NCBI GenBank assembly: GCA_013041925.1
Contig: JABDRB010000011.1
Coordinates: 186,001 to 250,000 of the forward strand
Source of the DNA: Akkermansiaceae bacterium
Lineage (GTDB): Bacteria > Verrucomicrobiota > Verrucomicrobiia > Verrucomicrobiales > Akkermansiaceae
Reading direction: 5' to 3'
Length of the DNA: 64,000 bases
Below the pieces are notes generated by a model. The model was not told where the DNA came from, ran no database searches, and saw nothing but the letters and a program-made list of their open reading frames with translations. The position numbers were made by a program, and so were the translations under genes. Each line of letters starts with the position of its first letter. The first letter of the stretch is position 1. Below, piece after piece: positions 1 to 64,000 of this stretch.

Positions 1-169
1 GTGACGCTTCACGCTCCCAATCCGAATGCGGAAAGGTCACAGAGGGGTCCATGTACTGGGTCGAGCGCTCGAGCTTGCGGTATTCGGGCGCTTGATCGTA
101 ACTGAGAAGCAATGAGGGGTCCGCTGCCATTGCAGTGAGTGGCAGCCATGCGATCATGAGAAATTTCAT
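1..169 (-). CDS. Secreted protein, N-terminal part only (runs off left edge)
   Basis: The reverse strand from 169 reads an open frame to the window edge, about 56 codons. It begins with a short signal peptide (basic MK, hydrophobic core, likely cleavage after AMA before ADPSLLLSY) and continues with a polar, charged stretch. An in-frame stop lies just upstream of the ATG, so 169 is the first usable start. It is divergent from the desaturase on the other strand. The visible part matches no family I recognise; only export from the cytoplasm can be supported. Confidence 0.6.
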   Translation of the reverse strand, partial: MKFLMIAWLPLTAMAADPSLLLSYDQAPEYRKLERSTQYMDPSVTFPHSDWEREAS

Positions 170-327
170 AAAAAAAACATGCAACGATGATGGCAACAAT
201 TCAAGTGAAACCGAGCAGGGTAGTGGCCGCGCGGGGGCATCCCTCTGCGGAGCAGGCTGCATAGAAGCCATTGGCACGACACGCTTCTATTCGGCCACAA
301 AAAAAAGCTAATTTGGTTGTCGTCGCA

Positions 328-1404
328 ATGAATTTCATCGATTATGGCTCACTCGTGAGCACGGAAACAACCATCGACAAGTCTGACGTCTACAAAGATC
401 CTAAGGCATGGCGGAAAATTGTGGTGAAATACCAGAAGCCCTGCCGCAAAAAAGCCATCGGGCAGATTGCCAACACCCTGCTCCCAATGCTCGCGCTTTG
501 GGTGGCGATGGCCTTTGTCTACGATATTTCCTACTGGCTGACTATTCCCCTAATCCTCCTCACCGCAGGTCTGACCGTGAGAACCTTTATCATTTTTCAT
601 GACTGTGGCCACCAGTCGTTTTTTAAATCCCGTAAAGCCAACGACATCGTGGGTTACTTCATGGGGGTTCTGACCTTTACTCCCTACCGGTTCTGGCATT
701 GGGAACATGGCATCCACCACTCAACGGCAGGCGATCTAGACGGGCGCGCCGAAGGCGACATCTGGACCATGACGGTAAAGGAATACGAAGCCTCCTCCAA
801 GGGCATGAGATTCGCTTACCGTCTCGTCCGCAGCCCACTCATTCTGTTTACGATCGCACCGATGTTCCTGTTTCTGGTCTGGCAGCGGTTTTCATCGAAA
901 AAAGCCAAGAGAAAAGACCGCCTGTCTGTGGTCTGGACCAATATCGGCATCGCCGCCATGGTCGCCATCGGCTGCTACCTGCTCGGGTGGCAAAAATACG
1001 TCATTTTGCAACTCAGTGTCTGCGCAATATCAACCACGGCAGGCGTATGGATGTTCTATGTCCAACACCAATTTGAGGACGTCTACTGGGCCCGCAAAGA
1101 AGAGTGGAACTTCGCCGCAGCCGCGCTCGAAGGCAGCTCATTTTACAAACTCCCCAAAATCCTCCAGTGGTTCTCTGGCAACATAGGATTCCACCACATC
1201 CACCACCTCAGTTCCCGTATTCCCAACTACCGGCTTGAGGAGTGCCATAACGCTGAACCCTTGTTCCAACAAGTCCCCTGCCTAACGATCCGGACCAGCT
1301 TGACATGCACCCAATACCGACTCCTTGATGAAGACAATAACCGTCTGGTCGGATTTAACTACCTCAAGGAATACCGGAAAAATCAGCAGGAAAAAGCGGC
1401 CTAA
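328..1404 (+). CDS. Membrane fatty acid desaturase (delta-12/omega-6 type)
   Basis: An integral-membrane di-iron desaturase that introduces a second double bond into membrane acyl chains. Three histidine boxes are visible: HDCGH, HWEHGIHH and HHIHH near the C-terminus, separated by hydrophobic segments as in the DesA/omega-6 family. The frame is open from 271, but the ATG at 328 (MNFIDYG) gives a normal length of 358 residues and removes an arginine/lysine-rich lead that looks untranslated; neither start has a Shine-Dalgarno motif. It is followed 19 bases later by truC. Together with the delta-9-type enzyme at 32214 it suggests the cell makes di-unsaturated lipids (inference). Confidence 0.85.
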   Translation: MNFIDYGSLVSTETTIDKSDVYKDPKAWRKIVVKYQKPCRKKAIGQIANTLLPMLALWVAMAFVYDISYWLTIPLILLTAGLTVRTFIIFHDCGHQSFFKSRKANDIVGYFMGVLTFTPYRFWHWEHGIHHSTAGDLDGRAEGDIWTMTVKEYEASSKGMRFAYRLVRSPLILFTIAPMFLFLVWQRFSSKKAKRKDRLSVVWTNIGIAAMVAIGCYLLGWQKYVILQLSVCAISTTAGVWMFYVQHQFEDVYWARKEEWNFAAAALEGSSFYKLPKILQWFSGNIGFHHIHHLSSRIPNYRLEECHNAEPLFQQVPCLTIRTSLTCTQYRLLDEDNNRLVGFNYLKEYRKNQQEKAA

Positions 1405-1423
1405 TCACCGTCAGGTTTTCCCA

Positions 1424-2122
1424 ATGGACGATGCCTCACCTCCTCTGACCATCCTCTACCAAGACGATTGGTTGGTGGCCGTGGATAAACCCGCAGGGCA
1501 CCTTGTCCACCCCGCGAACACCCCCACCGCCGGCGATCAGGTCACCATGAAGATCCTCAGGGATCAGATCGGCCAGCACGTCCACCCGATTCACCGGTTA
1601 GATCGCCCCACAACCGGCGTCTTACTCTTCGGGCTCGATCCAAAAATAGCCCACCAGCTGCACAAAGCACTGGAACGGCATCAAATACAAAAATCCTACC
1701 GTGCTATTGTCCACGGCCTCGCCCCGTCTGAACCATGGCATTGCCGTGAGCCGATCCAAAAATCAGCCCAAGCACCTGCCCGCGAGGCTCACACAAGCTT
1801 CAAACGTCTGGACATCTGCCAACCCCAATCTCTACAAGATCTAGAAACTGACACCCTCTCGCTGATCGATGCCACACCGCACACGGGACGCTACCACCAA
1901 ATCCGCCGGCACCTCCTGCACGCCGCCTTACCCATCGTTGGCGACTACCGTTATGCGGGTATCGAAATATCAAACCAGTTAGGGAGCTTACTCGGCACCG
2001 GCACACGGATGCTGCTCCAAGCAAAGCGGCTCACCTTGACCCACCCCGTCAGCAATCAGGAACTCATCATCGAAGCTCCCGTGGACCCCTATTTCCTACA
2101 CTGCTTCCCCAACCTCAACTAA
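1424..2122 (+). CDS. truC: tRNA pseudouridine synthase, TruC type (RluA family)
   Basis: Isomerises a uridine to pseudouridine in RNA; the closest family I recognise is TruC, which modifies U65 of tRNA. The catalytic motif HRLDRPTTG with its aspartate is present, as are the TruC-like DQIGQHV stretch just before it and the QIRRHL motif in the C-terminal half. Length (232 residues) suits the single-domain TruC without an S4 domain. The open frame starts at 1325 inside the desaturase, but the ATG at 1424, right before the conserved ILYQDDWLVAVDKP segment, is the sensible start. It lies 6 bases ahead of the helicase gene, so the two are probably cotranscribed. Confidence 0.88.
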   Translation: MDDASPPLTILYQDDWLVAVDKPAGHLVHPANTPTAGDQVTMKILRDQIGQHVHPIHRLDRPTTGVLLFGLDPKIAHQLHKALERHQIQKSYRAIVHGLAPSEPWHCREPIQKSAQAPAREAHTSFKRLDICQPQSLQDLETDTLSLIDATPHTGRYHQIRRHLLHAALPIVGDYRYAGIEISNQLGSLLGTGTRMLLQAKRLTLTHPVSNQELIIEAPVDPYFLHCFPNLN

Positions 2123-2128
2123 CGCAAG

Positions 2129-4696
2129 ATGAAGCTCACTCCCCCCGCAGGCACGTTCACCAACGATGACACCCTGAACCACTTTCTCGACTACCTCATC
2201 GCCTCGGGTATTGAGCCCTATGACCACCAAGAGGAGGCCATCCTCGAACTCTTCGCCGGCAATAACCTCATCCTCAATACACCCACGGGATCAGGTAAAT
2301 CGCTGGTAGCACTCGCACTTCACTACCAATCTCTCTGCGCAGGAAATACCTCCTATTACACCGTCCCGATCAAAGCTCTCTCCAATGAGAAATTCCTCTC
2401 ACTGTGCGAAACCTTCGGCCCAGAAAATGTCGGCATGATCACTGGCGATGCCACCGTGAACCCGACAGCCCCCATCATCTGCTGCACCGCAGAAATTCTT
2501 GCCAACCTTGCCCTGCGCGAGGGCGCCGATGCCAAGGTTCATGATGTCATCATGGACGAGTTCCACTACTACTCAGATCACGAACGGGGTGTCGCATGGC
2601 AACTGCCCCTCCTGACTCTGCCACAGTCGCGTTTCCTGCTGATGTCCGCCACCATAGGCGACACTCAGTTTTTCCAAGAATCCATCACCAAGCTCAACGG
2701 CAAGGCGACCTCTCTCGTCCAGTCCGATCAACGCCCAGTCCCCCTCGAGTTTGACTACTCAGAACTCCCACTGACAGAAAAAGTGACCGAGCTCGTCGAG
2801 CAACACAAAGCCCCCGTCTACCTCGTGCATTTCGCCCAACGTGCGTGCGCAGAATCCGCCCAAGCTCTGCTCTCAAGCAACTTCTGCACCAAGGACGAGA
2901 AACGAAGCATCGCCGAGGCCCTGCAACAGGCGAACTTCCATTCCCCCTACGGAAAAGAGGTCAGCAAGCTGCTGCGCCACGGCATTGGTATCCATCACGC
3001 TGGGCTCCTGCCGAAATACCGACTCATCGTCGAGAAACTCACCCAGCAGGGATTACTCAAAGTCATCTGCGGCACCGACACGCTCGGTGTAGGTGTCAAC
3101 GTCCCGATCCGCTCCGTCCTCTTTACCCAACTTTGCAAATACGATGGCACTGGGACAAAAATCCTGTCCGTCCGCGACTTCAAACAAATCTCAGGCCGTG
3201 CTGGTCGGCGCGGCTTCGATGACGTCGGCCACGTCGTCGCCCAAGCACCCGCCCACGTCATCGAAAACATGCGGCTCGAAGCCAAGGCCGCCGCATCCGC
3301 CAAAAAGAAAAAGGTCATCAAAAAAAAGCCTCCCGAAAAGGGGGTTGTCGCATGGACCCGCGACACCTTCCGCAAGCTTCAGACATCCCCGCCCGAACCT
3401 CTGGTCTCCAGCTTTAAACTCCACCATAACATCATGCTCAACCTGCTTGATCGACCCAATGAAGACGGCTGCGCCGAGCTCAAACGACTGATCGAAGCCA
3501 GCCACGAATCCGAGTCGTCCAAGAAAAAAATCCGCCAGCACGCCCGCTCGATGTTTATCGCCCTCGTCCGAGGTGGTGTCCTAACCATCATCCCACCAGC
3601 CGAGCGTGCCGCACGGGAACACCCCCCCAAAGTCCAACTCCATGTCGACCTCCAGGATGATTTCACCATGAATCAGACACTCGGACTCTACCTCATCGAA
3701 ACCCTGCCCGAACTCGACATCGACGCCCCAGAATACGCACTCAACGTCATCTCACTGGCCGAGGCCATCCTCGAACACCCCTTCGCCATCCTCAGAGCGC
3801 AAGTGCACCAACTCAAAACGGACCTTATCAATGAGCTCAAAGCCGAGGGTGTCGATTACGACGCCCGCATGGACCGACTCGACGAGGTCACCCACCCGAT
3901 GCCCGGCAAGGATTTTATCTACGACACCTATAATGCCTTCCAAGTCAAGCACCCGTGGGTGGGGTCAGAAAACATCCGACCCAAATCCATTGCACGCGAA
4001 ATGTTTGAGGACTACATGTCGTTTGAAGACTACATCCGAAAATATAAGTTAGAGAGGTCAGAAGCCATCCTACTGCGTCACCTCAGTGAGGTCTACAAGG
4101 TGATCAACCAGACCGTCCCGCCTGCCCTGAAAACCGACGCCGTGCTCGAAGCCGAGCGATACCTCAAAGACCACCTGACCTCGGTCGACTCCAGCCTGAT
4201 CGACGAGTGGGAACTCATGCGCGACCCTAGCTATATACCCGCCGAGCAACGAGCCCGAAGCAACGTTCAAACCGCCTCCCAACAGCGGCCTCTCACCCAA
4301 GACAAGGCCAAGCTCACCCGTCTAGTTCACCATCAGATCTTCACCGCAGTCAAGCACCTCGCCCACGATAACCTGACCGGATTCCTCAGCATCTTTGAAT
4401 CCGACCCGTCAACAGAGACGCCATGGTCCGCATCCCGGCTCGATGAAACCCTCAATCACTACTACGATCACCACCTCAGAATCAGGCTCGACCCCGAGGC
4501 ACGCAACCTCAAACATACCCACATCGAAATCCTAGCCGAAACGTCGCAGTGGCGTGTCTCCCAGACTCTCTGTGACCCTGACTCACTCAACGACTGGTCG
4601 CTCACCATCATCCTCGACCTCAAAAAATCCGACCAACTCGATCAACCGGTTTTATTTCTGAAAGAGTTCGCTCCAATCTCCGATATCTTCTCATAA
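2129..4696 (+). CDS. DEAD/DEAH-box RNA helicase of the Ski2/Mtr4-like group with C-terminal DUF3516
   Basis: An 855-residue superfamily 2 helicase. Walker A (TPTGSGKS, about residues 51-58), the Walker B box DEFH (143-146), SAT (173-175) and motif [12 protein letters not shown] (353-362) are all intact, giving two RecA domains in the first ~380 residues. A lysine-rich linker ([10 protein letters not shown]) follows, then a long helical region resembling the DUF3516 C-terminus known from actinobacterial and other bacterial helicases. The likely role is ATP-driven unwinding in RNA processing or decay. It sits between truC and the sulfatase with very short gaps (6 and 23 bases). The substrate cannot be read from the sequence. 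Confidence 0.85.
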
Positions 4697-4719
4697 CACT
4701 CTCCTCCCATCATAAGATC

Positions 4720-6144
4720 ATGAAATTACCCATCCTCCTTACTTTGCTCATCGCATTGACTGGTCACGCTGCACAAAAACCCAATATCATCTATATACTC
4801 GCCGACGACCTCGGCTACGGCGACCTCGGATGTTACGGACAAAAAGTCATCCAAACACCACGGCTTGACCAAATGGCGGCCGAAGGACTGCGCTTCACCC
4901 AACACTACTCCGGCAGCACCGTCTGTGGCCCGTCACGTAGCTGTATGCTCACCGGAAAACACACCGGCCATAGCTACGTCCGCGGCAACGGCCACCTGCA
5001 AATGCGTCTCGACCCGCACGACGAAATCTTCCCCAAGGCACTGCAACAAGCAGGATACCACACCGCCATGATCGGGAAATCCGGGCTCGGATGCAACACC
5101 GACGACGCCACCCTGCCCAATGCCAAAGGATTCGACTATTTCTTCGGATTCACATCACACACTCAGGCTCACTGGTATTTCCCCGAGTACCTATGGCGTA
5201 ACAGCGAAAAAATCAACTACTCGAACAACACCCTGCATGCCGGTGACCACTACAGCTCAGAACTCGTAATCAACGAAGCACTCCAATACATTGAACAACA
5301 AAAAGACGGGCCCTTTTTTCTTCACCTTGCCTTCCAAATCCCCCACGCCAGCCTCCGCGCTAAAGAGGAATGGAAAGCCAAATACCGTCCGATTCTGAAA
5401 GAAACACTGCTGCCACCAAAAACAGAACATCCTCACTACTCCTACGAACGCGAACCCAAAACCACCTACGCTGCCATGGTATCCTACATGGATCACAACG
5501 TCGGTCTGGTAATCGACAAGCTCAACGAGCTCGGTATCGCCGAGAACACCCTCGTCATGTTCTCCAGCGACAACGGCGCCATGGAGGAGGGAGGGCATAC
5601 CATCAAGGCCTTTAACTCAAGCGGCGATCTCCGCGGAGGAAAACGTGACCTCTATGAAGGGGGCGTGCGCACCCCCACCCTCGCCTGGTGGCCAGGGAAA
5701 ATTGCACCTGGCCGAACCTCCGACCACCTCTCCGCATTCTGGGATATTTCTGCGACGATGCGCGATCTTGCCGGAGCCCGACCTCAAGCCGATACCGATG
5801 GAATCACCATGACCCCAACCTTGCTCGGCAAGCCGGGGCAAAAAAAACACAGCTACCTCTACTGGGAGTTCCATGAACGGAACGGCAAACGGGGTATCCG
5901 CCAAGGGAAATGGAAACTCATCCTGCTCAAAACAGGCACCATCCGCCATCCTAAACCCGAACTCTACAACCTCGAAAATGACCCGTCAGAACAACATAAT
6001 GTGGCCCAACATAACCCCGAGGTCGTTTCCCAACTCCTCAAATCTATGGACGCAGCCCACTCTCTATCAGAACATAAAAACTTCCGCCTCGCCACCGAAA
6101 AACCCAAAAAAGTTTCCAACCCACATCGGAAAAGCCACCCGTAG
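4720..6144 (+). CDS. Secreted sulfatase (arylsulfatase, family S1)
   Basis: Hydrolyses sulfate esters, probably on a sulfated polysaccharide or glycoside outside the cytoplasm. A signal peptide (MKLPILLTLLIALTGHA) precedes the metal-binding LADDLGYGDLG stretch. The formylglycine signature CGPSR (about 69-73) has cysteine in the residue to be oxidised, so a formylglycine-generating enzyme is needed. GKSGLG and SSDNGA supply further active-site residues. Length 474 is normal for S1. It ends 14 bases from the convergent M20 gene. Substrate is unknown; the neighbouring Gfo/Idh and esterase genes suggest glycan degradation (inference). Confidence 0.9.
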   Translation: MKLPILLTLLIALTGHAAQKPNIIYILADDLGYGDLGCYGQKVIQTPRLDQMAAEGLRFTQHYSGSTVCGPSRSCMLTGKHTGHSYVRGNGHLQMRLDPHDEIFPKALQQAGYHTAMIGKSGLGCNTDDATLPNAKGFDYFFGFTSHTQAHWYFPEYLWRNSEKINYSNNTLHAGDHYSSELVINEALQYIEQQKDGPFFLHLAFQIPHASLRAKEEWKAKYRPILKETLLPPKTEHPHYSYEREPKTTYAAMVSYMDHNVGLVIDKLNELGIAENTLVMFSSDNGAMEEGGHTIKAFNSSGDLRGGKRDLYEGGVRTPTLAWWPGKIAPGRTSDHLSAFWDISATMRDLAGARPQADTDGITMTPTLLGKPGQKKHSYLYWEFHERNGKRGIRQGKWKLILLKTGTIRHPKPELYNLENDPSEQHNVAQHNPEVVSQLLKSMDAAHSLSEHKNFRLATEKPKKVSNPHRKSHP

Positions 6145-6158
6145 TCGGCACCACCTGC

Positions 6159-7292
6159 TCATCGCACACACGCACATTTCTTGCGGATATACTCGAGGCA
6201 GATGTGAAAATACGAAACCATTGAGTCGATTTCTATCCACTCATCCCGGCCATGCAAGTTGCCCACCTCGGGGCGCGAGATCACGACCGGTATCCCGAAG
6301 TCACAGAAAAATCGGCCATCACTCCCGCCCGATGATCGGACGAGTTTCGCTTTTTTCCCCGTCACCGATTCCGTGACACGCAAAAAATCATCATCCGGTG
6401 CCAGATGGGTGGGCTCGGCGGATATGATCGGCTCTGCAACCACACCCTCACTCAACATCCCACGGATATCTGCCACGATCTGATCCGCTGTCAGCGGCGG
6501 AACAAACCGGATATCCAAAACGGCAGACGCCGACTCTGGTATCATGTTAGGACTATCGTTGACCGTTTCAATCATCGTTTTTACACAGGTTGAAAACCAA
6601 TGCGAATCAGCATTGCATGGATCCTCTTCACCTAATGAAACGGGGTCAAAATACGTTTTTATCGTCTCCAGTGAATCTGTGAGTTCCTCCAAGGCATTCA
6701 CTCCCAACCACGGCCGGGCAGCGTGGGCGGACACACCGGACGATGTCACCTTCAGGTGGATAATCCCCTTTTCCTCGACAATAATTTCGTTAAGCGAGCC
6801 ACCATCGGGAATCACCGCTTCACCACAGCGCAAGCCCTCATCTTCCACCAAATATTTCACTCCATTTTCACCGCCTATCTCTTCGTCCGAGGTAATCACA
6901 ACCCCCACGGACGAACCCGGACACTCGCGCCCTAGGTTCCTTACCAGTTCGATCATAATGGCAAGCTGCCCTTTCATATCGCCCGATCCAGGCCCAACAA
7001 TCTTCCCCTCACGTATATCGGACCGGTAGCTATCAGGTTCTGGGTGATGCACGACATCAAGGTGGCCACAAAGTAAAACCTCAGGCCGGCTCACCCCCAC
7101 AGGTAACGCCAACAACGATTCATAACCATTTTTTTCAAACATCGATATCTCTATGTCAGGCACCTCCTCGAGATGGTTGCGGATGAGATGAAAACATCGC
7201 CGCCGCTCGCTGAAACAGTCATCCGTGCTTTCAATCAACATCAGGTCACGGGTCAGCTGAATCAGTCGTTCTCTTAAATGGGGTTCATCCAT
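6159..7292 (-). CDS. M20-family metallohydrolase (ArgE/DapE/CPG2-like amidohydrolase)
   Basis: A zinc amidohydrolase that cleaves an amide next to a carboxylate, as in deacylases, dipeptidases and DapE. Metal-site motifs are complete: GHLDVV, GSGDMKG, the catalytic SDEEIGG, an IPDGGS aspartate and a C-terminal NLHGRDE histidine. A central dimerisation domain with GVSAHAARP is also present. The frame opens with GTG at 7298; the ATG two codons later (7292) is the more likely start. It begins 21 bases after the stop of the ATP-grasp gene on the same strand, so the two are almost certainly translated from one mRNA. No signal peptide is present, so it should be cytoplasmic. The exact substrate cannot be told from family motifs. 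Confidence 0.85.
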   Translation of the reverse strand: MDEPHLRERLIQLTRDLMLIESTDDCFSERRRCFHLIRNHLEEVPDIEISMFEKNGYESLLALPVGVSRPEVLLCGHLDVVHHPEPDSYRSDIREGKIVGPGSGDMKGQLAIMIELVRNLGRECPGSSVGVVITSDEEIGGENGVKYLVEDEGLRCGEAVIPDGGSLNEIIVEEKGIIHLKVTSSGVSAHAARPWLGVNALEELTDSLETIKTYFDPVSLGEEDPCNADSHWFSTCVKTMIETVNDSPNMIPESASAVLDIRFVPPLTADQIVADIRGMLSEGVVAEPIISAEPTHLAPDDDFLRVTESVTGKKAKLVRSSGGSDGRFFCDFGIPVVISRPEVGNLHGRDEWIEIDSMVSYFHICLEYIRKKCACVR

Positions 7293-7313
7293 GGTCACTG
7301 GGGGTCAATTGGT

Positions 7314-8711
7314 TTAGTCGCGGTCCGTCAAGCAGGGTAAATTCATCATGATCGTTTCTAATAATAACTTACTCTCGCTAACCGATGGAGCAAGAAAGAG
7401 AAACTGCCCTTTGTGAACCAATCCATCATCCCCCGTGTTGAAGTTCACCGGAAACACCCCAGCCCGATGCCCATCGGGCACCCACAAGCAGTCCGATCCA
7501 TGCAGTAACTCCATCAATTCTCCGCCTAGCAGCGGTGTATCCAGCCTCAAATTCCGCAGTAACCACGCACCATCGGGATTATAATGATGCGCCAAGACAC
7601 AGGGGTAGGTAGCCCCCGTCACCCGTGCATTTAATTCACACACATAAACGCAAAACTCACCGTCATTACGCTCCACCCATAAAAAATCCACACTCGCCGT
7701 CCCACGGTATCCACGGCGATGCAGCCACCTCGCAGCCACCCCCGCCTGATGAAACAGCTCGCCACGCCCGTCAGCATGCTCCGCCAGATACGTAGGCGGC
7801 GACTCATTTCCCTCGTGCACACTTTCATCACTGAGAATCTGCTCGGTCACATCATAAATCACCACCTGATCGTCATTTAAAAAGAGCTGCACACTCGGAC
7901 TACGCACCGACTTCACTCCAAGGTTCCCAGCTTGAATCCACCCTTGGATGAGACACGGACCTTCCGTAAAAAAATGCGCCGGCACAGCGGGATCGCCTCC
8001 TCCTCGTCCACGTAATGACGGCACCTTAATTAAACCAATACCCGACGCCCCCATCGGTGCCTTCACTACCGCCGACTCGTATCCCGCACGCCGTAAAGAA
8101 TCCAAGCAACGCTCAACATCACCCGGGCCCTCAGCAATTTCAGTATGCGGCGTTGGCAACCCTTGGCTTTTTAAATGCTCATACAACATCCACTTGTTAT
8201 TCCCCGACTGACTCCCCGCGACCGTCGAAAATGTCCGCATACCCACCAAGCCAGCCAGCCCGGCAAGGGTCGCATCGGTCACATAGCCATCCATCCGTCC
8301 AGCCGGATGGTCACGCAATATCTCCAACAAACCATGACAGGCCACCCCCTGATCTCGGATCTGCCGCCCGATCTGTTCGTAATCACGATGCGGGAGAATC
8401 GCCACCTCAGGCAATGTCAACCCGGCAACCTCCTCAAAATAACGTTTCAGCACAGGGTCAGGCTCACGCTCAAGAACCAGCAGATTACGTTCCGGCCCAG
8501 CATAGAGCAAATCCACAATAGGAAGTAGTCGACCGCCATACGAATCCATCTCCCCAACCGTATCCGAGAGCATTTTTGCCTCCTCCTTGTTATCAAAAAA
8601 CAACCCAAGCAGATTCGCAACAAATGCCGCGTTCTGATCCCAGAATGCAGGAAGGCGTGCCGTTGATTCCACAACCATCACCTCCGGCACACGAGTAAAA
8701 CAAGGAGCCAT
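7314..8711 (-). CDS. ATP-grasp ligase with an N-terminal pre-ATP-grasp-like domain
   Basis: A 465-residue ATP-grasp enzyme, expected to join a carboxylate, via an acyl-phosphate, to an amine. The ATP-grasp part begins near NNKWMLYEHLKSQGLPTP. It has the nucleotide-binding lysine region SAVVKAPMGASGIGLIK and the metal-binding end CELNARVTGATYP, where Glu and Asn coordinate magnesium. The first ~160 residues form a separate alpha/beta region (for example RNLLVLEREPDPVLKRYFEE) reminiscent of the pre-ATP-grasp domain of PGM1-like peptide ligases; that likeness is tentative. It is the first gene of an operon with the M20 hydrolase. No carrier protein or export gene is adjacent. The product could be a peptide or N-acyl amino acid. 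Confidence 0.7.
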   Translation of the reverse strand: MAPCFTRVPEVMVVESTARLPAFWDQNAAFVANLLGLFFDNKEEAKMLSDTVGEMDSYGGRLLPIVDLLYAGPERNLLVLEREPDPVLKRYFEEVAGLTLPEVAILPHRDYEQIGRQIRDQGVACHGLLEILRDHPAGRMDGYVTDATLAGLAGLVGMRTFSTVAGSQSGNNKWMLYEHLKSQGLPTPHTEIAEGPGDVERCLDSLRRAGYESAVVKAPMGASGIGLIKVPSLRGRGGGDPAVPAHFFTEGPCLIQGWIQAGNLGVKSVRSPSVQLFLNDDQVVIYDVTEQILSDESVHEGNESPPTYLAEHADGRGELFHQAGVAARWLHRRGYRGTASVDFLWVERNDGEFCVYVCELNARVTGATYPCVLAHHYNPDGAWLLRNLRLDTPLLGGELMELLHGSDCLWVPDGHRAGVFPVNFNTGDDGLVHKGQFLFLAPSVSESKLLLETIMMNLPCLTDRD

Positions 8712-8783
8712 TGGCCCACACTACACTCCGCCGCCGTCCATAGCAAGGCACGAAGTTTCTACCTCATCGAAGCCGGCGCGTGA

Positions 8784-10136
8784 TCAGATTTCCCACCCCT
8801 TACGACGTGGGCGTTTGACCCATGCGTTTGCCTCGTCGTGATTGGTGACCTTCATCGCCTTGCCGTCCCACTTGAGCTCATGGCCGGGGAATCGTTTCCC
8901 CAAATTACCCAACAATGCCAGCTCGGTTAATGGACCGGAATAACTGAAGTCCGCACAGGCCGCACGGCCTTCCTTGATCGCATTAATCCAGTCGGGGATA
9001 ATCCCCCCCTTAATTCTTGGCAGGGTTTTTTCGGGACGTTTATAAGCTTTCATAGCCGTTTCTGGGATCAGGCGCGGGCTGTTACCATAGACCCCGGCTC
9101 GAATAATTCCCTTATCACCTTTAAACAGAGTGCCACCACCCGAGGGTAAGCTGCGGCCCTCTTCAAGCTCCTTAGGACGAGGTGGTTCCTGGCCTTCATA
9201 CCAATTGATCGTCAGGGGAGGAAAACCTTCGCGCGCAGGGAATTTAAAAACGACCTTCGCCTTGTCCGGATGGACCTCAGCATTCCCCCCCACAATATCA
9301 GAGCCTTCAATGGAGTCAGGATAGCCCAGTTTCAATGCTGAGAATACGGGATCGAGCGTGTGGGCACCTCGGTCACCCATCATCCCGCAACCAAAGTCCC
9401 ACCAGCAGCGCCAGGTCGATGGGTGGTAGCACCGGTGAAACGGACGCATGGCAGCCGGTCCAATCCAGCTATCCCAGTCGAGCCCCGCAGGAAGTGCTTG
9501 CCCCTCCTTCGGACGATCTTGCAGGATCGAGCTCCAATAAGCATGACCAGGTGGTGAATACATCAGACTGCACCAAGCATCGACCTCACGAATTTCACCG
9601 ATCGCGCCATCGTTGATCCACTCCGTAATCAAGCGGATCCCTTCTTGGGCGTGACCTTGAATTCCCATCTGGCTGACCACGTCATATTTTTTGGCTGCCG
9701 CGGCAAGGATGCGTGCTTCGGAGATATCGTGTGTCAACGGCTTTTGACAGAAAACATGAATCCCTTGTTTCATAGCCGCCATGGCAATGGAGGCATGGGT
9801 GTGATCCGGCGTAGCAATCACCACAGCATCGATATCCTTCATCTCGTCGAACATCACTCGGTAATCCTTGTAACGCTTCGCACTGGGGTGATCCTCAAAT
9901 GCACCGGCGGCAAACTTGTGATCGACATCACACAGGGCGACAATGTTCTCGCCCTTGCAACCCATCATGTTAGACCGCCCTTGATTACCGACACCAATGC
10001 CGGCAATATTGAGTTTGTTGCTGGGAGCATCGGGCCCACCAAGCACACGGCTCGATGCGATCATCGGAAAACCTAACGCCGACGCCGCGACTCCAGTTTT
10101 AAGAAAATGACGACGTGTGAATGCGCTGTTTTTCAT
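8784..10136 (-). CDS. Tat-exported Gfo/Idh/MocA family oxidoreductase
   Basis: An NAD(P)-dependent sugar or sugar-acid oxidoreductase. A twin-arginine leader (TRRHFLKTG followed by a hydrophobic stretch) directs folded export to the periplasm. The Rossmann motif GIGVGNQG, the catalytic-region QKPLTHD (the subfamily variant of EKP) and the C-terminal oxidoreductase domain with GDRGAHTLDPVF are visible. Its length of 450 is typical of the Tat-exported forms that are abundant in Planctomycetes and Verrucomicrobia. It is preceded 72 bases away by a second paralogue on the same strand. Cofactor loading before export and the actual sugar substrate are family inference. Confidence 0.85.
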   Translation of the reverse strand: MKNSAFTRRHFLKTGVAASALGFPMIASSRVLGGPDAPSNKLNIAGIGVGNQGRSNMMGCKGENIVALCDVDHKFAAGAFEDHPSAKRYKDYRVMFDEMKDIDAVVIATPDHTHASIAMAAMKQGIHVFCQKPLTHDISEARILAAAAKKYDVVSQMGIQGHAQEGIRLITEWINDGAIGEIREVDAWCSLMYSPPGHAYWSSILQDRPKEGQALPAGLDWDSWIGPAAMRPFHRCYHPSTWRCWWDFGCGMMGDRGAHTLDPVFSALKLGYPDSIEGSDIVGGNAEVHPDKAKVVFKFPAREGFPPLTINWYEGQEPPRPKELEEGRSLPSGGGTLFKGDKGIIRAGVYGNSPRLIPETAMKAYKRPEKTLPRIKGGIIPDWINAIKEGRAACADFSYSGPLTELALLGNLGKRFPGHELKWDGKAMKVTNHDEANAWVKRPRRKGWEI

Positions 10137-10208
10137 CGGTTGATTGTAGGTGCCTAAAATGATCCGTAACCCCCATTAAGAGGATTATGATGCTAAAAAA
10201 TCAACGGC

Positions 10209-11564
10209 TTAAAGCTTCTCGCCGTATTGCCAGCCCTCTCGAGTGGGCTCCTTGATCAGTTCGTTTAGCTCGGGCTGGCCTTTGACAAGCATCTTTTCGG
10301 GATCCCAATCAATCGTCTTACCCGTGCGCTGGGCGAGAGCACCGAGAAGAACCATCTCAGTAAGTGGTGCCGCGTAGTCGAACTGCGACCCAGGTGCCGG
10401 ACCTTCGCCCTTGATGGCACGCACCCACTCGTCAATCGGCCCCCCCTTCACGGATGGCGAACGATCCATCTTGGCTAACTTCGGCTTCAGCTCATTAAAT
10501 GCCGAGCTAGGAGTGAGGCGTGGACTCCGCGGACGCATCCCTGGGTGGTAGAGTGTGTTTTCCGTGCCCTCCATATACATGCCACCTCCGGCGTCGAGCG
10601 GTTTACCCTCATCCCAACGCTTGGGCAACGGCACATCGTATCCTTTTTCATACCATGTAAGCTTAACTGGCGGCTTTTTACCGCGAGCAGGGAAGTGATA
10701 GGTAATCACCGAGCCCATGGGAATGAATCCTGGATTCAACGGCTCTTTGCGCTCCACCTCCACCTTGATCGGCGAGCCGAGCCCAAGCACCCAGAACGGC
10801 GCGTCAAAGGTGTGACAACCAATGTCTCCCAAGGCACCACATCCGTAGTCCCACCATCCACGCCAACGGGTCGGCAAGTAGTCGAGACTGTAATCACGGC
10901 GCTTGGTTGGCCCCTGCCAGAGGTCCCAATCAAGCGTGCTCGGAGCGGGTCCGGATTGAGGTGGGAATGATGAGGGGGGGATAAACCACGGTGCATTGGG
11001 ACGGTTGGTCCAAGTCACCACCTCCTTGACATCACCAACGATGCCCGCGTCAACCCACTCCTTGATGCGGCGCATGCCGTCGAAGGTGTGGCCTTGATTC
11101 CCCATCTGAGTGACCACCTTGTAGTGGGCCGCCGCCTTGCGCAACGTGCGGCACTGCCAGATGTTGTGAGCGAGAGGTTTCTGCACAAAAACGTGTTTCC
11201 CCCGCTCCATGGCCGCCATGGCAGCGGCAAAGTGGGTGTGGTCAGGTGTCGAGATCGCAACGGCGTCGATGTCATCCCCCATTTTATCGAGCATCACGCG
11301 GAAGTCCTTGAAGCGTGGTGTGTCTGGGTATTTCTTGTAGTGTGGAGCTGCCTTGACATCATCGACGTCGCACAGCGCCACCTGATTTTCATTGGCCGCG
11401 CTTCTTGTGGCATAGCCACCCATGCCACCAACACCGACCACGGCGATGTTGAGTTTGCTGTTGGCTGATGCTCCTGGCTTACCAATCGCAAAGCGTGGAA
11501 GCGTTGTGGCGGCTGCGGTTAAACTCGCTGTTTTTAGAAACTTACGACGGTTGGCGTGATTCAT
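10209..11564 (-). CDS. Tat-exported Gfo/Idh/MocA family oxidoreductase, second copy
   Basis: Same family and architecture as the gene downstream of it. The frame is open further upstream, but the ATG at 11564 places the twin-arginine leader (NRRKFLKTA) directly at the N-terminus, which decides the start. Rossmann motif GVGGMGG, QKPLAHN and a C-terminal GDIGCHTFDAPF segment are present; about 451 residues. The two proteins are clearly diverged paralogues, not a recent duplication. They are probably cotranscribed (72-base gap). They may act on different oxidised sugars released by the esterase and sulfatase activities nearby, which is inference from context only. Confidence 0.85.
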   Translation of the reverse strand: MNHANRRKFLKTASLTAAATTLPRFAIGKPGASANSKLNIAVVGVGGMGGYATRSAANENQVALCDVDDVKAAPHYKKYPDTPRFKDFRVMLDKMGDDIDAVAISTPDHTHFAAAMAAMERGKHVFVQKPLAHNIWQCRTLRKAAAHYKVVTQMGNQGHTFDGMRRIKEWVDAGIVGDVKEVVTWTNRPNAPWFIPPSSFPPQSGPAPSTLDWDLWQGPTKRRDYSLDYLPTRWRGWWDYGCGALGDIGCHTFDAPFWVLGLGSPIKVEVERKEPLNPGFIPMGSVITYHFPARGKKPPVKLTWYEKGYDVPLPKRWDEGKPLDAGGGMYMEGTENTLYHPGMRPRSPRLTPSSAFNELKPKLAKMDRSPSVKGGPIDEWVRAIKGEGPAPGSQFDYAAPLTEMVLLGALAQRTGKTIDWDPEKMLVKGQPELNELIKEPTREGWQYGEKL

Positions 11565-11787
11565 AATAGATGATGATGGTTGATTGATACGCCATAAACT
11601 ACGTGAAAATAGTCCTGAAATATCACTAAAGATCACTTATTTGACACCGCGCGCCCAATTTGCACCACGGCAACCCATGAAAAGGCACAAAAATCGGGAA
11701 AAAAACGTTATCTTAATAAGAACTAATGGAAAATCGCCCACGTGATCAAACTCAACATCCAAATCATCTGGATCCGCCCTCGTGGAC

Positions 11788-12132
11788 TTACGACTGCACT
11801 TTTTTGACAAAACAGGCTTTTAACGCAATCGAAAGGCCATCCATTTTACAGTCGATCTCATGATCGCCATCGACCAAACGGATCGGTTTGGATTTCATCC
11901 CGCTTTTTAACACCTTGGAGGTTCCCTTCAGTTTTAAATCCTTGATCATCTGAACGATGTCCCCTTTTTCCAAGACATTGCCGTAGGCATCCTTCACAAC
12001 ACGCTCCTCGACATGTTCATCCTCCTCCACGATCTCTTTGGGCCACTCGTGTCCACAGGTCATGCATTCATACTTGTCCTTGTGATCAACAATATCGTCA
12101 ACCGTGCAGATGGGGCAGGAAATATCAGCCAT
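11788..12132 (-). CDS. phnA: PhnA/YjdM-type zinc-ribbon protein
   Basis: A 114-residue cytoplasmic protein with an N-terminal zinc ribbon (CPIC, then CMTCGHEW about 18 residues later) and the conserved C-terminal domain of the PhnA/YjdM family (DAYGNVLEKGDIV, LKLKGTSKVLKSG). Despite the phosphonate name, no phn genes are nearby, and family members are often solitary with no settled role. The open frame begins with a TTG at 12138; the ATG at 12132 is the likelier start. A rho-independent terminator stands about 60 bases before this ATG in the same orientation, so expression may depend on read-through. Confidence 0.85.
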   Translation of the reverse strand: MADISCPICTVDDIVDHKDKYECMTCGHEWPKEIVEEDEHVEERVVKDAYGNVLEKGDIVQMIKDLKLKGTSKVLKSGMKSKPIRLVDGDHEIDCKMDGLSIALKACFVKKVQS

Positions 12133-12138
12133 GTTCAA

Positions 12139-12448
12139 AGCTAAACCCGATCACCTCACCTCTTGCAAGCCCCGAGTCCTGCAACCACCACAAAAAAATT
12201 GCCGCTACCCCGTGAGGAGTAGCGGCTGGGCTCAGCGAATCCGAAGACTCCCCAAACCCGATTGCGAGTGTGAAGCCCGCGCCGCGAAGGATACCATCCA
12301 TCGCGAACGCCGATATGAGGCGAATTTTACGATGAGCAAGTAAAAAATGGTACCACCCACCACAAGCCATCGATGATATACCAAAAAGTGCATAATAACC
12401 GACATCATATGCGTTGAGCATGACAAGAACCGATTCTACTTTTTATGT
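12139..12448. other. Divergent intergenic region between phnA and the abrB-like gene
   Basis: About 310 bases with no convincing protein. On the minus strand it holds a strong terminator hairpin next to phnA, preceded by about 200 bases that contain only short, compositionally unremarkable reading frames. Such an arrangement fits either a small non-coding RNA or a cis-acting leader (attenuator or riboswitch) of phnA. I could not match it to a known riboswitch class by eye. Confidence 0.4.
12192..12226 (-). terminator. Rho-independent terminator upstream of phnA
   Basis: On the minus strand an 8-bp perfect stem (GCCGCTAC paired with GTAGCGGC) with a 10-base loop is followed at once by AATTTTTTT. 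It lies about 60 bases before the phnA ATG and points toward it. It therefore ends an upstream minus-strand transcript or works as an attenuator within the phnA leader. Confidence 0.8.
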
Positions 12449-12670
12449 ATGAAAATGAATCAATCTGGACAAATTACGATCCCCAAAGAACTTCGCGACA
12501 GATTTGGACTCAACCCCGACTCCGATCTGATCGTGACAGTCAGCAAAGATGGCATCCTCATCAAACCTAGGCCTACTCATCGCCAGCAGGTGAACCAATG
12601 GTTCAAGGATGAACACGGCAATGAATTGGCCACCCTCACCACCGCCCAAATCATGAAGCTGATTCACTGA
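12449..12670 (+). CDS. AbrB/MazE/SpoVT-type swapped-hairpin regulator (antitoxin-like)
   Basis: A 73-residue protein with the typical MNQSGQITIPKELRDRFGL start of AbrB/SpoVT DNA-binding domains, followed by a short tail ending LTTAQIMKLI that resembles the C-terminal toxin-binding tail of PemI/VapB-type antitoxins. No toxin gene (PIN, MazF or similar) follows: the next 450 bases on the plus strand carry no plausible CDS. Start is ATG at 12449 or two codons later at 12455. It may be a stand-alone regulator or the survivor of a toxin-antitoxin pair. Confidence 0.75.
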   Translation: MKMNQSGQITIPKELRDRFGLNPDSDLIVTVSKDGILIKPRPTHRQQVNQWFKDEHGNELATLTTAQIMKLIH

Positions 12671-13065
12671 CGCCAGCACCGTCAGCTAGGGAACCCCACT
12701 CCAGCAGTATGCCGTCCGAGGAATTCTGCTCATTATAGCGTCCCAAGAATCGACTTCCCATGGAGCAGACCGTCCCTATGCATCACGGCACCTCAGGGGA
12801 CGAGTCACCCACTTACCGATAAGACCGCTCAGCTAATCAAGATTTAATAGATGCACACATGCACATATGCGCATATATGCAGACCCAGACGCTCACAGGA
12901 TTAACGACGATCCCGCACCCATTGAGCCGTCAAATTGTCGGCATGAGAAAACACCTAAAAATGAACATAATCCCGCAAGCCCTATCAAAAAGGCAGGCTT
13001 GAACGGCCTGCATGGTCGATGGCCAGCCTCCCGCACATCACTGGAAGATGGAGGGATCCCTGCTA
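12671..13065. other. Non-coding gap between abrB-like gene and Gfo/Idh gene
   Basis: Roughly 400 bases with no supportable gene on either strand; short open frames here lack start context and family likeness. It contains a 31-base alternating purine-pyrimidine tract (12851-12881). I found no tRNA, inverted-repeat pair or toxin remnant. Confidence 0.5.
12851..12881. repeat. Alternating purine-pyrimidine tract with internal palindrome
   Basis: Thirty-one consecutive bases alternate strictly between purine and pyrimidine, composed of ATGC, CACA and ATAT steps, with the perfect 12-base palindrome ATATGCGCATAT at 12865-12876. Such tracts can adopt Z-form or cruciform structure under supercoiling. 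No gene overlaps it. Confidence 0.7.
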
Positions 13066-13100
13066 CAAAAAACCGTCCACAGCGGGATGCCATGGACGGT
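13066..13100 (-). terminator. Rho-independent terminator after the third Gfo/Idh/MocA gene
   Basis: Read on the minus strand, an 8-bp stem (ACCGTCCA with TGGACGGT) and 13-base loop is followed by a run of six T. It begins about 25 bases after the stop codon at 13125. Confidence 0.85.
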
Positions 13101-13124
13101 GTTGATAGTTGGTAAACGGAAGAA

Positions 13125-14498
13125 TCAGATTTTCTGTACCAGCGGCCCCCAGCCCTTGCGGGGTTCACGCCAAGCGAGTTCGTTGATGGAGGGGTCGTTG
13201 GTGATCACACCCTCTTCATTGAGGATGAGCTTCTTACCAGCGCGAGCGCTGAGATTACCAAGTTGGACGTTCGCGGTCATAGGCCCTGCGTAAGCGAAGT
13301 TGGATTGACTGAACTCGCGAGGTTTTTCACCACGGCAAGCCATGAAAAACTCGATATGGTGACCTGGTGAACGCTCGAGTAGCTGCTTCGGTTTGCCAAA
13401 CTCGCGGCGCTTCGTCTCGGGGATAATGCGTGGGCTGTTCCAGTAGTCACCTTGGACAAGGATCTTACCCTTGGTGCCGTAAATTAAGTTGCCGGTCCAC
13501 GGCAGCTTTTTGTTCTCCATTTTGAGTTCTTCCGGAGTTTCTGGCATGACCCTTTCACCGTCTGCCTTTTTTCCTTCATACCAGTAGGTGGCAAATCCTG
13601 GACGATCGGCCGTTGCACGGTAGGTTGCCTTCACGCTCATACCGCCAGGGAATTGGTCACCGACGGGGCTGGTCATAAAAATGGGCTCGCTCGAGGCGGC
13701 ATAACCCGGTTGCATCATGGCATAAATTCCATCCGTGGTATGGCACGCCATATCACCGAGGGCGCCTGAGCCGAAATCGGTCACGCCACGCCAGTTGAAG
13801 CGATGATACGCTTTATCTTTATAGGGGCGCATCGGTGCGGGTCCAATCCAAGATTCCCAGTCGACTTCAGGAGGAATGGGGTCAGCCCCTTCAGGGCGTT
13901 TGCCACCTTGGGGCCAGACGGGTCGGTTGGTCCATGTATGAAACTCGGTGACATCACCGATGGCTCCCGCTTTGACATAATCGTAGACAGTGCGCCAGCC
14001 TGCACCCGCGTGTCCTTGGTTACCCATCTGGGTGACCACCTTCGGGTTCGCTTTATAGGCAGCGGTCAACAACTGGGCTTCGCGCACCGACCAGCTTAGT
14101 GGTTTTTCGGTGTAACAATGAATGCCCATAGAGACAGCTGTCATCGATGGGGCGAAGTGAGTGTGGTCGGGGGTGGATACAAAGACGACGTCGAGTTCCT
14201 TACCATGGTTCTGGAATAACTCACGCCAGTCGGTGTATCCCTTGGCACCTGCCCAGCCTTCTTTTTTCAGAACATTACCCCATGCCCGTTTATCGATCTC
14301 GGCAAACGCCACACACTGGAGGTCGTGCTCGAGGCATTGATCGAGGTGATAGGTGGCCCTCCCTCCGGTGGCGATAAATCCGACCTGGAGTTTGCTGTTA
14401 AGGTTCTGACCACGGACGATGGAAGGAAAACCAAGAGTGGATGCTCCAGCGAGTCCGAGCTGGGTGATAAACTTACGACGGTTGAGTTGTGATGACAT
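13125..14498 (-). CDS. Tat-exported Gfo/Idh/MocA family oxidoreductase, third copy
   Basis: A 457-residue paralogue with its own twin-arginine leader (NRRKFITQLG plus hydrophobic core) and so a periplasmic destination. It keeps the classical EKPLSWS catalytic-region motif, unlike the QKP of the other two copies. The nucleotide-binding loop reads GFIATGGRA, a variant glycine pattern. The segment ALGDMACHTTDGIY corresponds to the GD-G-HT motif of the family. It has its own terminator and is transcribed as a single gene, separated from the other two copies by phnA and the abrB-like gene. Substrate unknown. Confidence 0.85.
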   Translation of the reverse strand: MSSQLNRRKFITQLGLAGASTLGFPSIVRGQNLNSKLQVGFIATGGRATYHLDQCLEHDLQCVAFAEIDKRAWGNVLKKEGWAGAKGYTDWRELFQNHGKELDVVFVSTPDHTHFAPSMTAVSMGIHCYTEKPLSWSVREAQLLTAAYKANPKVVTQMGNQGHAGAGWRTVYDYVKAGAIGDVTEFHTWTNRPVWPQGGKRPEGADPIPPEVDWESWIGPAPMRPYKDKAYHRFNWRGVTDFGSGALGDMACHTTDGIYAMMQPGYAASSEPIFMTSPVGDQFPGGMSVKATYRATADRPGFATYWYEGKKADGERVMPETPEELKMENKKLPWTGNLIYGTKGKILVQGDYWNSPRIIPETKRREFGKPKQLLERSPGHHIEFFMACRGEKPREFSQSNFAYAGPMTANVQLGNLSARAGKKLILNEEGVITNDPSINELAWREPRKGWGPLVQKI

Positions 14499-14673
14499 AA
14501 TCGTTATTGGATAATAATAAACAGAAGGGCACAGAAGAACGCTGTCACCCTATTCCTATATACATACAAAACCCTCAGAAGTTTCAAGAAAGAATCATTT
14601 TCGGATAATTATTTAGCGAATCTGCACTGAAATTGCCTGTCATACCCGCCTGTGCCCTGCTACAAATCTCGGC

Positions 14674-15096
14674 ATGGCCGATTCACTCTGGATGAGATTA
14701 CGTGAGGTGCGCTGGGAACAATTCACCTGCACACCCGCACCTAAAAAATCCTTACCCAAGATGCTCGAGAATCTGGCGTCCCGTAAGGAGGCGCGCGCCA
14801 TGAAAGCGAGCCATGAACTGTGGGTGGCGCTCTGCTCAGAGGGAATCCAACCCGCGGCCGAGCCGTGCCTCCCATTTCTCATCGAAATCCTCGGCATCTC
14901 AGAAGCCGCCGTGCAGGGCGAAATTCTCGATCTCTTACTCCAATTCACCCAGCTCCCGAACGATACCAGTGCCCAAGAATGGCAAAAATATATCCGCATG
15001 ATGCTGCACCAACAACATCGATATTTCACCAAACTCAGCCACTCGCGCGATGCCATCATCGCCGATAAGGCACATCAGATGCTCGAGTTGATCTAG
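14674..15096 (+). CDS. Small HEAT-like helical repeat protein
   Basis: A 140-residue, apparently cytoplasmic all-helical protein. The central part (ELWVALCSEGIQPAA, then PCLPFLIEILG and VQGEILDLLLQF) has the helix-turn-helix spacing of HEAT/armadillo-type repeats found in small proteins of unknown role in many bacteria. There is no signal peptide or catalytic motif. An overlapping antisense frame of similar length is rejected because its composition is unlike a protein. It is divergent from the Gfo/Idh gene and not obviously in an operon. Function cannot be assigned. Confidence 0.55.
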   Translation: MADSLWMRLREVRWEQFTCTPAPKKSLPKMLENLASRKEARAMKASHELWVALCSEGIQPAAEPCLPFLIEILGISEAAVQGEILDLLLQFTQLPNDTSAQEWQKYIRMMLHQQHRYFTKLSHSRDAIIADKAHQMLELI

Positions 15097-15184
15097 TGCG
15101 ATCACCCGCTGGATAGCTCAGTGGGGGGCTGAACGAAACGCGGTTAGAATATTTGTCATTCGCTCTCCATAGAGATGCGATAGC

Positions 15185-15213
15185 TTGACGAAATAAATGA
15201 CATTCCATATGAA
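15185..15213 (+). promoter_or_regulatory. Sigma-70-like promoter for the esterase gene
   Basis: TTGACG and TATGAA are separated by 17 bases, close to the -35/-10 consensus. They end about 87 bases upstream of the ATG at 15301 in an otherwise empty 200-base gap. Confidence 0.45.
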
Positions 15214-15300
15214 CAGGAACGCCCGACCTTCACCCTTTGTTTTTCACACAGGATTTAGGATAGACAGGGCTAACCTAAACCAACTCACCTCTCCCCAACA

Positions 15301-18174
15301 ATGAAATCTATCCTCACATACATCCTGCTGTTATTATCGATGGCAGCATCCGCCTCTTCAGCCGATCAAAAGTTAGTGGTCGCTGTCCCGTTCACCGATA
15401 ACATGGTTCTGCAAAGGCAGACGGCCGTGCCTATCTGGGGATTCGACACCCCAGGAAACAAAGTTGTGATCGAATTTGCAGGCCAAACAAAGACGGCCGT
15501 CACCGACAATCATGGCGATTGGATGGTGAAGCTCGATCCGCTTAACGTATCACATCACGAGCAGGAGTTAAAGATCACGAACAATGAGAACGAATCCATT
15601 GTGCTCCAAGGGGTATTAGTGGGTGAAGTGTGGTTCTCATCCGGCCAGTCGAACATGGTCTGGAGCGCAGGCAAGAGTATGTGCAACGGGATTGCACGCA
15701 AAATTGCGGCATCCAAGGAGGATATCCCCATCAGGGAAATAAATATCAACACCGTATCTGCCCTCTACCCACAGAAAAAAGCGACATCGGACGGTGGATG
15801 GAAAAAGGCCAAGGAGGCGAGCCAATTCTCGGCCTTGTCACTGTCGTTTGCTTATCAGCTCTACAAGGAGTTAAACATGCCAATCGGTATTCTGCTCAGT
15901 GCCCATAGCAACACCCGAGTCGAAGCATTCACCCAACGTCAGGCCATTGAAGCCCACCCCAAACTCATGGCTGATGCGGATCTCATCCACAACGCGGACC
16001 CGCTCAGCCAACAAGGCGTCGATGCCTTCAAACAATACTACAACGACCTAGGCACCTGGCAAAAAGATGCCGGCGTGATTGCGCAGGCGGGTGGCAAGGT
16101 CCCCAAACGCCCGAGTCTCCCTGGCATCGCTGGCATGTGGCGCGGTCCGTCCCAATTTTACAACGGTAAAATCAATCCCGTCATCCCGTTTGCGGTCCGT
16201 GGAGCCATCTGGTGTCAAGGGACCAGTAACAGCAAGGACGGTAAAATCTACGCCGCAAGAATGGAAGCCCTCGTCAAGGGTTGGAGAGATGCTTGGGCGA
16301 TGCCCAAAATGCCGTTCTACTTCACCCAAATGCAGTGTTATGGCACGCCCCACTCAGATTCCGTAGGATTTGCCGACATCCGTCAGGCACAGCATCTGTT
16401 CTTCATCAACAACCGCGAGAATGTCGGTATGGTTGTCCAGTCCGACCTCAATTCTGCGCGACCAAGCGGGATTCACTACTACAACAAGCTTCACCCGGGT
16501 ATGCGAATGGCACGCTGGGCGTTGGCCAAGGATTACGGCAAGGACATCGCCTACACTGGCCCTATTTATGCTGGATACCAGATCAAGGGGGGCAAGGCGA
16601 TTGTCTCTTTTGAAAAAGGAAGCCTCTTTGGTGGATTGATGGTCGCTAACAAGGGCATGGCCAAGGATTACAAAGAACCGGGGAAATTTGTTGAACCGGC
16701 CAAAGCAACTCCCGACGCCAAGCTCAACCATTTCCGCCTATGCGGCAAAGACAAAAAATGGCACACCGCTGATGCTGTCATCGTTGGTGACACGGTGGTG
16801 GTTAGCTCTCAAAGCGTTCCGGCACCCATGGGTGTGCAATACGCCTATAATTCCGTTCCGGAAAACTCGAACCTTTATAACCAAGCTGGTCTGCCCGCCA
16901 CTCCATTTGCAGCCATCAATGGCAAGCTCATCTTTGAGGAAGACAACCTTGCACAATTAGCCGCGCAGAAAGCCAAATACGCTCGTTACACTGACCCAAA
17001 CTACCCGATCCTTCAGGTGGCTCAATACTACCGTGATGGTGCCATCCTCCAACGTGACAAGCCTATCCCAGTCTGGGGCCACGCAAATCAAGGGGTCAAG
17101 GTGACCATCACTCTCGGCGGCGTTACCAAGACCGCCGTTGCTAACGACTACCAACAATGGGCGGTTGAATTTCCTGCCATGAAAGCATCGACCCAACCCA
17201 TCACCTTGACTGTCGAATCGAGCCATGATCGCCGCCGGATAGTCAAAAACATCCTCGTCGGCGACGTGTGGTACCTCACTGGCACATCACAACTCACGTC
17301 CGAATGGGCCTACAACCAGCGCGATCAAGATGCCAAGCTCCCCGCAAGCCAACCGCTCGTGCGTGAGTTCCGAAAAAAAACCAAGGCCAGTACCTCGCCG
17401 ACACCCAGAAAGCGAAGCTTCGAAACTGGTGGCGGCAAATACCGCTCGTCATGGATGGCCGCGGAATACACGAAAGACGGTAAAGGGGTAACGATGTTTG
17501 CGTATGAATTTGCCAAAGCTCTCAACCGTCAGGGGATTCCACAAGGATTTATAACCATGTCATCTGGCCGAGGCGGCCATCACCCGCAAATCGCCTCGCC
17601 ACTATCATGGACATCATTTGATGGCGTTAAGGCCATGAAGCATCCGGCGTTTCAAGCTCGCCTTAATGAATTGCGGCTGCTGTTCCCTCACACAGAAGTA
17701 GCCAAAGCAGCAACCGCTCAACATCTGCGCGAAGTTCAAGAATTTGTCCAAACGATTATTAATGCCGGCAAGCGGGGATCGGATATGTCCATGGGGCTGC
17801 CACTGCAGGGACCCACATTCCCAGTAGCCGGCAAGGGAGAAACCATCACAGCAAACATGATTCCGACCTTTACCTACAACTGGTGTGTGAGCCCGCTCAC
17901 TCCCATGGCCGTCTCTGGTGTGATCTGGATTCCAGCGGATTACAACCTCGGCCATACCCCTGAAAACTATGCCGCAGAATTGGAAATCTATGCCAAGAGC
18001 CTACCCAACACCTATGGGCAAGATAAGGTGCAGTTCATTTACGCTCACCCTGCCGCGACTTTGGTCAAGGATATCACCCCAGCTAGGCTTCCCAATGCCA
18101 AAAGCGTGATCTTGGACCAGTGGCCGAAAAGCTTAAAAGACATTGCCATCAAAATGGCCAAACTGGCAGAGTGA
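15301..18174 (+). CDS. Secreted tandem sialate-O-acetylesterase-like SGNH protein
   Basis: A 957-residue exported protein (signal peptide ending near ASASSA) made of two successive copies of a sialate-O-acetylesterase-like unit: a beta-sandwich (FTDNMVLQRQ...VPIWG; then YYRDGAILQRDKPIPVWG) followed by an SGNH domain. Copy 1 has the SSGQSNM motif (residues 113-119, Ser117 the expected nucleophile). However, its WYQGESN equivalent reads IWCQGTSN and the terminal Asp-Ile-His reads Gly-Ile-His (390-392). In copy 2 the motif is TGTSQL (660-665), block III reads IWIPADYN and the terminal His block is absent. Family members remove acetyl groups from sugars. Here copy 2 is probably non-catalytic and copy 1 possibly altered. 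Confidence 0.8.
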   Translation: MKSILTYILLLLSMAASASSADQKLVVAVPFTDNMVLQRQTAVPIWGFDTPGNKVVIEFAGQTKTAVTDNHGDWMVKLDPLNVSHHEQELKITNNENESIVLQGVLVGEVWFSSGQSNMVWSAGKSMCNGIARKIAASKEDIPIREININTVSALYPQKKATSDGGWKKAKEASQFSALSLSFAYQLYKELNMPIGILLSAHSNTRVEAFTQRQAIEAHPKLMADADLIHNADPLSQQGVDAFKQYYNDLGTWQKDAGVIAQAGGKVPKRPSLPGIAGMWRGPSQFYNGKINPVIPFAVRGAIWCQGTSNSKDGKIYAARMEALVKGWRDAWAMPKMPFYFTQMQCYGTPHSDSVGFADIRQAQHLFFINNRENVGMVVQSDLNSARPSGIHYYNKLHPGMRMARWALAKDYGKDIAYTGPIYAGYQIKGGKAIVSFEKGSLFGGLMVANKGMAKDYKEPGKFVEPAKATPDAKLNHFRLCGKDKKWHTADAVIVGDTVVVSSQSVPAPMGVQYAYNSVPENSNLYNQAGLPATPFAAINGKLIFEEDNLAQLAAQKAKYARYTDPNYPILQVAQYYRDGAILQRDKPIPVWGHANQGVKVTITLGGVTKTAVANDYQQWAVEFPAMKASTQPITLTVESSHDRRRIVKNILVGDVWYLTGTSQLTSEWAYNQRDQDAKLPASQPLVREFRKKTKASTSPTPRKRSFETGGGKYRSSWMAAEYTKDGKGVTMFAYEFAKALNRQGIPQGFITMSSGRGGHHPQIASPLSWTSFDGVKAMKHPAFQARLNELRLLFPHTEVAKAATAQHLREVQEFVQTIINAGKRGSDMSMGLPLQGPTFPVAGKGETITANMIPTFTYNWCVSPLTPMAVSGVIWIPADYNLGHTPENYAAELEIYAKSLPNTYGQDKVQFIYAHPAATLVKDITPARLPNAKSVILDQWPKSLKDIAIKMAKLAE

Positions 18175-18217
18175 CGCGCATGGATCGGCTGCAGCCATCA
18201 TACTCGGCCGCTGACAG

Positions 18218-20296
18218 CTACGCCAGCCCAGCACGCTCAAGCAGCGCCGTCTGATCGGGGTCGCGACCCATAAAGTTGCGGTAAAGTTCCTCAGCCGAGG
18301 CCGAGTTCCCTTTGCTTAAAATACATTCACGGAATGACTTCCCCGTTTCTGGATTGAGGATCCCCTCGTTTTGGAATCGGGTGAACGCATCCGCATCCAA
18401 CACCTCTGCCCATTTATAGGAGTAATAGCCGACGGCATATCCCGTGGGCGAACTGAAAAGATGACTGAACCGACGCGCAATCGTCGGGCTGGCGGTGGCC
18501 ATCGGCGTTTTATAGTCGGCAAGGATCTCGCGATCCACTTCATCCAGGTCGCGGCCTTGATAGTCGGCTAGCTTCATATGAAGATCAAGGTCGAGCTTGC
18601 CATTCGCGAGCTGCGCCATGTAGGCGCTGGCACTGCGGTAGTTTCTGGCCGCCACCATCTTCTGATAGAGGTCTTCGGGGATCGGCTCACCCGTTTCGTG
18701 ATGGCGGGCAAATAAATCTAAACTCTCGCGATCCCAGCAGTAGTTTTCCATAATCTGAGAGGGAAGCTCAACAAAGTCCCACGCAACATTCGTTCCAGAT
18801 AACGACTTGATACTGACATCGCCTAATAGGTGATGCAGCAGGTGCCCAAACTCATGAAAAATCGTCTCCACCTCACGATGATCCATGAGCGCAACTTGAT
18901 CGCCGATCGGCTTAGTCATATTCCCCACCATCAGGCCGAGGTGAGGTTCGCGTTCCGAGCCATCCACCCCATCAAGGGCAGGAAGCCCCGTTTCAAATGA
19001 GTTCATCCACGCACCACCACGCTTACTCTCACGCGGATGCCAATCAGCATAAAACGACCCCAGCAACTCGTCGCTAGCATTGTCAAAGAGGTCATAAAAA
19101 CGACACTCCGGATGCCACGTCTCGATGTCGCCACCTTGGTCCGTGGTTAATTTTTCCTCGATGCGGATGTTGTAAAGTCGACTGACAATACCAAACATCC
19201 CCTCCATCACACTCGTAAGCGGGAAGTAGGGGCGAAGCTCTTCTTCATCAAAATCGTATTCGGCCTTGCGGCGATTCTCCGCCCAGTAACTAATCTCCCA
19301 CGGCTGCATCGGCCCGGGTGCGGTGCCTGCCCGCGCTGCCTTCCACGCTTCAAGCTGCGTGATCTCATCCTGAAAACGACCCTCAATCCGATCATGCAAA
19401 TCATCCGTAAACTGAACAGCCGTCGCCCCATTACCCGCCATCCGACGCTCAAGCGTGAGGTCCGCAAAATCATTGTAACCCAACAACTCGGCCTTCTTCT
19501 GGCGGAGCTGAAGGATTTCCCAAATGATGTCGGTGTTATCAAACTCCCCATCACGCCCGATCGTGCAGGTGGCCTCCCATACTTCCTTGCGCAAGGCATC
19601 ATCGTCCGCGTGCTGCATCACCGGACCCATCGACGGATACTGGAGGGTAAACCGCCAGCTGCCCTCATGCCCCTTGGCCACCGCATCAGCCTGCGCCGCA
19701 TTTTTAGCGGAATCAGGTAAGCCCGCGAGCCGCGCTTCGTTATCGATGATCAGCTCCCAGGCATTGGTCGAGTCGAGCACATTCTCGCTGAACTTCTGCG
19801 TGATCTCAGAGAGTCGCGCCTGCACGTCCGCCACCTGGGATTTTTGATCGGCTGGGAGGTCCGCCCCCGATTGAATAAAGCTCGCGCACGTTTCCTCAAT
19901 AAAACGCGTGTGGGTGGCATCCAGAGCAGAGGCGGCGGCGGACTCGGAAAAGGCCTTGAGTTTCGACCAGATCACATCATCGAGTGGGATGGCAGAGTAA
20001 AAGGCGGTCACCCGTGGCAACACGGCATTGAGAGCCACACGTTGATCTTCATGATTGCAAACGGAATCAAGGTGGTTGAGTCGCCCCCACGCACGATCCA
20101 AGTCTTCGGTCGCCACCTCCAAGGCACCAAAGGTCTTTTCGTAGCTCAGTTCCGCATCATCAAGGTTGCGTATCTCAGCGAGTCGAGTCTCGGCCGATTC
20201 CAGCGCATGATCGATATCCGCCTCAACACAATCAGGCGTTAGAGTAGACCAACGAATATGATAATCGGCAGCAGAAAAGGGATGACGTGTTTGCAT
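18218..20296 (-). CDS. M3-family oligopeptidase (oligopeptidase A-like)
   Basis: A 692-residue zinc metallopeptidase that degrades short peptides in the cytoplasm. HEFGH (481-485) supplies two zinc ligands and the general base, and FVELPSQ (Glu510) the third ligand, at the spacing typical of M3. The helical N-terminal half and the C-terminal substrate-gating region, including the SYKWAEVLDADAF segment, match oligopeptidase A/PrlC. There is no signal peptide. It is convergent with the esterase gene and stands 100 bases after the glycosylase gene on the same strand. E. coli OpdA clears signal peptides and other fragments; the same role here is inferred. Confidence 0.9.
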   Translation of the reverse strand: MQTRHPFSAADYHIRWSTLTPDCVEADIDHALESAETRLAEIRNLDDAELSYEKTFGALEVATEDLDRAWGRLNHLDSVCNHEDQRVALNAVLPRVTAFYSAIPLDDVIWSKLKAFSESAAASALDATHTRFIEETCASFIQSGADLPADQKSQVADVQARLSEITQKFSENVLDSTNAWELIIDNEARLAGLPDSAKNAAQADAVAKGHEGSWRFTLQYPSMGPVMQHADDDALRKEVWEATCTIGRDGEFDNTDIIWEILQLRQKKAELLGYNDFADLTLERRMAGNGATAVQFTDDLHDRIEGRFQDEITQLEAWKAARAGTAPGPMQPWEISYWAENRRKAEYDFDEEELRPYFPLTSVMEGMFGIVSRLYNIRIEEKLTTDQGGDIETWHPECRFYDLFDNASDELLGSFYADWHPRESKRGGAWMNSFETGLPALDGVDGSEREPHLGLMVGNMTKPIGDQVALMDHREVETIFHEFGHLLHHLLGDVSIKSLSGTNVAWDFVELPSQIMENYCWDRESLDLFARHHETGEPIPEDLYQKMVAARNYRSASAYMAQLANGKLDLDLHMKLADYQGRDLDEVDREILADYKTPMATASPTIARRFSHLFSSPTGYAVGYYSYKWAEVLDADAFTRFQNEGILNPETGKSFRECILSKGNSASAEELYRNFMGRDPDQTALLERAGLA

Positions 20297-20396
20297 GACT
20301 GGAACTCACTGCATATCCCCGCCACGTGCAAGCATCGATTCCACCCGAAGTTGAAAAAGGGAAGGTCACACGAGGCAGGCAGAAGCGGGTCACCCG

Positions 20397-21281
20397 TCAT
20401 GATGGTTTCGACAGAAAATACCCTCGCTGCTTTTCACTCACAGCCATTTCCAACATGTCCATGACATTTAACATATCCTCCCAGAGCTTGCGCTTCTCAG
20501 CCGTCTCTTCGTTGTGCAAAATATACGACGGGTGATAGGTGACCCGCACCGGCACGCCTTCGAATCGATGAAACTCCCCCCGCAGACTCTCCACCGTCCC
20601 CTCGCCACCCAACAATGCCTGCGCAGGTGTGACGCCAAGCACGATGATGACCCGCGGTGCCACTACCTTCACTTCCTCATGCACAAACGGCATACAGGCA
20701 TCCATTTCCTGACGCGTCGGCTTGCGGTTATTGGTCGTCTGATTGGGCATCGACGGACGGTATTTCACCACGCTGGTCATATACACATCCCGTCTCGACA
20801 ATCCCATCGCCTTGAGAATCCCGTCAAGTTTTTGCCCCGCTTTCCCGACAAACGGCTCACCCAACCGCTCTTCATCATAGCCAGGTGCCTCCCCCACCAG
20901 CATCACATCCGCCTCCGGGTTCCCCATCGAAAACACCATCGTCTGACGTAGGCTGTCAAGCTCGCGGATCGGCCCCCAACTCGCAACCTGCTGCTTCAAA
21001 CTCATGATTTTTTCTGCAGCAGTGGCACCCGTCGCAACAAGCTGAGGTGCGCTTTCAGCCACATCAGCCGACTCGGCCACAGGCATCGACGGCAACTCCA
21101 CCACCGGTGATTCTTGAGGCGCAGCAGCTCGGATGACAGGTGCTGCTCGTTGACCCGCCCCCCCACGCGCACGCAGGTAAAATTCACGCAGGATGAGACG
21201 CGCCTCATCATCGATGTTGACATGTGTCTGGCCCTGCGACTCCAACTGGCGCAGGTAATCGATCACGGGTGCGGCACTCAT
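20397..21281 (-). CDS. Uracil-DNA glycosylase superfamily, family 4-like, lacking most Fe-S ligands
   Basis: A 294-residue protein whose C-terminal ~200 residues match family 4 uracil-DNA glycosylases: GEAPGYDE (130-137) is the active-site loop, GEPFVGKAGQ follows, and VTYHPSYIL (248-256) is the second active-site motif. Family 4 enzymes bind a [4Fe-4S] cluster through four cysteines. Here the N-terminal pair is replaced by SWGPIRELDSLRQ and the cysteine of KCRP by tyrosine (KYRP, Tyr174), leaving only Cys196. The first ~90 residues form a proline/alanine-rich extension. The start at 21281 (MSAAPVIDYL) is preferred over longer frames. The role is expected to be uracil removal from DNA, probably without a cluster. 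Confidence 0.8.
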   Translation of the reverse strand: MSAAPVIDYLRQLESQGQTHVNIDDEARLILREFYLRARGGAGQRAAPVIRAAAPQESPVVELPSMPVAESADVAESAPQLVATGATAAEKIMSLKQQVASWGPIRELDSLRQTMVFSMGNPEADVMLVGEAPGYDEERLGEPFVGKAGQKLDGILKAMGLSRRDVYMTSVVKYRPSMPNQTTNNRKPTRQEMDACMPFVHEEVKVVAPRVIIVLGVTPAQALLGGEGTVESLRGEFHRFEGVPVRVTYHPSYILHNEETAEKRKLWEDMLNVMDMLEMAVSEKQRGYFLSKPS

Positions 21282-21524
21282 TGTCATGACCCATGCAAAC
21301 CATAGCATGAGGTCGACGGCACGCACAAAATGATGCCACCACGGATATCCTTGTGAAAAAACCGCCCCCCCCCCTGAGTTTTTCCTGAGATTTCAGATCG
21401 TTGATCCCGCGGTTGTTTTTTTGCCCCGCTCTTGACAGCCTCCCCGCCCGCCATAGCTTTATTGCCCATCGCAACGATGGCCCCCCCAGTCCACCACGCC
21501 GCCAACAACCTGACCATCACTCCC

Positions 21525-23027
21525 ATGAATGACAAACTTCGCCGCACCCTTGTCCTTCTCGCTGTCTTCTGCATAACCTTTCTCGCCGTCTATGTCATCC
21601 GGCACCTCCAAGACGGTCACCGCCTCAAAGACATCCTCACTTGGCACAAATCCGACACCCGCAGCGAGACCTACACCCTTCGCAGTAGCCCGTCCATCGA
21701 CCTCAACGAAGTCGAGGTCCTCGCCGCCATCAACCAAGAAAGCGCCGCCATCGTCCGGGCCGCCATGCCCGCCGTCGTCAGCATCGACACCTCCGGCGTC
21801 CGCCACGAACGCTACCGCGACTTCTGGGGACGCACCTGGGTCCAGCCAAGCACCGTCCAAGGTCAAGGGTCCGGTGTCATCGTCACCGAGGAAGGACACG
21901 TCCTAACCAACCACCACGTCATTCAAGGCACACCCAACATCCGACTCACTCTGCACGATGGCAGCGTCTACTCAGCTAAAGTCATCGGCACCGACCCCGC
22001 CGTCGATATCGCCGTGCTCAAAATCGATGACAAGGGGCCCTTCCAACCACTCAAATTCGGCGATTCGTCAAAAATCGAGGTCGGCAACATCGTCTTTGCT
22101 GTCGGCAACCCGTTCGGGCTCGGCAAGTCCGTGACCGATGGCAAGATCTCCGCGAAAAAACGCTCGTTCTCAGACAGCCAGGTCGACCTCCTCCAAACCT
22201 CCGCCGCCATCAATCCCGGAAATTCCGGAGGCCCGCTGGTCAATATCCGCGGGGAAATCATCGGTATCAACTCCCGGATCTACTCGACCGATAAAAAAAA
22301 CCCAGGCTTCCAAGGCATCGGATTTGCCATCCCATCCAATGCCGCACTGGAAACCATGAAATCTATCCTCGCCCGCGGACGCCCCACCCGTGGATTCCTC
22401 GGCATGGCCCTCGAAAACCTCGATCCCTTCACCCGCAAACAGTTAAACTTCAAACAAACCCATGGCGTCAGGGTCGCCGGACTCGTCCCCCAGTCGCCCG
22501 CCACCCAAGCCGGTCTCCGCCCAAACGATATCATCACCCGCTTCAATGGCACCCAGGTGCGTAACACACGTCAGCTCATCACCCTGATCCAGCAAAGCAA
22601 GATCAACTCAGATGTCCGCATCGAAATCTGGCGAGACGGAGCCCAACGCACCCTCACCGCTACCATGCGCGACGCCAGTGATTTCAATCAAAATGCCACC
22701 CGCAAAAAGCCCCCTCATCCCAACCAGCACGTCGACACCCAAGCCATCCTCACCGCACTCGGCATCTACGTCCGAGAACCCACCCACACCGAGAGATCTC
22801 AAGGTGTCGATGGCGTGATCATTTCCAAAATCAGCCGCCAAAGCCAACTCCTAGGGAAACTCCGTATCGGCGACGTCATCCGCGCCATCAACAGCCGACG
22901 GGCGCAAAGTGCCGATGACTTCCTCACACGCCTCGCCGCCTCCGCAGCAGTCCAAGACACGGAGCTCTTAGTCAAAAGAGGCGAGCTTTCATTCCGCATC
23001 ACCCTCTCCCGCGTCCGCACACGCTAG
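21525..23027 (+). CDS. HtrA/DegP-type serine protease with two PDZ domains
   Basis: A 500-residue envelope protease. One membrane anchor or uncleaved signal (residues ~7-24) is followed by a trypsin-like domain with His131 (TNHHVIQG), Asp161 (AVDIAVLKI) and Ser234 (INPGNSGGPL). PDZ1 follows at roughly 285-385 (GFLGMALENL...SPATQAGLRPNDIITRFNG) and PDZ2 at about 410-495. It degrades or refolds damaged periplasmic proteins. The open frame begins at 21432, but the ATG at 21525 places the hydrophobic segment at the N-terminus. With the RseP-like gene 400 bases downstream it suggests a local envelope stress-response group. Its stop codon lies inside a tandem repeat. Confidence 0.9.
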   Translation: MNDKLRRTLVLLAVFCITFLAVYVIRHLQDGHRLKDILTWHKSDTRSETYTLRSSPSIDLNEVEVLAAINQESAAIVRAAMPAVVSIDTSGVRHERYRDFWGRTWVQPSTVQGQGSGVIVTEEGHVLTNHHVIQGTPNIRLTLHDGSVYSAKVIGTDPAVDIAVLKIDDKGPFQPLKFGDSSKIEVGNIVFAVGNPFGLGKSVTDGKISAKKRSFSDSQVDLLQTSAAINPGNSGGPLVNIRGEIIGINSRIYSTDKKNPGFQGIGFAIPSNAALETMKSILARGRPTRGFLGMALENLDPFTRKQLNFKQTHGVRVAGLVPQSPATQAGLRPNDIITRFNGTQVRNTRQLITLIQQSKINSDVRIEIWRDGAQRTLTATMRDASDFNQNATRKKPPHPNQHVDTQAILTALGIYVREPTHTERSQGVDGVIISKISRQSQLLGKLRIGDVIRAINSRRAQSADDFLTRLAASAAVQDTELLVKRGELSFRITLSRVRTR

Positions 23028-23069
23028 GATCACACGCTAGGATCACACGCTAGGATCACACGCTAAGAT
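23021..23069. repeat. 13-bp tandem repeat spanning the protease stop codon
   Basis: Three exact copies of acgctaggatcac (23021-23033, 23034-23046, 23047-23059) are followed by a partial fourth with one mismatch. The TAG stop of the protease gene is within the first copy and every further copy repeats it. Such repeats arise by slippage; this one is silent for the protein because translation stops in the first unit. Confidence 0.9.
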
Positions 23070-23103
23070 ATGTCGCCCGATGAACGTCAGGCACAGACGG
23101 CAT

Positions 23104-23301
23104 CTACCTCTTCGAGGCAGGCACGACGGGTGCCGCAGGATCGGTCGGCTTTTCCTGTCCATCCCAGGTCTTCCCGTGTCCCGTGTTCTGTATCCCAGTC
23201 CCTAGGCGCTGGAAGTCACGACCCACCCCAATAAACGTATTACAGGAACTCACCGCAAAAACCACCAACACACTAAATCCCATAAAAATTGACTGCTTCA
23301 T
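23104..23301 (-). CDS. Entericidin A/B-type small lipoprotein
   Basis: A small protein of about 65 residues starting at the ATG at 23301: MKQSIFMGFSVLVVFAVSSC is a lipoprotein signal with the lipobox ending at the cysteine. The mature part NTFIGVGRDFQRLGTGIQN matches the short conserved core of entericidin A/B (CNT-G-G-D-Q-G). A polar proline-rich tail of ~25 residues follows, which is longer than in enterobacteria. Entericidins form an antidote/toxin lipoprotein pair in E. coli; only one copy is seen here. It lies between the HtrA-type and RseP-type protease genes on the opposite strand. Confidence 0.75.
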   Translation of the reverse strand: MKQSIFMGFSVLVVFAVSSCNTFIGVGRDFQRLGTGIQNTGHGKTWDGQEKPTDPAAPVVPASKR

Positions 23302-23436
23302 GCGACCAGTCTCGAGCCAATTCACGTATTTTGCAACCCAGAATTACCCACCGCGCCCCCCCCTGACCCATCCCATGCTTGCCAGCGAGCAGAATTACAC
23401 TACATTGCCGCAACCCCCACCACTACCCACTCAGAC

Positions 23437-24858
23437 ATGTCAGCCATCTTCATGCCCATTCTCGTCATCCTCGTTGTCATCGTTATTTTTAACGTCATCA
23501 TCTTTGTCCACGAACTCGGACACTTCCTCGCCGCTCGCTGGCGCGGACTCGAGGTGGAACGATTCCAAATCTGGTTCGGTAAACCCATCTGGAAAAAAAC
23601 CTACAATGGCGTGCAATATGGCCTCGGCTGGATCCCATTCGGCGGATTTGTCGCCCTCCCCCAAATGGCCACCATGGAAGCCATCGAAGGGGAAAATCAA
23701 GCCCAAGCCCTGACCCCGGCCAAACCCATCGATAAAATCATCGTCGCTGCCGCAGGCCCCCTCTTTTCCTTCCTGCTCGCCGTGCTCACCGCATTCCTCG
23801 TCTGGGGTGTCGGCAAGCCAAGCTACAAACTCAACAGCACCACCATCGGCTACATCGCCAAGGATAAACCCGCCGCCCAGGCCGAACCCGCCTTTCAAGA
23901 AGGCGATAAAATCATCGCCGTAAACGGCATCAAGGTCGACCGCTGGCGGGGTGATACCGACACCGGCGTCAGTGAAAACATCATGCTCAGTGAGGGTGAA
24001 AAAATTGCCTTCACCGTGGAGCGCGAAGGGTCCCCTGAGCCACTCATCATCCAATCCGGCTACCATATCCCTGAAACCTCATGGTGGGATCGACGCGCCA
24101 TGCGCCAAGTCGGCATCATGATGGGCTTCCGCACCCTCGTCGGCAATGTCATCGATCACAGCCCCGCCGCCGCCGCAGGCATTCAGGCAAACGACGAGAT
24201 CCTCAGCGTGAATGGTAAAAAAGCGTATACCTTCCAACATATCGTGGATGCCGAAACCTCCGGCAACCCAGCCACCGTCGTCGTCATGCGCGGTGAGGAA
24301 AAACTCACTTTCACCCTCACAGGCCGCGTCCCCATTTCTCCTGAAAGCAGCCAGCCGAGCTTCGGCCTGCTACCCGGCGGCGACCCCGATCTCGTAGCCC
24401 GCACCCTGCTTCACCCTACCCCGACCGAGCAGATTAAGCACAGCGCCGGCATCATGTACACCACCATCACCAAGGTGATCTCCAGCCAGTCTGATGTGGG
24501 CGTGCAACACCTCGCCGGCCCCATCGGCATCGGGAAAGGGTATTACCAAATGCTCACATCCCCCGACGGATGGAAGCTGGCACTCGGGTTTACCGTCTTG
24601 TTCAACATCAACCTCGCCATCCTCAACATGCTCCCCTTCCCCGTGTTAGACGGTGGCCACATCACACTTTCCATCCTCGAGATCATCGCGCGCCGCCCCG
24701 TGCAGCCACGTATTCTGGAGTTTGTTCAGTCCGCCTTTGTGCTGATGATCTTTGGTCTCTTCCTCTTCATCACATCCAAGGACGTCGGGTCATTTTTCGT
24801 GGGGGAAAAAGGCGACCAAATACCGGTCTTCGAGCACGTCGGCGAGTCCAAGCCGTAA
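23437..24858 (+). CDS. rseP: RseP-type site-2 intramembrane zinc protease
   Basis: A 473-residue integral membrane metalloprotease. The N-terminal transmembrane helix contains HELGH (25-29), and the C-terminal membrane part contains NMLPFPVLDGGH, which supplies the third metal ligand. Between them are two periplasmic PDZ-like domains (IAKDKPAAQAEPAFQEGDKI; VIDHSPAAAAGIQANDEI). RseP cuts membrane-anchored anti-sigma factors and leftover signal peptides. In most bacteria it sits beside dxr, cdsA, uppS and bamA; here uppS is found 1.3 kb downstream, separated by trmL and a membrane-protein gene, so the classical cluster is only partly kept. Confidence 0.9.
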   Translation: MSAIFMPILVILVVIVIFNVIIFVHELGHFLAARWRGLEVERFQIWFGKPIWKKTYNGVQYGLGWIPFGGFVALPQMATMEAIEGENQAQALTPAKPIDKIIVAAAGPLFSFLLAVLTAFLVWGVGKPSYKLNSTTIGYIAKDKPAAQAEPAFQEGDKIIAVNGIKVDRWRGDTDTGVSENIMLSEGEKIAFTVEREGSPEPLIIQSGYHIPETSWWDRRAMRQVGIMMGFRTLVGNVIDHSPAAAAGIQANDEILSVNGKKAYTFQHIVDAETSGNPATVVVMRGEEKLTFTLTGRVPISPESSQPSFGLLPGGDPDLVARTLLHPTPTEQIKHSAGIMYTTITKVISSQSDVGVQHLAGPIGIGKGYYQMLTSPDGWKLALGFTVLFNINLAILNMLPFPVLDGGHITLSILEIIARRPVQPRILEFVQSAFVLMIFGLFLFITSKDVGSFFVGEKGDQIPVFEHVGESKP

Positions 24859-24865
24859 TCCGGCA

Positions 24866-25321
24866 TCACACACCCACCTGCCTCGCCGCCTCGTAAAGCA
24901 CAATCCCCACCGAGGTGGCCAGATTGAGGCTGCGCGTTGATCCCTTTTTCATGGGGATCGTCAGGCAATGCTCCGGATGCTTAGCCAACAAGCTTTCCGG
25001 TAGACCCTTGGTTTCACAACCAAAAACCAGATAATCCCCGTCGCTAAACTCCGCATCCCAATGCGGCCGATCCGTCTTCGTTGTCAAAAAATAAACCCGC
25101 GCGTCCTCAGCCACGGAAGCCGCAAACGCGTCCCAGTCCTCCCACAGCTGAAGGTCCACATCCTTCCAGTAATCCAAGCCCGCCCGCTTAACCTGCCGGT
25201 CATCCAGAGAAAACCCGAGAGGTTTCACCAGATGCAGCCTCGCACCCGTTGCAAGGCACAAGCGTCCCGCCGCTCCCGTGTTGTGCGGAATTTCCGGAGC
25301 CATCAGAACCACATGAATCAT
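24866..25321 (-). CDS. trmL: tRNA (cytidine/uridine 34-2'-O)-methyltransferase TrmL (SPOUT)
   Basis: A 151-residue SPOUT-fold enzyme that methylates the ribose of the wobble base in leucine tRNAs using SAM. The N-terminal PEIPHNTGAAGRLC, the central VFGCETKGLP and the C-terminal IPMKKGSTRSLNLATSVGI are the three knot-forming motifs. Length is typical of TrmL/YibK. It is convergent with rseP, with only 7 bases between the stops. Start ATG at 25321 is unambiguous. Confidence 0.92.
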   Translation of the reverse strand: MIHVVLMAPEIPHNTGAAGRLCLATGARLHLVKPLGFSLDDRQVKRAGLDYWKDVDLQLWEDWDAFAASVAEDARVYFLTTKTDRPHWDAEFSDGDYLVFGCETKGLPESLLAKHPEHCLTIPMKKGSTRSLNLATSVGIVLYEAARQVGV

Positions 25322-25492
25322 AGACCCTCAAATACCTTCCTCCCCGCCATCCCGCAACCGTAATCGCCCCCGTCATCACCCCAGCCCGCCTCCAGCATCA
25401 CCGGATACTCCCGACCGCCAACGGTCATGGATTTCTCAACTGACAAGTCCCGATTTGTTTGTTACATATCGTTGAATTTCAATTCAACATCC

Positions 25493-26062
25493 ATGAAAAG
25501 CATCATCCTCGCCACACTCGCCGGTGCCACCATCGCTTTCACCTGGAACTTTGTTTCTTGGCAATTCCTCCCGTGGCATCAGATGGAAACGTTTGAAAAT
25601 GACGACGCCGTCGCCCGAGTCATCACCGAGAACGCACCGACACACGGGGTTTACACCCTACCTCGGCACCTCGATCAAAAACTCATCAAAGCCCCCCATG
25701 CCCGAGCTCTTACCCGTGGCCCCTTCCTCTACGCCATCATCCGCCCCGATCCACTCACCCACCCGTGGTCGCTGAGCCGGCACCTGATCTACGCGTTTTG
25801 CATCCAAGTCATCGGCGCATTCCTCATTACGCTCTCCATCCACCGTATCCGCGCATCTCGCTACATCTCGCGCGCCAGTGTCGGCCCTACCATGGGGCTC
25901 TTCGCGGGCCTGATGATGACCCTTCCCCAATGGAATGGCTTTGAACTCCCCCAGTCCCACACCCTCGCTCAGATCCTCGACCCACTCATCGCTTGGTCCC
26001 TTGCCGGCCTCGTCATCGCCGCCATGATCAAACCACGGCGCGCACGCCGCATTTTTTCGTAA
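25493..26062 (+). CDS. Small conserved membrane protein of unknown function
   Basis: About 189 residues starting at the ATG at 25493. It has an N-terminal membrane helix (SIILATLAGATIAFTWNFVSW), a soluble loop with ENDDAVARVITENAPTHGVY, and three further hydrophobic segments (YAFCIQVIGAFLITL, MGLFAGLMMTL, LIAWSLAGLVIAAMI). The FVSWQFLPWH and NAP-G-Y patterns recall a family of uncharacterised bacterial membrane proteins, but I cannot attach a function. It lies alone between trmL (opposite strand) and uppS, 121 bases upstream of the latter. Confidence 0.65.
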   Translation: MKSIILATLAGATIAFTWNFVSWQFLPWHQMETFENDDAVARVITENAPTHGVYTLPRHLDQKLIKAPHARALTRGPFLYAIIRPDPLTHPWSLSRHLIYAFCIQVIGAFLITLSIHRIRASRYISRASVGPTMGLFAGLMMTLPQWNGFELPQSHTLAQILDPLIAWSLAGLVIAAMIKPRRARRIFS

Positions 26063-26183
26063 CCACCGCCAACCGTCGGCCAAATTTGTGACTCTGCCAC
26101 CCCTCGGGACTTGCGCCCAGCATACTTAGCGGCCACACTGCGCCCGCCACCTCCCAAGATCACACACCCATCAGCTATCTGGC

Positions 26184-26894
26184 ATGCCACCGACCAACGA
26201 CATCCCACGACACATCGCCATCATCATGGATGGCAACGGGCGCTGGGCCAATGCCCGTGGCCTGCCACGCAGAGATGGCCACCGCGCAGGCGCCGAGTCC
26301 GTGCGCAATGCCGTCGAAACCTGCCGCCAACTCGACGTCGATTTCCTCACCCTCTACGCGTTTTCATCCGAAAACTGGAAACGTCCCCAAAAAGAAATCG
26401 ACGCCCTGATGAAGCTGCTCGAACGCTTCCTGCGCGAAAAACTCCCCGAATTGCTGCAGCAAAATGTCCGATTCCAAACAATCGGTAAACTCGACATGCT
26501 TCCCGGCAAATGCCGCCAACAAATTCATAAAGCCGAAACCGACACCCGCAACAACACCGGCCTCACCCTCATCCTCGCCCTCTCCTACGGGTCGCGTGAA
26601 GAAATCACCGACGCCGCCCGCGCCCTCGCCACCCGAGCCGCCGCTGGTGAAATCGACCCCGCCGACATCGATACCGACCTTTTTTCCCGTCACCTCTACA
26701 CCGCTAACACCCCAGACCCCGACCTCCTCATCCGAACCTCCGGCGAACTCCGGATCTCCAACTTCCTGCTCTGGCAAATCTCGTATTCAGAAATTGTCAT
26801 CAGCCCGAAGTATTGGCCCGATTTTCGTGACGCCGACCTCCGCGCCGCTGTGGATGAATACGCTCGGCGCCATCGCCGCTTCGGCACCGTGTAG
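26184..26894 (+). CDS. uppS: Undecaprenyl (polyprenyl) diphosphate synthase
   Basis: Cis-prenyltransferase that builds the C55 lipid carrier used for peptidoglycan and other envelope polymers. The catalytic IIMDGNGRWA (Asp16), the FSSENWKRP loop and the RTSGELRISNFLLWQISYSE signature are all intact, and the length of 236 is standard. It stands first in a likely operon with the NtrC-type regulator (24-base gap) and a DUF1080 gene. No cdsA or dxr is adjacent. Confidence 0.95.
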   Translation: MPPTNDIPRHIAIIMDGNGRWANARGLPRRDGHRAGAESVRNAVETCRQLDVDFLTLYAFSSENWKRPQKEIDALMKLLERFLREKLPELLQQNVRFQTIGKLDMLPGKCRQQIHKAETDTRNNTGLTLILALSYGSREEITDAARALATRAAAGEIDPADIDTDLFSRHLYTANTPDPDLLIRTSGELRISNFLLWQISYSEIVISPKYWPDFRDADLRAAVDEYARRHRRFGTV

Positions 26895-26918
26895 CTTCTC
26901 TCATCCCTCGCTTTCCCC

Positions 26919-28238
26919 GTGACCGATACCACCACAGAACAAACCATCCTCCTTGTCGACTCCGATCTCGACTACCTGGAATGGGCCACCAAACACCTCT
27001 CCGCCAAGGGACTCCGCATCCTCCGCTGTGACCATGCAGAAAAAGCCGTCAAGGTCTGCGACACCACAGAAGTCCACCTCATCATCGCGGATATTATGAT
27101 CCAGCCCTTTGATGGATTTGCCCTACTCTCGCGCATCCGCGCCGCCCACCCTGGCACACTCGTGATCCTCACCGCTGGCTTCCCCACCACCGCCCAAGTC
27201 ATCGAGGCCACCCAGCAGGGAGCTCAGGATATCCTCAAAAAAGAATCCCTCACGTTCGAGCTCAGAGCCGTCGTCGAGACCGCTCTCCGAACCCTCGAGG
27301 AACGACGCACCGCCAGCCAACCCAACAACACCAACCCCCAACCCGATAGCCGCGTCAAAATCATCGGCAACTCGCGCGCCCTCCAAGACGTCTTCAAAAT
27401 CGTCGGCCGCGTCGCCCGAACCGACGCCCCCGTCCTCGTCTCCGGCGAAAGTGGCACCGGCAAGGAACTCGTCGCCCACGCGATCCACGAATACTCACCA
27501 CGATCGAAAAGCAAGATCATCGCCATCAACTGCGGCGCCATCCCCGAAAACCTCCTCGAAAGCGAACTCTTCGGACACGAAAAAGGTGCCTTTACCGGCG
27601 CCATCACCCGCCGCGCCGGACTCTTTGAACAATGCGATGGCGGCACCCTGTTTCTTGATGAAATCGGCGACATGCCCGCACCCGTCCAGGTCAAACTCCT
27701 CCGCGTCCTCCAAGACGGAAGCTTCAGCCGCGTCGGCGGCCACGACACCCAAAAATCCGACGTCCGCATCGTCGGCGCAACCAATAAAAACCTCGCCGAG
27801 GAAGTGTCCAAAGGCCGCTTCCGCGAAGACCTCTTCTACCGACTCAACGTCGTCGAGATCCACCTGCCACCACTGCGCGCACGCGCAGAAGATATCCCCC
27901 TGCTCGCCGACCACTTCCTCCGCCTCACCCTGAAACGCAATGGCATGCCACCTCTGCACCTCAGCACTGAAGCTATGGATCACCTCAAAAACCACCGCTG
28001 GCCCGGCAACGTCCGCGAACTGGAGAACACCATCGCACGCGCATGCGCCCTAACTACCAGCGATGTCCTCCTCCCGTCCGACATCGAGTTCACCCGCACC
28101 TTCCAAAGCGAGGAAAATACCCACCACACCACCACTCAAGCACTCCACCACCTACGCAAGGTCGCCCCCGACAACCAAAAGCTATCCACATGGATCAGCG
28201 AACAAATCGAGGCGCTCCAGCAAGACCCGCCAGCCTAA
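26919..28238 (+). CDS. NtrC-type sigma-54 activator without a DNA-binding domain
   Basis: A 439-residue response regulator. The receiver domain has its phospho-acceptor in LIIADIM (Asp58) and a lysine near 107. The AAA+ domain has Walker A GESGTGKE (176-183), the sigma-54 contact loop GAFTGA (223-228) and Walker B TLFLDEIG. After the WPGNVRELENT segment only ~60 residues remain, and they contain no Fis-type helix-turn-helix. It should therefore act without site-specific DNA binding, as H. pylori FlgR does. Start is GTG at 26919, 24 bases after uppS. No histidine kinase gene is adjacent. Confidence 0.85.
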   Translation: MTDTTTEQTILLVDSDLDYLEWATKHLSAKGLRILRCDHAEKAVKVCDTTEVHLIIADIMIQPFDGFALLSRIRAAHPGTLVILTAGFPTTAQVIEATQQGAQDILKKESLTFELRAVVETALRTLEERRTASQPNNTNPQPDSRVKIIGNSRALQDVFKIVGRVARTDAPVLVSGESGTGKELVAHAIHEYSPRSKSKIIAINCGAIPENLLESELFGHEKGAFTGAITRRAGLFEQCDGGTLFLDEIGDMPAPVQVKLLRVLQDGSFSRVGGHDTQKSDVRIVGATNKNLAEEVSKGRFREDLFYRLNVVEIHLPPLRARAEDIPLLADHFLRLTLKRNGMPPLHLSTEAMDHLKNHRWPGNVRELENTIARACALTTSDVLLPSDIEFTRTFQSEENTHHTTTQALHHLRKVAPDNQKLSTWISEQIEALQQDPPA

Positions 28239-28240
28239 CC

Positions 28241-28975
28241 ATGAACCGATACCTGCTTAACTCTCTTATCATTTTTCTCTTCACCGGCATCACCCAGGCT
28301 GAGAACTACCTGAACCTCGATGCCTATCAACCCACCACCGACTGGCAATTCGTTGCCTCGGCCGCGCTTGACCCAGAACAACCTAACACCCTCATCCTCA
28401 CCGACGGCCAACCCCACTTGCTCAACAATGGCCCGACCAAAAACCTGGAAGCAGGATACCTCATCACCCAAAAAAAGTTTGCCGACCATGAAGTCCACGT
28501 CGAGTTCATGATCCCCAAAGGATCCAACTCCGGCTTCTACCTCATGGGCCGCTACGAAATCCAGGTGCTCGATAGCCACGGCGCCACCCGCCTCTTCGCC
28601 GGACACATGGGCGGCCTCTACGCCCGCTGGGATCCCAGCCGTAAAAAAGACAACAAATCGGCCAGCTACGACGGCAAACCACCACGCGTCAACGCCGCCA
28701 AACCTCACGGCCAATGGCAACAACTGACCATCAAGTTCCGCGCCCCACGCTTCAACTCAAATGGCAAAAAAATTGCCCATGCCCATTTTATCGAGGTCAT
28801 CCTCAACGGCCAAACCGTGCAGAAAAATATCGACGCCACAGGCCCCACCCGCTCACACCCACTCCAAGGCGAAGCCGCCAAAGGACCATTGGCCATCCAA
28901 GGTGACCACGGCCCCATCGTCATCAGAAAACTCGAGATCATCGATCGCGACTTCTCCCCATCGCCTTCCCCATAA
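28241..28975 (+). CDS. Secreted DUF1080 (3-keto-disaccharide hydrolase-like) protein
   Basis: A 244-residue exported protein: signal peptide MNRYLLNSLIIFLFTGITQA, then a concanavalin-like jelly roll with the DUF1080 signatures DHEVHVEFMIPKGSNSGFYL, YEIQVLDSHG, GQWQQLTIKFRAPRF and a C-terminal GPLAIQGDHGPIVIRKLEI. Family members act on 3-keto sugars or bind glycans and are very abundant in Planctomycetes and Verrucomicrobia. The open frame extends upstream inside the regulator, but the ATG at 28241, two bases after the regulator stop, gives the signal peptide. The pairing with Gfo/Idh oxidoreductases elsewhere in the window is consistent with keto-sugar chemistry. Confidence 0.8.
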   Translation: MNRYLLNSLIIFLFTGITQAENYLNLDAYQPTTDWQFVASAALDPEQPNTLILTDGQPHLLNNGPTKNLEAGYLITQKKFADHEVHVEFMIPKGSNSGFYLMGRYEIQVLDSHGATRLFAGHMGGLYARWDPSRKKDNKSASYDGKPPRVNAAKPHGQWQQLTIKFRAPRFNSNGKKIAHAHFIEVILNGQTVQKNIDATGPTRSHPLQGEAAKGPLAIQGDHGPIVIRKLEIIDRDFSPSPSP

Positions 28976-29062
28976 CCCCACCACCAACAATGGAAACCCG
29001 TCGGCCAAAAACTCGACGACATGCAGACGAACCCGAGGCTGGTGATGGATGCTGCCAGCGGA

Positions 29063-30304
29063 TCATCGGGTGCGAGCAAGGGCCTCGCGTGCCGCGAGCG
29101 CTACGGAGTAGAGCTCAAACCGAAAAAACTGACCTTTCCATGCGCGATCCTCTTTCCACTCGTTCCCCAAGACGAGCTGGTATTCCTTCCAGTTAGAAAA
29201 GTCACCGCTGATCTGCTTCACGGGGATGGATTTGCCATCCATGTAGAATGCCAGCTTGCCGGGTTGATAGGTGATTACGATCCGGTGGGTCTTGCCCTGC
29301 TGAATCTTACCCAGCTTAACCTCGGGCTTGGTTCCGTTGTCGCCAGTTTGGGTCGTGCGCAAGCGCAACACGAGCTGGTCGTTCTCTTGGCATAGCGAAA
29401 AATTTCTCATATAGCCGTTCAGTGAGAAGGAGAACATGCGGGCCGGCCCCGTTTGTTGCAGGCTGGATGTTTCAAAGTCGAGCGCGAGCGACCACTGCTT
29501 GCTTAACTTGCATGCGCTCAGGAGCTTCCGGTTCAACCCCTCAATGAGGGTTTTTCCACCCACCATCGTCAGGCTGCCGTCCTTGGCGATGCCATTCCCT
29601 CCTTGCTCACTCAATTGGCAACCCGATGCGGCCCGACGGTTCGGCCCGAGCAAAACATCGGGTCGATTGCGGTCCCATGCCAAGATCAGCGGGGCAGCAG
29701 CGTGACGATCACGATCCACGTTGGGATTGGATGGCTGGGGGGGGACCGCACTATGCCCTCGCGCTTGCCCAGCAGGTAGGCTGGCCATGAATTTTTGTGC
29801 CTTCGTGACTTCGGTTTTAACCCGAAGCGCCTGCTCCAGCTCTCCGTCCTGAGTCAGCTTCTTTTGCAGCGCTCCGAGGTCAGCCAGATAGCTTTGGGTC
29901 AATTTCGTCATACTTTGGCCTCGTTGCGCATCGGCTTTGGCCCGCGACTGATTGTAAATGGTTCTCAACTTGAGAACGGAGGCATGGGTGCCATCGGAAT
30001 TCTTGGCGGGCACGGTCTCGGTTTCATTGAAACGTTTCAGCTCCGCCTTGACGGCCAGCAGACCCTCCAGCTGGCCTTGCTTCTGAAGCAGGGCCGCAGT
30101 GCCATCCAAGGCAGACGTGTATTGCCGAGCCAAAACCTCCAACTGGTCGGCATATAGGCTGTCAGCCTGGGTGATACGCAGCTCGTAGATCTCCTTGCGA
30201 GCTTGCGCAGGATGATACGCAGCCGTCTCCGCAAGAGACAACCCAGTGAGCACCATGCTCAATGCCAGAAGAAGGAATGTAAAAAGGTTCGGAATGTTTT
30301 TCAT
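29063..30304 (-). CDS. Secreted coiled-coil protein with C-terminal LamG-like lectin domain
   Basis: A 413-residue exported protein (signal peptide ending near GLSLAETA). Residues ~35-175 are alpha-helical with three repeats of an ADQLEVLARQYTSAL...LQKQGQLEGLLAVKAEL type, probably coiled coils. After a proline-rich linker, residues ~200-410 form a concanavalin/LamG-like jelly roll (SLALDFETSS, GKTHRIVITYQPGKLAFYMDGK, ENDQLVLRLRTTQ). This architecture is common in Verrucomicrobia and Planctomycetes; ligand and role are unknown. It is downstream of meaB on the same strand (71-base gap). Confidence 0.7.
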   Translation of the reverse strand: MKNIPNLFTFLLLALSMVLTGLSLAETAAYHPAQARKEIYELRITQADSLYADQLEVLARQYTSALDGTAALLQKQGQLEGLLAVKAELKRFNETETVPAKNSDGTHASVLKLRTIYNQSRAKADAQRGQSMTKLTQSYLADLGALQKKLTQDGELEQALRVKTEVTKAQKFMASLPAGQARGHSAVPPQPSNPNVDRDRHAAAPLILAWDRNRPDVLLGPNRRAASGCQLSEQGGNGIAKDGSLTMVGGKTLIEGLNRKLLSACKLSKQWSLALDFETSSLQQTGPARMFSFSLNGYMRNFSLCQENDQLVLRLRTTQTGDNGTKPEVKLGKIQQGKTHRIVITYQPGKLAFYMDGKSIPVKQISGDFSNWKEYQLVLGNEWKEDRAWKGQFFRFELYSVALAAREALARTR

Positions 30305-30375
30305 AATCGTGGAAATTTGTAGCTCGTAATCGTTGAGCCCATGAATCGGCTGACTGAACTCATTTAGATGCTTGG

Positions 30376-31503
30376 TTAAAGGGCGTGCATGATCTGATTG
30401 ACCGCTGTGGTGACAGGCAAGGTGTTCGATGCTACTTGAGCTTCGATCTCGGGGAGAAGTGCTTGAATGCGCTCACTCCGAAGAAATCGGTTGCGGAGTT
30501 CCTCCTCAATCATGGCATGCATCCACTCGATGGATTGCCTTTTCCGCCGATCGGCAAAGGCACCGGAATCCTGAGTCACGGCGCTGAATTCCTCGATAAT
30601 TTCCCAGAGGCTTTCTAGTGTCGGCCGTTCAAATGCGGAACAGGTCACCGCACAGGTTTTCCATCCTGGGGTGGCGGGTTGGAGAAATTCCAATACACGT
30701 CCATACTCGGAAGCTGCGAGTCTTGCCGGCTGAAGGTTGTCACCATCGGCCTTGTTCACAGCTAACAGGTCAGCAATTTCGATGACGCCTTTTTTCATCC
30801 CCTGAAGTTCGTCGCCCGCTCCGGCGAGCATGACGAGAAAAAAGAAATCGACCATTGAGCGCACGGAGACCTCATTTTGGCCGACACCCACCGTCTCTAC
30901 TAAAATGATATCATAGCCGGACGCCTCGCAAAGCAGCATGGTCTCGCGACTCTTGCGTCCCACTCCACCGAGGGAGCCGGAAGAGGGTGACGGGCGGATG
31001 TAAGCGTTGGGTTCGCGCACAAGGTTTTCCATCCGCGTTTTATCACCCAGAATACTGCCGCCATGCACGGTGCTACTGGGGTCGACCGCGAGGATGGCGA
31101 CGCGGTGACCCTTGGCACAAAGCATGCAGCCGAGCGATTCGATGAGTGTGCTTTTCCCCACCCCTGGGACACCTGTGATCCCCACACGGATCGATTTCCC
31201 TGACTGAGGGAGGATGCGCTGAAGTAGCGCCTGAGCAATTTCCTCATGTTCGGGCAGGTTACTTTCTACCAGCGTGATAGCGCGGGAAAGGATGGTTTTA
31301 TCTGCGTTAAGAATCCCCTGCTCGTAGTCGTCGAGGCTGAGTTTGCGGCGTTTTTTAAGTGATCGTTTCCGTGCTGGCATGTCGCCTGGCATACCGTCGT
31401 GACCGCCTTCGACACCAGGTGCGACAAATCCTGCGTATCGTCCATGATGGTGATCGTCCTGAGCATCATCGGGTTGCCAGTCGGGTTTGATTTTATGAGG
31501 CAT
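30376..31503 (-). CDS. meaB: MeaB/ArgK-type G3E GTPase chaperone for a B12-dependent mutase
   Basis: A 375-residue GTPase that protects and reloads adenosylcobalamin-dependent methylmalonyl-CoA mutase or a relative. G1 is GVPGVGKST (111-119), then VDPSS, the ETVGVGQNE switch and NKAD base-recognition motif. The family helix-rich C-terminus is present. An unusual first ~55 residues carry histidine/aspartate-rich and basic stretches (DDAQDDHHHGRY; ARKRSLKKRRK) that are not part of the usual fold. No mutase gene is adjacent on either side, so the partner must be encoded elsewhere. Confidence 0.88.
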   Translation of the reverse strand: MPHKIKPDWQPDDAQDDHHHGRYAGFVAPGVEGGHDGMPGDMPARKRSLKKRRKLSLDDYEQGILNADKTILSRAITLVESNLPEHEEIAQALLQRILPQSGKSIRVGITGVPGVGKSTLIESLGCMLCAKGHRVAILAVDPSSTVHGGSILGDKTRMENLVREPNAYIRPSPSSGSLGGVGRKSRETMLLCEASGYDIILVETVGVGQNEVSVRSMVDFFFLVMLAGAGDELQGMKKGVIEIADLLAVNKADGDNLQPARLAASEYGRVLEFLQPATPGWKTCAVTCSAFERPTLESLWEIIEEFSAVTQDSGAFADRRKRQSIEWMHAMIEEELRNRFLRSERIQALLPEIEAQVASNTLPVTTAVNQIMHAL

Positions 31504-32213
31504 AGGAGAGTTGTTGGCTAGAGGTTGAATAGGTCAAGGTTCTTGGATAAAGCTGCTGGATAGGGCCACGGCCTCGTAGAACATGGAGTCGATTTTTTGG
31601 GTTCCCTTGCCGTAGTGGGCCGTTTCACCCGTATGAGTTTTCGAGTGTATCTGCTTACCCATTCGCCAATAGAAGCCAATAGAGAATACTAATACACGCA
31701 ATGACAGCTTGGTCTATGCTATTATTAAATTCAGGCCACAACGCTTGTGATTTCTACCGCGACCACATGGACAGAGGGCGTTACGTGATATTGTTTGTTC
31801 TCGCTTGGTGCTGCCTCGTGGGCTGGCTGAATGGATTGGAAGCATTGGAGATCTGTTTAATTCCGTTTATAGAGCTTATAAATGGCTGATTTTAGATTCG
31901 CAAATTCAAAGTTCTAAAGAATAATTTCTAGCAGGATGGATGCCCACTGTAGTTGTCCGTCAAGGTCAGGCTGCCCACGAATTGCCCGGCCCTGAACCCG
32001 TGGCGTTTTTAGTGCCTCGGCAGCCAAAGCGGTAGATCTCAATGTATTCTTCTTTGCTTTGTTTGCTCACGACCTCAAAACACATGTTCATATGAGCATC
32101 ATTTTTTCTGGTGCAATGCGCGGTCTGGTCTTGACGTAACACACAATCGCGTGTATGGAATCTGGATTCATTTAAGGAGTCGCCCACCAAGCCCAAGCCA
32201 CCCCCACCATCTT
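31504..32213. other. 710-base gap without a convincing gene
   Basis: The longest non-coding stretch of the window. Only short frames occur: a minus-strand frame from ATG 31662 to stop 31534 (42 codons, including HYGKGTQKIDSMFYEAV) and minus and plus frames of 60-80 codons with unremarkable composition. AAGGAG occurs at 32174-32179 but is 35 bases from the desaturase ATG. The base composition is more AT-rich around 31680-31930. It may contain decayed coding DNA, but no family can be named. Confidence 0.4.
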
Positions 32214-33335
32214 ATGATCAAAATTCCATTTCGCCGCATCAACTGGATCACCAGCCTTTTCCTGATCTTCACGGCGCTTACCGCCCTGATCGCAGTCCCC
32301 ATCTACCTTTGGAAATTCGGCATCGACTGGTTCCAATTCAGCATGTTCTTCTTTTTCGCCTCGGCCACAACGATGAGCATCACACTTGGATACCATCGCC
32401 TCTTTTCCCACCTCGCCTTTAAGGCGAAGTGGCCGGTCAAGCTCGCCACCCTCGTCTTTGGTGCCTGCGCGTTTGAAAATTCCTGTCTCGACTGGTCCGC
32501 AGACCACCGCAAGCACCACAAACACGTCGATCACGATGACGACCCCTATGACATCTCCAAGGGGTTTATGTGGGCCCACATCGGCTGGCTTATTTTTAAA
32601 ATGAAGCCCGAGCAACCCATCAACAACGTCAATGACCTGCTCAAGGATCGTCTCGTTATGTGGCAGCACAAATACGTCCACTGGATTGGTTTCGTGGTCG
32701 GACTCGTTATCCCGCCCCTGATTGCCTATGCCGTCGAGCCGACATGGCAGTATGCCCTTGGCGGCTTCCTGCTTGCTGGAATTCTGCGTATCGTGGTCGT
32801 CCAGCACTGCACCTTCTTTATCAACTCACTCTGCCACACCATTGGCAAACGCCCATACAACACGGATAACACCGCACGCGATAGCGCCATTATGGCTGTC
32901 TTCACCTGCGGCGAAGGATACCACAACTACCACCACGCCTTCCAGCACGACTACCGTAATGGCGTCAAACCCTGGCAGTTTGACCCGACCAAGTGGATGA
33001 TCTGGCTGCTTTCCAAGGTCGGTCTTACCAGCCAGCTACGCCGCGTATCGGATGAAAAAATCCTGCTCGCGGAGATGCGCGAGGCGAAGCGTCAGGCAGA
33101 GCGCCGACTCGCAGCGGTAGGCACCCCTGAGGAATCGCATCCATTGACCGAGAAAGCGACTGAGATGCTGCACAGTTTCTCCCAACGCCTGACCGAAAGC
33201 TATGAAGAACTCGAACAGGCGATTTCTGACAAGGTTACCGTCTCCCGCAAGGCCATGACGCAGTGGCAAAAAGAAACCCGCGAGATTGTCCGCCACATCG
33301 CAACCATGAGAGGCTCTGTTTGCCACCCCGCCTAG
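32214..33335 (+). CDS. Acyl-CoA/acyl-lipid delta-9-type desaturase
   Basis: A 373-residue membrane di-iron enzyme that makes monounsaturated acyl chains. Histidine boxes HRLFSH, DHRKHHKH and HNYHH are in the order and spacing of the stearoyl-CoA desaturase (DesC/Ole1) family, with four hydrophobic segments between them. A charged helical tail of ~80 residues (EMREAKRQAERRLAAV onward) follows the desaturase fold and is unusual for the family. The frame begins at 32151; ATG at 32214 gives the natural N-terminus MIKIPFRRINW. A strong terminator follows. Likely partner of the desaturase at 328 in membrane lipid unsaturation. Confidence 0.9.
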   Translation: MIKIPFRRINWITSLFLIFTALTALIAVPIYLWKFGIDWFQFSMFFFFASATTMSITLGYHRLFSHLAFKAKWPVKLATLVFGACAFENSCLDWSADHRKHHKHVDHDDDPYDISKGFMWAHIGWLIFKMKPEQPINNVNDLLKDRLVMWQHKYVHWIGFVVGLVIPPLIAYAVEPTWQYALGGFLLAGILRIVVVQHCTFFINSLCHTIGKRPYNTDNTARDSAIMAVFTCGEGYHNYHHAFQHDYRNGVKPWQFDPTKWMIWLLSKVGLTSQLRRVSDEKILLAEMREAKRQAERRLAAVGTPEESHPLTEKATEMLHSFSQRLTESYEELEQAISDKVTVSRKAMTQWQKETREIVRHIATMRGSVCHPA

Positions 33336-33358
33336 GCTTTAGCGAACCATTTTTTGCC

Positions 33359-33389
33359 AAGGCGACAGGCTTGTTCTGTCGCCTTTTTT
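33359..33389 (+). terminator. Rho-independent terminator after the delta-9 desaturase
   Basis: A 10-bp stem (AAGGCGACAG with CTGTCGCCTT), loop of 7, then T6 starting within the stem end. It begins 23 bases after the stop codon at 33335. Confidence 0.9.
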
Positions 33390-33505
33390 CTATCCTCACC
33401 TGCCACCCGTGGCTTCCGTCATTTTCTTCATTGCCAGCCTCCCCATCGACGCCTATGAGTGAGCCACCCCTTCGCCCGGCTCCGTTTCATATCGCCCCTC
33501 AAAGC

Positions 33506-33847
33506 ATGCACCTCACTGCCAACACGCTCACCCTTGCCGGCCTCGTCTCGTTGTTGGTTTCATGTAGCCACCAAAACGATACCAACCCGACAGAGCCGGT
33601 CCAGCAAGCATCCGAGGAGGCGACTCTGGCACCTGCCACAACTTCCCCATCTCAGGCAGAGGTTAATCCGCTTGCTCTTTTTCACACCCCCAAGGACGAC
33701 CTCAAACTCCCAAATGACAGCCAACTCAAGGATGGCAAGGCGTCATCCATCGGCACCGGCATCCAACCAGTCAGGCAGCCCGACCACTCACCAAGCATCA
33801 CGATTACTCCACCACCTGCGCCCGAGGACGAGCTCGACCCTCAGTAA
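33506..33847 (+). CDS. Small putative lipoprotein
   Basis: A 113-residue protein with a lipoprotein signal: hydrophobic TLTLAGLVSLLVSC with the lipobox cysteine at about residue 19. The mature part is low-complexity, rich in Pro, Thr, Gln and Asp, with no recognisable domain. The frame is open far upstream; the ATG at 33506 places the lipobox correctly, with 33455 an alternative giving a longer lead. Function unknown. Confidence 0.5.
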   Translation: MHLTANTLTLAGLVSLLVSCSHQNDTNPTEPVQQASEEATLAPATTSPSQAEVNPLALFHTPKDDLKLPNDSQLKDGKASSIGTGIQPVRQPDHSPSITITPPPAPEDELDPQ

Positions 33848-33894
33848 GGTTTTCATCCACTCACCTTACATCCCAGCGGGGCTGGCACGCGCAC

Positions 33895-34251
33895 CTAAAA
33901 CCTTAGCCGCACCGACCAGCCGGCTTGGAGGTAGCCCCGTCTGAAACGAAACGGTGGAGAGTAGCCGCCGTGGCACCCTGGGACATAGCGCAAATACCCC
34001 GCATGGATAGGGCCATAGCTACCATCATACACGGGGAAACTTGACCCTGACCGTGGCACCCTACTGCGACTTCCTTGGGAGGAGCGCGCTTTCTCGCGCC
34101 GCTGCCAAGCAGGAACAAAACGCTCAACTGGCTTTTGAGCCTCGGTCACCTTCACCACCTTCCCAGTGGCATCATACCAAATCTCTTTTTCGCCAGCTGA
34201 CCCTCCAAGCGCAGAGACAACCAACAGGAAAATGGACGGAATCGCTCTCAT
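33895..34251 (-). CDS. Small secreted protein of unknown function
   Basis: A 118-residue exported protein: signal peptide MRAIPSIFLLVVSALGGSAG, then EKEIWYDATGKVVKVTEAQ and a Gly/Tyr/Arg-rich C-terminal half (YDGSYGPIHAGYLRYVPG). No family is recognised. It is convergent with the small lipoprotein and divergent from the RNA methyltransferase. Composition is consistent with an extracytoplasmic, surface-associated peptide. Confidence 0.55.
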   Translation of the reverse strand: MRAIPSIFLLVVSALGGSAGEKEIWYDATGKVVKVTEAQKPVERFVPAWQRREKARSSQGSRSRVPRSGSSFPVYDGSYGPIHAGYLRYVPGCHGGYSPPFRFRRGYLQAGWSVRLRF

Positions 34252-34366
34252 GACATACTCAGTTTAACCCAGTCTGATGCCACTGCAATCCCGCCTGTCT
34301 CAAAAAATTCCACCCATCTCTGTATTTGGTATTTGGTTTTTGGTTTTTGGAACTTAAGTGTGTGGC

Positions 34367-35692
34367 ATGCGCGAGCCGAAAAAATTCAACCCACACCCAT
34401 TCCCTTACCATCAGGAAATTGAGGTGGAAATCACCGCCCTCAGTAACCTCGGCGTCGGTATCGCCCGCGTCCAGATCGACCCCGAAGGCTCCAGCTTCTC
34501 GTCGAGCCTGCCTGGGCTTACCCGAAAAAAGGAGGAAAGCGAGGGATGGGTCGTGTTTGTCCCCCACACCCTGCCGGGAGAAACCGTCCTTGCTCGGGTT
34601 TTCCGCAACGATAAAAGCCACAGCCAAGCCGACCTCGTTGAGGTCATCGCCCCGTCCCCTGACCGGCTCGACCCGATGTGCCCGCTCTTCGGCCGATGTG
34701 GCGGCTGCCAATACCAGCACCTATCCTACGAAAAGCAACTCGCATGGAAAACCCGCCAAGTCGAAGAACTCCTGCAACACATGGCAGGCGTCAAACCTAC
34801 CGTCTCAGCCGCTATTCCATCACCCAAGCAGTGGGGATACCGCTCAAAAATTACCCCCCACTTCAAACGCCCACGCGATGGCAAAATTGGAGATATCGGC
34901 TTCCTGCTCGCAGGCCAACGCAGCCACCTCGTCGATGTCCCCCAGTGCCCGATCGCCATGGACGAAATCAACGACGCCCTGCCACGCATCCGCCAAGAAA
35001 CGCGCGCCAATGCCAAAGCCTACAAAAAAGACGCCACCCTGCTCCTGCGCCGTAGCTGTGGCACCGAACCCCAACAACCGAGCTACGTCGAAACCAACCA
35101 CCGCAACCCCATCACCGAATCTGTCGAGACCGACAACGGCCCGGTCACCTTCCACTTCCTCGCCGGTGATTTTTTCCAAAACAATCCGTTTATCCTACCC
35201 GCATTCACCGGATTTGTCGCCGATCACGCCTCCTCCGGCGGCGCCAAATACCTCGTCGATGCCTACTGCGGCTCCGGCCTCTTTTCGCTCTGCCTCGCCC
35301 ATCGATTTGAAAAGGTCTCCGGCGTCGAAGTCAGTGAAACAGCGGCCGACTGGGCACGACGTAATGCCCAACTCAACCACATCGACAACACGAGCTTCCG
35401 TGCCGCCAGTGCCGAGGCCATCTTTGAAGACATCACCTACCCCGCCGCCGAAACCTCCGTTGTGATCGATCCACCACGCAAAGGCTGCAACCAAGAGTTC
35501 CTCGATCAGCTCTTCGCCTTTGGCCCCAGCAAGGTCGTTTACGTCTCATGCAACCCCGCCACTCAGATGCGCGACCTCAAGGAGTTTCTCGCCGCCGGCT
35601 ATCAACTCACCACCGTCCAACCATTCGACCTCTTCCCCCAGACCCGACACCTTGAATGTGTCATCGTTTTAGAAAAGGGCGACCCCGCGTAA
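34367..35692 (+). CDS. RlmD/TrmA-family RNA (uracil-5-)-methyltransferase
   Basis: A 441-residue SAM-dependent enzyme that methylates C5 of uridine in 23S rRNA or tRNA. An N-terminal TRAM-like beta-barrel (EIEVEITALSNLGVGIARV) precedes cysteines of the Fe-S-binding pattern (CPLFGRCGGCQYQH). The catalytic domain follows: LVDAYCGSGLFSL for SAM, VVIDPPRKG, and the nucleophile in YVSCNPATQMRD with a C-terminal FPQTRHLE general base. The frame opens with GTG at 34358; ATG at 34367 is preferred. A stretch of TATTTGG/TTTTTGG repeats (34321-34350) precedes it. Which uridine is modified cannot be told. Confidence 0.85.
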   Translation: MREPKKFNPHPFPYHQEIEVEITALSNLGVGIARVQIDPEGSSFSSSLPGLTRKKEESEGWVVFVPHTLPGETVLARVFRNDKSHSQADLVEVIAPSPDRLDPMCPLFGRCGGCQYQHLSYEKQLAWKTRQVEELLQHMAGVKPTVSAAIPSPKQWGYRSKITPHFKRPRDGKIGDIGFLLAGQRSHLVDVPQCPIAMDEINDALPRIRQETRANAKAYKKDATLLLRRSCGTEPQQPSYVETNHRNPITESVETDNGPVTFHFLAGDFFQNNPFILPAFTGFVADHASSGGAKYLVDAYCGSGLFSLCLAHRFEKVSGVEVSETAADWARRNAQLNHIDNTSFRAASAEAIFEDITYPAAETSVVIDPPRKGCNQEFLDQLFAFGPSKVVYVSCNPATQMRDLKEFLAAGYQLTTVQPFDLFPQTRHLECVIVLEKGDPA

Positions 35693-35830
35693 TCTTCCTG
35701 CCTACCCAACAAGCTAGGCCGTCGTTGACGGCAGCTTGCAGGACCTTTCGCTGACGACTTACTCACGCAAGAAAAAGTATCGCCCTCATCCCGCATTTCG
35801 AGCTGCCTTTGGGAGCCTCAGTTCATTTTC

Positions 35831-36508
35831 TTATTCGCCCTTCAGCGATGTCGTGAGGCTCTCGGAAACTTGCTTGGCAATCTTCTTATACCCGTCCTTG
35901 GTGTAATGCACATCACCCGGCATGATAAATAGGCTAGCAGGAAATTCTCTGGTAAGTGCATTGAGGTCATTGATTGTTACACGATGCTTTTTCATGACCT
36001 TGGCCGCCACTTCATTATATCTCTTGTCGTCGCCAACCTTACGACCCGCCTCATTCTCTGGCACAACAGTCGTATGAGCCCAAATCAGTTTGGCATTCGT
36101 CTTTTTTAACCGTGTGACGAGCTGGTCGAGGTTCTTCTCATATTGCTCTGGCGTGGTCGTGATCTTCCCATTGACCTTGTCCCTCCTCCCCTGAACTTTC
36201 GATTTTGGATGGCGGTAGCAGAGGTCCCATAGGCCCCAATTAAAATGTATCACATCCCATTTTGTTTTCCCTATCCACTCGTCGATCCTCTTCAGCCCTG
36301 TCCCCGTATGCTGCGCATTTCCTCGATGATGTTGCACAACAGCTTTCCCTTTAAGGACTTGGGTAACGTGAGGCGTATACCCTATGGATATTGAGTCTCC
36401 TATGATCAACACTTGAGGCAGATCAACCTTCTGGGATGCCCCCTTCGCAAAAAGGGGTGGCATCACGAAGTGCATCAGCAGCCATGTTAAAATAAGGAGT
36501 TTTTTCAT
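35831..36508 (-). CDS. Secreted SGNH/GDSL hydrolase
   Basis: A 225-residue exported esterase-like enzyme. A signal peptide (MKKLLILTWLLMHFVMPPLFA) is followed by block I IIGDSISIG (nucleophile serine), a block II/III region FNWGLWDLCYR, and block V GDVHYTKDGY with the Asp and His of the triad. Members of this group deacetylate or de-esterify carbohydrates. It is downstream of the ThuA gene on the same strand (153-base gap), a pairing consistent with glycan or sugar processing. The substrate is not determined. Confidence 0.8.
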   Translation of the reverse strand: MKKLLILTWLLMHFVMPPLFAKGASQKVDLPQVLIIGDSISIGYTPHVTQVLKGKAVVQHHRGNAQHTGTGLKRIDEWIGKTKWDVIHFNWGLWDLCYRHPKSKVQGRRDKVNGKITTTPEQYEKNLDQLVTRLKKTNAKLIWAHTTVVPENEAGRKVGDDKRYNEVAAKVMKKHRVTINDLNALTREFPASLFIMPGDVHYTKDGYKKIAKQVSESLTTSLKGE

Positions 36509-36661
36509 CTTCGGTGGTTTCTTTTATTATTACAGGACGAGCCATCTCCGTGAAGACTTCATCGAGAGCTGGGTCATCAATGGCGGATTCAATTACTTAA
36601 GGAGGGTAAGTTAGATTTAAACACGGCGGAAAGCTGTTTCAGCCCTTGTGCGTTGACCGCT

Positions 36662-37513
36662 TTACTTGGCGGAGGATTTCTTCCCAGAAAGATAGTGCAC
36701 ACCATCGATGATGAGATTCTGAAACGGCGCCGCGTTCCAGTCATGCACATCGTGACCCGTGCTGAGCCCCATCACCTGTGATTTCCCCTGTGGGCAAGTC
36801 CACGCGACAACGGCATCCTTTTCCCCCTGCACACCCTTGATCAGAGGGACGACGGTATCGATTATGTAAATATTATTGTAGAGCTCGGTGTTACCCGTGG
36901 TGAAGCCGTCAGGAAAGCGTTGGGTAACGGGATGCTCCTTCGTGAGCACATGCATGACAATCGGCTTTTTCGGGCCGTGACTGCCGCTGGCAACGCCAGT
37001 GAAATCACCCCAAGCAGGAAAGGCTTTGTCGCCGTGATTTTTTTTCCATTCAGCCACCAGATCCTCCTTCGCCTTGGCCTTGCCATGATAATGGGGGCCA
37101 ATCGCTCCCGCCTTGCCCCTTTTGAACGTATCCCACCAGCTGTGCATCGAACAGTGAATCAACAGAGCCGGCACGCCATTGACACGTGTCTGGTCCATCA
37201 GGTTATCCGCAGCTTCCAGATCCCGACACCCAGCAAAACAAAAATTATACACCACCGCATCGTATCCCACGGCAAAGTCCTTGGTGCGCAATTTCTTAAT
37301 CTGCGCATCATGCTCGCCGGTCATCACGGTAACATCCCATCCAGCCTTTTGGCCGACCTCCTTGAAGATGGCTAGCTGAGGCGTGTACTTGTGATACTTC
37401 CCTGGTTCGTGCGTAACATAAAGCACCTTGGTTTTTTCAGCTTTTTCAGCAACGGCAGAGATGGATGTGAGTAGCAGCAGTGCGCCCCCTATCAGGGTTT
37501 GTAATGTATTCAT
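36662..37513 (-). CDS. Secreted ThuA-domain protein
   Basis: A 283-residue exported protein of the ThuA family (a class I glutamine-amidotransferase-like fold linked to trehalose and keto-sugar metabolism). A signal peptide ([22 protein letters not shown]) is followed by [15 protein letters not shown], the [12 protein letters not shown] segment, [13 protein letters not shown] and a late [18 protein letters not shown]. The frame continues upstream without a stop into a dinB fragment (to 37708), but the signal peptide at the ATG at 37513 fixes the real start. It probably pairs with the SGNH gene downstream. Confidence 0.82.
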
Positions 37514-37618
37514 GGGTTCGTAATGAGTGAGTTGCCCCTTGCAAGGTTCAAGCAACCTGCTCGTTATGACTGGCTTTGGCAAAGAAATATTACAAACAAT
37601 TGGATCAGAACCCCGTAT

Positions 37619-37708
37619 GCCGTCCACGGCCACAGGTTGACCTCGCAGGGAGGGATTCTCCCGCTCTTCAATGGCTGCGTAAAAGCAGTCCATATCGATG
37701 TGGATCAT
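37619..37708 (-). pseudogene. dinB: 5' remnant of dinB (DNA polymerase IV)
   Basis: Thirty codons read [20 protein letters not shown] followed by [10 protein letters not shown], the characteristic first residues of DinB, including the catalytic DMDCF(Y) metal-binding aspartate and the LRG-PVAV segment. Homology then stops abruptly and the frame runs through unrelated sequence into the ThuA gene. The missing ~320 residues are not found anywhere else in the window, so this is the severed 5' end of a dinB gene. Confidence 0.75.
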
Positions 37709-37759
37709 TTTTTTCAGTCTTCAGGGGGGGACAGTTGGAGCCGTCCCAGACACATTGCC

Positions 37760-38464
37760 CTATCCGATTACCGTCTTAGGAGGCAGCGGCGTCGGGGGTA
37801 CTTCATCGAGAGCACGTTCACGCACCTCCCCGTCAACATTCGTCTGCCAGTAATTCCCCGTCTCAACCTGCAGACAGGTAAGCCACCCGCCGCGACCAGG
37901 GTCCGTATCGATGCAGACGGCATGGCCGAGGTTCAATGGCACATAGGATTTCTGTGCCGTGTGACCGCAGATCATCGTCTTCCCCGATTGGTGGGGCTTG
38001 GGCATGCCGAATTTTTTATGGATCAGAGTGAACGGGAGTTGTTGCGCAAGCGGGACGTCGGCCTCAAGGTTGGCGTGCACAAAGATATGTGTCTCCGTCT
38101 CAAACGAGGATCGGTTTTTCCGCAAAAAATTCCAGTGTGCGGCAGGGACGTCGTCAAAACCGCCAGGACCATAGGACTCCAGCGTCTCCGCTCCACCCCA
38201 GACTTCCAGCCAGTGAGCACGATCGGTCAAATCCATCTCAGAGAGGAAAAACTTCTCCTCATGGTTCCCTGAGAGGAACGTGATATCGTAGCCTTGCCGC
38301 TGCACATTGATGAGGAAATCGATCACTCCCTTTGAATCAGGACCTCGATCGATATAGTCGCCCATAAAAATAATACGGTCCTCAGGCTGGGGCGCGATCA
38401 CCTCCCAGATCTGCCGGAGCGGAGCTAGGCAGCCGTGAATGTCTCCGATAGCAAGTGTTCTCAT
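37760..38464 (-). CDS. Calcineurin-like metallophosphoesterase (PPP-type Ser/Thr phosphatase or Ap4A hydrolase-like)
   Basis: A 234-residue cytoplasmic phosphatase. The metal-binding signatures are complete: GDIHGC, GDYIDRGPDS, SGNHEE, and later HAN and CGHT histidines. This PPP signature fits bacterial protein phosphatases related to PrpA/PrpB and Ap4A hydrolases (PrpE). The frame starts at 38545; the ATG at 38464 right before RTLAIGDIHG is the proper start. It is upstream of the dinB remnant on the same strand; no kinase is adjacent. Confidence 0.82.
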   Translation of the reverse strand: MRTLAIGDIHGCLAPLRQIWEVIAPQPEDRIIFMGDYIDRGPDSKGVIDFLINVQRQGYDITFLSGNHEEKFFLSEMDLTDRAHWLEVWGGAETLESYGPGGFDDVPAAHWNFLRKNRSSFETETHIFVHANLEADVPLAQQLPFTLIHKKFGMPKPHQSGKTMICGHTAQKSYVPLNLGHAVCIDTDPGRGGWLTCLQVETGNYWQTNVDGEVRERALDEVPPTPLPPKTVIG

Positions 38465-38675
38465 GATGTCGACCCGCAACCTAAGCACCCACAGACGATT
38501 TGACAAGACCGAGAGACTAGCTGCCAGACTTTCCAAGTCACACACGCAGATGCCGTCAACGACGTGCTCTACCTAGGCTGAGATAGCCACGCCGCATCAT
38601 CGCATTTCTCGATGGATAAAAATATGAATGAAAGAGGTTGCCGATGAGCCACGTTCCGTTTGTGATACCCATCTT

Positions 38676-39725
38676 ATGAAATCACTCCTGATGATCACAT
38701 TCTCCGTCGCGGCCTGCCTGACCTCAGTCCACGCCCATGATAACCACAATCACGCCACCCATGCTCCAGTCGGCAAGGGAATCACCGAGGTCATCCACAC
38801 CGGCAATGGGGCATTCAGCTACCGCACCGTCCCTGGGTTTGGTAAACTTCCCGACGGATCCAAGCTCGGCCCGACCCATGGCGGCGTCGTGATCGACCAA
38901 CAAGGGTTGATCTACGTCAGCACCAATGGCAGCAAAGCCATCTGCGTCTTTCAACCCGACGGCACATTCGTCAAGTCCATGACACCCTCCGTCCAAGGCA
39001 TCCATGGCATGCAAATCATCACCGAAGGCGAAAAAGAATACATCTTTGGCGCCCAGCTCGCTGGAGCAAAGGGCCAAAACCTCCGCGCCATCAAACTCGA
39101 CCTCGACGGCAACATCGTCTTATCCATCCCACACGAAGGAACCGGCGAAATCCCAGGGGGGACTAAAGGCATCACCGGTATCGCCGTAGCACCCGATGGC
39201 TCAATCTTTGTCAGTATGGGTTACGGCTCAAACCTCATCCATCAATTCGACAAATCCGGCAAGATCCTCAAATCCTTTGGCGGACGCGGTAAAGATCCAC
39301 AAAAATTCATGACCTGCCACGGCCTCGGCATCGACACCCGCTTCGAGTCACCCCGCTTACTCGTCTGCGATCGCGAAAAACGCCGCCTTGTCCACCTCGA
39401 TCTCGACGGCAACTGGATCGGCGAATATGCCACGAACCTGCGCCGACCCTGCGCCGTTTCATTTTTCGGCGACTACTGCGCCGTGGCCGAGCTCGAAGCC
39501 CGCGTCGTCATTCTCGATAAAAACGGGACGCCCGTTTCATTTGTTGGGGACAACCCCAACAAAAAACAGTGGGCTGGGTTCCGAGTGAAACCCGAAGACC
39601 AAAAGCTCGGTATTTTCACCGCCCCCCACGGCCTGAGCTTCGACAAAGAGGGAAACCTCTACGTCCAAGATTGGAATGCCACCGGCCGAGTCAGCAAGCT
39701 CATGCTGGTTCAACCTACCGATTAA
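38676..39725 (+). CDS. Secreted NHL-type beta-propeller protein
   Basis: A 349-residue exported protein (signal peptide MKSLLMITFSVAACLTSVHA followed by a His/Asn-rich DNHNHATHA stretch that could bind metal). Repeated blade motifs such as GLIYVSTNGSKAICVFQPDG, GSIFVSMGYGSNLIHQFDKSG and GNLYVQDWNATGRVSKL indicate an NHL/SGL-like six-bladed propeller. The ATG at 38676 gives the signal peptide. It is followed 18 bases later by a Tat-exported FAD enzyme, so the two are probably cotranscribed. It could be a binding scaffold or a lactonase-like hydrolase; no catalytic residue is evident. Confidence 0.75.
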   Translation: MKSLLMITFSVAACLTSVHAHDNHNHATHAPVGKGITEVIHTGNGAFSYRTVPGFGKLPDGSKLGPTHGGVVIDQQGLIYVSTNGSKAICVFQPDGTFVKSMTPSVQGIHGMQIITEGEKEYIFGAQLAGAKGQNLRAIKLDLDGNIVLSIPHEGTGEIPGGTKGITGIAVAPDGSIFVSMGYGSNLIHQFDKSGKILKSFGGRGKDPQKFMTCHGLGIDTRFESPRLLVCDREKRRLVHLDLDGNWIGEYATNLRRPCAVSFFGDYCAVAELEARVVILDKNGTPVSFVGDNPNKKQWAGFRVKPEDQKLGIFTAPHGLSFDKEGNLYVQDWNATGRVSKLMLVQPTD

Positions 39726-39743
39726 TCATCACACAATCCAACC

Positions 39744-41534
39744 ATGCAACGACGTAATTTCCTCAAAGCACTCAGTGCCTCGTCCCTTCTGCCGTCAACA
39801 CTTTGCGCAGCGAAAACTCGGCCCGATCCCGATGACATCCTCGTGGATGCCGTGACATTTGAGAACAAGGGAGGATGGGTCGTCGACCCCCAATTTATCG
39901 AACAAATGGGGTCACCCTACCTGCTCGCCCACGGTGCCGGTAATCCCGTCGACAATGCCACAACAACCATCACCGTCAACAACACAGGCACCTACCACGT
40001 CTGGGTGCGCACAAAGAACTGGGTCCCAGGAAATTGGGAGGCCCCAGGGAGATTTGAGCTCATCATCAACGGAATCAAAAATAAAACCATTTTTGGAACC
40101 CATGACGGATGGGCGTGGCAAAAAGGGACAGCGGTCGACCTCACCCAAGGTGAATGCACGCTCGAGCTCCACGACCTCACTGGCTTCGAGGGTCGGTGCG
40201 ATGCCGTCTTTCTCACCCAGGACGAAACGACAGCCCCCCCCAACAACATCAAGGAATTGGGCACATGGAAACGGCATCAACTCGGGCTCAGCCAAGACGT
40301 CGATCAATCCCACAGCTTTGATCTCGTGATCGTCGGTGGTGGGATCGCCGGTTGCGCTGCGGCACTCGCCGCGGATGATCAAGGGCTGCAGGTCGCACTC
40401 ATCCAGAACCGACCAGTGCTCGGCGGCAATGCCAGCGGAGAAATCCGTGTGCACACGCTTGGCATCCACGGAAAAGTGTCCCGATTGCTTAAAAAAATCG
40501 ATACCAAACACTGGCCCAATAATTCTCCGAAAGCGCTGGAAGACGATGCCAAACGCCACGCATCACTTGAGGCCGCAAAAAATGTGACACTCTTCATGGA
40601 CACCTCCGTGACCTCAGTGCACATGGATGGAAAAACCATCCACAGCGTGGAAGCACGCAGCAACACCTCACATCACCGTATCCGCCTATCTGGCAGCCAA
40701 TTTATCGATTGCACGGGTGATGGTCTGGTGGGATTCATGGCAGGTGCCGAATACCGATACGGGCGAGAATCTAAAAATGAATTCGGAGAAGGCTGGGATA
40801 AGTTTGGCGATCTATGGAGCCCTGAAAAGGCAGACAACCGAGTCATGGGAACCACCGTGATGTGGCGCAGCGCGGAGGGGACATCCGCAAGCCCATTCCC
40901 CGCCACCCCATGGGCCAAGGATGTGGCCAAGACATACGCTGAGAAAAAAAGCGAGTGGTATTGGGAATACTCAGACAATGACCAACACCAAATCCACGAT
41001 GCCGAAGCCATCCGCGACCATATGTTCCGCGCGGTCTATGGAAATTTCTCCAATATCAAAAAAAATCCGGCCCATGCACGGCTCAACCTCGAGTGGGTTG
41101 CCTTCATCAGTGGCAAACGGGAATCACGCCGCCTCATCGGTGACCATATTTACACGATGCAGGATGTCACCCAGCACACTGCATTTCCCGACACCGTGGT
41201 GATGGAAAAACGTGAGATCGACGTCCACTATCAAAAAAGCCTGAAAGGCTTCATCGTCGATTTTATTTCCAAGGCCCTTTTCTACAAAACCGAGGACCAT
41301 TACTCTATCCCGTTCCGCTCACTCTATTCCAAAGACGTCCCGAACCTGATGATGGCCGGCCGCTGTTTCAGTTGCTCCCACATCGGACTAGGCGGTCCAA
41401 GAGTCATGAATACCTGCGGCCAGATGGGCGCGGCCTGTGGCTACGCCGCATCCCTCTGTAAAAAATACAAAACGACCCCACGCGGCATCGCCGGAACACA
41501 CATCAAGGAGTTGCGTAAACTGATCGGTTTTTAG
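39744..41534 (+). CDS. Tat-exported FAD-dependent oxidoreductase with N-terminal carbohydrate-binding-like domain
   Basis: A 596-residue exported flavoprotein. The twin-arginine leader (QRRNFLKALS) is followed by a beta-sandwich of ~130 residues (TGTYHVWVRTKNW, GTAVDLTQGECTLELHDL) resembling modules found beside glycan-active domains. The FAD-binding fold follows: DLVIVGGGIAGCAAALAA near residue 200, GGNASGEIR and FIDCTGDGLV, with a C-terminal PNLMMAGRCFSCSH. This FAD_oxidored type is common in Bacteroidetes, Planctomycetes and Verrucomicrobia glycan loci, often mislabelled xanthan lyase. Substrate unknown; the propeller upstream and the membrane protein downstream are likely partners. Confidence 0.8.
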   Translation: MQRRNFLKALSASSLLPSTLCAAKTRPDPDDILVDAVTFENKGGWVVDPQFIEQMGSPYLLAHGAGNPVDNATTTITVNNTGTYHVWVRTKNWVPGNWEAPGRFELIINGIKNKTIFGTHDGWAWQKGTAVDLTQGECTLELHDLTGFEGRCDAVFLTQDETTAPPNNIKELGTWKRHQLGLSQDVDQSHSFDLVIVGGGIAGCAAALAADDQGLQVALIQNRPVLGGNASGEIRVHTLGIHGKVSRLLKKIDTKHWPNNSPKALEDDAKRHASLEAAKNVTLFMDTSVTSVHMDGKTIHSVEARSNTSHHRIRLSGSQFIDCTGDGLVGFMAGAEYRYGRESKNEFGEGWDKFGDLWSPEKADNRVMGTTVMWRSAEGTSASPFPATPWAKDVAKTYAEKKSEWYWEYSDNDQHQIHDAEAIRDHMFRAVYGNFSNIKKNPAHARLNLEWVAFISGKRESRRLIGDHIYTMQDVTQHTAFPDTVVMEKREIDVHYQKSLKGFIVDFISKALFYKTEDHYSIPFRSLYSKDVPNLMMAGRCFSCSHIGLGGPRVMNTCGQMGAACGYAASLCKKYKTTPRGIAGTHIKELRKLIGF

Positions 41535-41578
41535 TCGGAAGCCTCCTTTCAAATCGGGCATCACAAAAAAAACGCCAG

Positions 41579-42523
41579 ATGAAACGTTTTATCTACACCT
41601 CCCTATTGCTCAACTTCCTCGTGCTCATGGTTACGGGAGGACTGCGATTTTTCACCCCCTTCCATATCCACCTCAGCCGACTGCATATTTTCTCGGGCCT
41701 GATGCTCGCCCTGCTCATTCTGGTGCACCTCGTTGATCGGTATCAACCACTGAAAACCATCCTCATGCCACGCCGGAAACCTGTCCGAGCTCGCGTCTGG
41801 CTGGCTCCACTCATCGCGCTATGCCTATGTTTCGCCCTCTGGGCCTCGGCATGGTTCGGGATCCAAGGCATCGCCCAACTCATGGCCTTCAGCCACGAGC
41901 AGCGTAATCATGCCTCCATTTTTAGAACTCAGGAGAATGTCGCATACCACCATCAAGATCGATTAACCCGCATCACGAAACTCACCACCACGGATGCCTC
42001 CCTGAATCTCGAACTACTCTGGAAATCCAGCCCACACGGGTGCGCCGTCGCCATCTGGGCCGAAACAAAAGCAGGCAGCATCATCGAGACCCTCTACCTG
42101 ACGGGATCACTCAAATACAGTGAGTCTCACCCTTGGGAACAAGGCACGGCACGTCGCGGGAAAATCCTACCCGTATGGAGACACCGCTACACCGCCGTCT
42201 GCGGGGTGGACCCCTACGGAGCCCCCGACCTGATTTCCCAGCCCACTCTCAACCACCAATGGCTACTCGACAACCACCTCAATGACGGTGAGGATGCCTT
42301 TGTCGTTTTTGCCGAGGTCAACCTGCCCAACGACGATGCACCGTCCCTTATCTACGCGGCCCACATTGATCCAGAGTCGCAGAACCCATACACCCTGCTC
42401 TCACTTGTCGGCCACAGCGGTGGCAGCGAAAAAGACGGCGAGCTTAATTACAACCTCGCCAGCCTACCCGCCAACATCCAGATCGTCGAACGCATCCTCG
42501 TTAAAACCACGTTCGGAAAATAG
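41579..42523 (+). CDS. Membrane-anchored protein with DUF4405-like N-terminus
   Basis: A 314-residue protein. The first ~110 residues contain three hydrophobic helices with regularly placed histidines (FHIHLSRLHIFSG, LVHLVDR), recalling small heme-binding cytochrome b561-like DUF4405 domains. The rest is a periplasmic or extracytoplasmic region with HPWEQGTARRGKILPVWRHRY and no recognised fold. It lies 44 bases after the FAD-enzyme gene in the same direction and could be its membrane electron acceptor (inference). A Walker or other catalytic motif is not seen. Confidence 0.55.
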   Translation: MKRFIYTSLLLNFLVLMVTGGLRFFTPFHIHLSRLHIFSGLMLALLILVHLVDRYQPLKTILMPRRKPVRARVWLAPLIALCLCFALWASAWFGIQGIAQLMAFSHEQRNHASIFRTQENVAYHHQDRLTRITKLTTTDASLNLELLWKSSPHGCAVAIWAETKAGSIIETLYLTGSLKYSESHPWEQGTARRGKILPVWRHRYTAVCGVDPYGAPDLISQPTLNHQWLLDNHLNDGEDAFVVFAEVNLPNDDAPSLIYAAHIDPESQNPYTLLSLVGHSGGSEKDGELNYNLASLPANIQIVERILVKTTFGK

Positions 42524-42668
42524 TGGTTCTCAGCCCAGTGGTCTCACCACCTTACCCCTGCACCGCCCTACTGCCGAGAAATCCGATTAGCGAATTAACG
42601 CATTGCTATCAGACCATAGACCCTCTATATGAAACGCACAGCTATCGTCCATTTCCCTCATCCTCATC

Positions 42669-43340
42669 ATGCCTAGAGTCACTATATCCGAACCAGGAAA
42701 AACCTCACAGCCCTACCGCTTCAAACTCGAACGAAAGCGGATCAAGATCGGCCGTGGAAGCGATAATGACATTGTTATTGAATGTGTGTCAGCCTCCACC
42801 AACCACTGCTCCATGGAACGCGTTGAGGGTGGGTATATCATGCGTGACAAGGGCTCAACCAACGGAATCAAACTCGATGACACCCCGATGGAGGTCATCG
42901 ATCTTTACAATGGCACGGAAGTCCTCGTAGGTGATGTCCCCGTATTCTTCGAACTATCAGATGATGAACTCGAAATATTGGACGAAGAGGAATTCTCCCC
43001 ACAACAGAAAAAAAAGCTCCCACCCGTGGATGAAGAAGAGGAGCCTAAGCTCAAGAGAGCCAGCACCTCCTCACCCCGTGCATCACACACACACCGCCCC
43101 CAACCAGCGCTACAAACAAACAACTCCCCCCTTGCCTCGGTGTTTATTTTGATTCTCATCATCTTGGCCGTCTTTGCAGGCCTGACATTGAGACACCAGC
43201 AGAGAACCGGCGAGTTCCTACCCAGCAAACTGATGGGCGACAACAAGCAGGAAAAACAGAAGGTGAAGCCCGACGATCAAACAGAGGATGAGGAAAGCGA
43301 TTTCACCGAAGACCCACCGGTGACGGATTCCGAGATGTAA
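42669..43340 (+). CDS. FHA-domain membrane protein
   Basis: A 223-residue protein. The N-terminal forkhead-associated domain (residues ~15-95) shows IKIGRGSDNDIVI, a serine and NH region (SASTNHCSM) and KGSTNGI, the phosphothreonine-binding pattern. An acidic linker (ELEILDEEE; DEEEEPKLK) leads to one transmembrane helix (~158-177, LASVFILILIILAVFAGL) and a short acidic tail. It thus presents a phosphopeptide reader at the membrane. No Ser/Thr kinase is adjacent, so the partner is unknown. ATG at 42669. Confidence 0.82.
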   Translation: MPRVTISEPGKTSQPYRFKLERKRIKIGRGSDNDIVIECVSASTNHCSMERVEGGYIMRDKGSTNGIKLDDTPMEVIDLYNGTEVLVGDVPVFFELSDDELEILDEEEFSPQQKKKLPPVDEEEEPKLKRASTSSPRASHTHRPQPALQTNNSPLASVFILILIILAVFAGLTLRHQQRTGEFLPSKLMGDNKQEKQKVKPDDQTEDEESDFTEDPPVTDSEM

Positions 43341-43392
43341 CTCGAATACGATCCCGATCGTCGTTACCCCCGAAGCGACCCTACAACGCACT

Positions 43393-44082
43393 TTATTTTT
43401 TGTGCAGCCACGCATCCGTAGCGTAGCGACTCCTTGCTAGGCGGCCAGCATCCTCAAAAAACATCTCGTCCGGTATCCATTCCACCACATCATCGGACAG
43501 CACTGAGCTGAAGCTCTCACCGAGATCCACAGCATCATCCCCCGCAACCACGCTCCCCTGATGCAGTAATCCATAACGTGTCCTCCGCTGCCCGGCACCA
43601 GCAATTTTTTGACCCGTATCATTGGTGATGTCATAGGCCACCGGGTTATCAAAACATGCCAGACCACCCGCCCCCTCACTAACGGGCGTCAATCGGGCTA
43701 CTTCTCCCAATTCTACCAAGGTATCCGTCAACGCCTGATGAATCACCCGGTAACTCTCGGCACCACGAGCCATGGATAATGCGTGACCACGCGGAATCAC
43801 CAACGTGTAGGTGGCGTCAATCCGGTGATCAACAATACCCCCACCTGTCCAGCGCCGGACATACACCAAATCATCCGACGGAAACGATGCCCTAGCATCA
43901 GCCAGCGCTAAAAAATAACCCAAACTCACCGTGGGCTCACACCACCCGTAAACTCTCAGTATAGGATGAGTTCCCATCCTTTCCATAAGGAGTTGGTCAA
44001 CGGCCATGTTCTCTGCGCCTGTGCGCGCCACATCATCGCGCCAGAATTCCAACGTGTCGAATACTCGCTTGCTTAACATCAT
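43393..44082 (-). CDS. Lipoyl/octanoyl transferase family protein (LipM/LplA-like)
   Basis: A 229-residue member of the biotin/lipoyl-ligase fold that attaches octanoyl or lipoyl groups to carrier domains. RVYGWCEPTVSLGYF, VRRWTGGGIVDH and GQKIAGAGQRRTRYGLLHQGS are family signatures with the conserved lysine (Lys159). The motif GLACFDNPVAYDI has a cysteine (Cys143) at the place of the LipM catalytic cysteine, which favours an octanoyltransferase over an ATP-dependent ligase. It lacks the C-terminal accessory domain of E. coli LplA. It starts 10 bases after kbl, suggesting cotranscription with a glycine-metabolism gene. Confidence 0.75.
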   Translation of the reverse strand: MMLSKRVFDTLEFWRDDVARTGAENMAVDQLLMERMGTHPILRVYGWCEPTVSLGYFLALADARASFPSDDLVYVRRWTGGGIVDHRIDATYTLVIPRGHALSMARGAESYRVIHQALTDTLVELGEVARLTPVSEGAGGLACFDNPVAYDITNDTGQKIAGAGQRRTRYGLLHQGSVVAGDDAVDLGESFSSVLSDDVVEWIPDEMFFEDAGRLARSRYATDAWLHKK

Positions 44083-44092
44083 CCTTGATCGT

Positions 44093-45301
44093 TTATGATT
44101 TAATTCCTAACTCTAATTTGACTGAACCAAAAGCCTCAATCGCTTGATCGAGTTGACCCCGTGTATGCGATGCAGAAATCTGAGTGCGAATGCGGGCCCT
44201 ACCCCTCGGCACTACGGGAAAAAAGAAACCCACCGCGTAAACACCATGATCGAGCAACTTGTTGGAAAATTGCTGAGATAACCCAGCATCACCCAGCATC
44301 ACTGGCGTGATGGGGTGGCCCTCCCCCCCGATATCAAATCCCAGCTGCTCCATCGCATTACGAAAGTACAGCGTATTATCCTCAAGGCGATCACGCAACT
44401 CCGTGGAACGCTCCAACATATCCAACACCTTAAGAGTGGCCGCAACAATGGCAGGCGCCAAGCTATTTGAAAAAAGATACGGGCGGCTTCGTTGACGGAG
44501 CAGATCAATGATTTCTTTTTTTCCTGAAGTAAACCCACCAGATGCACCACCGAGGGCCTTTCCCAAGGTGGAGGTTACGAGATCAACACGCTTCATGACG
44601 TTATGGTATTCTGGCGTTCCCCGCCCAGTCTTTCCCATGAATCCTGTTGCGTGGGAGTCGTCCACCATCACCAGAGCATTGTATTTCTCCGCAAGATTAC
44701 AAATGGCTTTGAGGTTGGCAATCACACCATCCATGGAAAACACACCGTCCGTGGCAATCAGCTTCTGACAACCGTTAGGACCCGATTCTGAGTCTGCTTG
44801 TTGCAGCTGAACCTCGAGGTCTGCCATGTCATTATTAGCATACCGGTACCGGCGCGCCTTACAGAGACGCACTCCATCAATGATCGAGGCATGGTTAAGC
44901 TGATCCGAAATCACCGCATCATCAGGCCCGAGCAAAACCTCAAACAGCCCAGCGTTGGCATCAAAGCACGAGGTGTAAAGGATGGTATCCTCTGTCCCAA
45001 GAAAGTGCGCAATACGCTCTTCAAGCTCGCAGTGAAGCGTCTGTGTCCCACAAATAAACCGGACGGATGCCATCCCAAACCCCCACCGCTTGACCGCATC
45101 TCGTGCAGCAGCCATCACCTCGGGATGATCCGCTAACCCCAGATAGTTGTTGGCACACATGATGATCACTTCATTCCCATCATCAAGGGTGGCTGATGTA
45201 TTCTGCGTAGAGACAAGCTTGCGCTCATGTTTATACAAGCCAGCTTGATCCATTTTTGTAAGCTCCGCCCGAAGTTTGTTTTTAAAAGAATCTGAATACA
45301 T
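44093..45301 (-). CDS. kbl: 2-amino-3-ketobutyrate CoA ligase (glycine C-acetyltransferase)
   Basis: A PLP enzyme of the alpha-oxoamine synthase family that converts 2-amino-3-ketobutyrate and CoA into glycine and acetyl-CoA (second step of threonine degradation). [33 protein letters not shown] and the Schiff-base lysine in [13 protein letters not shown] are characteristic, and the length is ~402. The start ATG is 45301, or 45307 two codons earlier. No threonine dehydrogenase gene is next to it, which usually accompanies kbl. It is followed directly by the lipoyl-transfer gene. Confidence 0.9.
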
Positions 45302-45426
45302 AACCATTTACCATCACGAGATGCGCCTCCATGAAAACCACAGCTAACGTCATTTGGCGAGCGTGAAGATCTCGACCATGCCTCACTCGGCCTCACTGCA
45401 TAACCAACGATGACCGCCCCCCTTAT

Positions 45427-46140
45427 TTACTCAGACTCCACGGCGTTGTGAAACATCTCCGCAAGCTCACGGACACGCTCCACACCCAAGGGTGCAGGAA
45501 ATATCGCCCCGAGAATCAATCGGCCGTACCGACTAGTCACTGGCATGATTTCCAACGTAGCTCGAGCAGCAATTTGAATATGCAGATTCCCCGCAACTCC
45601 AGAATCAACCGTCTGACCCGTGGCTCGGTTGGCTGTATCGGCAAGCGTGCGCGCCACTTCGATGAGCTTCGGGTTTTCCAGCTCATCCATGACCATCTCC
45701 CCTTCATGATCCATCACAAAAATCGCGCGCGCATCCCAATCCCGCCGAAGCTTGGCACTCAATGCCTGAAGGCTCGAAAGGGTCGGCCTGCCGCTGATCG
45801 CAGCCACCACCTCCTCGGGAGGAACGAGCGCTGCGGGCATGCCCAGATTAGACTCACGTGCCTGTAACATGCCGCTTCCCTCCGCTATCCTGCGAGCGTC
45901 AGCAAGCGTATTCCCGATCACCCCACGTGTTGACTCATCCTCCGTCAATGACCCGCCCTCCTCGGCCGACATGGAGGCATCATCCGATCGATCCGACTCA
46001 GGCACCTCTGCAAATCCTTCAAAATCATCACCATAACCTGTATCGCCTGCGGATTGATCCACCTTCGGCACAGGGGACATCAAACTCTCCGCGATACGGC
46101 GAACCTCCTTGGCATCCAGCCATGATTCTATAGGGTCCAT
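45427..46140 (-). CDS. Roadblock-like protein with acidic N-terminal region
   Basis: A 237-residue cytoplasmic protein. Residues 1-90 include a helix (SWLDAKEVRRIAESLM) and a low-complexity acidic segment (SAEEGGSLTEDEST). The C-terminal ~120 residues (AIFVMDHEGEMVMDELEN, ARTLADTANRATGQ, EIMPVTSRYGRLILGAIF) have the alternating strands and long helix expected of a roadblock/LC7-like fold; this is a fold-level guess. It begins 15 bases after the ParA-like gene, so the two form an operon. A role in protein positioning or a small-GTPase-like switch is possible but unproven. Confidence 0.55.
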   Translation of the reverse strand: MDPIESWLDAKEVRRIAESLMSPVPKVDQSAGDTGYGDDFEGFAEVPESDRSDDASMSAEEGGSLTEDESTRGVIGNTLADARRIAEGSGMLQARESNLGMPAALVPPEEVVAAISGRPTLSSLQALSAKLRRDWDARAIFVMDHEGEMVMDELENPKLIEVARTLADTANRATGQTVDSGVAGNLHIQIAARATLEIMPVTSRYGRLILGAIFPAPLGVERVRELAEMFHNAVESE

Positions 46141-46155
46141 GGGTTTATTCGTGGT

Positions 46156-46956
46156 TTATGGGTTGAGGCTCGTCGGTCGCGATTCATCATACTGCCCCCT
46201 TAATTTGGACTCAATTTCAGCTCGAAGACCATCGAAAACAGCGAGCATGCTGGCCCCCTCATTCATGACTCCCACAGGTAAGCCCTTGGCACTGGCACGC
46301 ACAAAAAGGTCATCACGCAGGACAACATGACGCATCACCATCGGCTTTGGCAGAATGTTTCTCAAGGCTTGAACGGCCTCAAGACTTTCAGGTAGCCCGC
46401 TCTGCACCATCGTCATCACCACACCCAACACCTTCAGGCCTGGGTTCTCCGCCCTCATCCGCGTCAAGGCCTCCAGCATTTTAGGAACCGAACGCACCCC
46501 CAAAGGTTCAGCCTGCTGAGGCACCAAGACAGAATCGCAGGCCGATAACACATCCGCCGTCACGCCGAACAATCCAGCGGCTGTATCGATGATACACACA
46601 TCATACCCTTGCGATGCCACCTTCTGAAAAAACATCCTGACCCCTTGAAGGGAAACGCCCATCGACGCTCCTTCCCACTCATAATCACTACACTGCCCCG
46701 CTGGCACAAGGCTCAGCGTCTCAAGCCGAGTCGGGACAATCAATGACGACAACACGCCATCGGGATCCGCCATCGCATCGTAAAAACCACCCAATGTCCT
46801 CGATTGCCGAGTTAAGGAGAGGCCAACCGACCCTTGCGGGTCAGTATCGACAAGCAAGGTTCTCTTGCCACTGCGTGCATAAGCATGGGCAAGGTTGATC
46901 GATACAGTGGTTTTACCCACTCCTCCTTTTTGACTAGATACGGCAATAGTAATCAC
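46156..46956 (-). CDS. ParA/MinD-type ATPase
   Basis: A deviant Walker ATPase of ~266 residues. Its start is best placed at the GTG at 46956, which yields the standard ITIAVSSQKGGVGKTT opening with Walker A KGGVGKTT. The frame continues upstream to 47076, but that part is unlike ParA. Walker A' LLVDTDPQGSVGLSL and Walker B VCIIDTAAG are intact. There is no ParB gene, and the partner gene downstream is a roadblock-like protein, so this is likelier a protein-positioning ATPase than the chromosome-partition ParA. No DNA-binding helix-turn-helix is present at the N-terminus. Confidence 0.85.
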   Translation of the reverse strand: MITIAVSSQKGGVGKTTVSINLAHAYARSGKRTLLVDTDPQGSVGLSLTRQSRTLGGFYDAMADPDGVLSSLIVPTRLETLSLVPAGQCSDYEWEGASMGVSLQGVRMFFQKVASQGYDVCIIDTAAGLFGVTADVLSACDSVLVPQQAEPLGVRSVPKMLEALTRMRAENPGLKVLGVVMTMVQSGLPESLEAVQALRNILPKPMVMRHVVLRDDLFVRASAKGLPVGVMNEGASMLAVFDGLRAEIESKLRGQYDESRPTSLNP

Positions 46957-47127
46957 GACTTTGTAAACTCTGCTTGAGACTAGCTGGACACCAGCACGAC
47001 TAAAGCATTTTCTCGACCCGATCGCATAATACTTGCTATCATCCCCCCCCCAACTAATCACTTTTTTTTGGTGCATCTTAAAAAGATCAAATTATGCTGC
47101 GAGGCAACACATCATAACCTGCCCACG

Positions 47128-49350
47128 ATGCCCCCCCCCAAGCTTACAAAAACCCTCCATGATCAAGCCATCATGGTATCATCGATCGCGCTTGCGCTCT
47201 TTACGCTAAATGCATGCCGGCCGGAGGCCAAGGCACCCCATTCCGACATCTCAGATGCTATCCGCGTTGCCCAAGTGCATGAGAATGCCCTACCTATCGA
47301 CAAAAGCAGCTTCTTAACCAGCCAGTCAAACTCCCCTATCCACTGGCAAGACTGGGACGACCAGCTGCTCAAACATGCACTCAGCGAAAAAAAGACCATC
47401 CTCGCCTTCATCGGTTCAGGCACGGATGTCAACACGATCAATGCCCTCAATCGACTGAATCAATCACCTGAAACAGTTCGCTTACTCAACAGCCAGCATA
47501 TCAATGTGCTCGTCGACAGCAATCTCAACCCAGCCATCGAGCTCCAGACCACCATGCTCTGTGCCGTATCGGGGACACATTCCCCACCCCCTCTGCTCGT
47601 TTGGATCTCCCACGAAGGCTACCCCATTTCATGGATTCCTGTAGGGCCCGACGCCAATTCTAACATACAAAGAACCATCACCGGCATCAACAACACCGTT
47701 TTTCAATTCTGGAAAAGTGACTCGGCTTACGTCCTGCAAAACAGCCGAGACAGCTTTAACGGCTATTCCGCCACCATCCTGCCTCCCCCCCAAGATAAAA
47801 TCGACACCCGCATCCCCACCCGCTCCGTTCGGCAGGGTGCCTCACTCTTTGACCCCACATCTGGAACCATCGATGGCTTGGACAGGATATCCCCTGCTCG
47901 GTTTATCACCATGCTCCTTACCGCGTCCCAGCGCCCCGACACCACCGACACACAAAAGGCCCACTACGCCAAAATTGCCGAACTCACATCAAACAAAATC
48001 TTACTCAACGGACTCATCGACCCACTCGACGGCGGCACCTATTCGGGAATCCAACAAATCACCAGCGACCTCCCCGTGTTCTCAAAGACATTCAAATCTC
48101 AGGCACTCACGATGCAGGCGCTCTACCTCCTCTATCAAAAATCAGGTGACCTAAAACACCTACAGGCTGCCGATGCAATTCTCGCCTATACACAAAAACA
48201 CCTCTCACTACCCGACAACGGGTATGCCCTCGGCAGCATTTATGCCTCAGGTAACGTGCAAGACAACCCCTGCGTCTGGACACTCGAGGAAATTGAAGCC
48301 GCCCTCACCGAAGAAGAAACCGAAATTTGCACCCTTGCATTCGGCCTCCATGGACTTGGCAATATCCCGCCCGCGGATGACCGTGACCGCTCATACTTCC
48401 GCAAAAACACGCTGACATGGAAACTTTCCCTAAACGACCTGGCCACACAAACAGCCCTCGATACCTCCACCCTCAAACAACGGCTTAAATCCATTACTCG
48501 AAAACTCGCCAAGATCCGTCAGAAAAAACCACTCAAACCCGTTCGTGAGGAGCTCTCCATCGCTGGCCCTACCGCCCTATTCGCCAGTTCATCCATCTCA
48601 GCCTACCGCGCCACCGGCGACACCGCCCACCTCAACAGGGCCACCAACATCCTCACTCACATTCGTCAAAATTTTGTGGATTCATCCGGCAACCTCCACA
48701 AAGCCCGCTATCATGGCAAATTACAGGCTCAGCCTGCCGAAGGTGTCGATCACGCCCTCGTCTGCCAAGCGGCTCTGGACCTCCAAGAAGTCACCCTCGA
48801 CCCCACATGGCTTGAATTCGCCGCTGACATCCATCAACGCATGCACAGACGGCTAGGTGATCCCGTCACTCATCGCATCAAAGAATCCGGCAACACCAGC
48901 TTCCCATTGACAGAAACAACTTATCAATTCTTCAACTCGAGGGCTTTAGATAATGACAACACTTGGGCAATCGCCTACGCCAACGCCAAACGCCTCGATC
49001 GGCAACAATCCAACGACCAACTCAAGGCCCAGCATGAGGCACTTTTCGATATTTTACTGAGCACAGCATCCGCTACCCCCATTGCGTGTGTCGACTTCCT
49101 CATTGCCGACGCCAAACTCCACCTAAAAACTGTTTACCTAAAAATGCCGGCCACGGGTATCTCCTCAGAGCTGCTCCAAGTTGCTATAAAAACCCCCTGT
49201 CAGATCGTCCCCGTTACGGACAAAGGGAACTACCCCGAACTCGATGGACAAGCCACCCCCATGCCAACAGGAACAGCCACCGTTGTTTTGCAGGGTAAAA
49301 TCATCGGCACCGCCGACAACGCCAACGATCTCAGCGCGCTCCTGAAGTAG
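47128..49350 (+). CDS. Lipoprotein with degenerate DUF255/thioredoxin-like and six-hairpin fold
   Basis: About 740 residues, exported as a lipoprotein: MVSSIALALFTLNAC contains the lipobox cysteine. The next part aligns by pattern with the N-terminal thioredoxin-like domain of YyaL/DUF255 proteins (SPIHWQDWDDQLLKHALSEK, then ILAFIGSG), but the usual CHWC active site reads SGTDVNTINA, so it cannot be a thiol redox protein. The remainder, with QALTMQALYLLYQKSGDLKH, PCVWTLEEIEAALT and ALDNDNTWAIAYA, fits the alpha/alpha six-hairpin toroid of that family. It starts either at 47128 (chosen) or 47173. Function unknown; it may bind carbohydrate or act as a scaffold. Confidence 0.7.
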   Translation: MPPPKLTKTLHDQAIMVSSIALALFTLNACRPEAKAPHSDISDAIRVAQVHENALPIDKSSFLTSQSNSPIHWQDWDDQLLKHALSEKKTILAFIGSGTDVNTINALNRLNQSPETVRLLNSQHINVLVDSNLNPAIELQTTMLCAVSGTHSPPPLLVWISHEGYPISWIPVGPDANSNIQRTITGINNTVFQFWKSDSAYVLQNSRDSFNGYSATILPPPQDKIDTRIPTRSVRQGASLFDPTSGTIDGLDRISPARFITMLLTASQRPDTTDTQKAHYAKIAELTSNKILLNGLIDPLDGGTYSGIQQITSDLPVFSKTFKSQALTMQALYLLYQKSGDLKHLQAADAILAYTQKHLSLPDNGYALGSIYASGNVQDNPCVWTLEEIEAALTEEETEICTLAFGLHGLGNIPPADDRDRSYFRKNTLTWKLSLNDLATQTALDTSTLKQRLKSITRKLAKIRQKKPLKPVREELSIAGPTALFASSSISAYRATGDTAHLNRATNILTHIRQNFVDSSGNLHKARYHGKLQAQPAEGVDHALVCQAALDLQEVTLDPTWLEFAADIHQRMHRRLGDPVTHRIKESGNTSFPLTETTYQFFNSRALDNDNTWAIAYANAKRLDRQQSNDQLKAQHEALFDILLSTASATPIACVDFLIADAKLHLKTVYLKMPATGISSELLQVAIKTPCQIVPVTDKGNYPELDGQATPMPTGTATVVLQGKIIGTADNANDLSALLK

Positions 49351-49425
49351 CCTACTCATCCATCAGCCCGCACCCGTCACCACGCTCAACGCACAGCAGA
49401 CTCAACACCGCCTAGTCATTCTCCC

Positions 49426-50592
49426 ATGAAAATCTATTGTTCTCTGCTGTGTATTACAGCCATCCTCTCGGGTATCCTCACCGCTGATACCATCGTTTTA
49501 AAAACAGGCACCACCTATGAGGGGAAAATTCTTTCAGAAACGGCCGACTCTTACCTTGTCGAGATTCACCACTCAAAATCCATCAAGGACGAACGGCGGA
49601 TCCCCAAAGATCAAGTGCGTAAGATCATTGAAGCCGAAAAGGACGCAAAAGATATGGCCATCGTGAAGGCATTGGTCCCAACGCCAGACAGACTCACCAC
49701 AGCGGCATACGAACGGCGAATCCAAACCGCCAAAAGTTTTCTCACCCGTTACCCCCAATCCACTCACCTCAAAGAGGTAACCACCATCCTCAAAACTCTC
49801 GAAAAAGAACACACCGTCATTGCCAAAGGCGGTATCAAACTCGACGGCCAGCTGATCTCTCCATCGGATATCGAAGCCAATGCCTACGACATCGACGCCC
49901 GGATCCTCTTCGGTAAAATAAAACACGCCGCAAAAAGCGGTCACTACCAACGGGCACTGCGCAGATGGGAAACCCTGAAAAACAATTACCCCCATTCCAC
50001 GGCCTATCAAAGTAGCCTCGCAATGGTCCCTCGCATTCTCTTTGCCCATCAATCCGATCTCAAAAACTCCCTCCGCACCCTCAAAGCGCGCGAGGCGAAA
50101 CGCCAATCAGCCCTCAAGAGCCTCAATGAAGGCGATCGCTTACGCACCATCGCCGCACTCGCTGAAAACAAACAAAGCTATAAAGCCCGTATCGAGAACG
50201 AGAAAAAAGAGCTCAAGACCCAATGGCTCACCATCGACCCCTACCATCAAGGAGCATTAGAATACAACCTCAAGAATGCCGAGGCCGAGCTGAAACGCCT
50301 CTCATCGTATGACCCGTCCAAGTTTAAACCTGCCGGACCGACCTACCGTGACGCTTGGTCAGCCCTCGCCAAAAACAACCTCGAGGATGCCAGTCTCCTG
50401 ATCCATCATTTGAAATCATTCAAACTCCCCGACCGCTATACCGCCCCCCTCGTGCAACGGCTCGAAGAAAAACAAACGGCCCAGATCAAGGCGGAGCAAC
50501 AGGCCGCCAAAGATCTTGCCGAACAAAAACGTCTCGCCGCCAAGGCCGCCGCTGAAAAAGCCAAAAAAGAGACGATGGAAAAAAAGAAATAA
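49426..50592 (+). CDS. Secreted coiled-coil protein of the PTPD-motif type
   Basis: A 388-residue exported protein (signal peptide MKIYCSLLCITAILSGILTA). The N-terminal ~50 mature residues (TIVLKTGTTYEGKILSETAD) form a small beta region like those of proteins that sense or bind at surfaces. The conserved-looking VKALVPTPDRL is followed by tetratricopeptide-like helices (YERRIQTAKSFLTRYPQST, AKSGHYQRALRRWETLKNNYP). The tail is a long charged helix (QIKAEQQAAKDLAEQKRLAAK). Such proteins recur in Verrucomicrobia with no known function. It lies 77 bases upstream of hisB. Confidence 0.6.
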   Translation: MKIYCSLLCITAILSGILTADTIVLKTGTTYEGKILSETADSYLVEIHHSKSIKDERRIPKDQVRKIIEAEKDAKDMAIVKALVPTPDRLTTAAYERRIQTAKSFLTRYPQSTHLKEVTTILKTLEKEHTVIAKGGIKLDGQLISPSDIEANAYDIDARILFGKIKHAAKSGHYQRALRRWETLKNNYPHSTAYQSSLAMVPRILFAHQSDLKNSLRTLKAREAKRQSALKSLNEGDRLRTIAALAENKQSYKARIENEKKELKTQWLTIDPYHQGALEYNLKNAEAELKRLSSYDPSKFKPAGPTYRDAWSALAKNNLEDASLLIHHLKSFKLPDRYTAPLVQRLEEKQTAQIKAEQQAAKDLAEQKRLAAKAAAEKAKKETMEKKK

Positions 50593-50668
50593 GCTCAAGG
50601 GAGCATATCAGGCCATAGATTGCCATTGCCATCCACCCCCAGTGCGGGCAGTCTCCGCCTCCGTAACC

Positions 50669-51259
50669 ATGAATCCACGCACCGCCAGCCACAACCGCAA
50701 AACCGCAGAAACCTCCATCAGCGTCTCGATCGACCTCGACGGCACTGGCAAGACTGACATTGCCACTGGCGTCCCCTTCTTCGACCACATGCTCACCCTG
50801 CTGGGCAAACACAGCCTGATCGACCTCCGCGTCAAGGCCGTAGGTGACATCGAAGTCGATGCCCACCACACCGTCGAAGACACGGGTATTGTGCTCGGCG
50901 ACTGCCTCCGCGAGGCCCTCGGAGATAAAATGGGTATCCGTCGCTACGGCACCGCCTACCTCCCGATGGACGAAACACTGAGCCGCTGTGTCGTCGATCT
51001 CAGCAACCGCCCGCACCTTGAATTCCGTGCGCCCACCTCCACACCGGATGCTCCTAACTTTCCATTCACTCTCACCGAGGAATTCTGCCGCGCCATCACC
51101 AACAACCTGCGCGCCAACATCCACATCGAGCTGCTTTACGGACGAGACGGCCACCACATCGCTGAATCGATTTTTAAAGCCCTCGCCCGTGCCCTCAGAA
51201 CGGCCATAGAGATCGACCCGCGCGAAACCGGCATCCCGAGCACCAAGGAAGCCCTCTAG
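50669..51259 (+). CDS. hisB: Imidazoleglycerol-phosphate dehydratase
   Basis: Histidine biosynthesis: dehydrates imidazole glycerol phosphate to imidazole acetol phosphate. Manganese-binding motifs FFDHML, DAHHTVED and DGHHIAES are intact and spaced as in the family; 196 residues, the monofunctional form without the phosphatase domain of E. coli HisB. The frame opens at 50516, but the ATG at 50669 gives the natural N-terminus (NPRTASHNRKTAET). It is followed 23 bases later by hisH. Confidence 0.95.
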   Translation: MNPRTASHNRKTAETSISVSIDLDGTGKTDIATGVPFFDHMLTLLGKHSLIDLRVKAVGDIEVDAHHTVEDTGIVLGDCLREALGDKMGIRRYGTAYLPMDETLSRCVVDLSNRPHLEFRAPTSTPDAPNFPFTLTEEFCRAITNNLRANIHIELLYGRDGHHIAESIFKALARALRTAIEIDPRETGIPSTKEAL

Positions 51260-51282
51260 TTTTCATACACGACCATCCAGTT

Positions 51283-51903
51283 ATGAAAGTCGGTATCGTT
51301 GATTACGGTCGGGGTAACATCCGAAGTGTAGAAAATGCGTTTCTCGCCATCGGTGCGGATGTGGTCCTCATCACCCGACCCGAGGAAATGGCGGACATCA
51401 CCCACCTTGTGGTCCCCGGTCAGGGTGAGTTTGGCGACTGCGCTGCCAACTTGAAAAAACAAGGGATGTTCGCCCCCATCCAGCAATGGGCGGCAGAAAA
51501 TAAACCCTACCTCGGCATCTGCGTCGGCTACCAACTCGTCTTTGAACAAGGTGAAGAATCACCCGATACCCGCGGGCTCGGCATCCTTCCCGGCACCGTT
51601 AAACGCTTCCCCGATGTCGGCCTGAAAATCCCCCACATGGGATGGAATGCCGTCCACCCCACGGACCCCGACCACCCGATCTGGAGCGGCATGCCCGATG
51701 ACCCGTATTTCTACTTTGTTCACTCCTACTACCCAGAGCCTACCGAACAAAATCACATCGCCGCCAGCTGTGATTACGCGCTCCCCTTTGCCGCCGCCGC
51801 CATCCGCGGCAACCTCGTCGCCACTCAGTTTCACCCAGAAAAAAGCCAACACAACGGCCTGCAGTTGCTGCGGAACTTCCTGGCCATGTCCCCATCATCG
51901 TAA
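51283..51903 (+). CDS. hisH: Imidazole glycerol phosphate synthase glutaminase subunit
   Basis: Releases ammonia from glutamine for HisF in histidine synthesis. The triad cysteine is in GICVGYQ, the histidine and glutamate in QFHPEKS, and the oxyanion strand in VVPGQGEFGD; 206 residues, typical length. Residues NIRSVENAF and HMGWN match HisH rather than other class I amidotransferases. It is cotranscribed with hisB; hisA, hisF and the rest of the pathway are not in the window, since the next gene is convergent ilvC. Confidence 0.95.
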   Translation: MKVGIVDYGRGNIRSVENAFLAIGADVVLITRPEEMADITHLVVPGQGEFGDCAANLKKQGMFAPIQQWAAENKPYLGICVGYQLVFEQGEESPDTRGLGILPGTVKRFPDVGLKIPHMGWNAVHPTDPDHPIWSGMPDDPYFYFVHSYYPEPTEQNHIAASCDYALPFAAAAIRGNLVATQFHPEKSQHNGLQLLRNFLAMSPSS

Positions 51904-51933
51904 AAAAAGGGAGCCCGTTTCCGGACTCCCTTT
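51902..51933 (-). terminator. Rho-independent terminator of ilvC
   Basis: On the minus strand the stem AAAGGGAG/CTCCCTTT with a 12-base loop runs into a further T4 (seven T in total). It is about 30 bases downstream of the ilvC stop and overlaps the last bases of hisH. Confidence 0.8.
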
Positions 51934-51962
51934 GATGAAAGGATTTCTCTCTGGTGGAGAAA

Positions 51963-53432
51963 TTAAAGGGCCTTCATGCTGCCCATCGCCTCACGGAGGA
52001 TCTCCCCGATTTCCTCAACCGGATGGTTGCGGATCTCAAAGTTGACTTCCACCAAGGTGCGGTTGTCCACCGCATCATCAGCAAGCTCAAGTCCCTTGCC
52101 AATAACATCGGTATCAACCGTCGTCATAAACTCTTCAAGCAGTGGCACACAGGCGTGCGCAAACAAGTAACAACCGTATTCTGCCGTGTCTGAAATGATC
52201 CTGTTCATCTCGTAAAGTTTCTTGCGGGCGATCGTGTTGGCAATCAGCGGCACCTCGTGCAACGACTCATAATACGCGGACTCGGGCTCGATTCCAGCTT
52301 CGACCATGGCTTCAAAGGCAAGCTCAACACCGGCACGAACCATCGCAATCATCAGAATTCCCTTATCGAAAAACTCCTGCTCGGTGATGTCACCTGTCGC
52401 CTCGGTTTTTTCAAATTCGCTCTGACCGGTCGCTTCACGCCAGCCGAGAAGGTTGACATCATCATTCGCCCAATCTTCCATCATGGTCTTGGAAAAATCA
52501 CCGGAGATGATGTCGTCCATGTGCTTTTCAAAGAGATCACGCATAATCACCTTGAGCTCTTCAGACAGGCGGAATGCCTCGATCTTAGCAGGATTGGAAA
52601 GCCGGTCCATCATGTTGGTGATACCACCTTGCTTCAGCGCCTCAGTGATGATTTCCCAGCCATACTGAAGCAGTTTCACAGCATAACCCGCGTCGACCCC
52701 TTGGCTCTTCATTTTGTCAAAACAAAGCAGTGATCCCGCCTGCAGCATACCACAAAGAATCGTCTGCTCACCCATGAGGTCAGACTTAACCTCCGCCACA
52801 AAGGACGACTCAAGCGCGCCAGCAAGGTGACCACCTTGGGCTACACAGAGTGCCTTGGCAATTTCCAAGCCATTTCCATTGGGGTCATTCTCACCATGAC
52901 AGGCGATCAAGGTAGGAACACCAAAGCCACGCTTGTATTCCTCACGCACCTCAGAACCAGGTGACTTGGGCGCCACCATGATCACGGTCAGGTCCTTGCG
53001 GATCTCGGTGCCTTCTTCCACGATGTTAAATCCGTGTGCATAGGAGAAACAAGCACCCTCCTTCATGTGAGGAACCACACTCTCAACCACTGAGGTGTGC
53101 TGCTTGTCCGGGGCTAAGTTCATCACGATGTCCGCCGTGGGCAGCATCTCTTCATAGGTCCCGACAGGAAACCCGTTCTCGGACGCATTCAAAAATGACT
53201 GACGCTTCTCGGCAATCGCCGCATCACGCAAGGTGTAGGCAACATCTAGGCCACTGTCGCGCATGTTTAACCCTTGGTTAAGCCCCTGGGCGCCACATCC
53301 GACGATCACGATTTTCTTACCCTTGGCAGCATCAATCCCATTGGCAAATTCCGAGATATCCATGAATCGGCAGGTGCCGAGCTCGTCCAGCTGACGACGC
53401 AGCGGGAGTGTGTTAAAGTAATTCTGACTCAT
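51963..53432 (-). CDS. ilvC: Ketol-acid reductoisomerase, class II (long form)
   Basis: Converts acetolactate or acetohydroxybutyrate to dihydroxy acids in valine/isoleucine synthesis using NADPH and Mg2+. The NADPH-binding [13 protein letters not shown], the [12 protein letters not shown] region, a doubled C-terminal metal-binding knot ([35 protein letters not shown]) and a length of 489 identify the class II enzyme, as in E. coli, not the 330-residue class I. No ilvB or ilvN is adjacent. The start at 53432 has no Shine-Dalgarno motif. It is preceded by the ModF-like gene on the same strand. Confidence 0.95.
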
Positions 53433-53497
53433 TTTTTAAGTGGTTCGTTGGTTGAACGCGCGCATTCAAGCGCAATTTGTGCATTGCGTAAATTGAA

Positions 53498-55012
53498 TTA
53501 ATTGGCATAATTCATGGCTGTTTTCACATCTTCAGTCAGATCAATGCGATATGGAGGTTCGGGATGGACCGATTTTTCGTCCCTGATGAAGTCAAGATGG
53601 TGGGTAATACAGTCGAGGCGGTCTTCCTCATCGTGGGAAATATAAACAATCTGAGCCATCCCCCTGGCGGCAATAGTCTCGATCAACTGGATCACAAGTG
53701 CCCGGTTCATCGGGTCGAGCCCTTGGCACGGCTCGTCCAAAATCAAGAGATACGGTCGTTTGATCAATGCCCGCGCAATGAGGAGCATCCGCTGCTGCCC
53801 AAACGATAAGCGCTGAAAATGCGTCGTCCGGTGGTGTTCCAAATGAATAAAGGCGAGCCACTCGGCGGCGATCCTTTGGTGTTGGTCAGACACCGACTGA
53901 TAGACACCAATACTATCAAAAAAGCCCGATAACAAAACCGTTTCGGCATTGACCGTCACTCGATATTGTTGATGCAGCGACGTCGACATCAACCCCATGT
54001 GATGTTTCACCTCCCAAATCGATTCCCCCGTGCCCCGCTTAACGCCAAATAGTTCAATCTCATTGCTGTAACACTGCGGGTGATCACCAGATATCAAGTT
54101 CACCAAGGTCGACTTCCCAGAGCCATTGGCACCACTCACTTTCCAATGCTCACCCGGCATGATTTTCCAATCAAGACCCGCGATGATCTGCTTGGCATGA
54201 TAACCGACCGATACCGATCGCATCTCAACAATCGGCTCACCTGCCGTCGCACTAAAAGCCTCAGTCCCAGGCAAGGCCGTGGGTAACGCCGGCACCACCG
54301 TATGCATCGCCTGCAGCTGATGCCAAAGCTGACTTTGGGCGATCTCCTCCCTCGGCCCATGCAGAACAAGATCCATCTGATGCAAACAAGCAAGGTGGGT
54401 CACATACTCACCGATGTGCGACATCCGGTTCACAATCACCACCGTGGGGATCCGCTGACTAATCTCAGAAATCAGACTCTTGAGATGTTTCACGAATACA
54501 CGGTCGAGCCCATCATACGGTTCATCCAAAACCAGCATTTCAGGTGCCCGCGACAGCGCACGTGCCATCATCATCCGGCGCCGTTCACCCGTGGAAAGCA
54601 ACCTGAATCCCGTGTGCAAAAAATCCTTCAGCTGAAGCGACTCAATCAGCGACTCGACCGATACCCCGTCCACCATGTGCTCGGTGATCAACTCATAGGT
54701 CGTCCGACCATCGTCAATCCGATCCAGTATTTCACTGTCGTCTTCGTAGATTTCCCGCTCCAATAAACCCTGCTCAGCCTCAAAAGAAACCATGCCTATC
54801 TTGGCACAACACGAAACCCGCTGGTGCTCCGCCAGCGGAAATTCACCCGACAACATCCGCGCAAACGTCGATTTCCCCGATCCATTCCCGCCAATCACGG
54901 CCCAATGCTCACCCGCAGAAATCGTAAAGCAACTTATCCCGACACCATGCCCCGCATTTCCAGAAATTTCCTCGAGAGTAACTAGGCGCGGCGCGGTAAG
55001 TAAATCAGACAT
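53498..55012 (-). CDS. Tandem ABC ATPase of ModF type
   Basis: A 504-residue protein of two fused ABC nucleotide-binding domains: Walker A GGNGSGKST and GANGSGKST, signature segments LSTGERRRM and LSFGQQRML, and Walker B LVLDEPYDGLD and LILDEPCQGLD. No membrane-spanning segments are present. The arrangement and length match ModF (E. coli molybdenum-related ATPase) rather than Uup-type EttA proteins, which have a different linker. No modABC genes accompany it, so involvement in molybdate handling is only by family name. It runs 65 bases ahead of ilvC. Confidence 0.78.
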   Translation of the reverse strand: MSDLLTAPRLVTLEEISGNAGHGVGISCFTISAGEHWAVIGGNGSGKSTFARMLSGEFPLAEHQRVSCCAKIGMVSFEAEQGLLEREIYEDDSEILDRIDDGRTTYELITEHMVDGVSVESLIESLQLKDFLHTGFRLLSTGERRRMMMARALSRAPEMLVLDEPYDGLDRVFVKHLKSLISEISQRIPTVVIVNRMSHIGEYVTHLACLHQMDLVLHGPREEIAQSQLWHQLQAMHTVVPALPTALPGTEAFSATAGEPIVEMRSVSVGYHAKQIIAGLDWKIMPGEHWKVSGANGSGKSTLVNLISGDHPQCYSNEIELFGVKRGTGESIWEVKHHMGLMSTSLHQQYRVTVNAETVLLSGFFDSIGVYQSVSDQHQRIAAEWLAFIHLEHHRTTHFQRLSFGQQRMLLIARALIKRPYLLILDEPCQGLDPMNRALVIQLIETIAARGMAQIVYISHDEEDRLDCITHHLDFIRDEKSVHPEPPYRIDLTEDVKTAMNYAN

Positions 55013-55246
55013 GGAATAAAGGTTTTTTCGTAGAGGTTTTATCGCGGATGAACGCGATGTCGATACGCTATCAATCGATTTGAACCACTGCGAAATAAAA
55101 AACTTTCTCGTGCTCGCCGAAAAACTTTACCCAGCAGCACCCGCTTCATCAGCGAAATACATAAACCTCACTCTGTAGGCTTGCAATCCATCACTTCACC
55201 AGCATGGTTTCCAGCCCATACTGAAAAATCAGCCCCACCATCCAGC

Positions 55247-56701
55247 ATGAACGCATCCATCTTCTTCGCAACCCGTTGTATCCCCCTCCTTGCCACAGCC
55301 ACCCTCGCCACGGCCCAGACCCATCCCGCCGAGCCCACCCACTCTTGGAAAAGCACCGGTGCCGCCGGCATCTCTTTAGCACAAGGCAATGCCGACACCC
55401 TCAGCTACAACCTCAACCTTCTCAGCGTCTATGAACTCGATCACACCGAGGCGAAAATCGGCGCCGACTGGCACTACGCAGAGAACCAAGACGTCCAAAG
55501 CACCGATTCCTTCCGGGCCTTTGGCGAATTCCGTCACCTCCTCAACGATCGATTCTACCTCGGCAGCCAGACATCTTACCTCGTTGATGCTATCGCCGAA
55601 ATCGATTACAGAATCGATCTCGGCGTCGTCGCAGGCTATTACTTTATCAAAAATAATCACAAAAAACTCTCCCTCGAAGCCGGCCCAGGATACGCTTGGC
55701 AAAAGCAGGCGGGTATTCAAAATGACGACGTCACCCTGCGATTAGCCCTGCACTACGAGCACCAACTTGCCCAGCGGTCGAAGCTCTGGTTTTCCAGCAT
55801 TTACACTCCGACCATCGATGACTTCAGCGATTCGCTGGTGACGGTGGAAGCCGGCATCGACACTGACATCAATGACCACTGGGCGATCCGCACAAGCGTG
55901 CGCCACCAATATGTCAGCTCCCCTGCCGCTGGCCGCCAACCCAGCGACACCCTGCTCAGCGTCGGCCTCCGTTACGCCCTCGGCGGCTACCCAGATGCCG
56001 ATACCCCTGAGCGCAGTATCCCGAAAGCATTTGGCGCCCGACCCGAGGCCATCCAAAAAGGCTGGACGAGCACCGCCGCTCTGACTCTCGCCCTGGCACA
56101 GGGAAATGCCGATAGCCTCAACACCCACGCCAGCTATGACGCCAGCCTCCGCAGAGACACGGGAGAATTCTTCTTCTCTGGGAAATTCAGCTACGCTGAG
56201 GCCAACAGCGCACGCAGTGCCGATTCGCTCATCACCCATGCCCAGTTAAACCATTTCCTCGCCAAAAATTCCTACCTCGGAATGAGCGTCGGCTTCCTTC
56301 GTGATAACATTGCCGAGATCGACTACCGCATCACCCCCGCTGTCACCCTCGGTCACTACATGATTAAAAATGACCGTATCACCTTGAGCTTCGAGGCGGG
56401 CCCTGGATTGACCATCGAAAAAGCAGGTGGAATTCAAGACAGCGGCTTCGCCATCGTGGCCGGAGAAAGGTTGGTCTGGGAAATCAATGAGCGCATCAGC
56501 CTGAAACAATCACTCACTGGGCACATCAACCCCTCGGAAACGGACAACTACACCCTCGTCGCAGACGTGCATCTTGATACAGACATCACCGAACATCTCG
56601 CATGGAGGCTCGCCGCCAGCTGGGTCTATGATAACACACCTGCCGTGAACAAGGGCAAAGACGACATCACCCTCTCCTCCGGCATCGCCTTCAAATTCTA
56701 G
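55247..56701 (+). CDS. Outer-membrane DUF481 protein, tandemly duplicated
   Basis: A 484-residue exported protein with signal peptide ending near ATLATAQ. It contains two successive DUF481 (YdiY-like) beta-barrel units of about 220 residues. Matching blocks appear in both: ISLAQGNADTLSYN and LALAQGNADSLNTH; AEIDYRIDLGVVAGYYFIKN and AEIDYRITPAVTLGHYMIKN; LSLEAGPG and LSFEAGPG. It ends with the aromatic IAFKF, typical of outer-membrane proteins. The frame starts at 55181; the ATG at 55247 gives the signal peptide. Single DUF481 barrels are usual, so this is a fused duplication. Role unknown. Confidence 0.8.
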   Translation: MNASIFFATRCIPLLATATLATAQTHPAEPTHSWKSTGAAGISLAQGNADTLSYNLNLLSVYELDHTEAKIGADWHYAENQDVQSTDSFRAFGEFRHLLNDRFYLGSQTSYLVDAIAEIDYRIDLGVVAGYYFIKNNHKKLSLEAGPGYAWQKQAGIQNDDVTLRLALHYEHQLAQRSKLWFSSIYTPTIDDFSDSLVTVEAGIDTDINDHWAIRTSVRHQYVSSPAAGRQPSDTLLSVGLRYALGGYPDADTPERSIPKAFGARPEAIQKGWTSTAALTLALAQGNADSLNTHASYDASLRRDTGEFFFSGKFSYAEANSARSADSLITHAQLNHFLAKNSYLGMSVGFLRDNIAEIDYRITPAVTLGHYMIKNDRITLSFEAGPGLTIEKAGGIQDSGFAIVAGERLVWEINERISLKQSLTGHINPSETDNYTLVADVHLDTDITEHLAWRLAASWVYDNTPAVNKGKDDITLSSGIAFKF

Positions 56702-56770
56702 CCCGTTTCCATCATCGCTTCCCCCATCAAGAGTATTGCCAATACCTCTTGAGGCTGACACCCTTTCCTC

Positions 56771-57523
56771 GTGCCAGAAACCCAAAACTCACAGGGCTAC
56801 GCCCTCTTTGACCTCGATCAAACGCTGATCCCATGGGATACCCAGTTATTGTTTTGCAACTTCGTGCTCAAACGCATGCCGTTGCGCCGACTTTACTTGC
56901 TTGCCTTCCTCCCCCTCCTGCCACTTGCCAAGCTCATTGGCACCGAAAACATGAAGCGTGCCTTCCTCAACTACCTCTGGGGGCTCACCCGCTATGAACT
57001 CGACGCGCTGGCTGAGGAATTCGTCGACAAAATCTTCCCCAGCACCTTTTACCGCGAAATGCTCGACGTCCTTGATGAGCAAAAACAACGCGGCCGCACC
57101 ACCATCCTCAGCTCCGCCAGCCCAGATATCTGGGTCAGGCCAATTGCTGAAAAACTCGGCTTCGACCACGCCTTCGGAACTTCTGTTGAAATCGACGACC
57201 ACATCCGACTCTTTCCTAAAATCATCGGGGGCAATAATAAAGGGGCCAACAAACTCCGAAAAATGAAACACGTCCTCCCCGATGGCTTTGACCCCAGGTC
57301 TGGCGACACGCTGCCAAACAGCCACGCCTTCTCCGATAGCCATGCCGACCTCCCCATGCTGCTCATCTGCAAAAATGCCAGCTGTGTCCACCCGACGGAA
57401 CCACTCAAAAAAGAGGGGACGCTACACGGTTGGCACACCTACACACCCGCCCGCCCGACACAAGGAAAACGCCAATTCGCGATCGCCTGCTTAAAGCAGG
57501 CACTGGGCATCTATCAGCCTTGA
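56771..57523 (+). CDS. HAD-superfamily subfamily IB phosphatase
   Basis: A 250-residue cytoplasmic hydrolase. Motif I is FDLDQTLIPWD, motif II ILSSAS, motif III a lysine in the GANKLRKM region, and motif IV FSDSHADLPML. The cap is inserted between motifs I and II, as in the SerB-like IB group. Family members dephosphorylate small metabolites such as phosphoserine or lysophospholipids. Start is GTG at 56771, 70 bases after the DUF481 gene, without a Shine-Dalgarno motif. Substrate unknown. Confidence 0.85.
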   Translation: MPETQNSQGYALFDLDQTLIPWDTQLLFCNFVLKRMPLRRLYLLAFLPLLPLAKLIGTENMKRAFLNYLWGLTRYELDALAEEFVDKIFPSTFYREMLDVLDEQKQRGRTTILSSASPDIWVRPIAEKLGFDHAFGTSVEIDDHIRLFPKIIGGNNKGANKLRKMKHVLPDGFDPRSGDTLPNSHAFSDSHADLPMLLICKNASCVHPTEPLKKEGTLHGWHTYTPARPTQGKRQFAIACLKQALGIYQP

Positions 57524-57567
57524 TTTAGGGACCTCAAAAAAAATTTGAGAAAAATCACCTTCGTTAC

Positions 57568-57596
57568 TTGACAGCACCCATCTATATGACATTTTG
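57568..57596 (+). promoter_or_regulatory. Possible promoter of the carbonic anhydrase gene
   Basis: A perfect TTGACA is followed 17 bases later by ATTTTG, a poor -10. The region is AT-rich and lies about 80 bases upstream of the ATG at 57676. The -35 is strong, the -10 uncertain. Confidence 0.3.
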
Positions 57597-57675
57597 TCGA
57601 CATCAATACATGAAATCAATTACATGTATTTTGTGTCACCAATGAAATATTAACAATCCTCATCAAACCACTAAA

Positions 57676-58365
57676 ATGAAATTATCCACACTACTAATCA
57701 GTTCAGCGCTCCTCGGCCTATCGTCTATGGCATCCGCTCAAACTACCGCCGATCAGCAAAAAGCGATGACTCCAGATGGCGTTCTTGCCTACCTCATGGC
57801 TGGGAATAAGCGATTCGCTGAAAACAAGCTCACGCCTAAAAACGTTCCTGAGCGTATTGCCCAAACCTCCAAAGGCCAGTTTCCAAAGGCCGTCATCCTA
57901 TCATGCCTCGACTCCCGCGTTCCTGTGGAGAAAGTATTCGACCAAGGTATCGGTGACATTTTTGTCGGTCGTGTCGCTGGAAATGTCGAGAACGTGGACC
58001 AACTTGGGTCGATGGAGTTCGCGACCAAGCTGGCAGGTTCGAAGGTCGTCATGGTTCTTGGCCACACCGCCTGTGGTGCCGTTAAAGGTGCTTGTGACGG
58101 AGCTAAAATGGGTAATCTTACCGCGCTTCTTAGCAAGATAGAACCTGCCGTCAAAGCCGTCGATGGATACAAGCCAGAAGAGCGTAATTCAAAGAATATT
58201 GAGTTCGTCAATAAGGTGGTCAACCAGAACGTCCATCAGACTGTAGCAGACATCCGCAAGCGGAGCGAAATCCTGGCACAACTTGAGAAAGAAGGAAAAA
58301 TCAAGATTGTAGGCGGCGTTTACGACCTCAAGACAGGAAAAGTAACCCTACTTGATACCAAATAA
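57676..58365 (+). CDS. Periplasmic beta-carbonic anhydrase
   Basis: Zinc enzyme that interconverts CO2 and bicarbonate. A signal peptide (MKLSTLLISSALLGLSSMASA) places it in the periplasm, unlike the usual cytoplasmic beta class. Zinc ligands Cys77, His130 and Cys133 (SCLDSR; GHTACGAV) and the catalytic Asp79-Arg81 dyad are intact; 229 residues. The leader is AT-rich with a TTGACA, and a strong terminator follows, so it is a single-gene unit. The porin gene begins about 195 bases after its stop. Codon use is less C-rich at third positions than in most of the window. Confidence 0.92.
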   Translation: MKLSTLLISSALLGLSSMASAQTTADQQKAMTPDGVLAYLMAGNKRFAENKLTPKNVPERIAQTSKGQFPKAVILSCLDSRVPVEKVFDQGIGDIFVGRVAGNVENVDQLGSMEFATKLAGSKVVMVLGHTACGAVKGACDGAKMGNLTALLSKIEPAVKAVDGYKPEERNSKNIEFVNKVVNQNVHQTVADIRKRSEILAQLEKEGKIKIVGGVYDLKTGKVTLLDTK

Positions 58366-58393
58366 TCACCATCTAGTCAGTTTCTTGTTGCTG

Positions 58394-58428
58394 AGCCACC
58401 TCTCGATCAAATGAGAGGTGGCTATTTT
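58394..58428 (+). terminator. Rho-independent terminator after the carbonic anhydrase
   Basis: An 11-bp perfect stem (AGCCACCTCTC with GAGAGGTGGCT), an 8-base loop and ATTTT just after it, 29 bases past the stop codon at 58365. Confidence 0.85.
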
Positions 58429-58560
58429 GGTGTCTGAAGACTGTGACGAAATTGTCGCCTAATCTCTTTCTTTACATTGCGAATTATTTGTTTATTTGCA
58501 CTTGTGAACAGTCTCCGCTGCTTTTTCCGGCAGAGATCAATTCGCCCACTACAAAATCAT

Positions 58561-59802
58561 ATGACTATGACTAAGACAAACAAACTGACAACCGCTGCCA
58601 CAATGGCTGCTTTCGCAATTGCACTCCCTGCAACAGCCGGAACTGATCCTATCGTGGCACCTCCTGCACCATCCAATGGCGACTGGTGTAAATCACTTAA
58701 ATCCATTGGTAAAGTCTACTCTAACAAAAACTCCGCTTTCATCCAGGAAGTAAAGTTCTTTGGCCGTTTCCATTACCAGTATGCTTACGTCGATGGTAAC
58801 GACATCGATGGCAATAGCTTTGATGAGGACTTTGATTCTGTCCGCCGTTTTCGCCTTGGAGCGCAAATCAAGTTCTTGAACGGCTTCACTCTGATGGGCC
58901 GCGCGAACGTTGCTGCCGACTCAAAGCACAGCGGCGGCGAGAGAGATTGGGGTTTCCAAGACTGGGACGAACTGAAACTTTCCTACACCAAGAAAGGCGT
59001 TGCAGGCTTTGACGCACTTAGCGCCTCATACGGTCGTCACAAGATCGGCGTTGGTCAAGAAGCTCGTATGTCCTCGAAGAAAATCAAAACTGTTGAGCGC
59101 ACCGCCATGTCCAACAAGATTTTCAGCAACCGCTACACTGGCTTCTTACTCAGTGCTGAAAAAGGAAACTGGAACGGCACCATTGGATACCTCAGTCTTG
59201 ATGCCACCGATGCTATTGGCAACTGGAGCCACGGAAATGCTCTTTACCTGCTCTCTGAGCACGAGCTTTCCTGCGGAACACTCTCATTTGACCTCTTCTA
59301 TAACTTGGATGCAGATGCATCAGGTGATGATGAAGTAGGCGTTGGCTACGAGTGGGCAGCTAGTGCTTCATACGTGACCGACATCGGAAGCTGGAACCTT
59401 CTTACCCAGGTCGTCTACGGTGACAATGGAGACACAAGTTACCAAGGCGCCACGAAAAAGAGCCAAACCGGCCACTTCTGGGGTGTAATCATTGAGCCAT
59501 CAACCTTCATCATCGAAGACAAGCTCGAGTTTGTAGCGCGCTATGCCTACCAGGGCTCTAGTGAAGACGAAGGTATTCGGACTAACAGCCGTTACACACG
59601 CGCCAACCATGGAGGTGATGTCAACAGTGGCCGCGGTGATGCACACCACAGCCTCTACGCTGGCTTGAACTACTATCTCTGCGATCACAACGCCAAGTTC
59701 ATGGTCGGCGTTGAGTATGAAACCCTCGACACACCCAACGCTGGCACTCAGGAAGATGCTGATGCCACCACACTCTGGGCGGCTTATCGCATGTATTTCT
59801 AA
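58561..59802 (+). CDS. Outer-membrane porin-like beta-barrel protein
   Basis: A 413-residue exported protein (signal peptide TTAATMAAFAIALPATAG from the ATG at 58561). The mature sequence has alternating short strands ending in aromatics (FFGRFHYQYAYVDG, RRFRLGAQIKFL, WNGTIGYLSL, LYAGLNYYL) and ends in AAYRMYF, the C-terminal phenylalanine signature recognised by the BAM machinery. It resembles the phosphate-selective porin O/P group; the solute is unknown. Codon use is like that of the carbonic anhydrase just upstream. A terminator follows. Confidence 0.75.
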   Translation: MTMTKTNKLTTAATMAAFAIALPATAGTDPIVAPPAPSNGDWCKSLKSIGKVYSNKNSAFIQEVKFFGRFHYQYAYVDGNDIDGNSFDEDFDSVRRFRLGAQIKFLNGFTLMGRANVAADSKHSGGERDWGFQDWDELKLSYTKKGVAGFDALSASYGRHKIGVGQEARMSSKKIKTVERTAMSNKIFSNRYTGFLLSAEKGNWNGTIGYLSLDATDAIGNWSHGNALYLLSEHELSCGTLSFDLFYNLDADASGDDEVGVGYEWAASASYVTDIGSWNLLTQVVYGDNGDTSYQGATKKSQTGHFWGVIIEPSTFIIEDKLEFVARYAYQGSSEDEGIRTNSRYTRANHGGDVNSGRGDAHHSLYAGLNYYLCDHNAKFMVGVEYETLDTPNAGTQEDADATTLWAAYRMYF

Positions 59803-59841
59803 GGAAATACGAAGCCTATACTTCAAATACCTAATAACCTC

Positions 59842-59871
59842 AGGGCGCGGCTACGGCTGCGCCCTTTTTTT
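59842..59871 (+). terminator. Rho-independent terminator after the porin gene
   Basis: The stem AGGGCGC/GCGCCCT and loop of about 10 bases are followed by seven T, 40 bases after the stop at 59802. It overlaps the 3' end of queG on the other strand. Confidence 0.8.
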
Positions 59872-60879
59872 GATCTCTGCAACCGCCCAGTTTGCATGCT
59901 CGGCAATCAATGGATCCTCATCCTCAGCCGCGCGCTCCAAGGCCGGCAGGTCATTGGCCTTCCCCACATTACCCAAGGCGACACAAACATTTCTCAGAAA
60001 ACGATTACGCTTAATCCGCTTAATTGGGGACTTGGCAAAGAGCTTCCTGAACCCGTCGTCATCGAGTTCAAGAAAATCTCGCAGTTGCTTTTGGAAAACC
60101 GACTGCCGCGCGTGAAACCTCGTCTCTCGGCTCAGCTTCGCAAAGCGATTCCACGGACACACGTCCAAGCAGGTGTCGCAGCCATAAATCCGATCACCGA
60201 TCTGTTTCCGGAACTCCACCGGGATCGCGCCCTGATGCTCGATCGTCAGGTAGGAAATACACCGCCGCGCGTCGACGCGATGCGGCGCGGTGATGGCATC
60301 GGTCGGGCAGGCCGTAATACATCGTGTACACTTTCCGCAGTGATCACCAAACGGGCTGTCTGGTGGAAGGTCGAGCGTGGTGATCAGCTCCGCGAGAAAA
60401 AACCACGTCCCCATGCCCTTGTGAATCTGGACACAGGATTTCCCATTCCAACCGAGCCCGGAATCGGTGGCAAAATCACGCTCTAACACAGGACCTGTAT
60501 CGGTGTAGAACCGCTGCTTTCCACCCAGCGCCTCCATCGCTAGGTTCATCTCCTTGAGTTTATCCTCGATGATATCATGGTAGTCGTCATTCCACGCATA
60601 ACGCGCAATCCGATAATCCACATCAGGATCCTCTGCCCCGGGAAAATAATTAAACGCAAGACTCACCACCGAGAACGCACCGTCCACGACAAGTGCTGGG
60701 TCGGTTCGCCGATCGACGTTGCGCTCCAGCCATTTCATGTCACCCGCGCAGCCATCGTTGATCCACTGCCGGTAGAGCTCGGCGTGCGATGCCACCTTCG
60801 CCCGCGATACTCGGCAATCATCAAAGCCCAGCTGACGCGCCATATACTGGATGTTCTGTTTTATAATTCCTCGATCCAT
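59851..60879 (-). CDS. queG: Epoxyqueuosine reductase
   Basis: Last step of queuosine synthesis: reduces the epoxide of epoxyqueuosine in tRNA using cobalamin and two [4Fe-4S] clusters. Cluster motifs CGKCTRCITACPTDAI and GCDTCLDVCPWN, with the outlying cysteines, are intact, and a C-terminal HEAT-like segment (LRNVCVALGNVGKANDLP) is present. The frame opens with TTG at 60909; the ATG at 60879 (342 residues) is chosen. It lies 58 bases after the HrpA-type helicase stop on the same strand. No other que gene is nearby. Confidence 0.92.
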   Translation of the reverse strand: MDRGIIKQNIQYMARQLGFDDCRVSRAKVASHAELYRQWINDGCAGDMKWLERNVDRRTDPALVVDGAFSVVSLAFNYFPGAEDPDVDYRIARYAWNDDYHDIIEDKLKEMNLAMEALGGKQRFYTDTGPVLERDFATDSGLGWNGKSCVQIHKGMGTWFFLAELITTLDLPPDSPFGDHCGKCTRCITACPTDAITAPHRVDARRCISYLTIEHQGAIPVEFRKQIGDRIYGCDTCLDVCPWNRFAKLSRETRFHARQSVFQKQLRDFLELDDDGFRKLFAKSPIKRIKRNRFLRNVCVALGNVGKANDLPALERAAEDEDPLIAEHANWAVAEIKKRAQP

Positions 60880-60937
60880 GGATGACACCCCATTTTTATA
60901 CTGCTCCAACGCTTTGCTCTCAAGGCATTATGCAGCC

Positions 60938-63900
60938 TCACCCGTGGATGTCGAGATCCTCTATCATCGATGCCACCCGCTTCTCGGACACCTTAACCTT
61001 GCGGGGGAAACTCGGTGCAAACTCGGCGACACGCCACTCCATCATCAACCAACCGATCGACCAAAGCGCTACTTGTTCAGGTGCCTTTTTCCATGCGCCA
61101 AACCATCGATTCCACTGCTGTTGCACACGCTCACGCTTTTCGTCATCCTTCACCAGCGGCAGACTCGCCAGCCTCTTCAATCGCTCTTCCATCGCTAAAA
61201 AGTACCTCCCGTAATCAGACATCCTTTGATAACCTGCACGCCAGACAAAACCCGACCCCAGTAACCACTCGATTTCTTCCGCAAGATCTTCCGCGACCAC
61301 GTGCAGGTGGCGGTCGCCCCGGTTGTCTTCCACCCAGTCGGATACCCGTCGATAGCTCTCAACCATCGTATCAAATCCTTCGGCGACTCGACTGGCGCAT
61401 GCGTAGATCTCACCTTTTCCCTCGGTCGATGCCGTGGCAAAATCTTCTGCATTGCGTGGCAGCACCCGACCCATCGCCCCCTCACACGCGACCCGTAACA
61501 TATCCACCATCACATCACCCGTGCCCGCATCCATCACCGGCACCATCATCTTCCCCATCATCCCGATGGGAAACTTGCGCCGCACGTAGTCGACTTGGCT
61601 CGCTTGATCGATCTGAAATAATCTCACACACCCGGCACGGTGGCTTTCATCGGCTTCGGCTCGATCCAGGAACGCGCGCATCCCAACGGTTTTCCCCTCG
61701 TCCACCAAGGCCGGAAACACCCCGTCGTCCGTCACCTCTGGGACATCACCAAAGTCCCACCCCTCACCCCCCGTCATCTCCCACGCTTCGTTGACACGGA
61801 TTTCGCGACGCTCCCGCATCAACCCAGTGAGTTTCTTTCTGATCTCCGCCACATCTTCCCCCATATCAAGCTCGTCCTCAGAATCACTCCAGACTCTCAC
61901 CTTCGGCCGTAAACTATCGGGTAAACGACTCTCATCAAACATCCCAACATCAATCACATGACCACTGCGACGCGATAAAAAATCAGCCAACTCGATGAGG
62001 ATATCGCGCGATGGCTCCCAGCCGTCCCATTCCTCAACAAAGACCTGCGCGGCCTCCCGACCCGGCGAGCACACCTGCCGCTGACTTTTTGGCAACGATC
62101 GGATCAATAAATAGACGCGTTCTTCAAGCAGCCCTAGCACACCCCAACCAACGAGATGATCAGGAAATTCAACCACCTCATCCATGCCAATTTCAAACAC
62201 AACACCATCGGCCCGTTCACCCGGCGCCTCAGTGTAGCTGACGTCATAACTCTTCTCACCACTCCAGACCACATCTGGGAAGGCCGCTAAATCATCGATC
62301 TCACCCCAAACACAATCGCCCACCGTCACCATCAAACGCTTTTCATGATCACCCGTCGTGCGCCACTTCTGAAAGGCCTTGGCCGTGCAGATCTCCACCG
62401 GAATTCGATCATAGAAAAAATCATACACCGCCTCCTCCGACCACAGACCACCGCCGCGCCGAAGTTTGTGCTCAGCACCCTCAACCTCATCACGCACCTC
62501 ATCGAGCCGATCCAAAAATTCCCCACGTGTCCGCAGCCCTCCTCCTAACACCGCCTCGCGCACAAACACCTCATGCGCCTCCACCGGGTTGACCCGACCG
62601 TAGAATACCTTGCGACCATCAACGATCGTTAACCCACCGCAAAGCACCGTCTCCTTGCCATACACCGACCCCTGATGCTCGTCCCAGTGTGGTGAGTGAT
62701 ATCGGTGACGACACATGTGCGGCACCAGCTCCTCAACCCATCGCACATCAATCACCGCCACCTTGCGTGCCCAAACACGTGAGGTCTCAACCAACTCATA
62801 CCCCAACAACCACTCGGGTTTCTTTTTTCCAAATAAACCAGAGCCTGGAAAAATAGCAAACTCGCGACCACCGGTGCTCCGATACGCCCGTTTCTCTTTA
62901 TCCCAGAAACCAAACTGCATCGGCATGCCCGCCATCAATGACTTATGCATCTCCCCTTCATCACCCCACTGACTCCGCTCGGAGGAAAGAGCTTGCGTCT
63001 TTACCTTTAACGTATCACGCACAAGCCGACCCAACTCGGAGACGATCTGATCCCACTCCATCACCCTGCGGAAACTCAGGTAGTTCTGTTTACAATATTT
63101 CCGAAGCTGGTTGCGCTTGAATCGCCTCCTCTCTCGGAACGTTCCTACCGCCGACCAGATATGCAGCAAGGTGAGGAAATCCGACTCGTCATCGGTGAAT
63201 TTTTTGTGTGCGGTGTCTGCCTCGGCCTGTTTTTCCTGTGGTCGTTCGCGCACGTCCATCACACTCATCCCACCCACCATCACCATCACAGGGTCGAGCA
63301 CATTCCGCTGTGATGCCTCGATCAGCATCCTCCCTAACCGCGGGTCAAGCGGGAGCCGTGCCAGCTTGCGCCCGATCTCCGTGAGGTGCCCCGTTTTCTC
63401 CATGGCACCGACTTCTTCCAACGTCCTATGCCCCTCGCTGATGGCTTTTGCCGATGGTGGACTCAAAAAGGGAAACTCGCGCACGTCGGGGAGATTCAAG
63501 GATTTCATCCGTAAGATCACCCCAGCAAGCGAGCTGCGCCGGATTTCTGGGTCGGTGTATTCCTCGGAAAGATCATGATCTTCTTCGCTATACAGCCGGA
63601 CGCAGACACCATCACTGACACGCCCGCATCGGCCACGTCGCTGGCGCGCACTCGCTTGGCTGATCTGCTCGACCTGCAATCTCTGAATCTGGCGCGCAGG
63701 ATTCCATCGGCTCACTCGCGCCAGACCGCTGTCGATGACATACACCATCCCTGGAATGGTCACCGAGGTCTCCGCAACATTCGTCGCCAACACCACACGC
63801 CTGTTTGGGCCGCCTGTCCTGAAAACCCTTTCCTGCTCATCCAGCCCGAGCCGAGCAAACAAGGGCAGGATTTCTGTCCGATTAAAATCACGCCCCTCCA

Positions 63901-64000
63901 GGACATCCGCGCATTCCCGGATCTCCCGCTCACCAGGAAGAAAGATCAATACATCACCCGACGCATCGATGTCAGAAACCCACTCGACCGCACGGGCTAC
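60938..64000 (-). CDS. hrpA: HrpA-type DEAH RNA helicase, 5' end beyond the window
   Basis: The C-terminal 1,020 residues of a DEAH-box ATP-dependent helicase; the frame is open to 64000, so the first RecA domain is missing from view. Seen are motif IV (VLIFLPGEREI), motif V (VVLATNVAETSVTIPG) and VI (QRRGRCGRVSDGVC), the winged-helix/ratchet region, and a long C-terminus with the DUF3418-like layout (ALGGGLRTRGEF-type segment, then QVDYVRRKFPIG-type). HrpA processes mRNA and rescues stalled ribosomes in E. coli. Likely the upstream gene of an operon with queG. Confidence 0.85.
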   Translation of the reverse strand, partial: VARAVEWVSDIDASGDVLIFLPGEREIRECADVLEGRDFNRTEILPLFARLGLDEQERVFRTGGPNRRVVLATNVAETSVTIPGMVYVIDSGLARVSRWNPARQIQRLQVEQISQASARQRRGRCGRVSDGVCVRLYSEEDHDLSEEYTDPEIRRSSLAGVILRMKSLNLPDVREFPFLSPPSAKAISEGHRTLEEVGAMEKTGHLTEIGRKLARLPLDPRLGRMLIEASQRNVLDPVMVMVGGMSVMDVRERPQEKQAEADTAHKKFTDDESDFLTLLHIWSAVGTFRERRRFKRNQLRKYCKQNYLSFRRVMEWDQIVSELGRLVRDTLKVKTQALSSERSQWGDEGEMHKSLMAGMPMQFGFWDKEKRAYRSTGGREFAIFPGSGLFGKKKPEWLLGYELVETSRVWARKVAVIDVRWVEELVPHMCRHRYHSPHWDEHQGSVYGKETVLCGGLTIVDGRKVFYGRVNPVEAHEVFVREAVLGGGLRTRGEFLDRLDEVRDEVEGAEHKLRRGGGLWSEEAVYDFFYDRIPVEICTAKAFQKWRTTGDHEKRLMVTVGDCVWGEIDDLAAFPDVVWSGEKSYDVSYTEAPGERADGVVFEIGMDEVVEFPDHLVGWGVLGLLEERVYLLIRSLPKSQRQVCSPGREAAQVFVEEWDGWEPSRDILIELADFLSRRSGHVIDVGMFDESRLPDSLRPKVRVWSDSEDELDMGEDVAEIRKKLTGLMRERREIRVNEAWEMTGGEGWDFGDVPEVTDDGVFPALVDEGKTVGMRAFLDRAEADESHRAGCVRLFQIDQASQVDYVRRKFPIGMMGKMMVPVMDAGTGDVMVDMLRVACEGAMGRVLPRNAEDFATASTEGKGEIYACASRVAEGFDTMVESYRRVSDWVEDNRGDRHLHVVAEDLAEEIEWLLGSGFVWRAGYQRMSDYGRYFLAMEERLKRLASLPLVKDDEKRERVQQQWNRWFGAWKKAPEQVALWSIGWLMMEWRVAEFAPSFPRKVKVSEKRVASMIEDLDIHG

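Follow-up and report, generated by a model that had tools for sequence, protein, structure and literature searches.

Loss of Iron–Sulfur Cluster Cysteines in a Family 4-Type Uracil-DNA Glycosylase, Shared across a Bacterial Order and Its Neighbours

Introduction

The role of the Fe-S cluster in DNA glycosylases is debated, with structure, DNA binding, and redox communication along DNA each having been considered. A uracil-DNA glycosylase (UDG) gene in the 64,000-nucleotide stretch of Akkermansiaceae DNA that we analyzed, referred to here as the window, raises the question of whether a family 4 enzyme can part with its cluster and still be maintained as a glycosylase. The relatives of this gene provide a natural series from four to zero cluster Cys residues within one enzyme family and one bacterial class, in which the role of the cluster can be tested by comparing neighbours rather than single mutants. 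If the reading proposed below is true, a lineage carrying an aromatic plug would show that the cluster is dispensable for folding, catalysis, and any essential redox signalling in these cells. Annotation of a protein as family 4 does not imply an iron-sulfur protein. Among the openly licensed literature matches listed, judged by titles and abstract starts, there is no description of cluster-less family 4 enzymes, and an earlier description is possible.

Results and Discussion

The gene and its product

The gene lies on the minus strand exactly where the first-pass annotation of the window had placed a UDG reading frame, and its ATG start matches those of its homologues (M..A.PLI.YLR). The features that are needed below are as follows.

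20397..21281, minus strand: gene for a family-4-type uracil-DNA glycosylase without cluster ligands, 294 aa, stop included (PF03167, E 2.7e-37; TIGR00758; fold)
21162..21281, minus strand: N-terminal segment, residues 1–40, two predicted helices (predicted model; homologue matches)
21027..21161, minus strand: Pro/Ala-rich linker, residues 41–85, with 41–77 predicted disordered (pLDDT <50 over 41–77)
20976..20978, minus strand: W102, column of the first ligand Cys (alignment)
20967..20969, minus strand: I105, column of the second ligand Cys (alignment)
20880..20894, minus strand: motif A, GEAPG, residues 130–134, in which E131 aligns with E41 of the Thermus thermophilus enzyme, TthUDGa (alignment)
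20772..20774, minus strand: S170 (AGC), column of the uracil-reading Asn, TthUDGa N80 (alignment)
20760..20762, minus strand: Y174 (TAC), column of the third ligand Cys, TthUDGa C84, within KYRP, 173–176 (alignment)
20694..20696, minus strand: C196 (TGT), column of the fourth ligand, sole Cys of the protein (alignment, Cys count)
20523..20537, minus strand: motif B, YHPSY, residues 249–253, in which H250 aligns with TthUDGa H155 (alignment)

A putative M3-type peptidase gene (18218–20296, minus strand) is next on the same strand, as it is in the near relatives L003–L008, and a putative HtrA-like gene (21432–23027, plus strand) lies divergently upstream, as it does in L003, L004, L005, L007, and L008. 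This synteny is conserved, has no obvious functional link to the UDG, and says nothing about function.

Family membership

The protein scores 165.6 bits against the NCBIfam profile for family 4 UDGs (TIGR00758; cut-off 125.3). Its predicted model, made with an alignment of eight sequences, has a mean pLDDT of 76.1, with moderate values near the former cluster site (76–77 over residues 101–120 and 70–72 over 171–190). The model matches the family 4 structures 1vk2, 1l9g, 1ui0, and 1ui1 with Z 23.9–24.7 over 182–188 residues, the best match being 1vk2 (Z 24.7 over 187 residues). Across the family 4 enzymes of T. thermophilus (1ui0), T. maritima (1vk2), and S. tokodaii (4zby), Z is 23.6–24.7 at 32–35% identity. 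The likeness includes the GEAPG and HPS motifs, in keeping with the family 4 motifs A, GE(A/G)PG, and B, HP(A/S), as given in PMC10359453, and the columns of TthUDGa E41, E47, F54, N89, and H155. The protein differs from these enzymes in that three of the four cluster Cys residues are gone, the third ligand is replaced by an aromatic residue, and Asn80 is replaced by Ser. A further difference from 1ui0, a six-residue insert after KYRP, also occurs in relatives from the same class with four Cys and is therefore not specific to the cluster-less group.

Other families fit less well. UdgX (M. smegmatis, 6ail and others) is similar in fold (Z ∼23), but the protein scores 130.7 bits against the UdgX profile TIGR03914, under the cut-off of 189.95, and has neither GEQPG nor the KRRIH loop of UdgX, carrying GEAPG instead and SMPNQTTNNRKP in the loop region. 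The four UdgX-like rows of our alignment also keep C, C, H, and C in the ligand columns, unlike the window protein. The SMUG1 (family 3) motifs GMNPG and HPSPRN (PMC10359453) are likewise absent, the corresponding sequences being GEAPG and YHPSY. Profile, fold, and descent thus put the protein in family 4, whereas a strict definition by the Fe-S cluster does not.

Cysteine loss in the protein and its relatives

We aligned the protein with its relatives and followed four columns, which we take to be those of the [4Fe-4S] ligands of family 4, consistent with the alignment to 1ui0. In the window protein these columns hold W102, I105, Y174, and C196. The first-pass annotation had reported that the N-terminal C-x-x-C is gone, that KCRP reads KYRP, and that only Cys196 is left, and each of these points is borne out: SWGPI runs from residue 101 and puts W102 and I105 in the first two columns, Y174 within residues 173–176 occupies the third, and C196 is the sole Cys in 294 aa. 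Four Cys ligands are thus impossible in this protein, and the possibility that other cysteines fill the ligand roles, which the annotation had named as grounds for withdrawing its proposal, falls away with the same count.

The alignment holds 161 distinct relatives, 17 of the 178 extracted rows having been removed as identical over the domain. The third-ligand column is aromatic in 87 of the 161 rows (Phe 66, Tyr 14, Trp 7), a proportion that is no census, since the rows are mostly best-scoring matches or come from picked genomes. Cys occupies this column in 70 rows, all of which have four Cys, and His in the four UdgX-like rows. No aromatic row has Cys in all four columns; three Cys are found in 2 rows, two in 11, one in 53, and none in 21. 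By column, Cys persists among these 87 rows in 10 at the first position, 10 at the second, and 61 at the fourth. In the 43 aligned rows that are at least 55% identical to the window protein over the domain, the third column never holds Cys and the first or second does so in a single row (L041), a consistency which argues that the loss in the window protein is not a matter of chance. Near neighbours L003, L006, and L008 have Cys in none of the four columns.

Intermediate states occur as well. In L045, L155, L156, and L157 the CxxC is intact, the third column is Phe, and the fourth is Ala or Ser, and three Cys remain around a third-column Tyr in L150 (C C Y C) or Trp in L127 (C C W C). Among 28 rows added from 22 further genomes, picked mostly for lacking a match to the KCRP pattern described below, the third column is Trp or Tyr in 17, four Cys are present in 8, and 3 rows show other arrangements (L326, L329, L330).

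In a neighbouring group (L126, L127, L143, L308, L310–L312, L314–L323, L325) the third column is Trp, often as MNWRP. Here D-x-x-C often replaces C-x-x-C and the fourth Cys is kept; the members of this group represent extant intermediates in the disappearance of the Cys residues.

Trp, Ile, and Tyr are unusual iron ligands, which counts against the notion that a cluster is still bound, whether through non-Cys ligands or by sharing between subunits through C196. The retention of the fourth-column Cys in 61 of the 87 aromatic rows speaks for such binding, as does the third-column His of the UdgX-like rows, UdgX being described as a 4Fe-4S protein (PMC10359453), but the 21 aromatic rows that lack Cys at all four positions, L003, L006, and L008 among them, leave it highly unlikely. 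The loss of the cluster Cys residues is derived and shared across one bacterial order and its neighbours. The earlier description of the protein as a structural variant of family 4 therefore holds in so far as profile, fold, and tree place it there with three ligands gone, but the protein is one of a large group and does not stand alone.

Pattern scans of genomes

As an even-handed check on the counts from selected rows, we scanned genomes with DNA patterns, using the reversed pattern as the control. The order, inferred to be Verrucomicrobiales, is represented by 189 genomes, of which 177 have a match to the family 4 profile and 12 have none. The KCRP pattern, N-[IVM]-x-K-C-[RS]-P, matches 13 of the 189 genomes (reversed control, 6 genomes). 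A UDG frame was sought at 11 of these 13 matches and none of them lies in a UDG, while the other two (G443, G481) and the UDG matches of the same genomes are on different contigs. With K[FY]RP as the pattern, 148 of the 189 genomes match (reversed control, 17); these are raw matches, a few listed ones lying outside UDG places. This pattern is blind to Trp rows, and Ser170 keeps the window gene from matching it. In a class-wide scan the KCRP pattern matches 140 of 236 genomes (reversed control, 11). The order contributes 42 of these 236 genomes with 3 matches, and the raw matches outside the order number 137 of 194, which shows that the pattern works where the Cys is present.

History of the loss

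Trees were built with the four ligand columns masked and with rows thinned by identity. In a quick tree of 128 rows, with the outgroup limited to 12, all the aromatic rows fall into a single clade (SH-aLRT 87). Two further trees, of 66 and 73 rows, exclude the UdgX-like rows, the degenerate rows discussed below, and L168. In the 66-row careful tree a single change divides the rows with four Cys from the others. In the 73-row tree, the bootstrap of which is not fully settled, the group of the order (28 rows) and the Trp group (13 rows) each receive 100/99 and are joined with 89/94; both groups lie among rows with four Cys, and L132 and L142 are unplaced. The third column requires three changes on this tree, including one that accounts for the distant row L326, and the minimum numbers for the first, second, and fourth columns are 10, 7, and 9. 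Constraining all 43 aromatic rows to group together gives a log-likelihood 1.08 above that of the free tree (p-AU 0.515), and the constrained tree being as likely, one loss of the third ligand in these 43 rows fits as well as two. Taken together, the trees suggest between one and three losses of the third ligand, one loss fitting as well as more. Since the first, second, and fourth columns need many more changes than the third, loss of the third ligand probably came first, with repeated erosion of the other Cys residues afterwards.

The trees also bear on an objection that the first-pass annotation had raised to its own proposal, namely an origin in a superfamily branch without any history of a cluster; the short phage-borne UDG-like proteins would be an example. 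Residues in the two CxxC columns are indeed missing from 24 of 68 distinct viral relatives (from the best 80 of 225 matches), but the N-terminal region of the window protein is complete, and its tree neighbours outside the group, in trees of cellular rows with viral rows left out, have four Cys. The window protein is thus nested among relatives with four Cys, and we regard an origin without a cluster as very improbable. The 24 viral rows (within L180–L259, the best 80 of 225; for example, L200, L218, L219, L226, and L227) represent a shorter cluster-less form on viral contigs, in which the third column is varied and E41, F54, N80, and H155 are kept.

Ser170 and the state of the active site

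The active-site motifs had been called intact in the first-pass annotation, and this is correct for GEAPG (130–134) and YHPSY (249–253), but the Asn that pairs with uracil is replaced by Ser170. In the 161 rows, the TthUDGa N80 column holds Asn in 148, His in 8, Tyr in 3, Pro in 1, and Ser in the window protein only; where His, Tyr, or Pro stands there (12 rows), other catalytic residues are changed too. Among the 28 later rows Ser occurs in two, L313 and L329. L313 is a class relative with four Cys (TSVLKCRP), and its Ser suggests that the change from Asn arose more than once. In TthUDGa, N80 makes two hydrogen bonds to uracil, reading N3 and O4, and the N80A variant has a k2/Km of 5.5e3 as compared to 2.4e5 (PMC5387724, Table 1). 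The corresponding N91A variant of UDGX is reported to be inactive yet folded (PMC10776899). By these precedents the window copy may have lost much function. Ser170 may weaken or broaden the activity of the enzyme; it may also be a single-base difference that is confined to the strain or introduced in assembly.

We considered the possibility that the gene is becoming non-catalytic or specialised, with the Asn-to-Ser change having removed useful uracil activity and a SMUG1-like enzyme doing the repair. In favour of this reading are Ser170, an unusual Ile-to-Met change two residues before it, and a later Ala-to-Pro change. The lineage does yield such proteins: its family includes 12 degenerate rows, and for three of these (L169, L170, L179) the genome has just one family 4 match. 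Proteins termed "family 7" are described as inactivated family 4 enzymes (PMC5295032). An enzyme for repair would be available, since the only other PF03167 match of the genome, on contig C7 (L002), has GMNPG and HPSP. The window protein, however, departs from 3 of 39 near-invariant columns, as compared to 7–13 in the degenerate rows; the 75 aromatic rows that were kept, the window protein included, average 0.55. The window protein retains E131, F144, N185, and H250 in the alignment and has one recognition residue changed. Comparison of the gene with four near relatives gives pN/pS of 0.29–0.33 (pS 0.74–0.85), which indicates that selection keeps it. Finally, family 1 ung was sought in the window genome and not found (control positive in 6 of 14 genomes), so that uracil repair would have to rest on the SMUG1-like enzyme. 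We judge a turn to a non-catalytic or specialised protein unlikely.

A shift in specificity has about the same low standing in our estimation. Here Ser170 would open the base pocket, and other deaminated or modified bases would be removed besides uracil or instead of it. In favour of such a shift, the Asn at this position reads uracil N3 and O4 (PMC5387724), and the position is occupied by K68 in MUG (PMC10776899), by Ser in the four-Cys relative L313, and by Ala in the distant rows L331–L334 and L336, alignment at that distance being uncertain. The other pocket residues that were compared are unchanged, however, and a Ser seen in a single species could be close to neutral or harmful. We retain the reading of a family 4 descendant with altered activity: with Ser where near relatives have Asn, activity on uracil is probably lower, or the choice of base broader.

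The 12 degenerate rows (L160–L167, L173, L169, L170, L179) are candidate pseudo-enzymes in their own right, having altered catalytic residues in long open frames, with various sets of E41 to Asp or Gly, F54 to Leu, N80 to His, Tyr, or Pro, and H155 to Asn, Ser, or Ala. L160–L167 and L173 come from nine genomes of group g2, each as a second copy next to one with active motifs; L169, L170, and L179 are from genomes with one family 4 match only. The window protein resembles "family 7" in being derived from family 4 (PMC5295032) and differs in keeping motifs A and B; L160–L167 and others among the degenerate rows fit "family 7" better.

The N-terminal extension

The protein had also been credited with a 90-residue Pro/Ala-rich extension as part of its variant character. 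The composition applies to residues 41–80, which are 40% Pro plus Ala, but not to residues 1–40, which are 12% Pro plus Ala and form two predicted helices. Many class-level matches to the protein start at query residue 5–10. Among relatives with four Cys, a similar N-terminal segment is present in L107 (E 1.6e-4) and weakly in L111 (E 0.021), with still weaker matches in L104 (E 0.27) and L117 (E 0.17); it was sought in L100, L106, L110, L116, L129, L010, and L012, and no match was seen in these. The matching segment in some four-Cys relatives, L107 in particular, means that the extension is not tied to the loss of Cys and drops out of the case for a variant.

A proposed explanation

The account that we consider probable is of a family 4 descendant in which an aromatic residue replaced the third ligand, the other Cys residues eroded, aromatic packing keeps an iron-free fold, and Ser170 alters activity. 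The ancestor would have been a [4Fe-4S] family 4 UDG in which an aromatic residue took the place of the KCRP Cys, probably as the first step, and the other three Cys residues, freed from holding the cluster, would then have been lost piecemeal. The aromatic residue at 174 would pack in the cluster site with W102 and aliphatic neighbours, holding the N-terminal loop, once anchored by CxxC, to the core, and the fold would thereby persist without iron. Catalysis would proceed as in family 4, whose enzymes act on uracil in single- and double-stranded DNA, with F144 stacking uracil, H250 stabilizing the leaving uracil, and N185 placing water, by analogy to TthUDGa F54, H155, and N89. The loss of Cys, its aromatic replacement, the nesting within family 4, and the predicted fold are results of the analysis; the absence of the cluster, the aromatic packing, the activity on uracil, and the effect of Ser170 we infer.

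The literature is consistent with parts of this account. The family 4 cluster is described as stabilizing a flexible loop, and Cys-to-Ser variants of the P. furiosus and A. fulgidus enzymes lost ∼40% of activity (PMC5295032); these variants being only partly impaired, aromatic filling of the cluster site is plausible. The zincless-finger glycosylases of the NEIL1 type similarly keep the fold of a metal site after losing its ligands (PMC9266487), though fold and metal are different and the likeness is an analogy only. Against the proposal, redox activity is reported for the cluster of the A. fulgidus enzyme (PMC9266487), and the window protein would lack any role of this kind. Nor does the model explain why 61 of the 87 aromatic rows still have the fourth Cys. 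For the broader statement, the chances seem to us about even: that in the order and its neighbours an aromatic plug has replaced the [4Fe-4S] cluster of a family 4 UDG that is active, with the third ligand lost first, relatives with three to zero Cys remaining, and the base-reading residue changed further in the window protein.

Other Fe-S repair enzymes of the genome

A general loss of Fe-S repair enzymes is not seen in the window genome at the level of sequence: CX6CX2CX5C is intact in MutY, and four Cys with the spacing CX4CX4CX2C are present in Nth. The C-terminal Cys residues are spaced as CX4CX4CX2C or similarly in the Nth of this genome and of its nearest class relatives (L260/L262, L266–L275), while the Nth of other class members has a CX6CX2CX5C-type loop, unlike that of the window genome.
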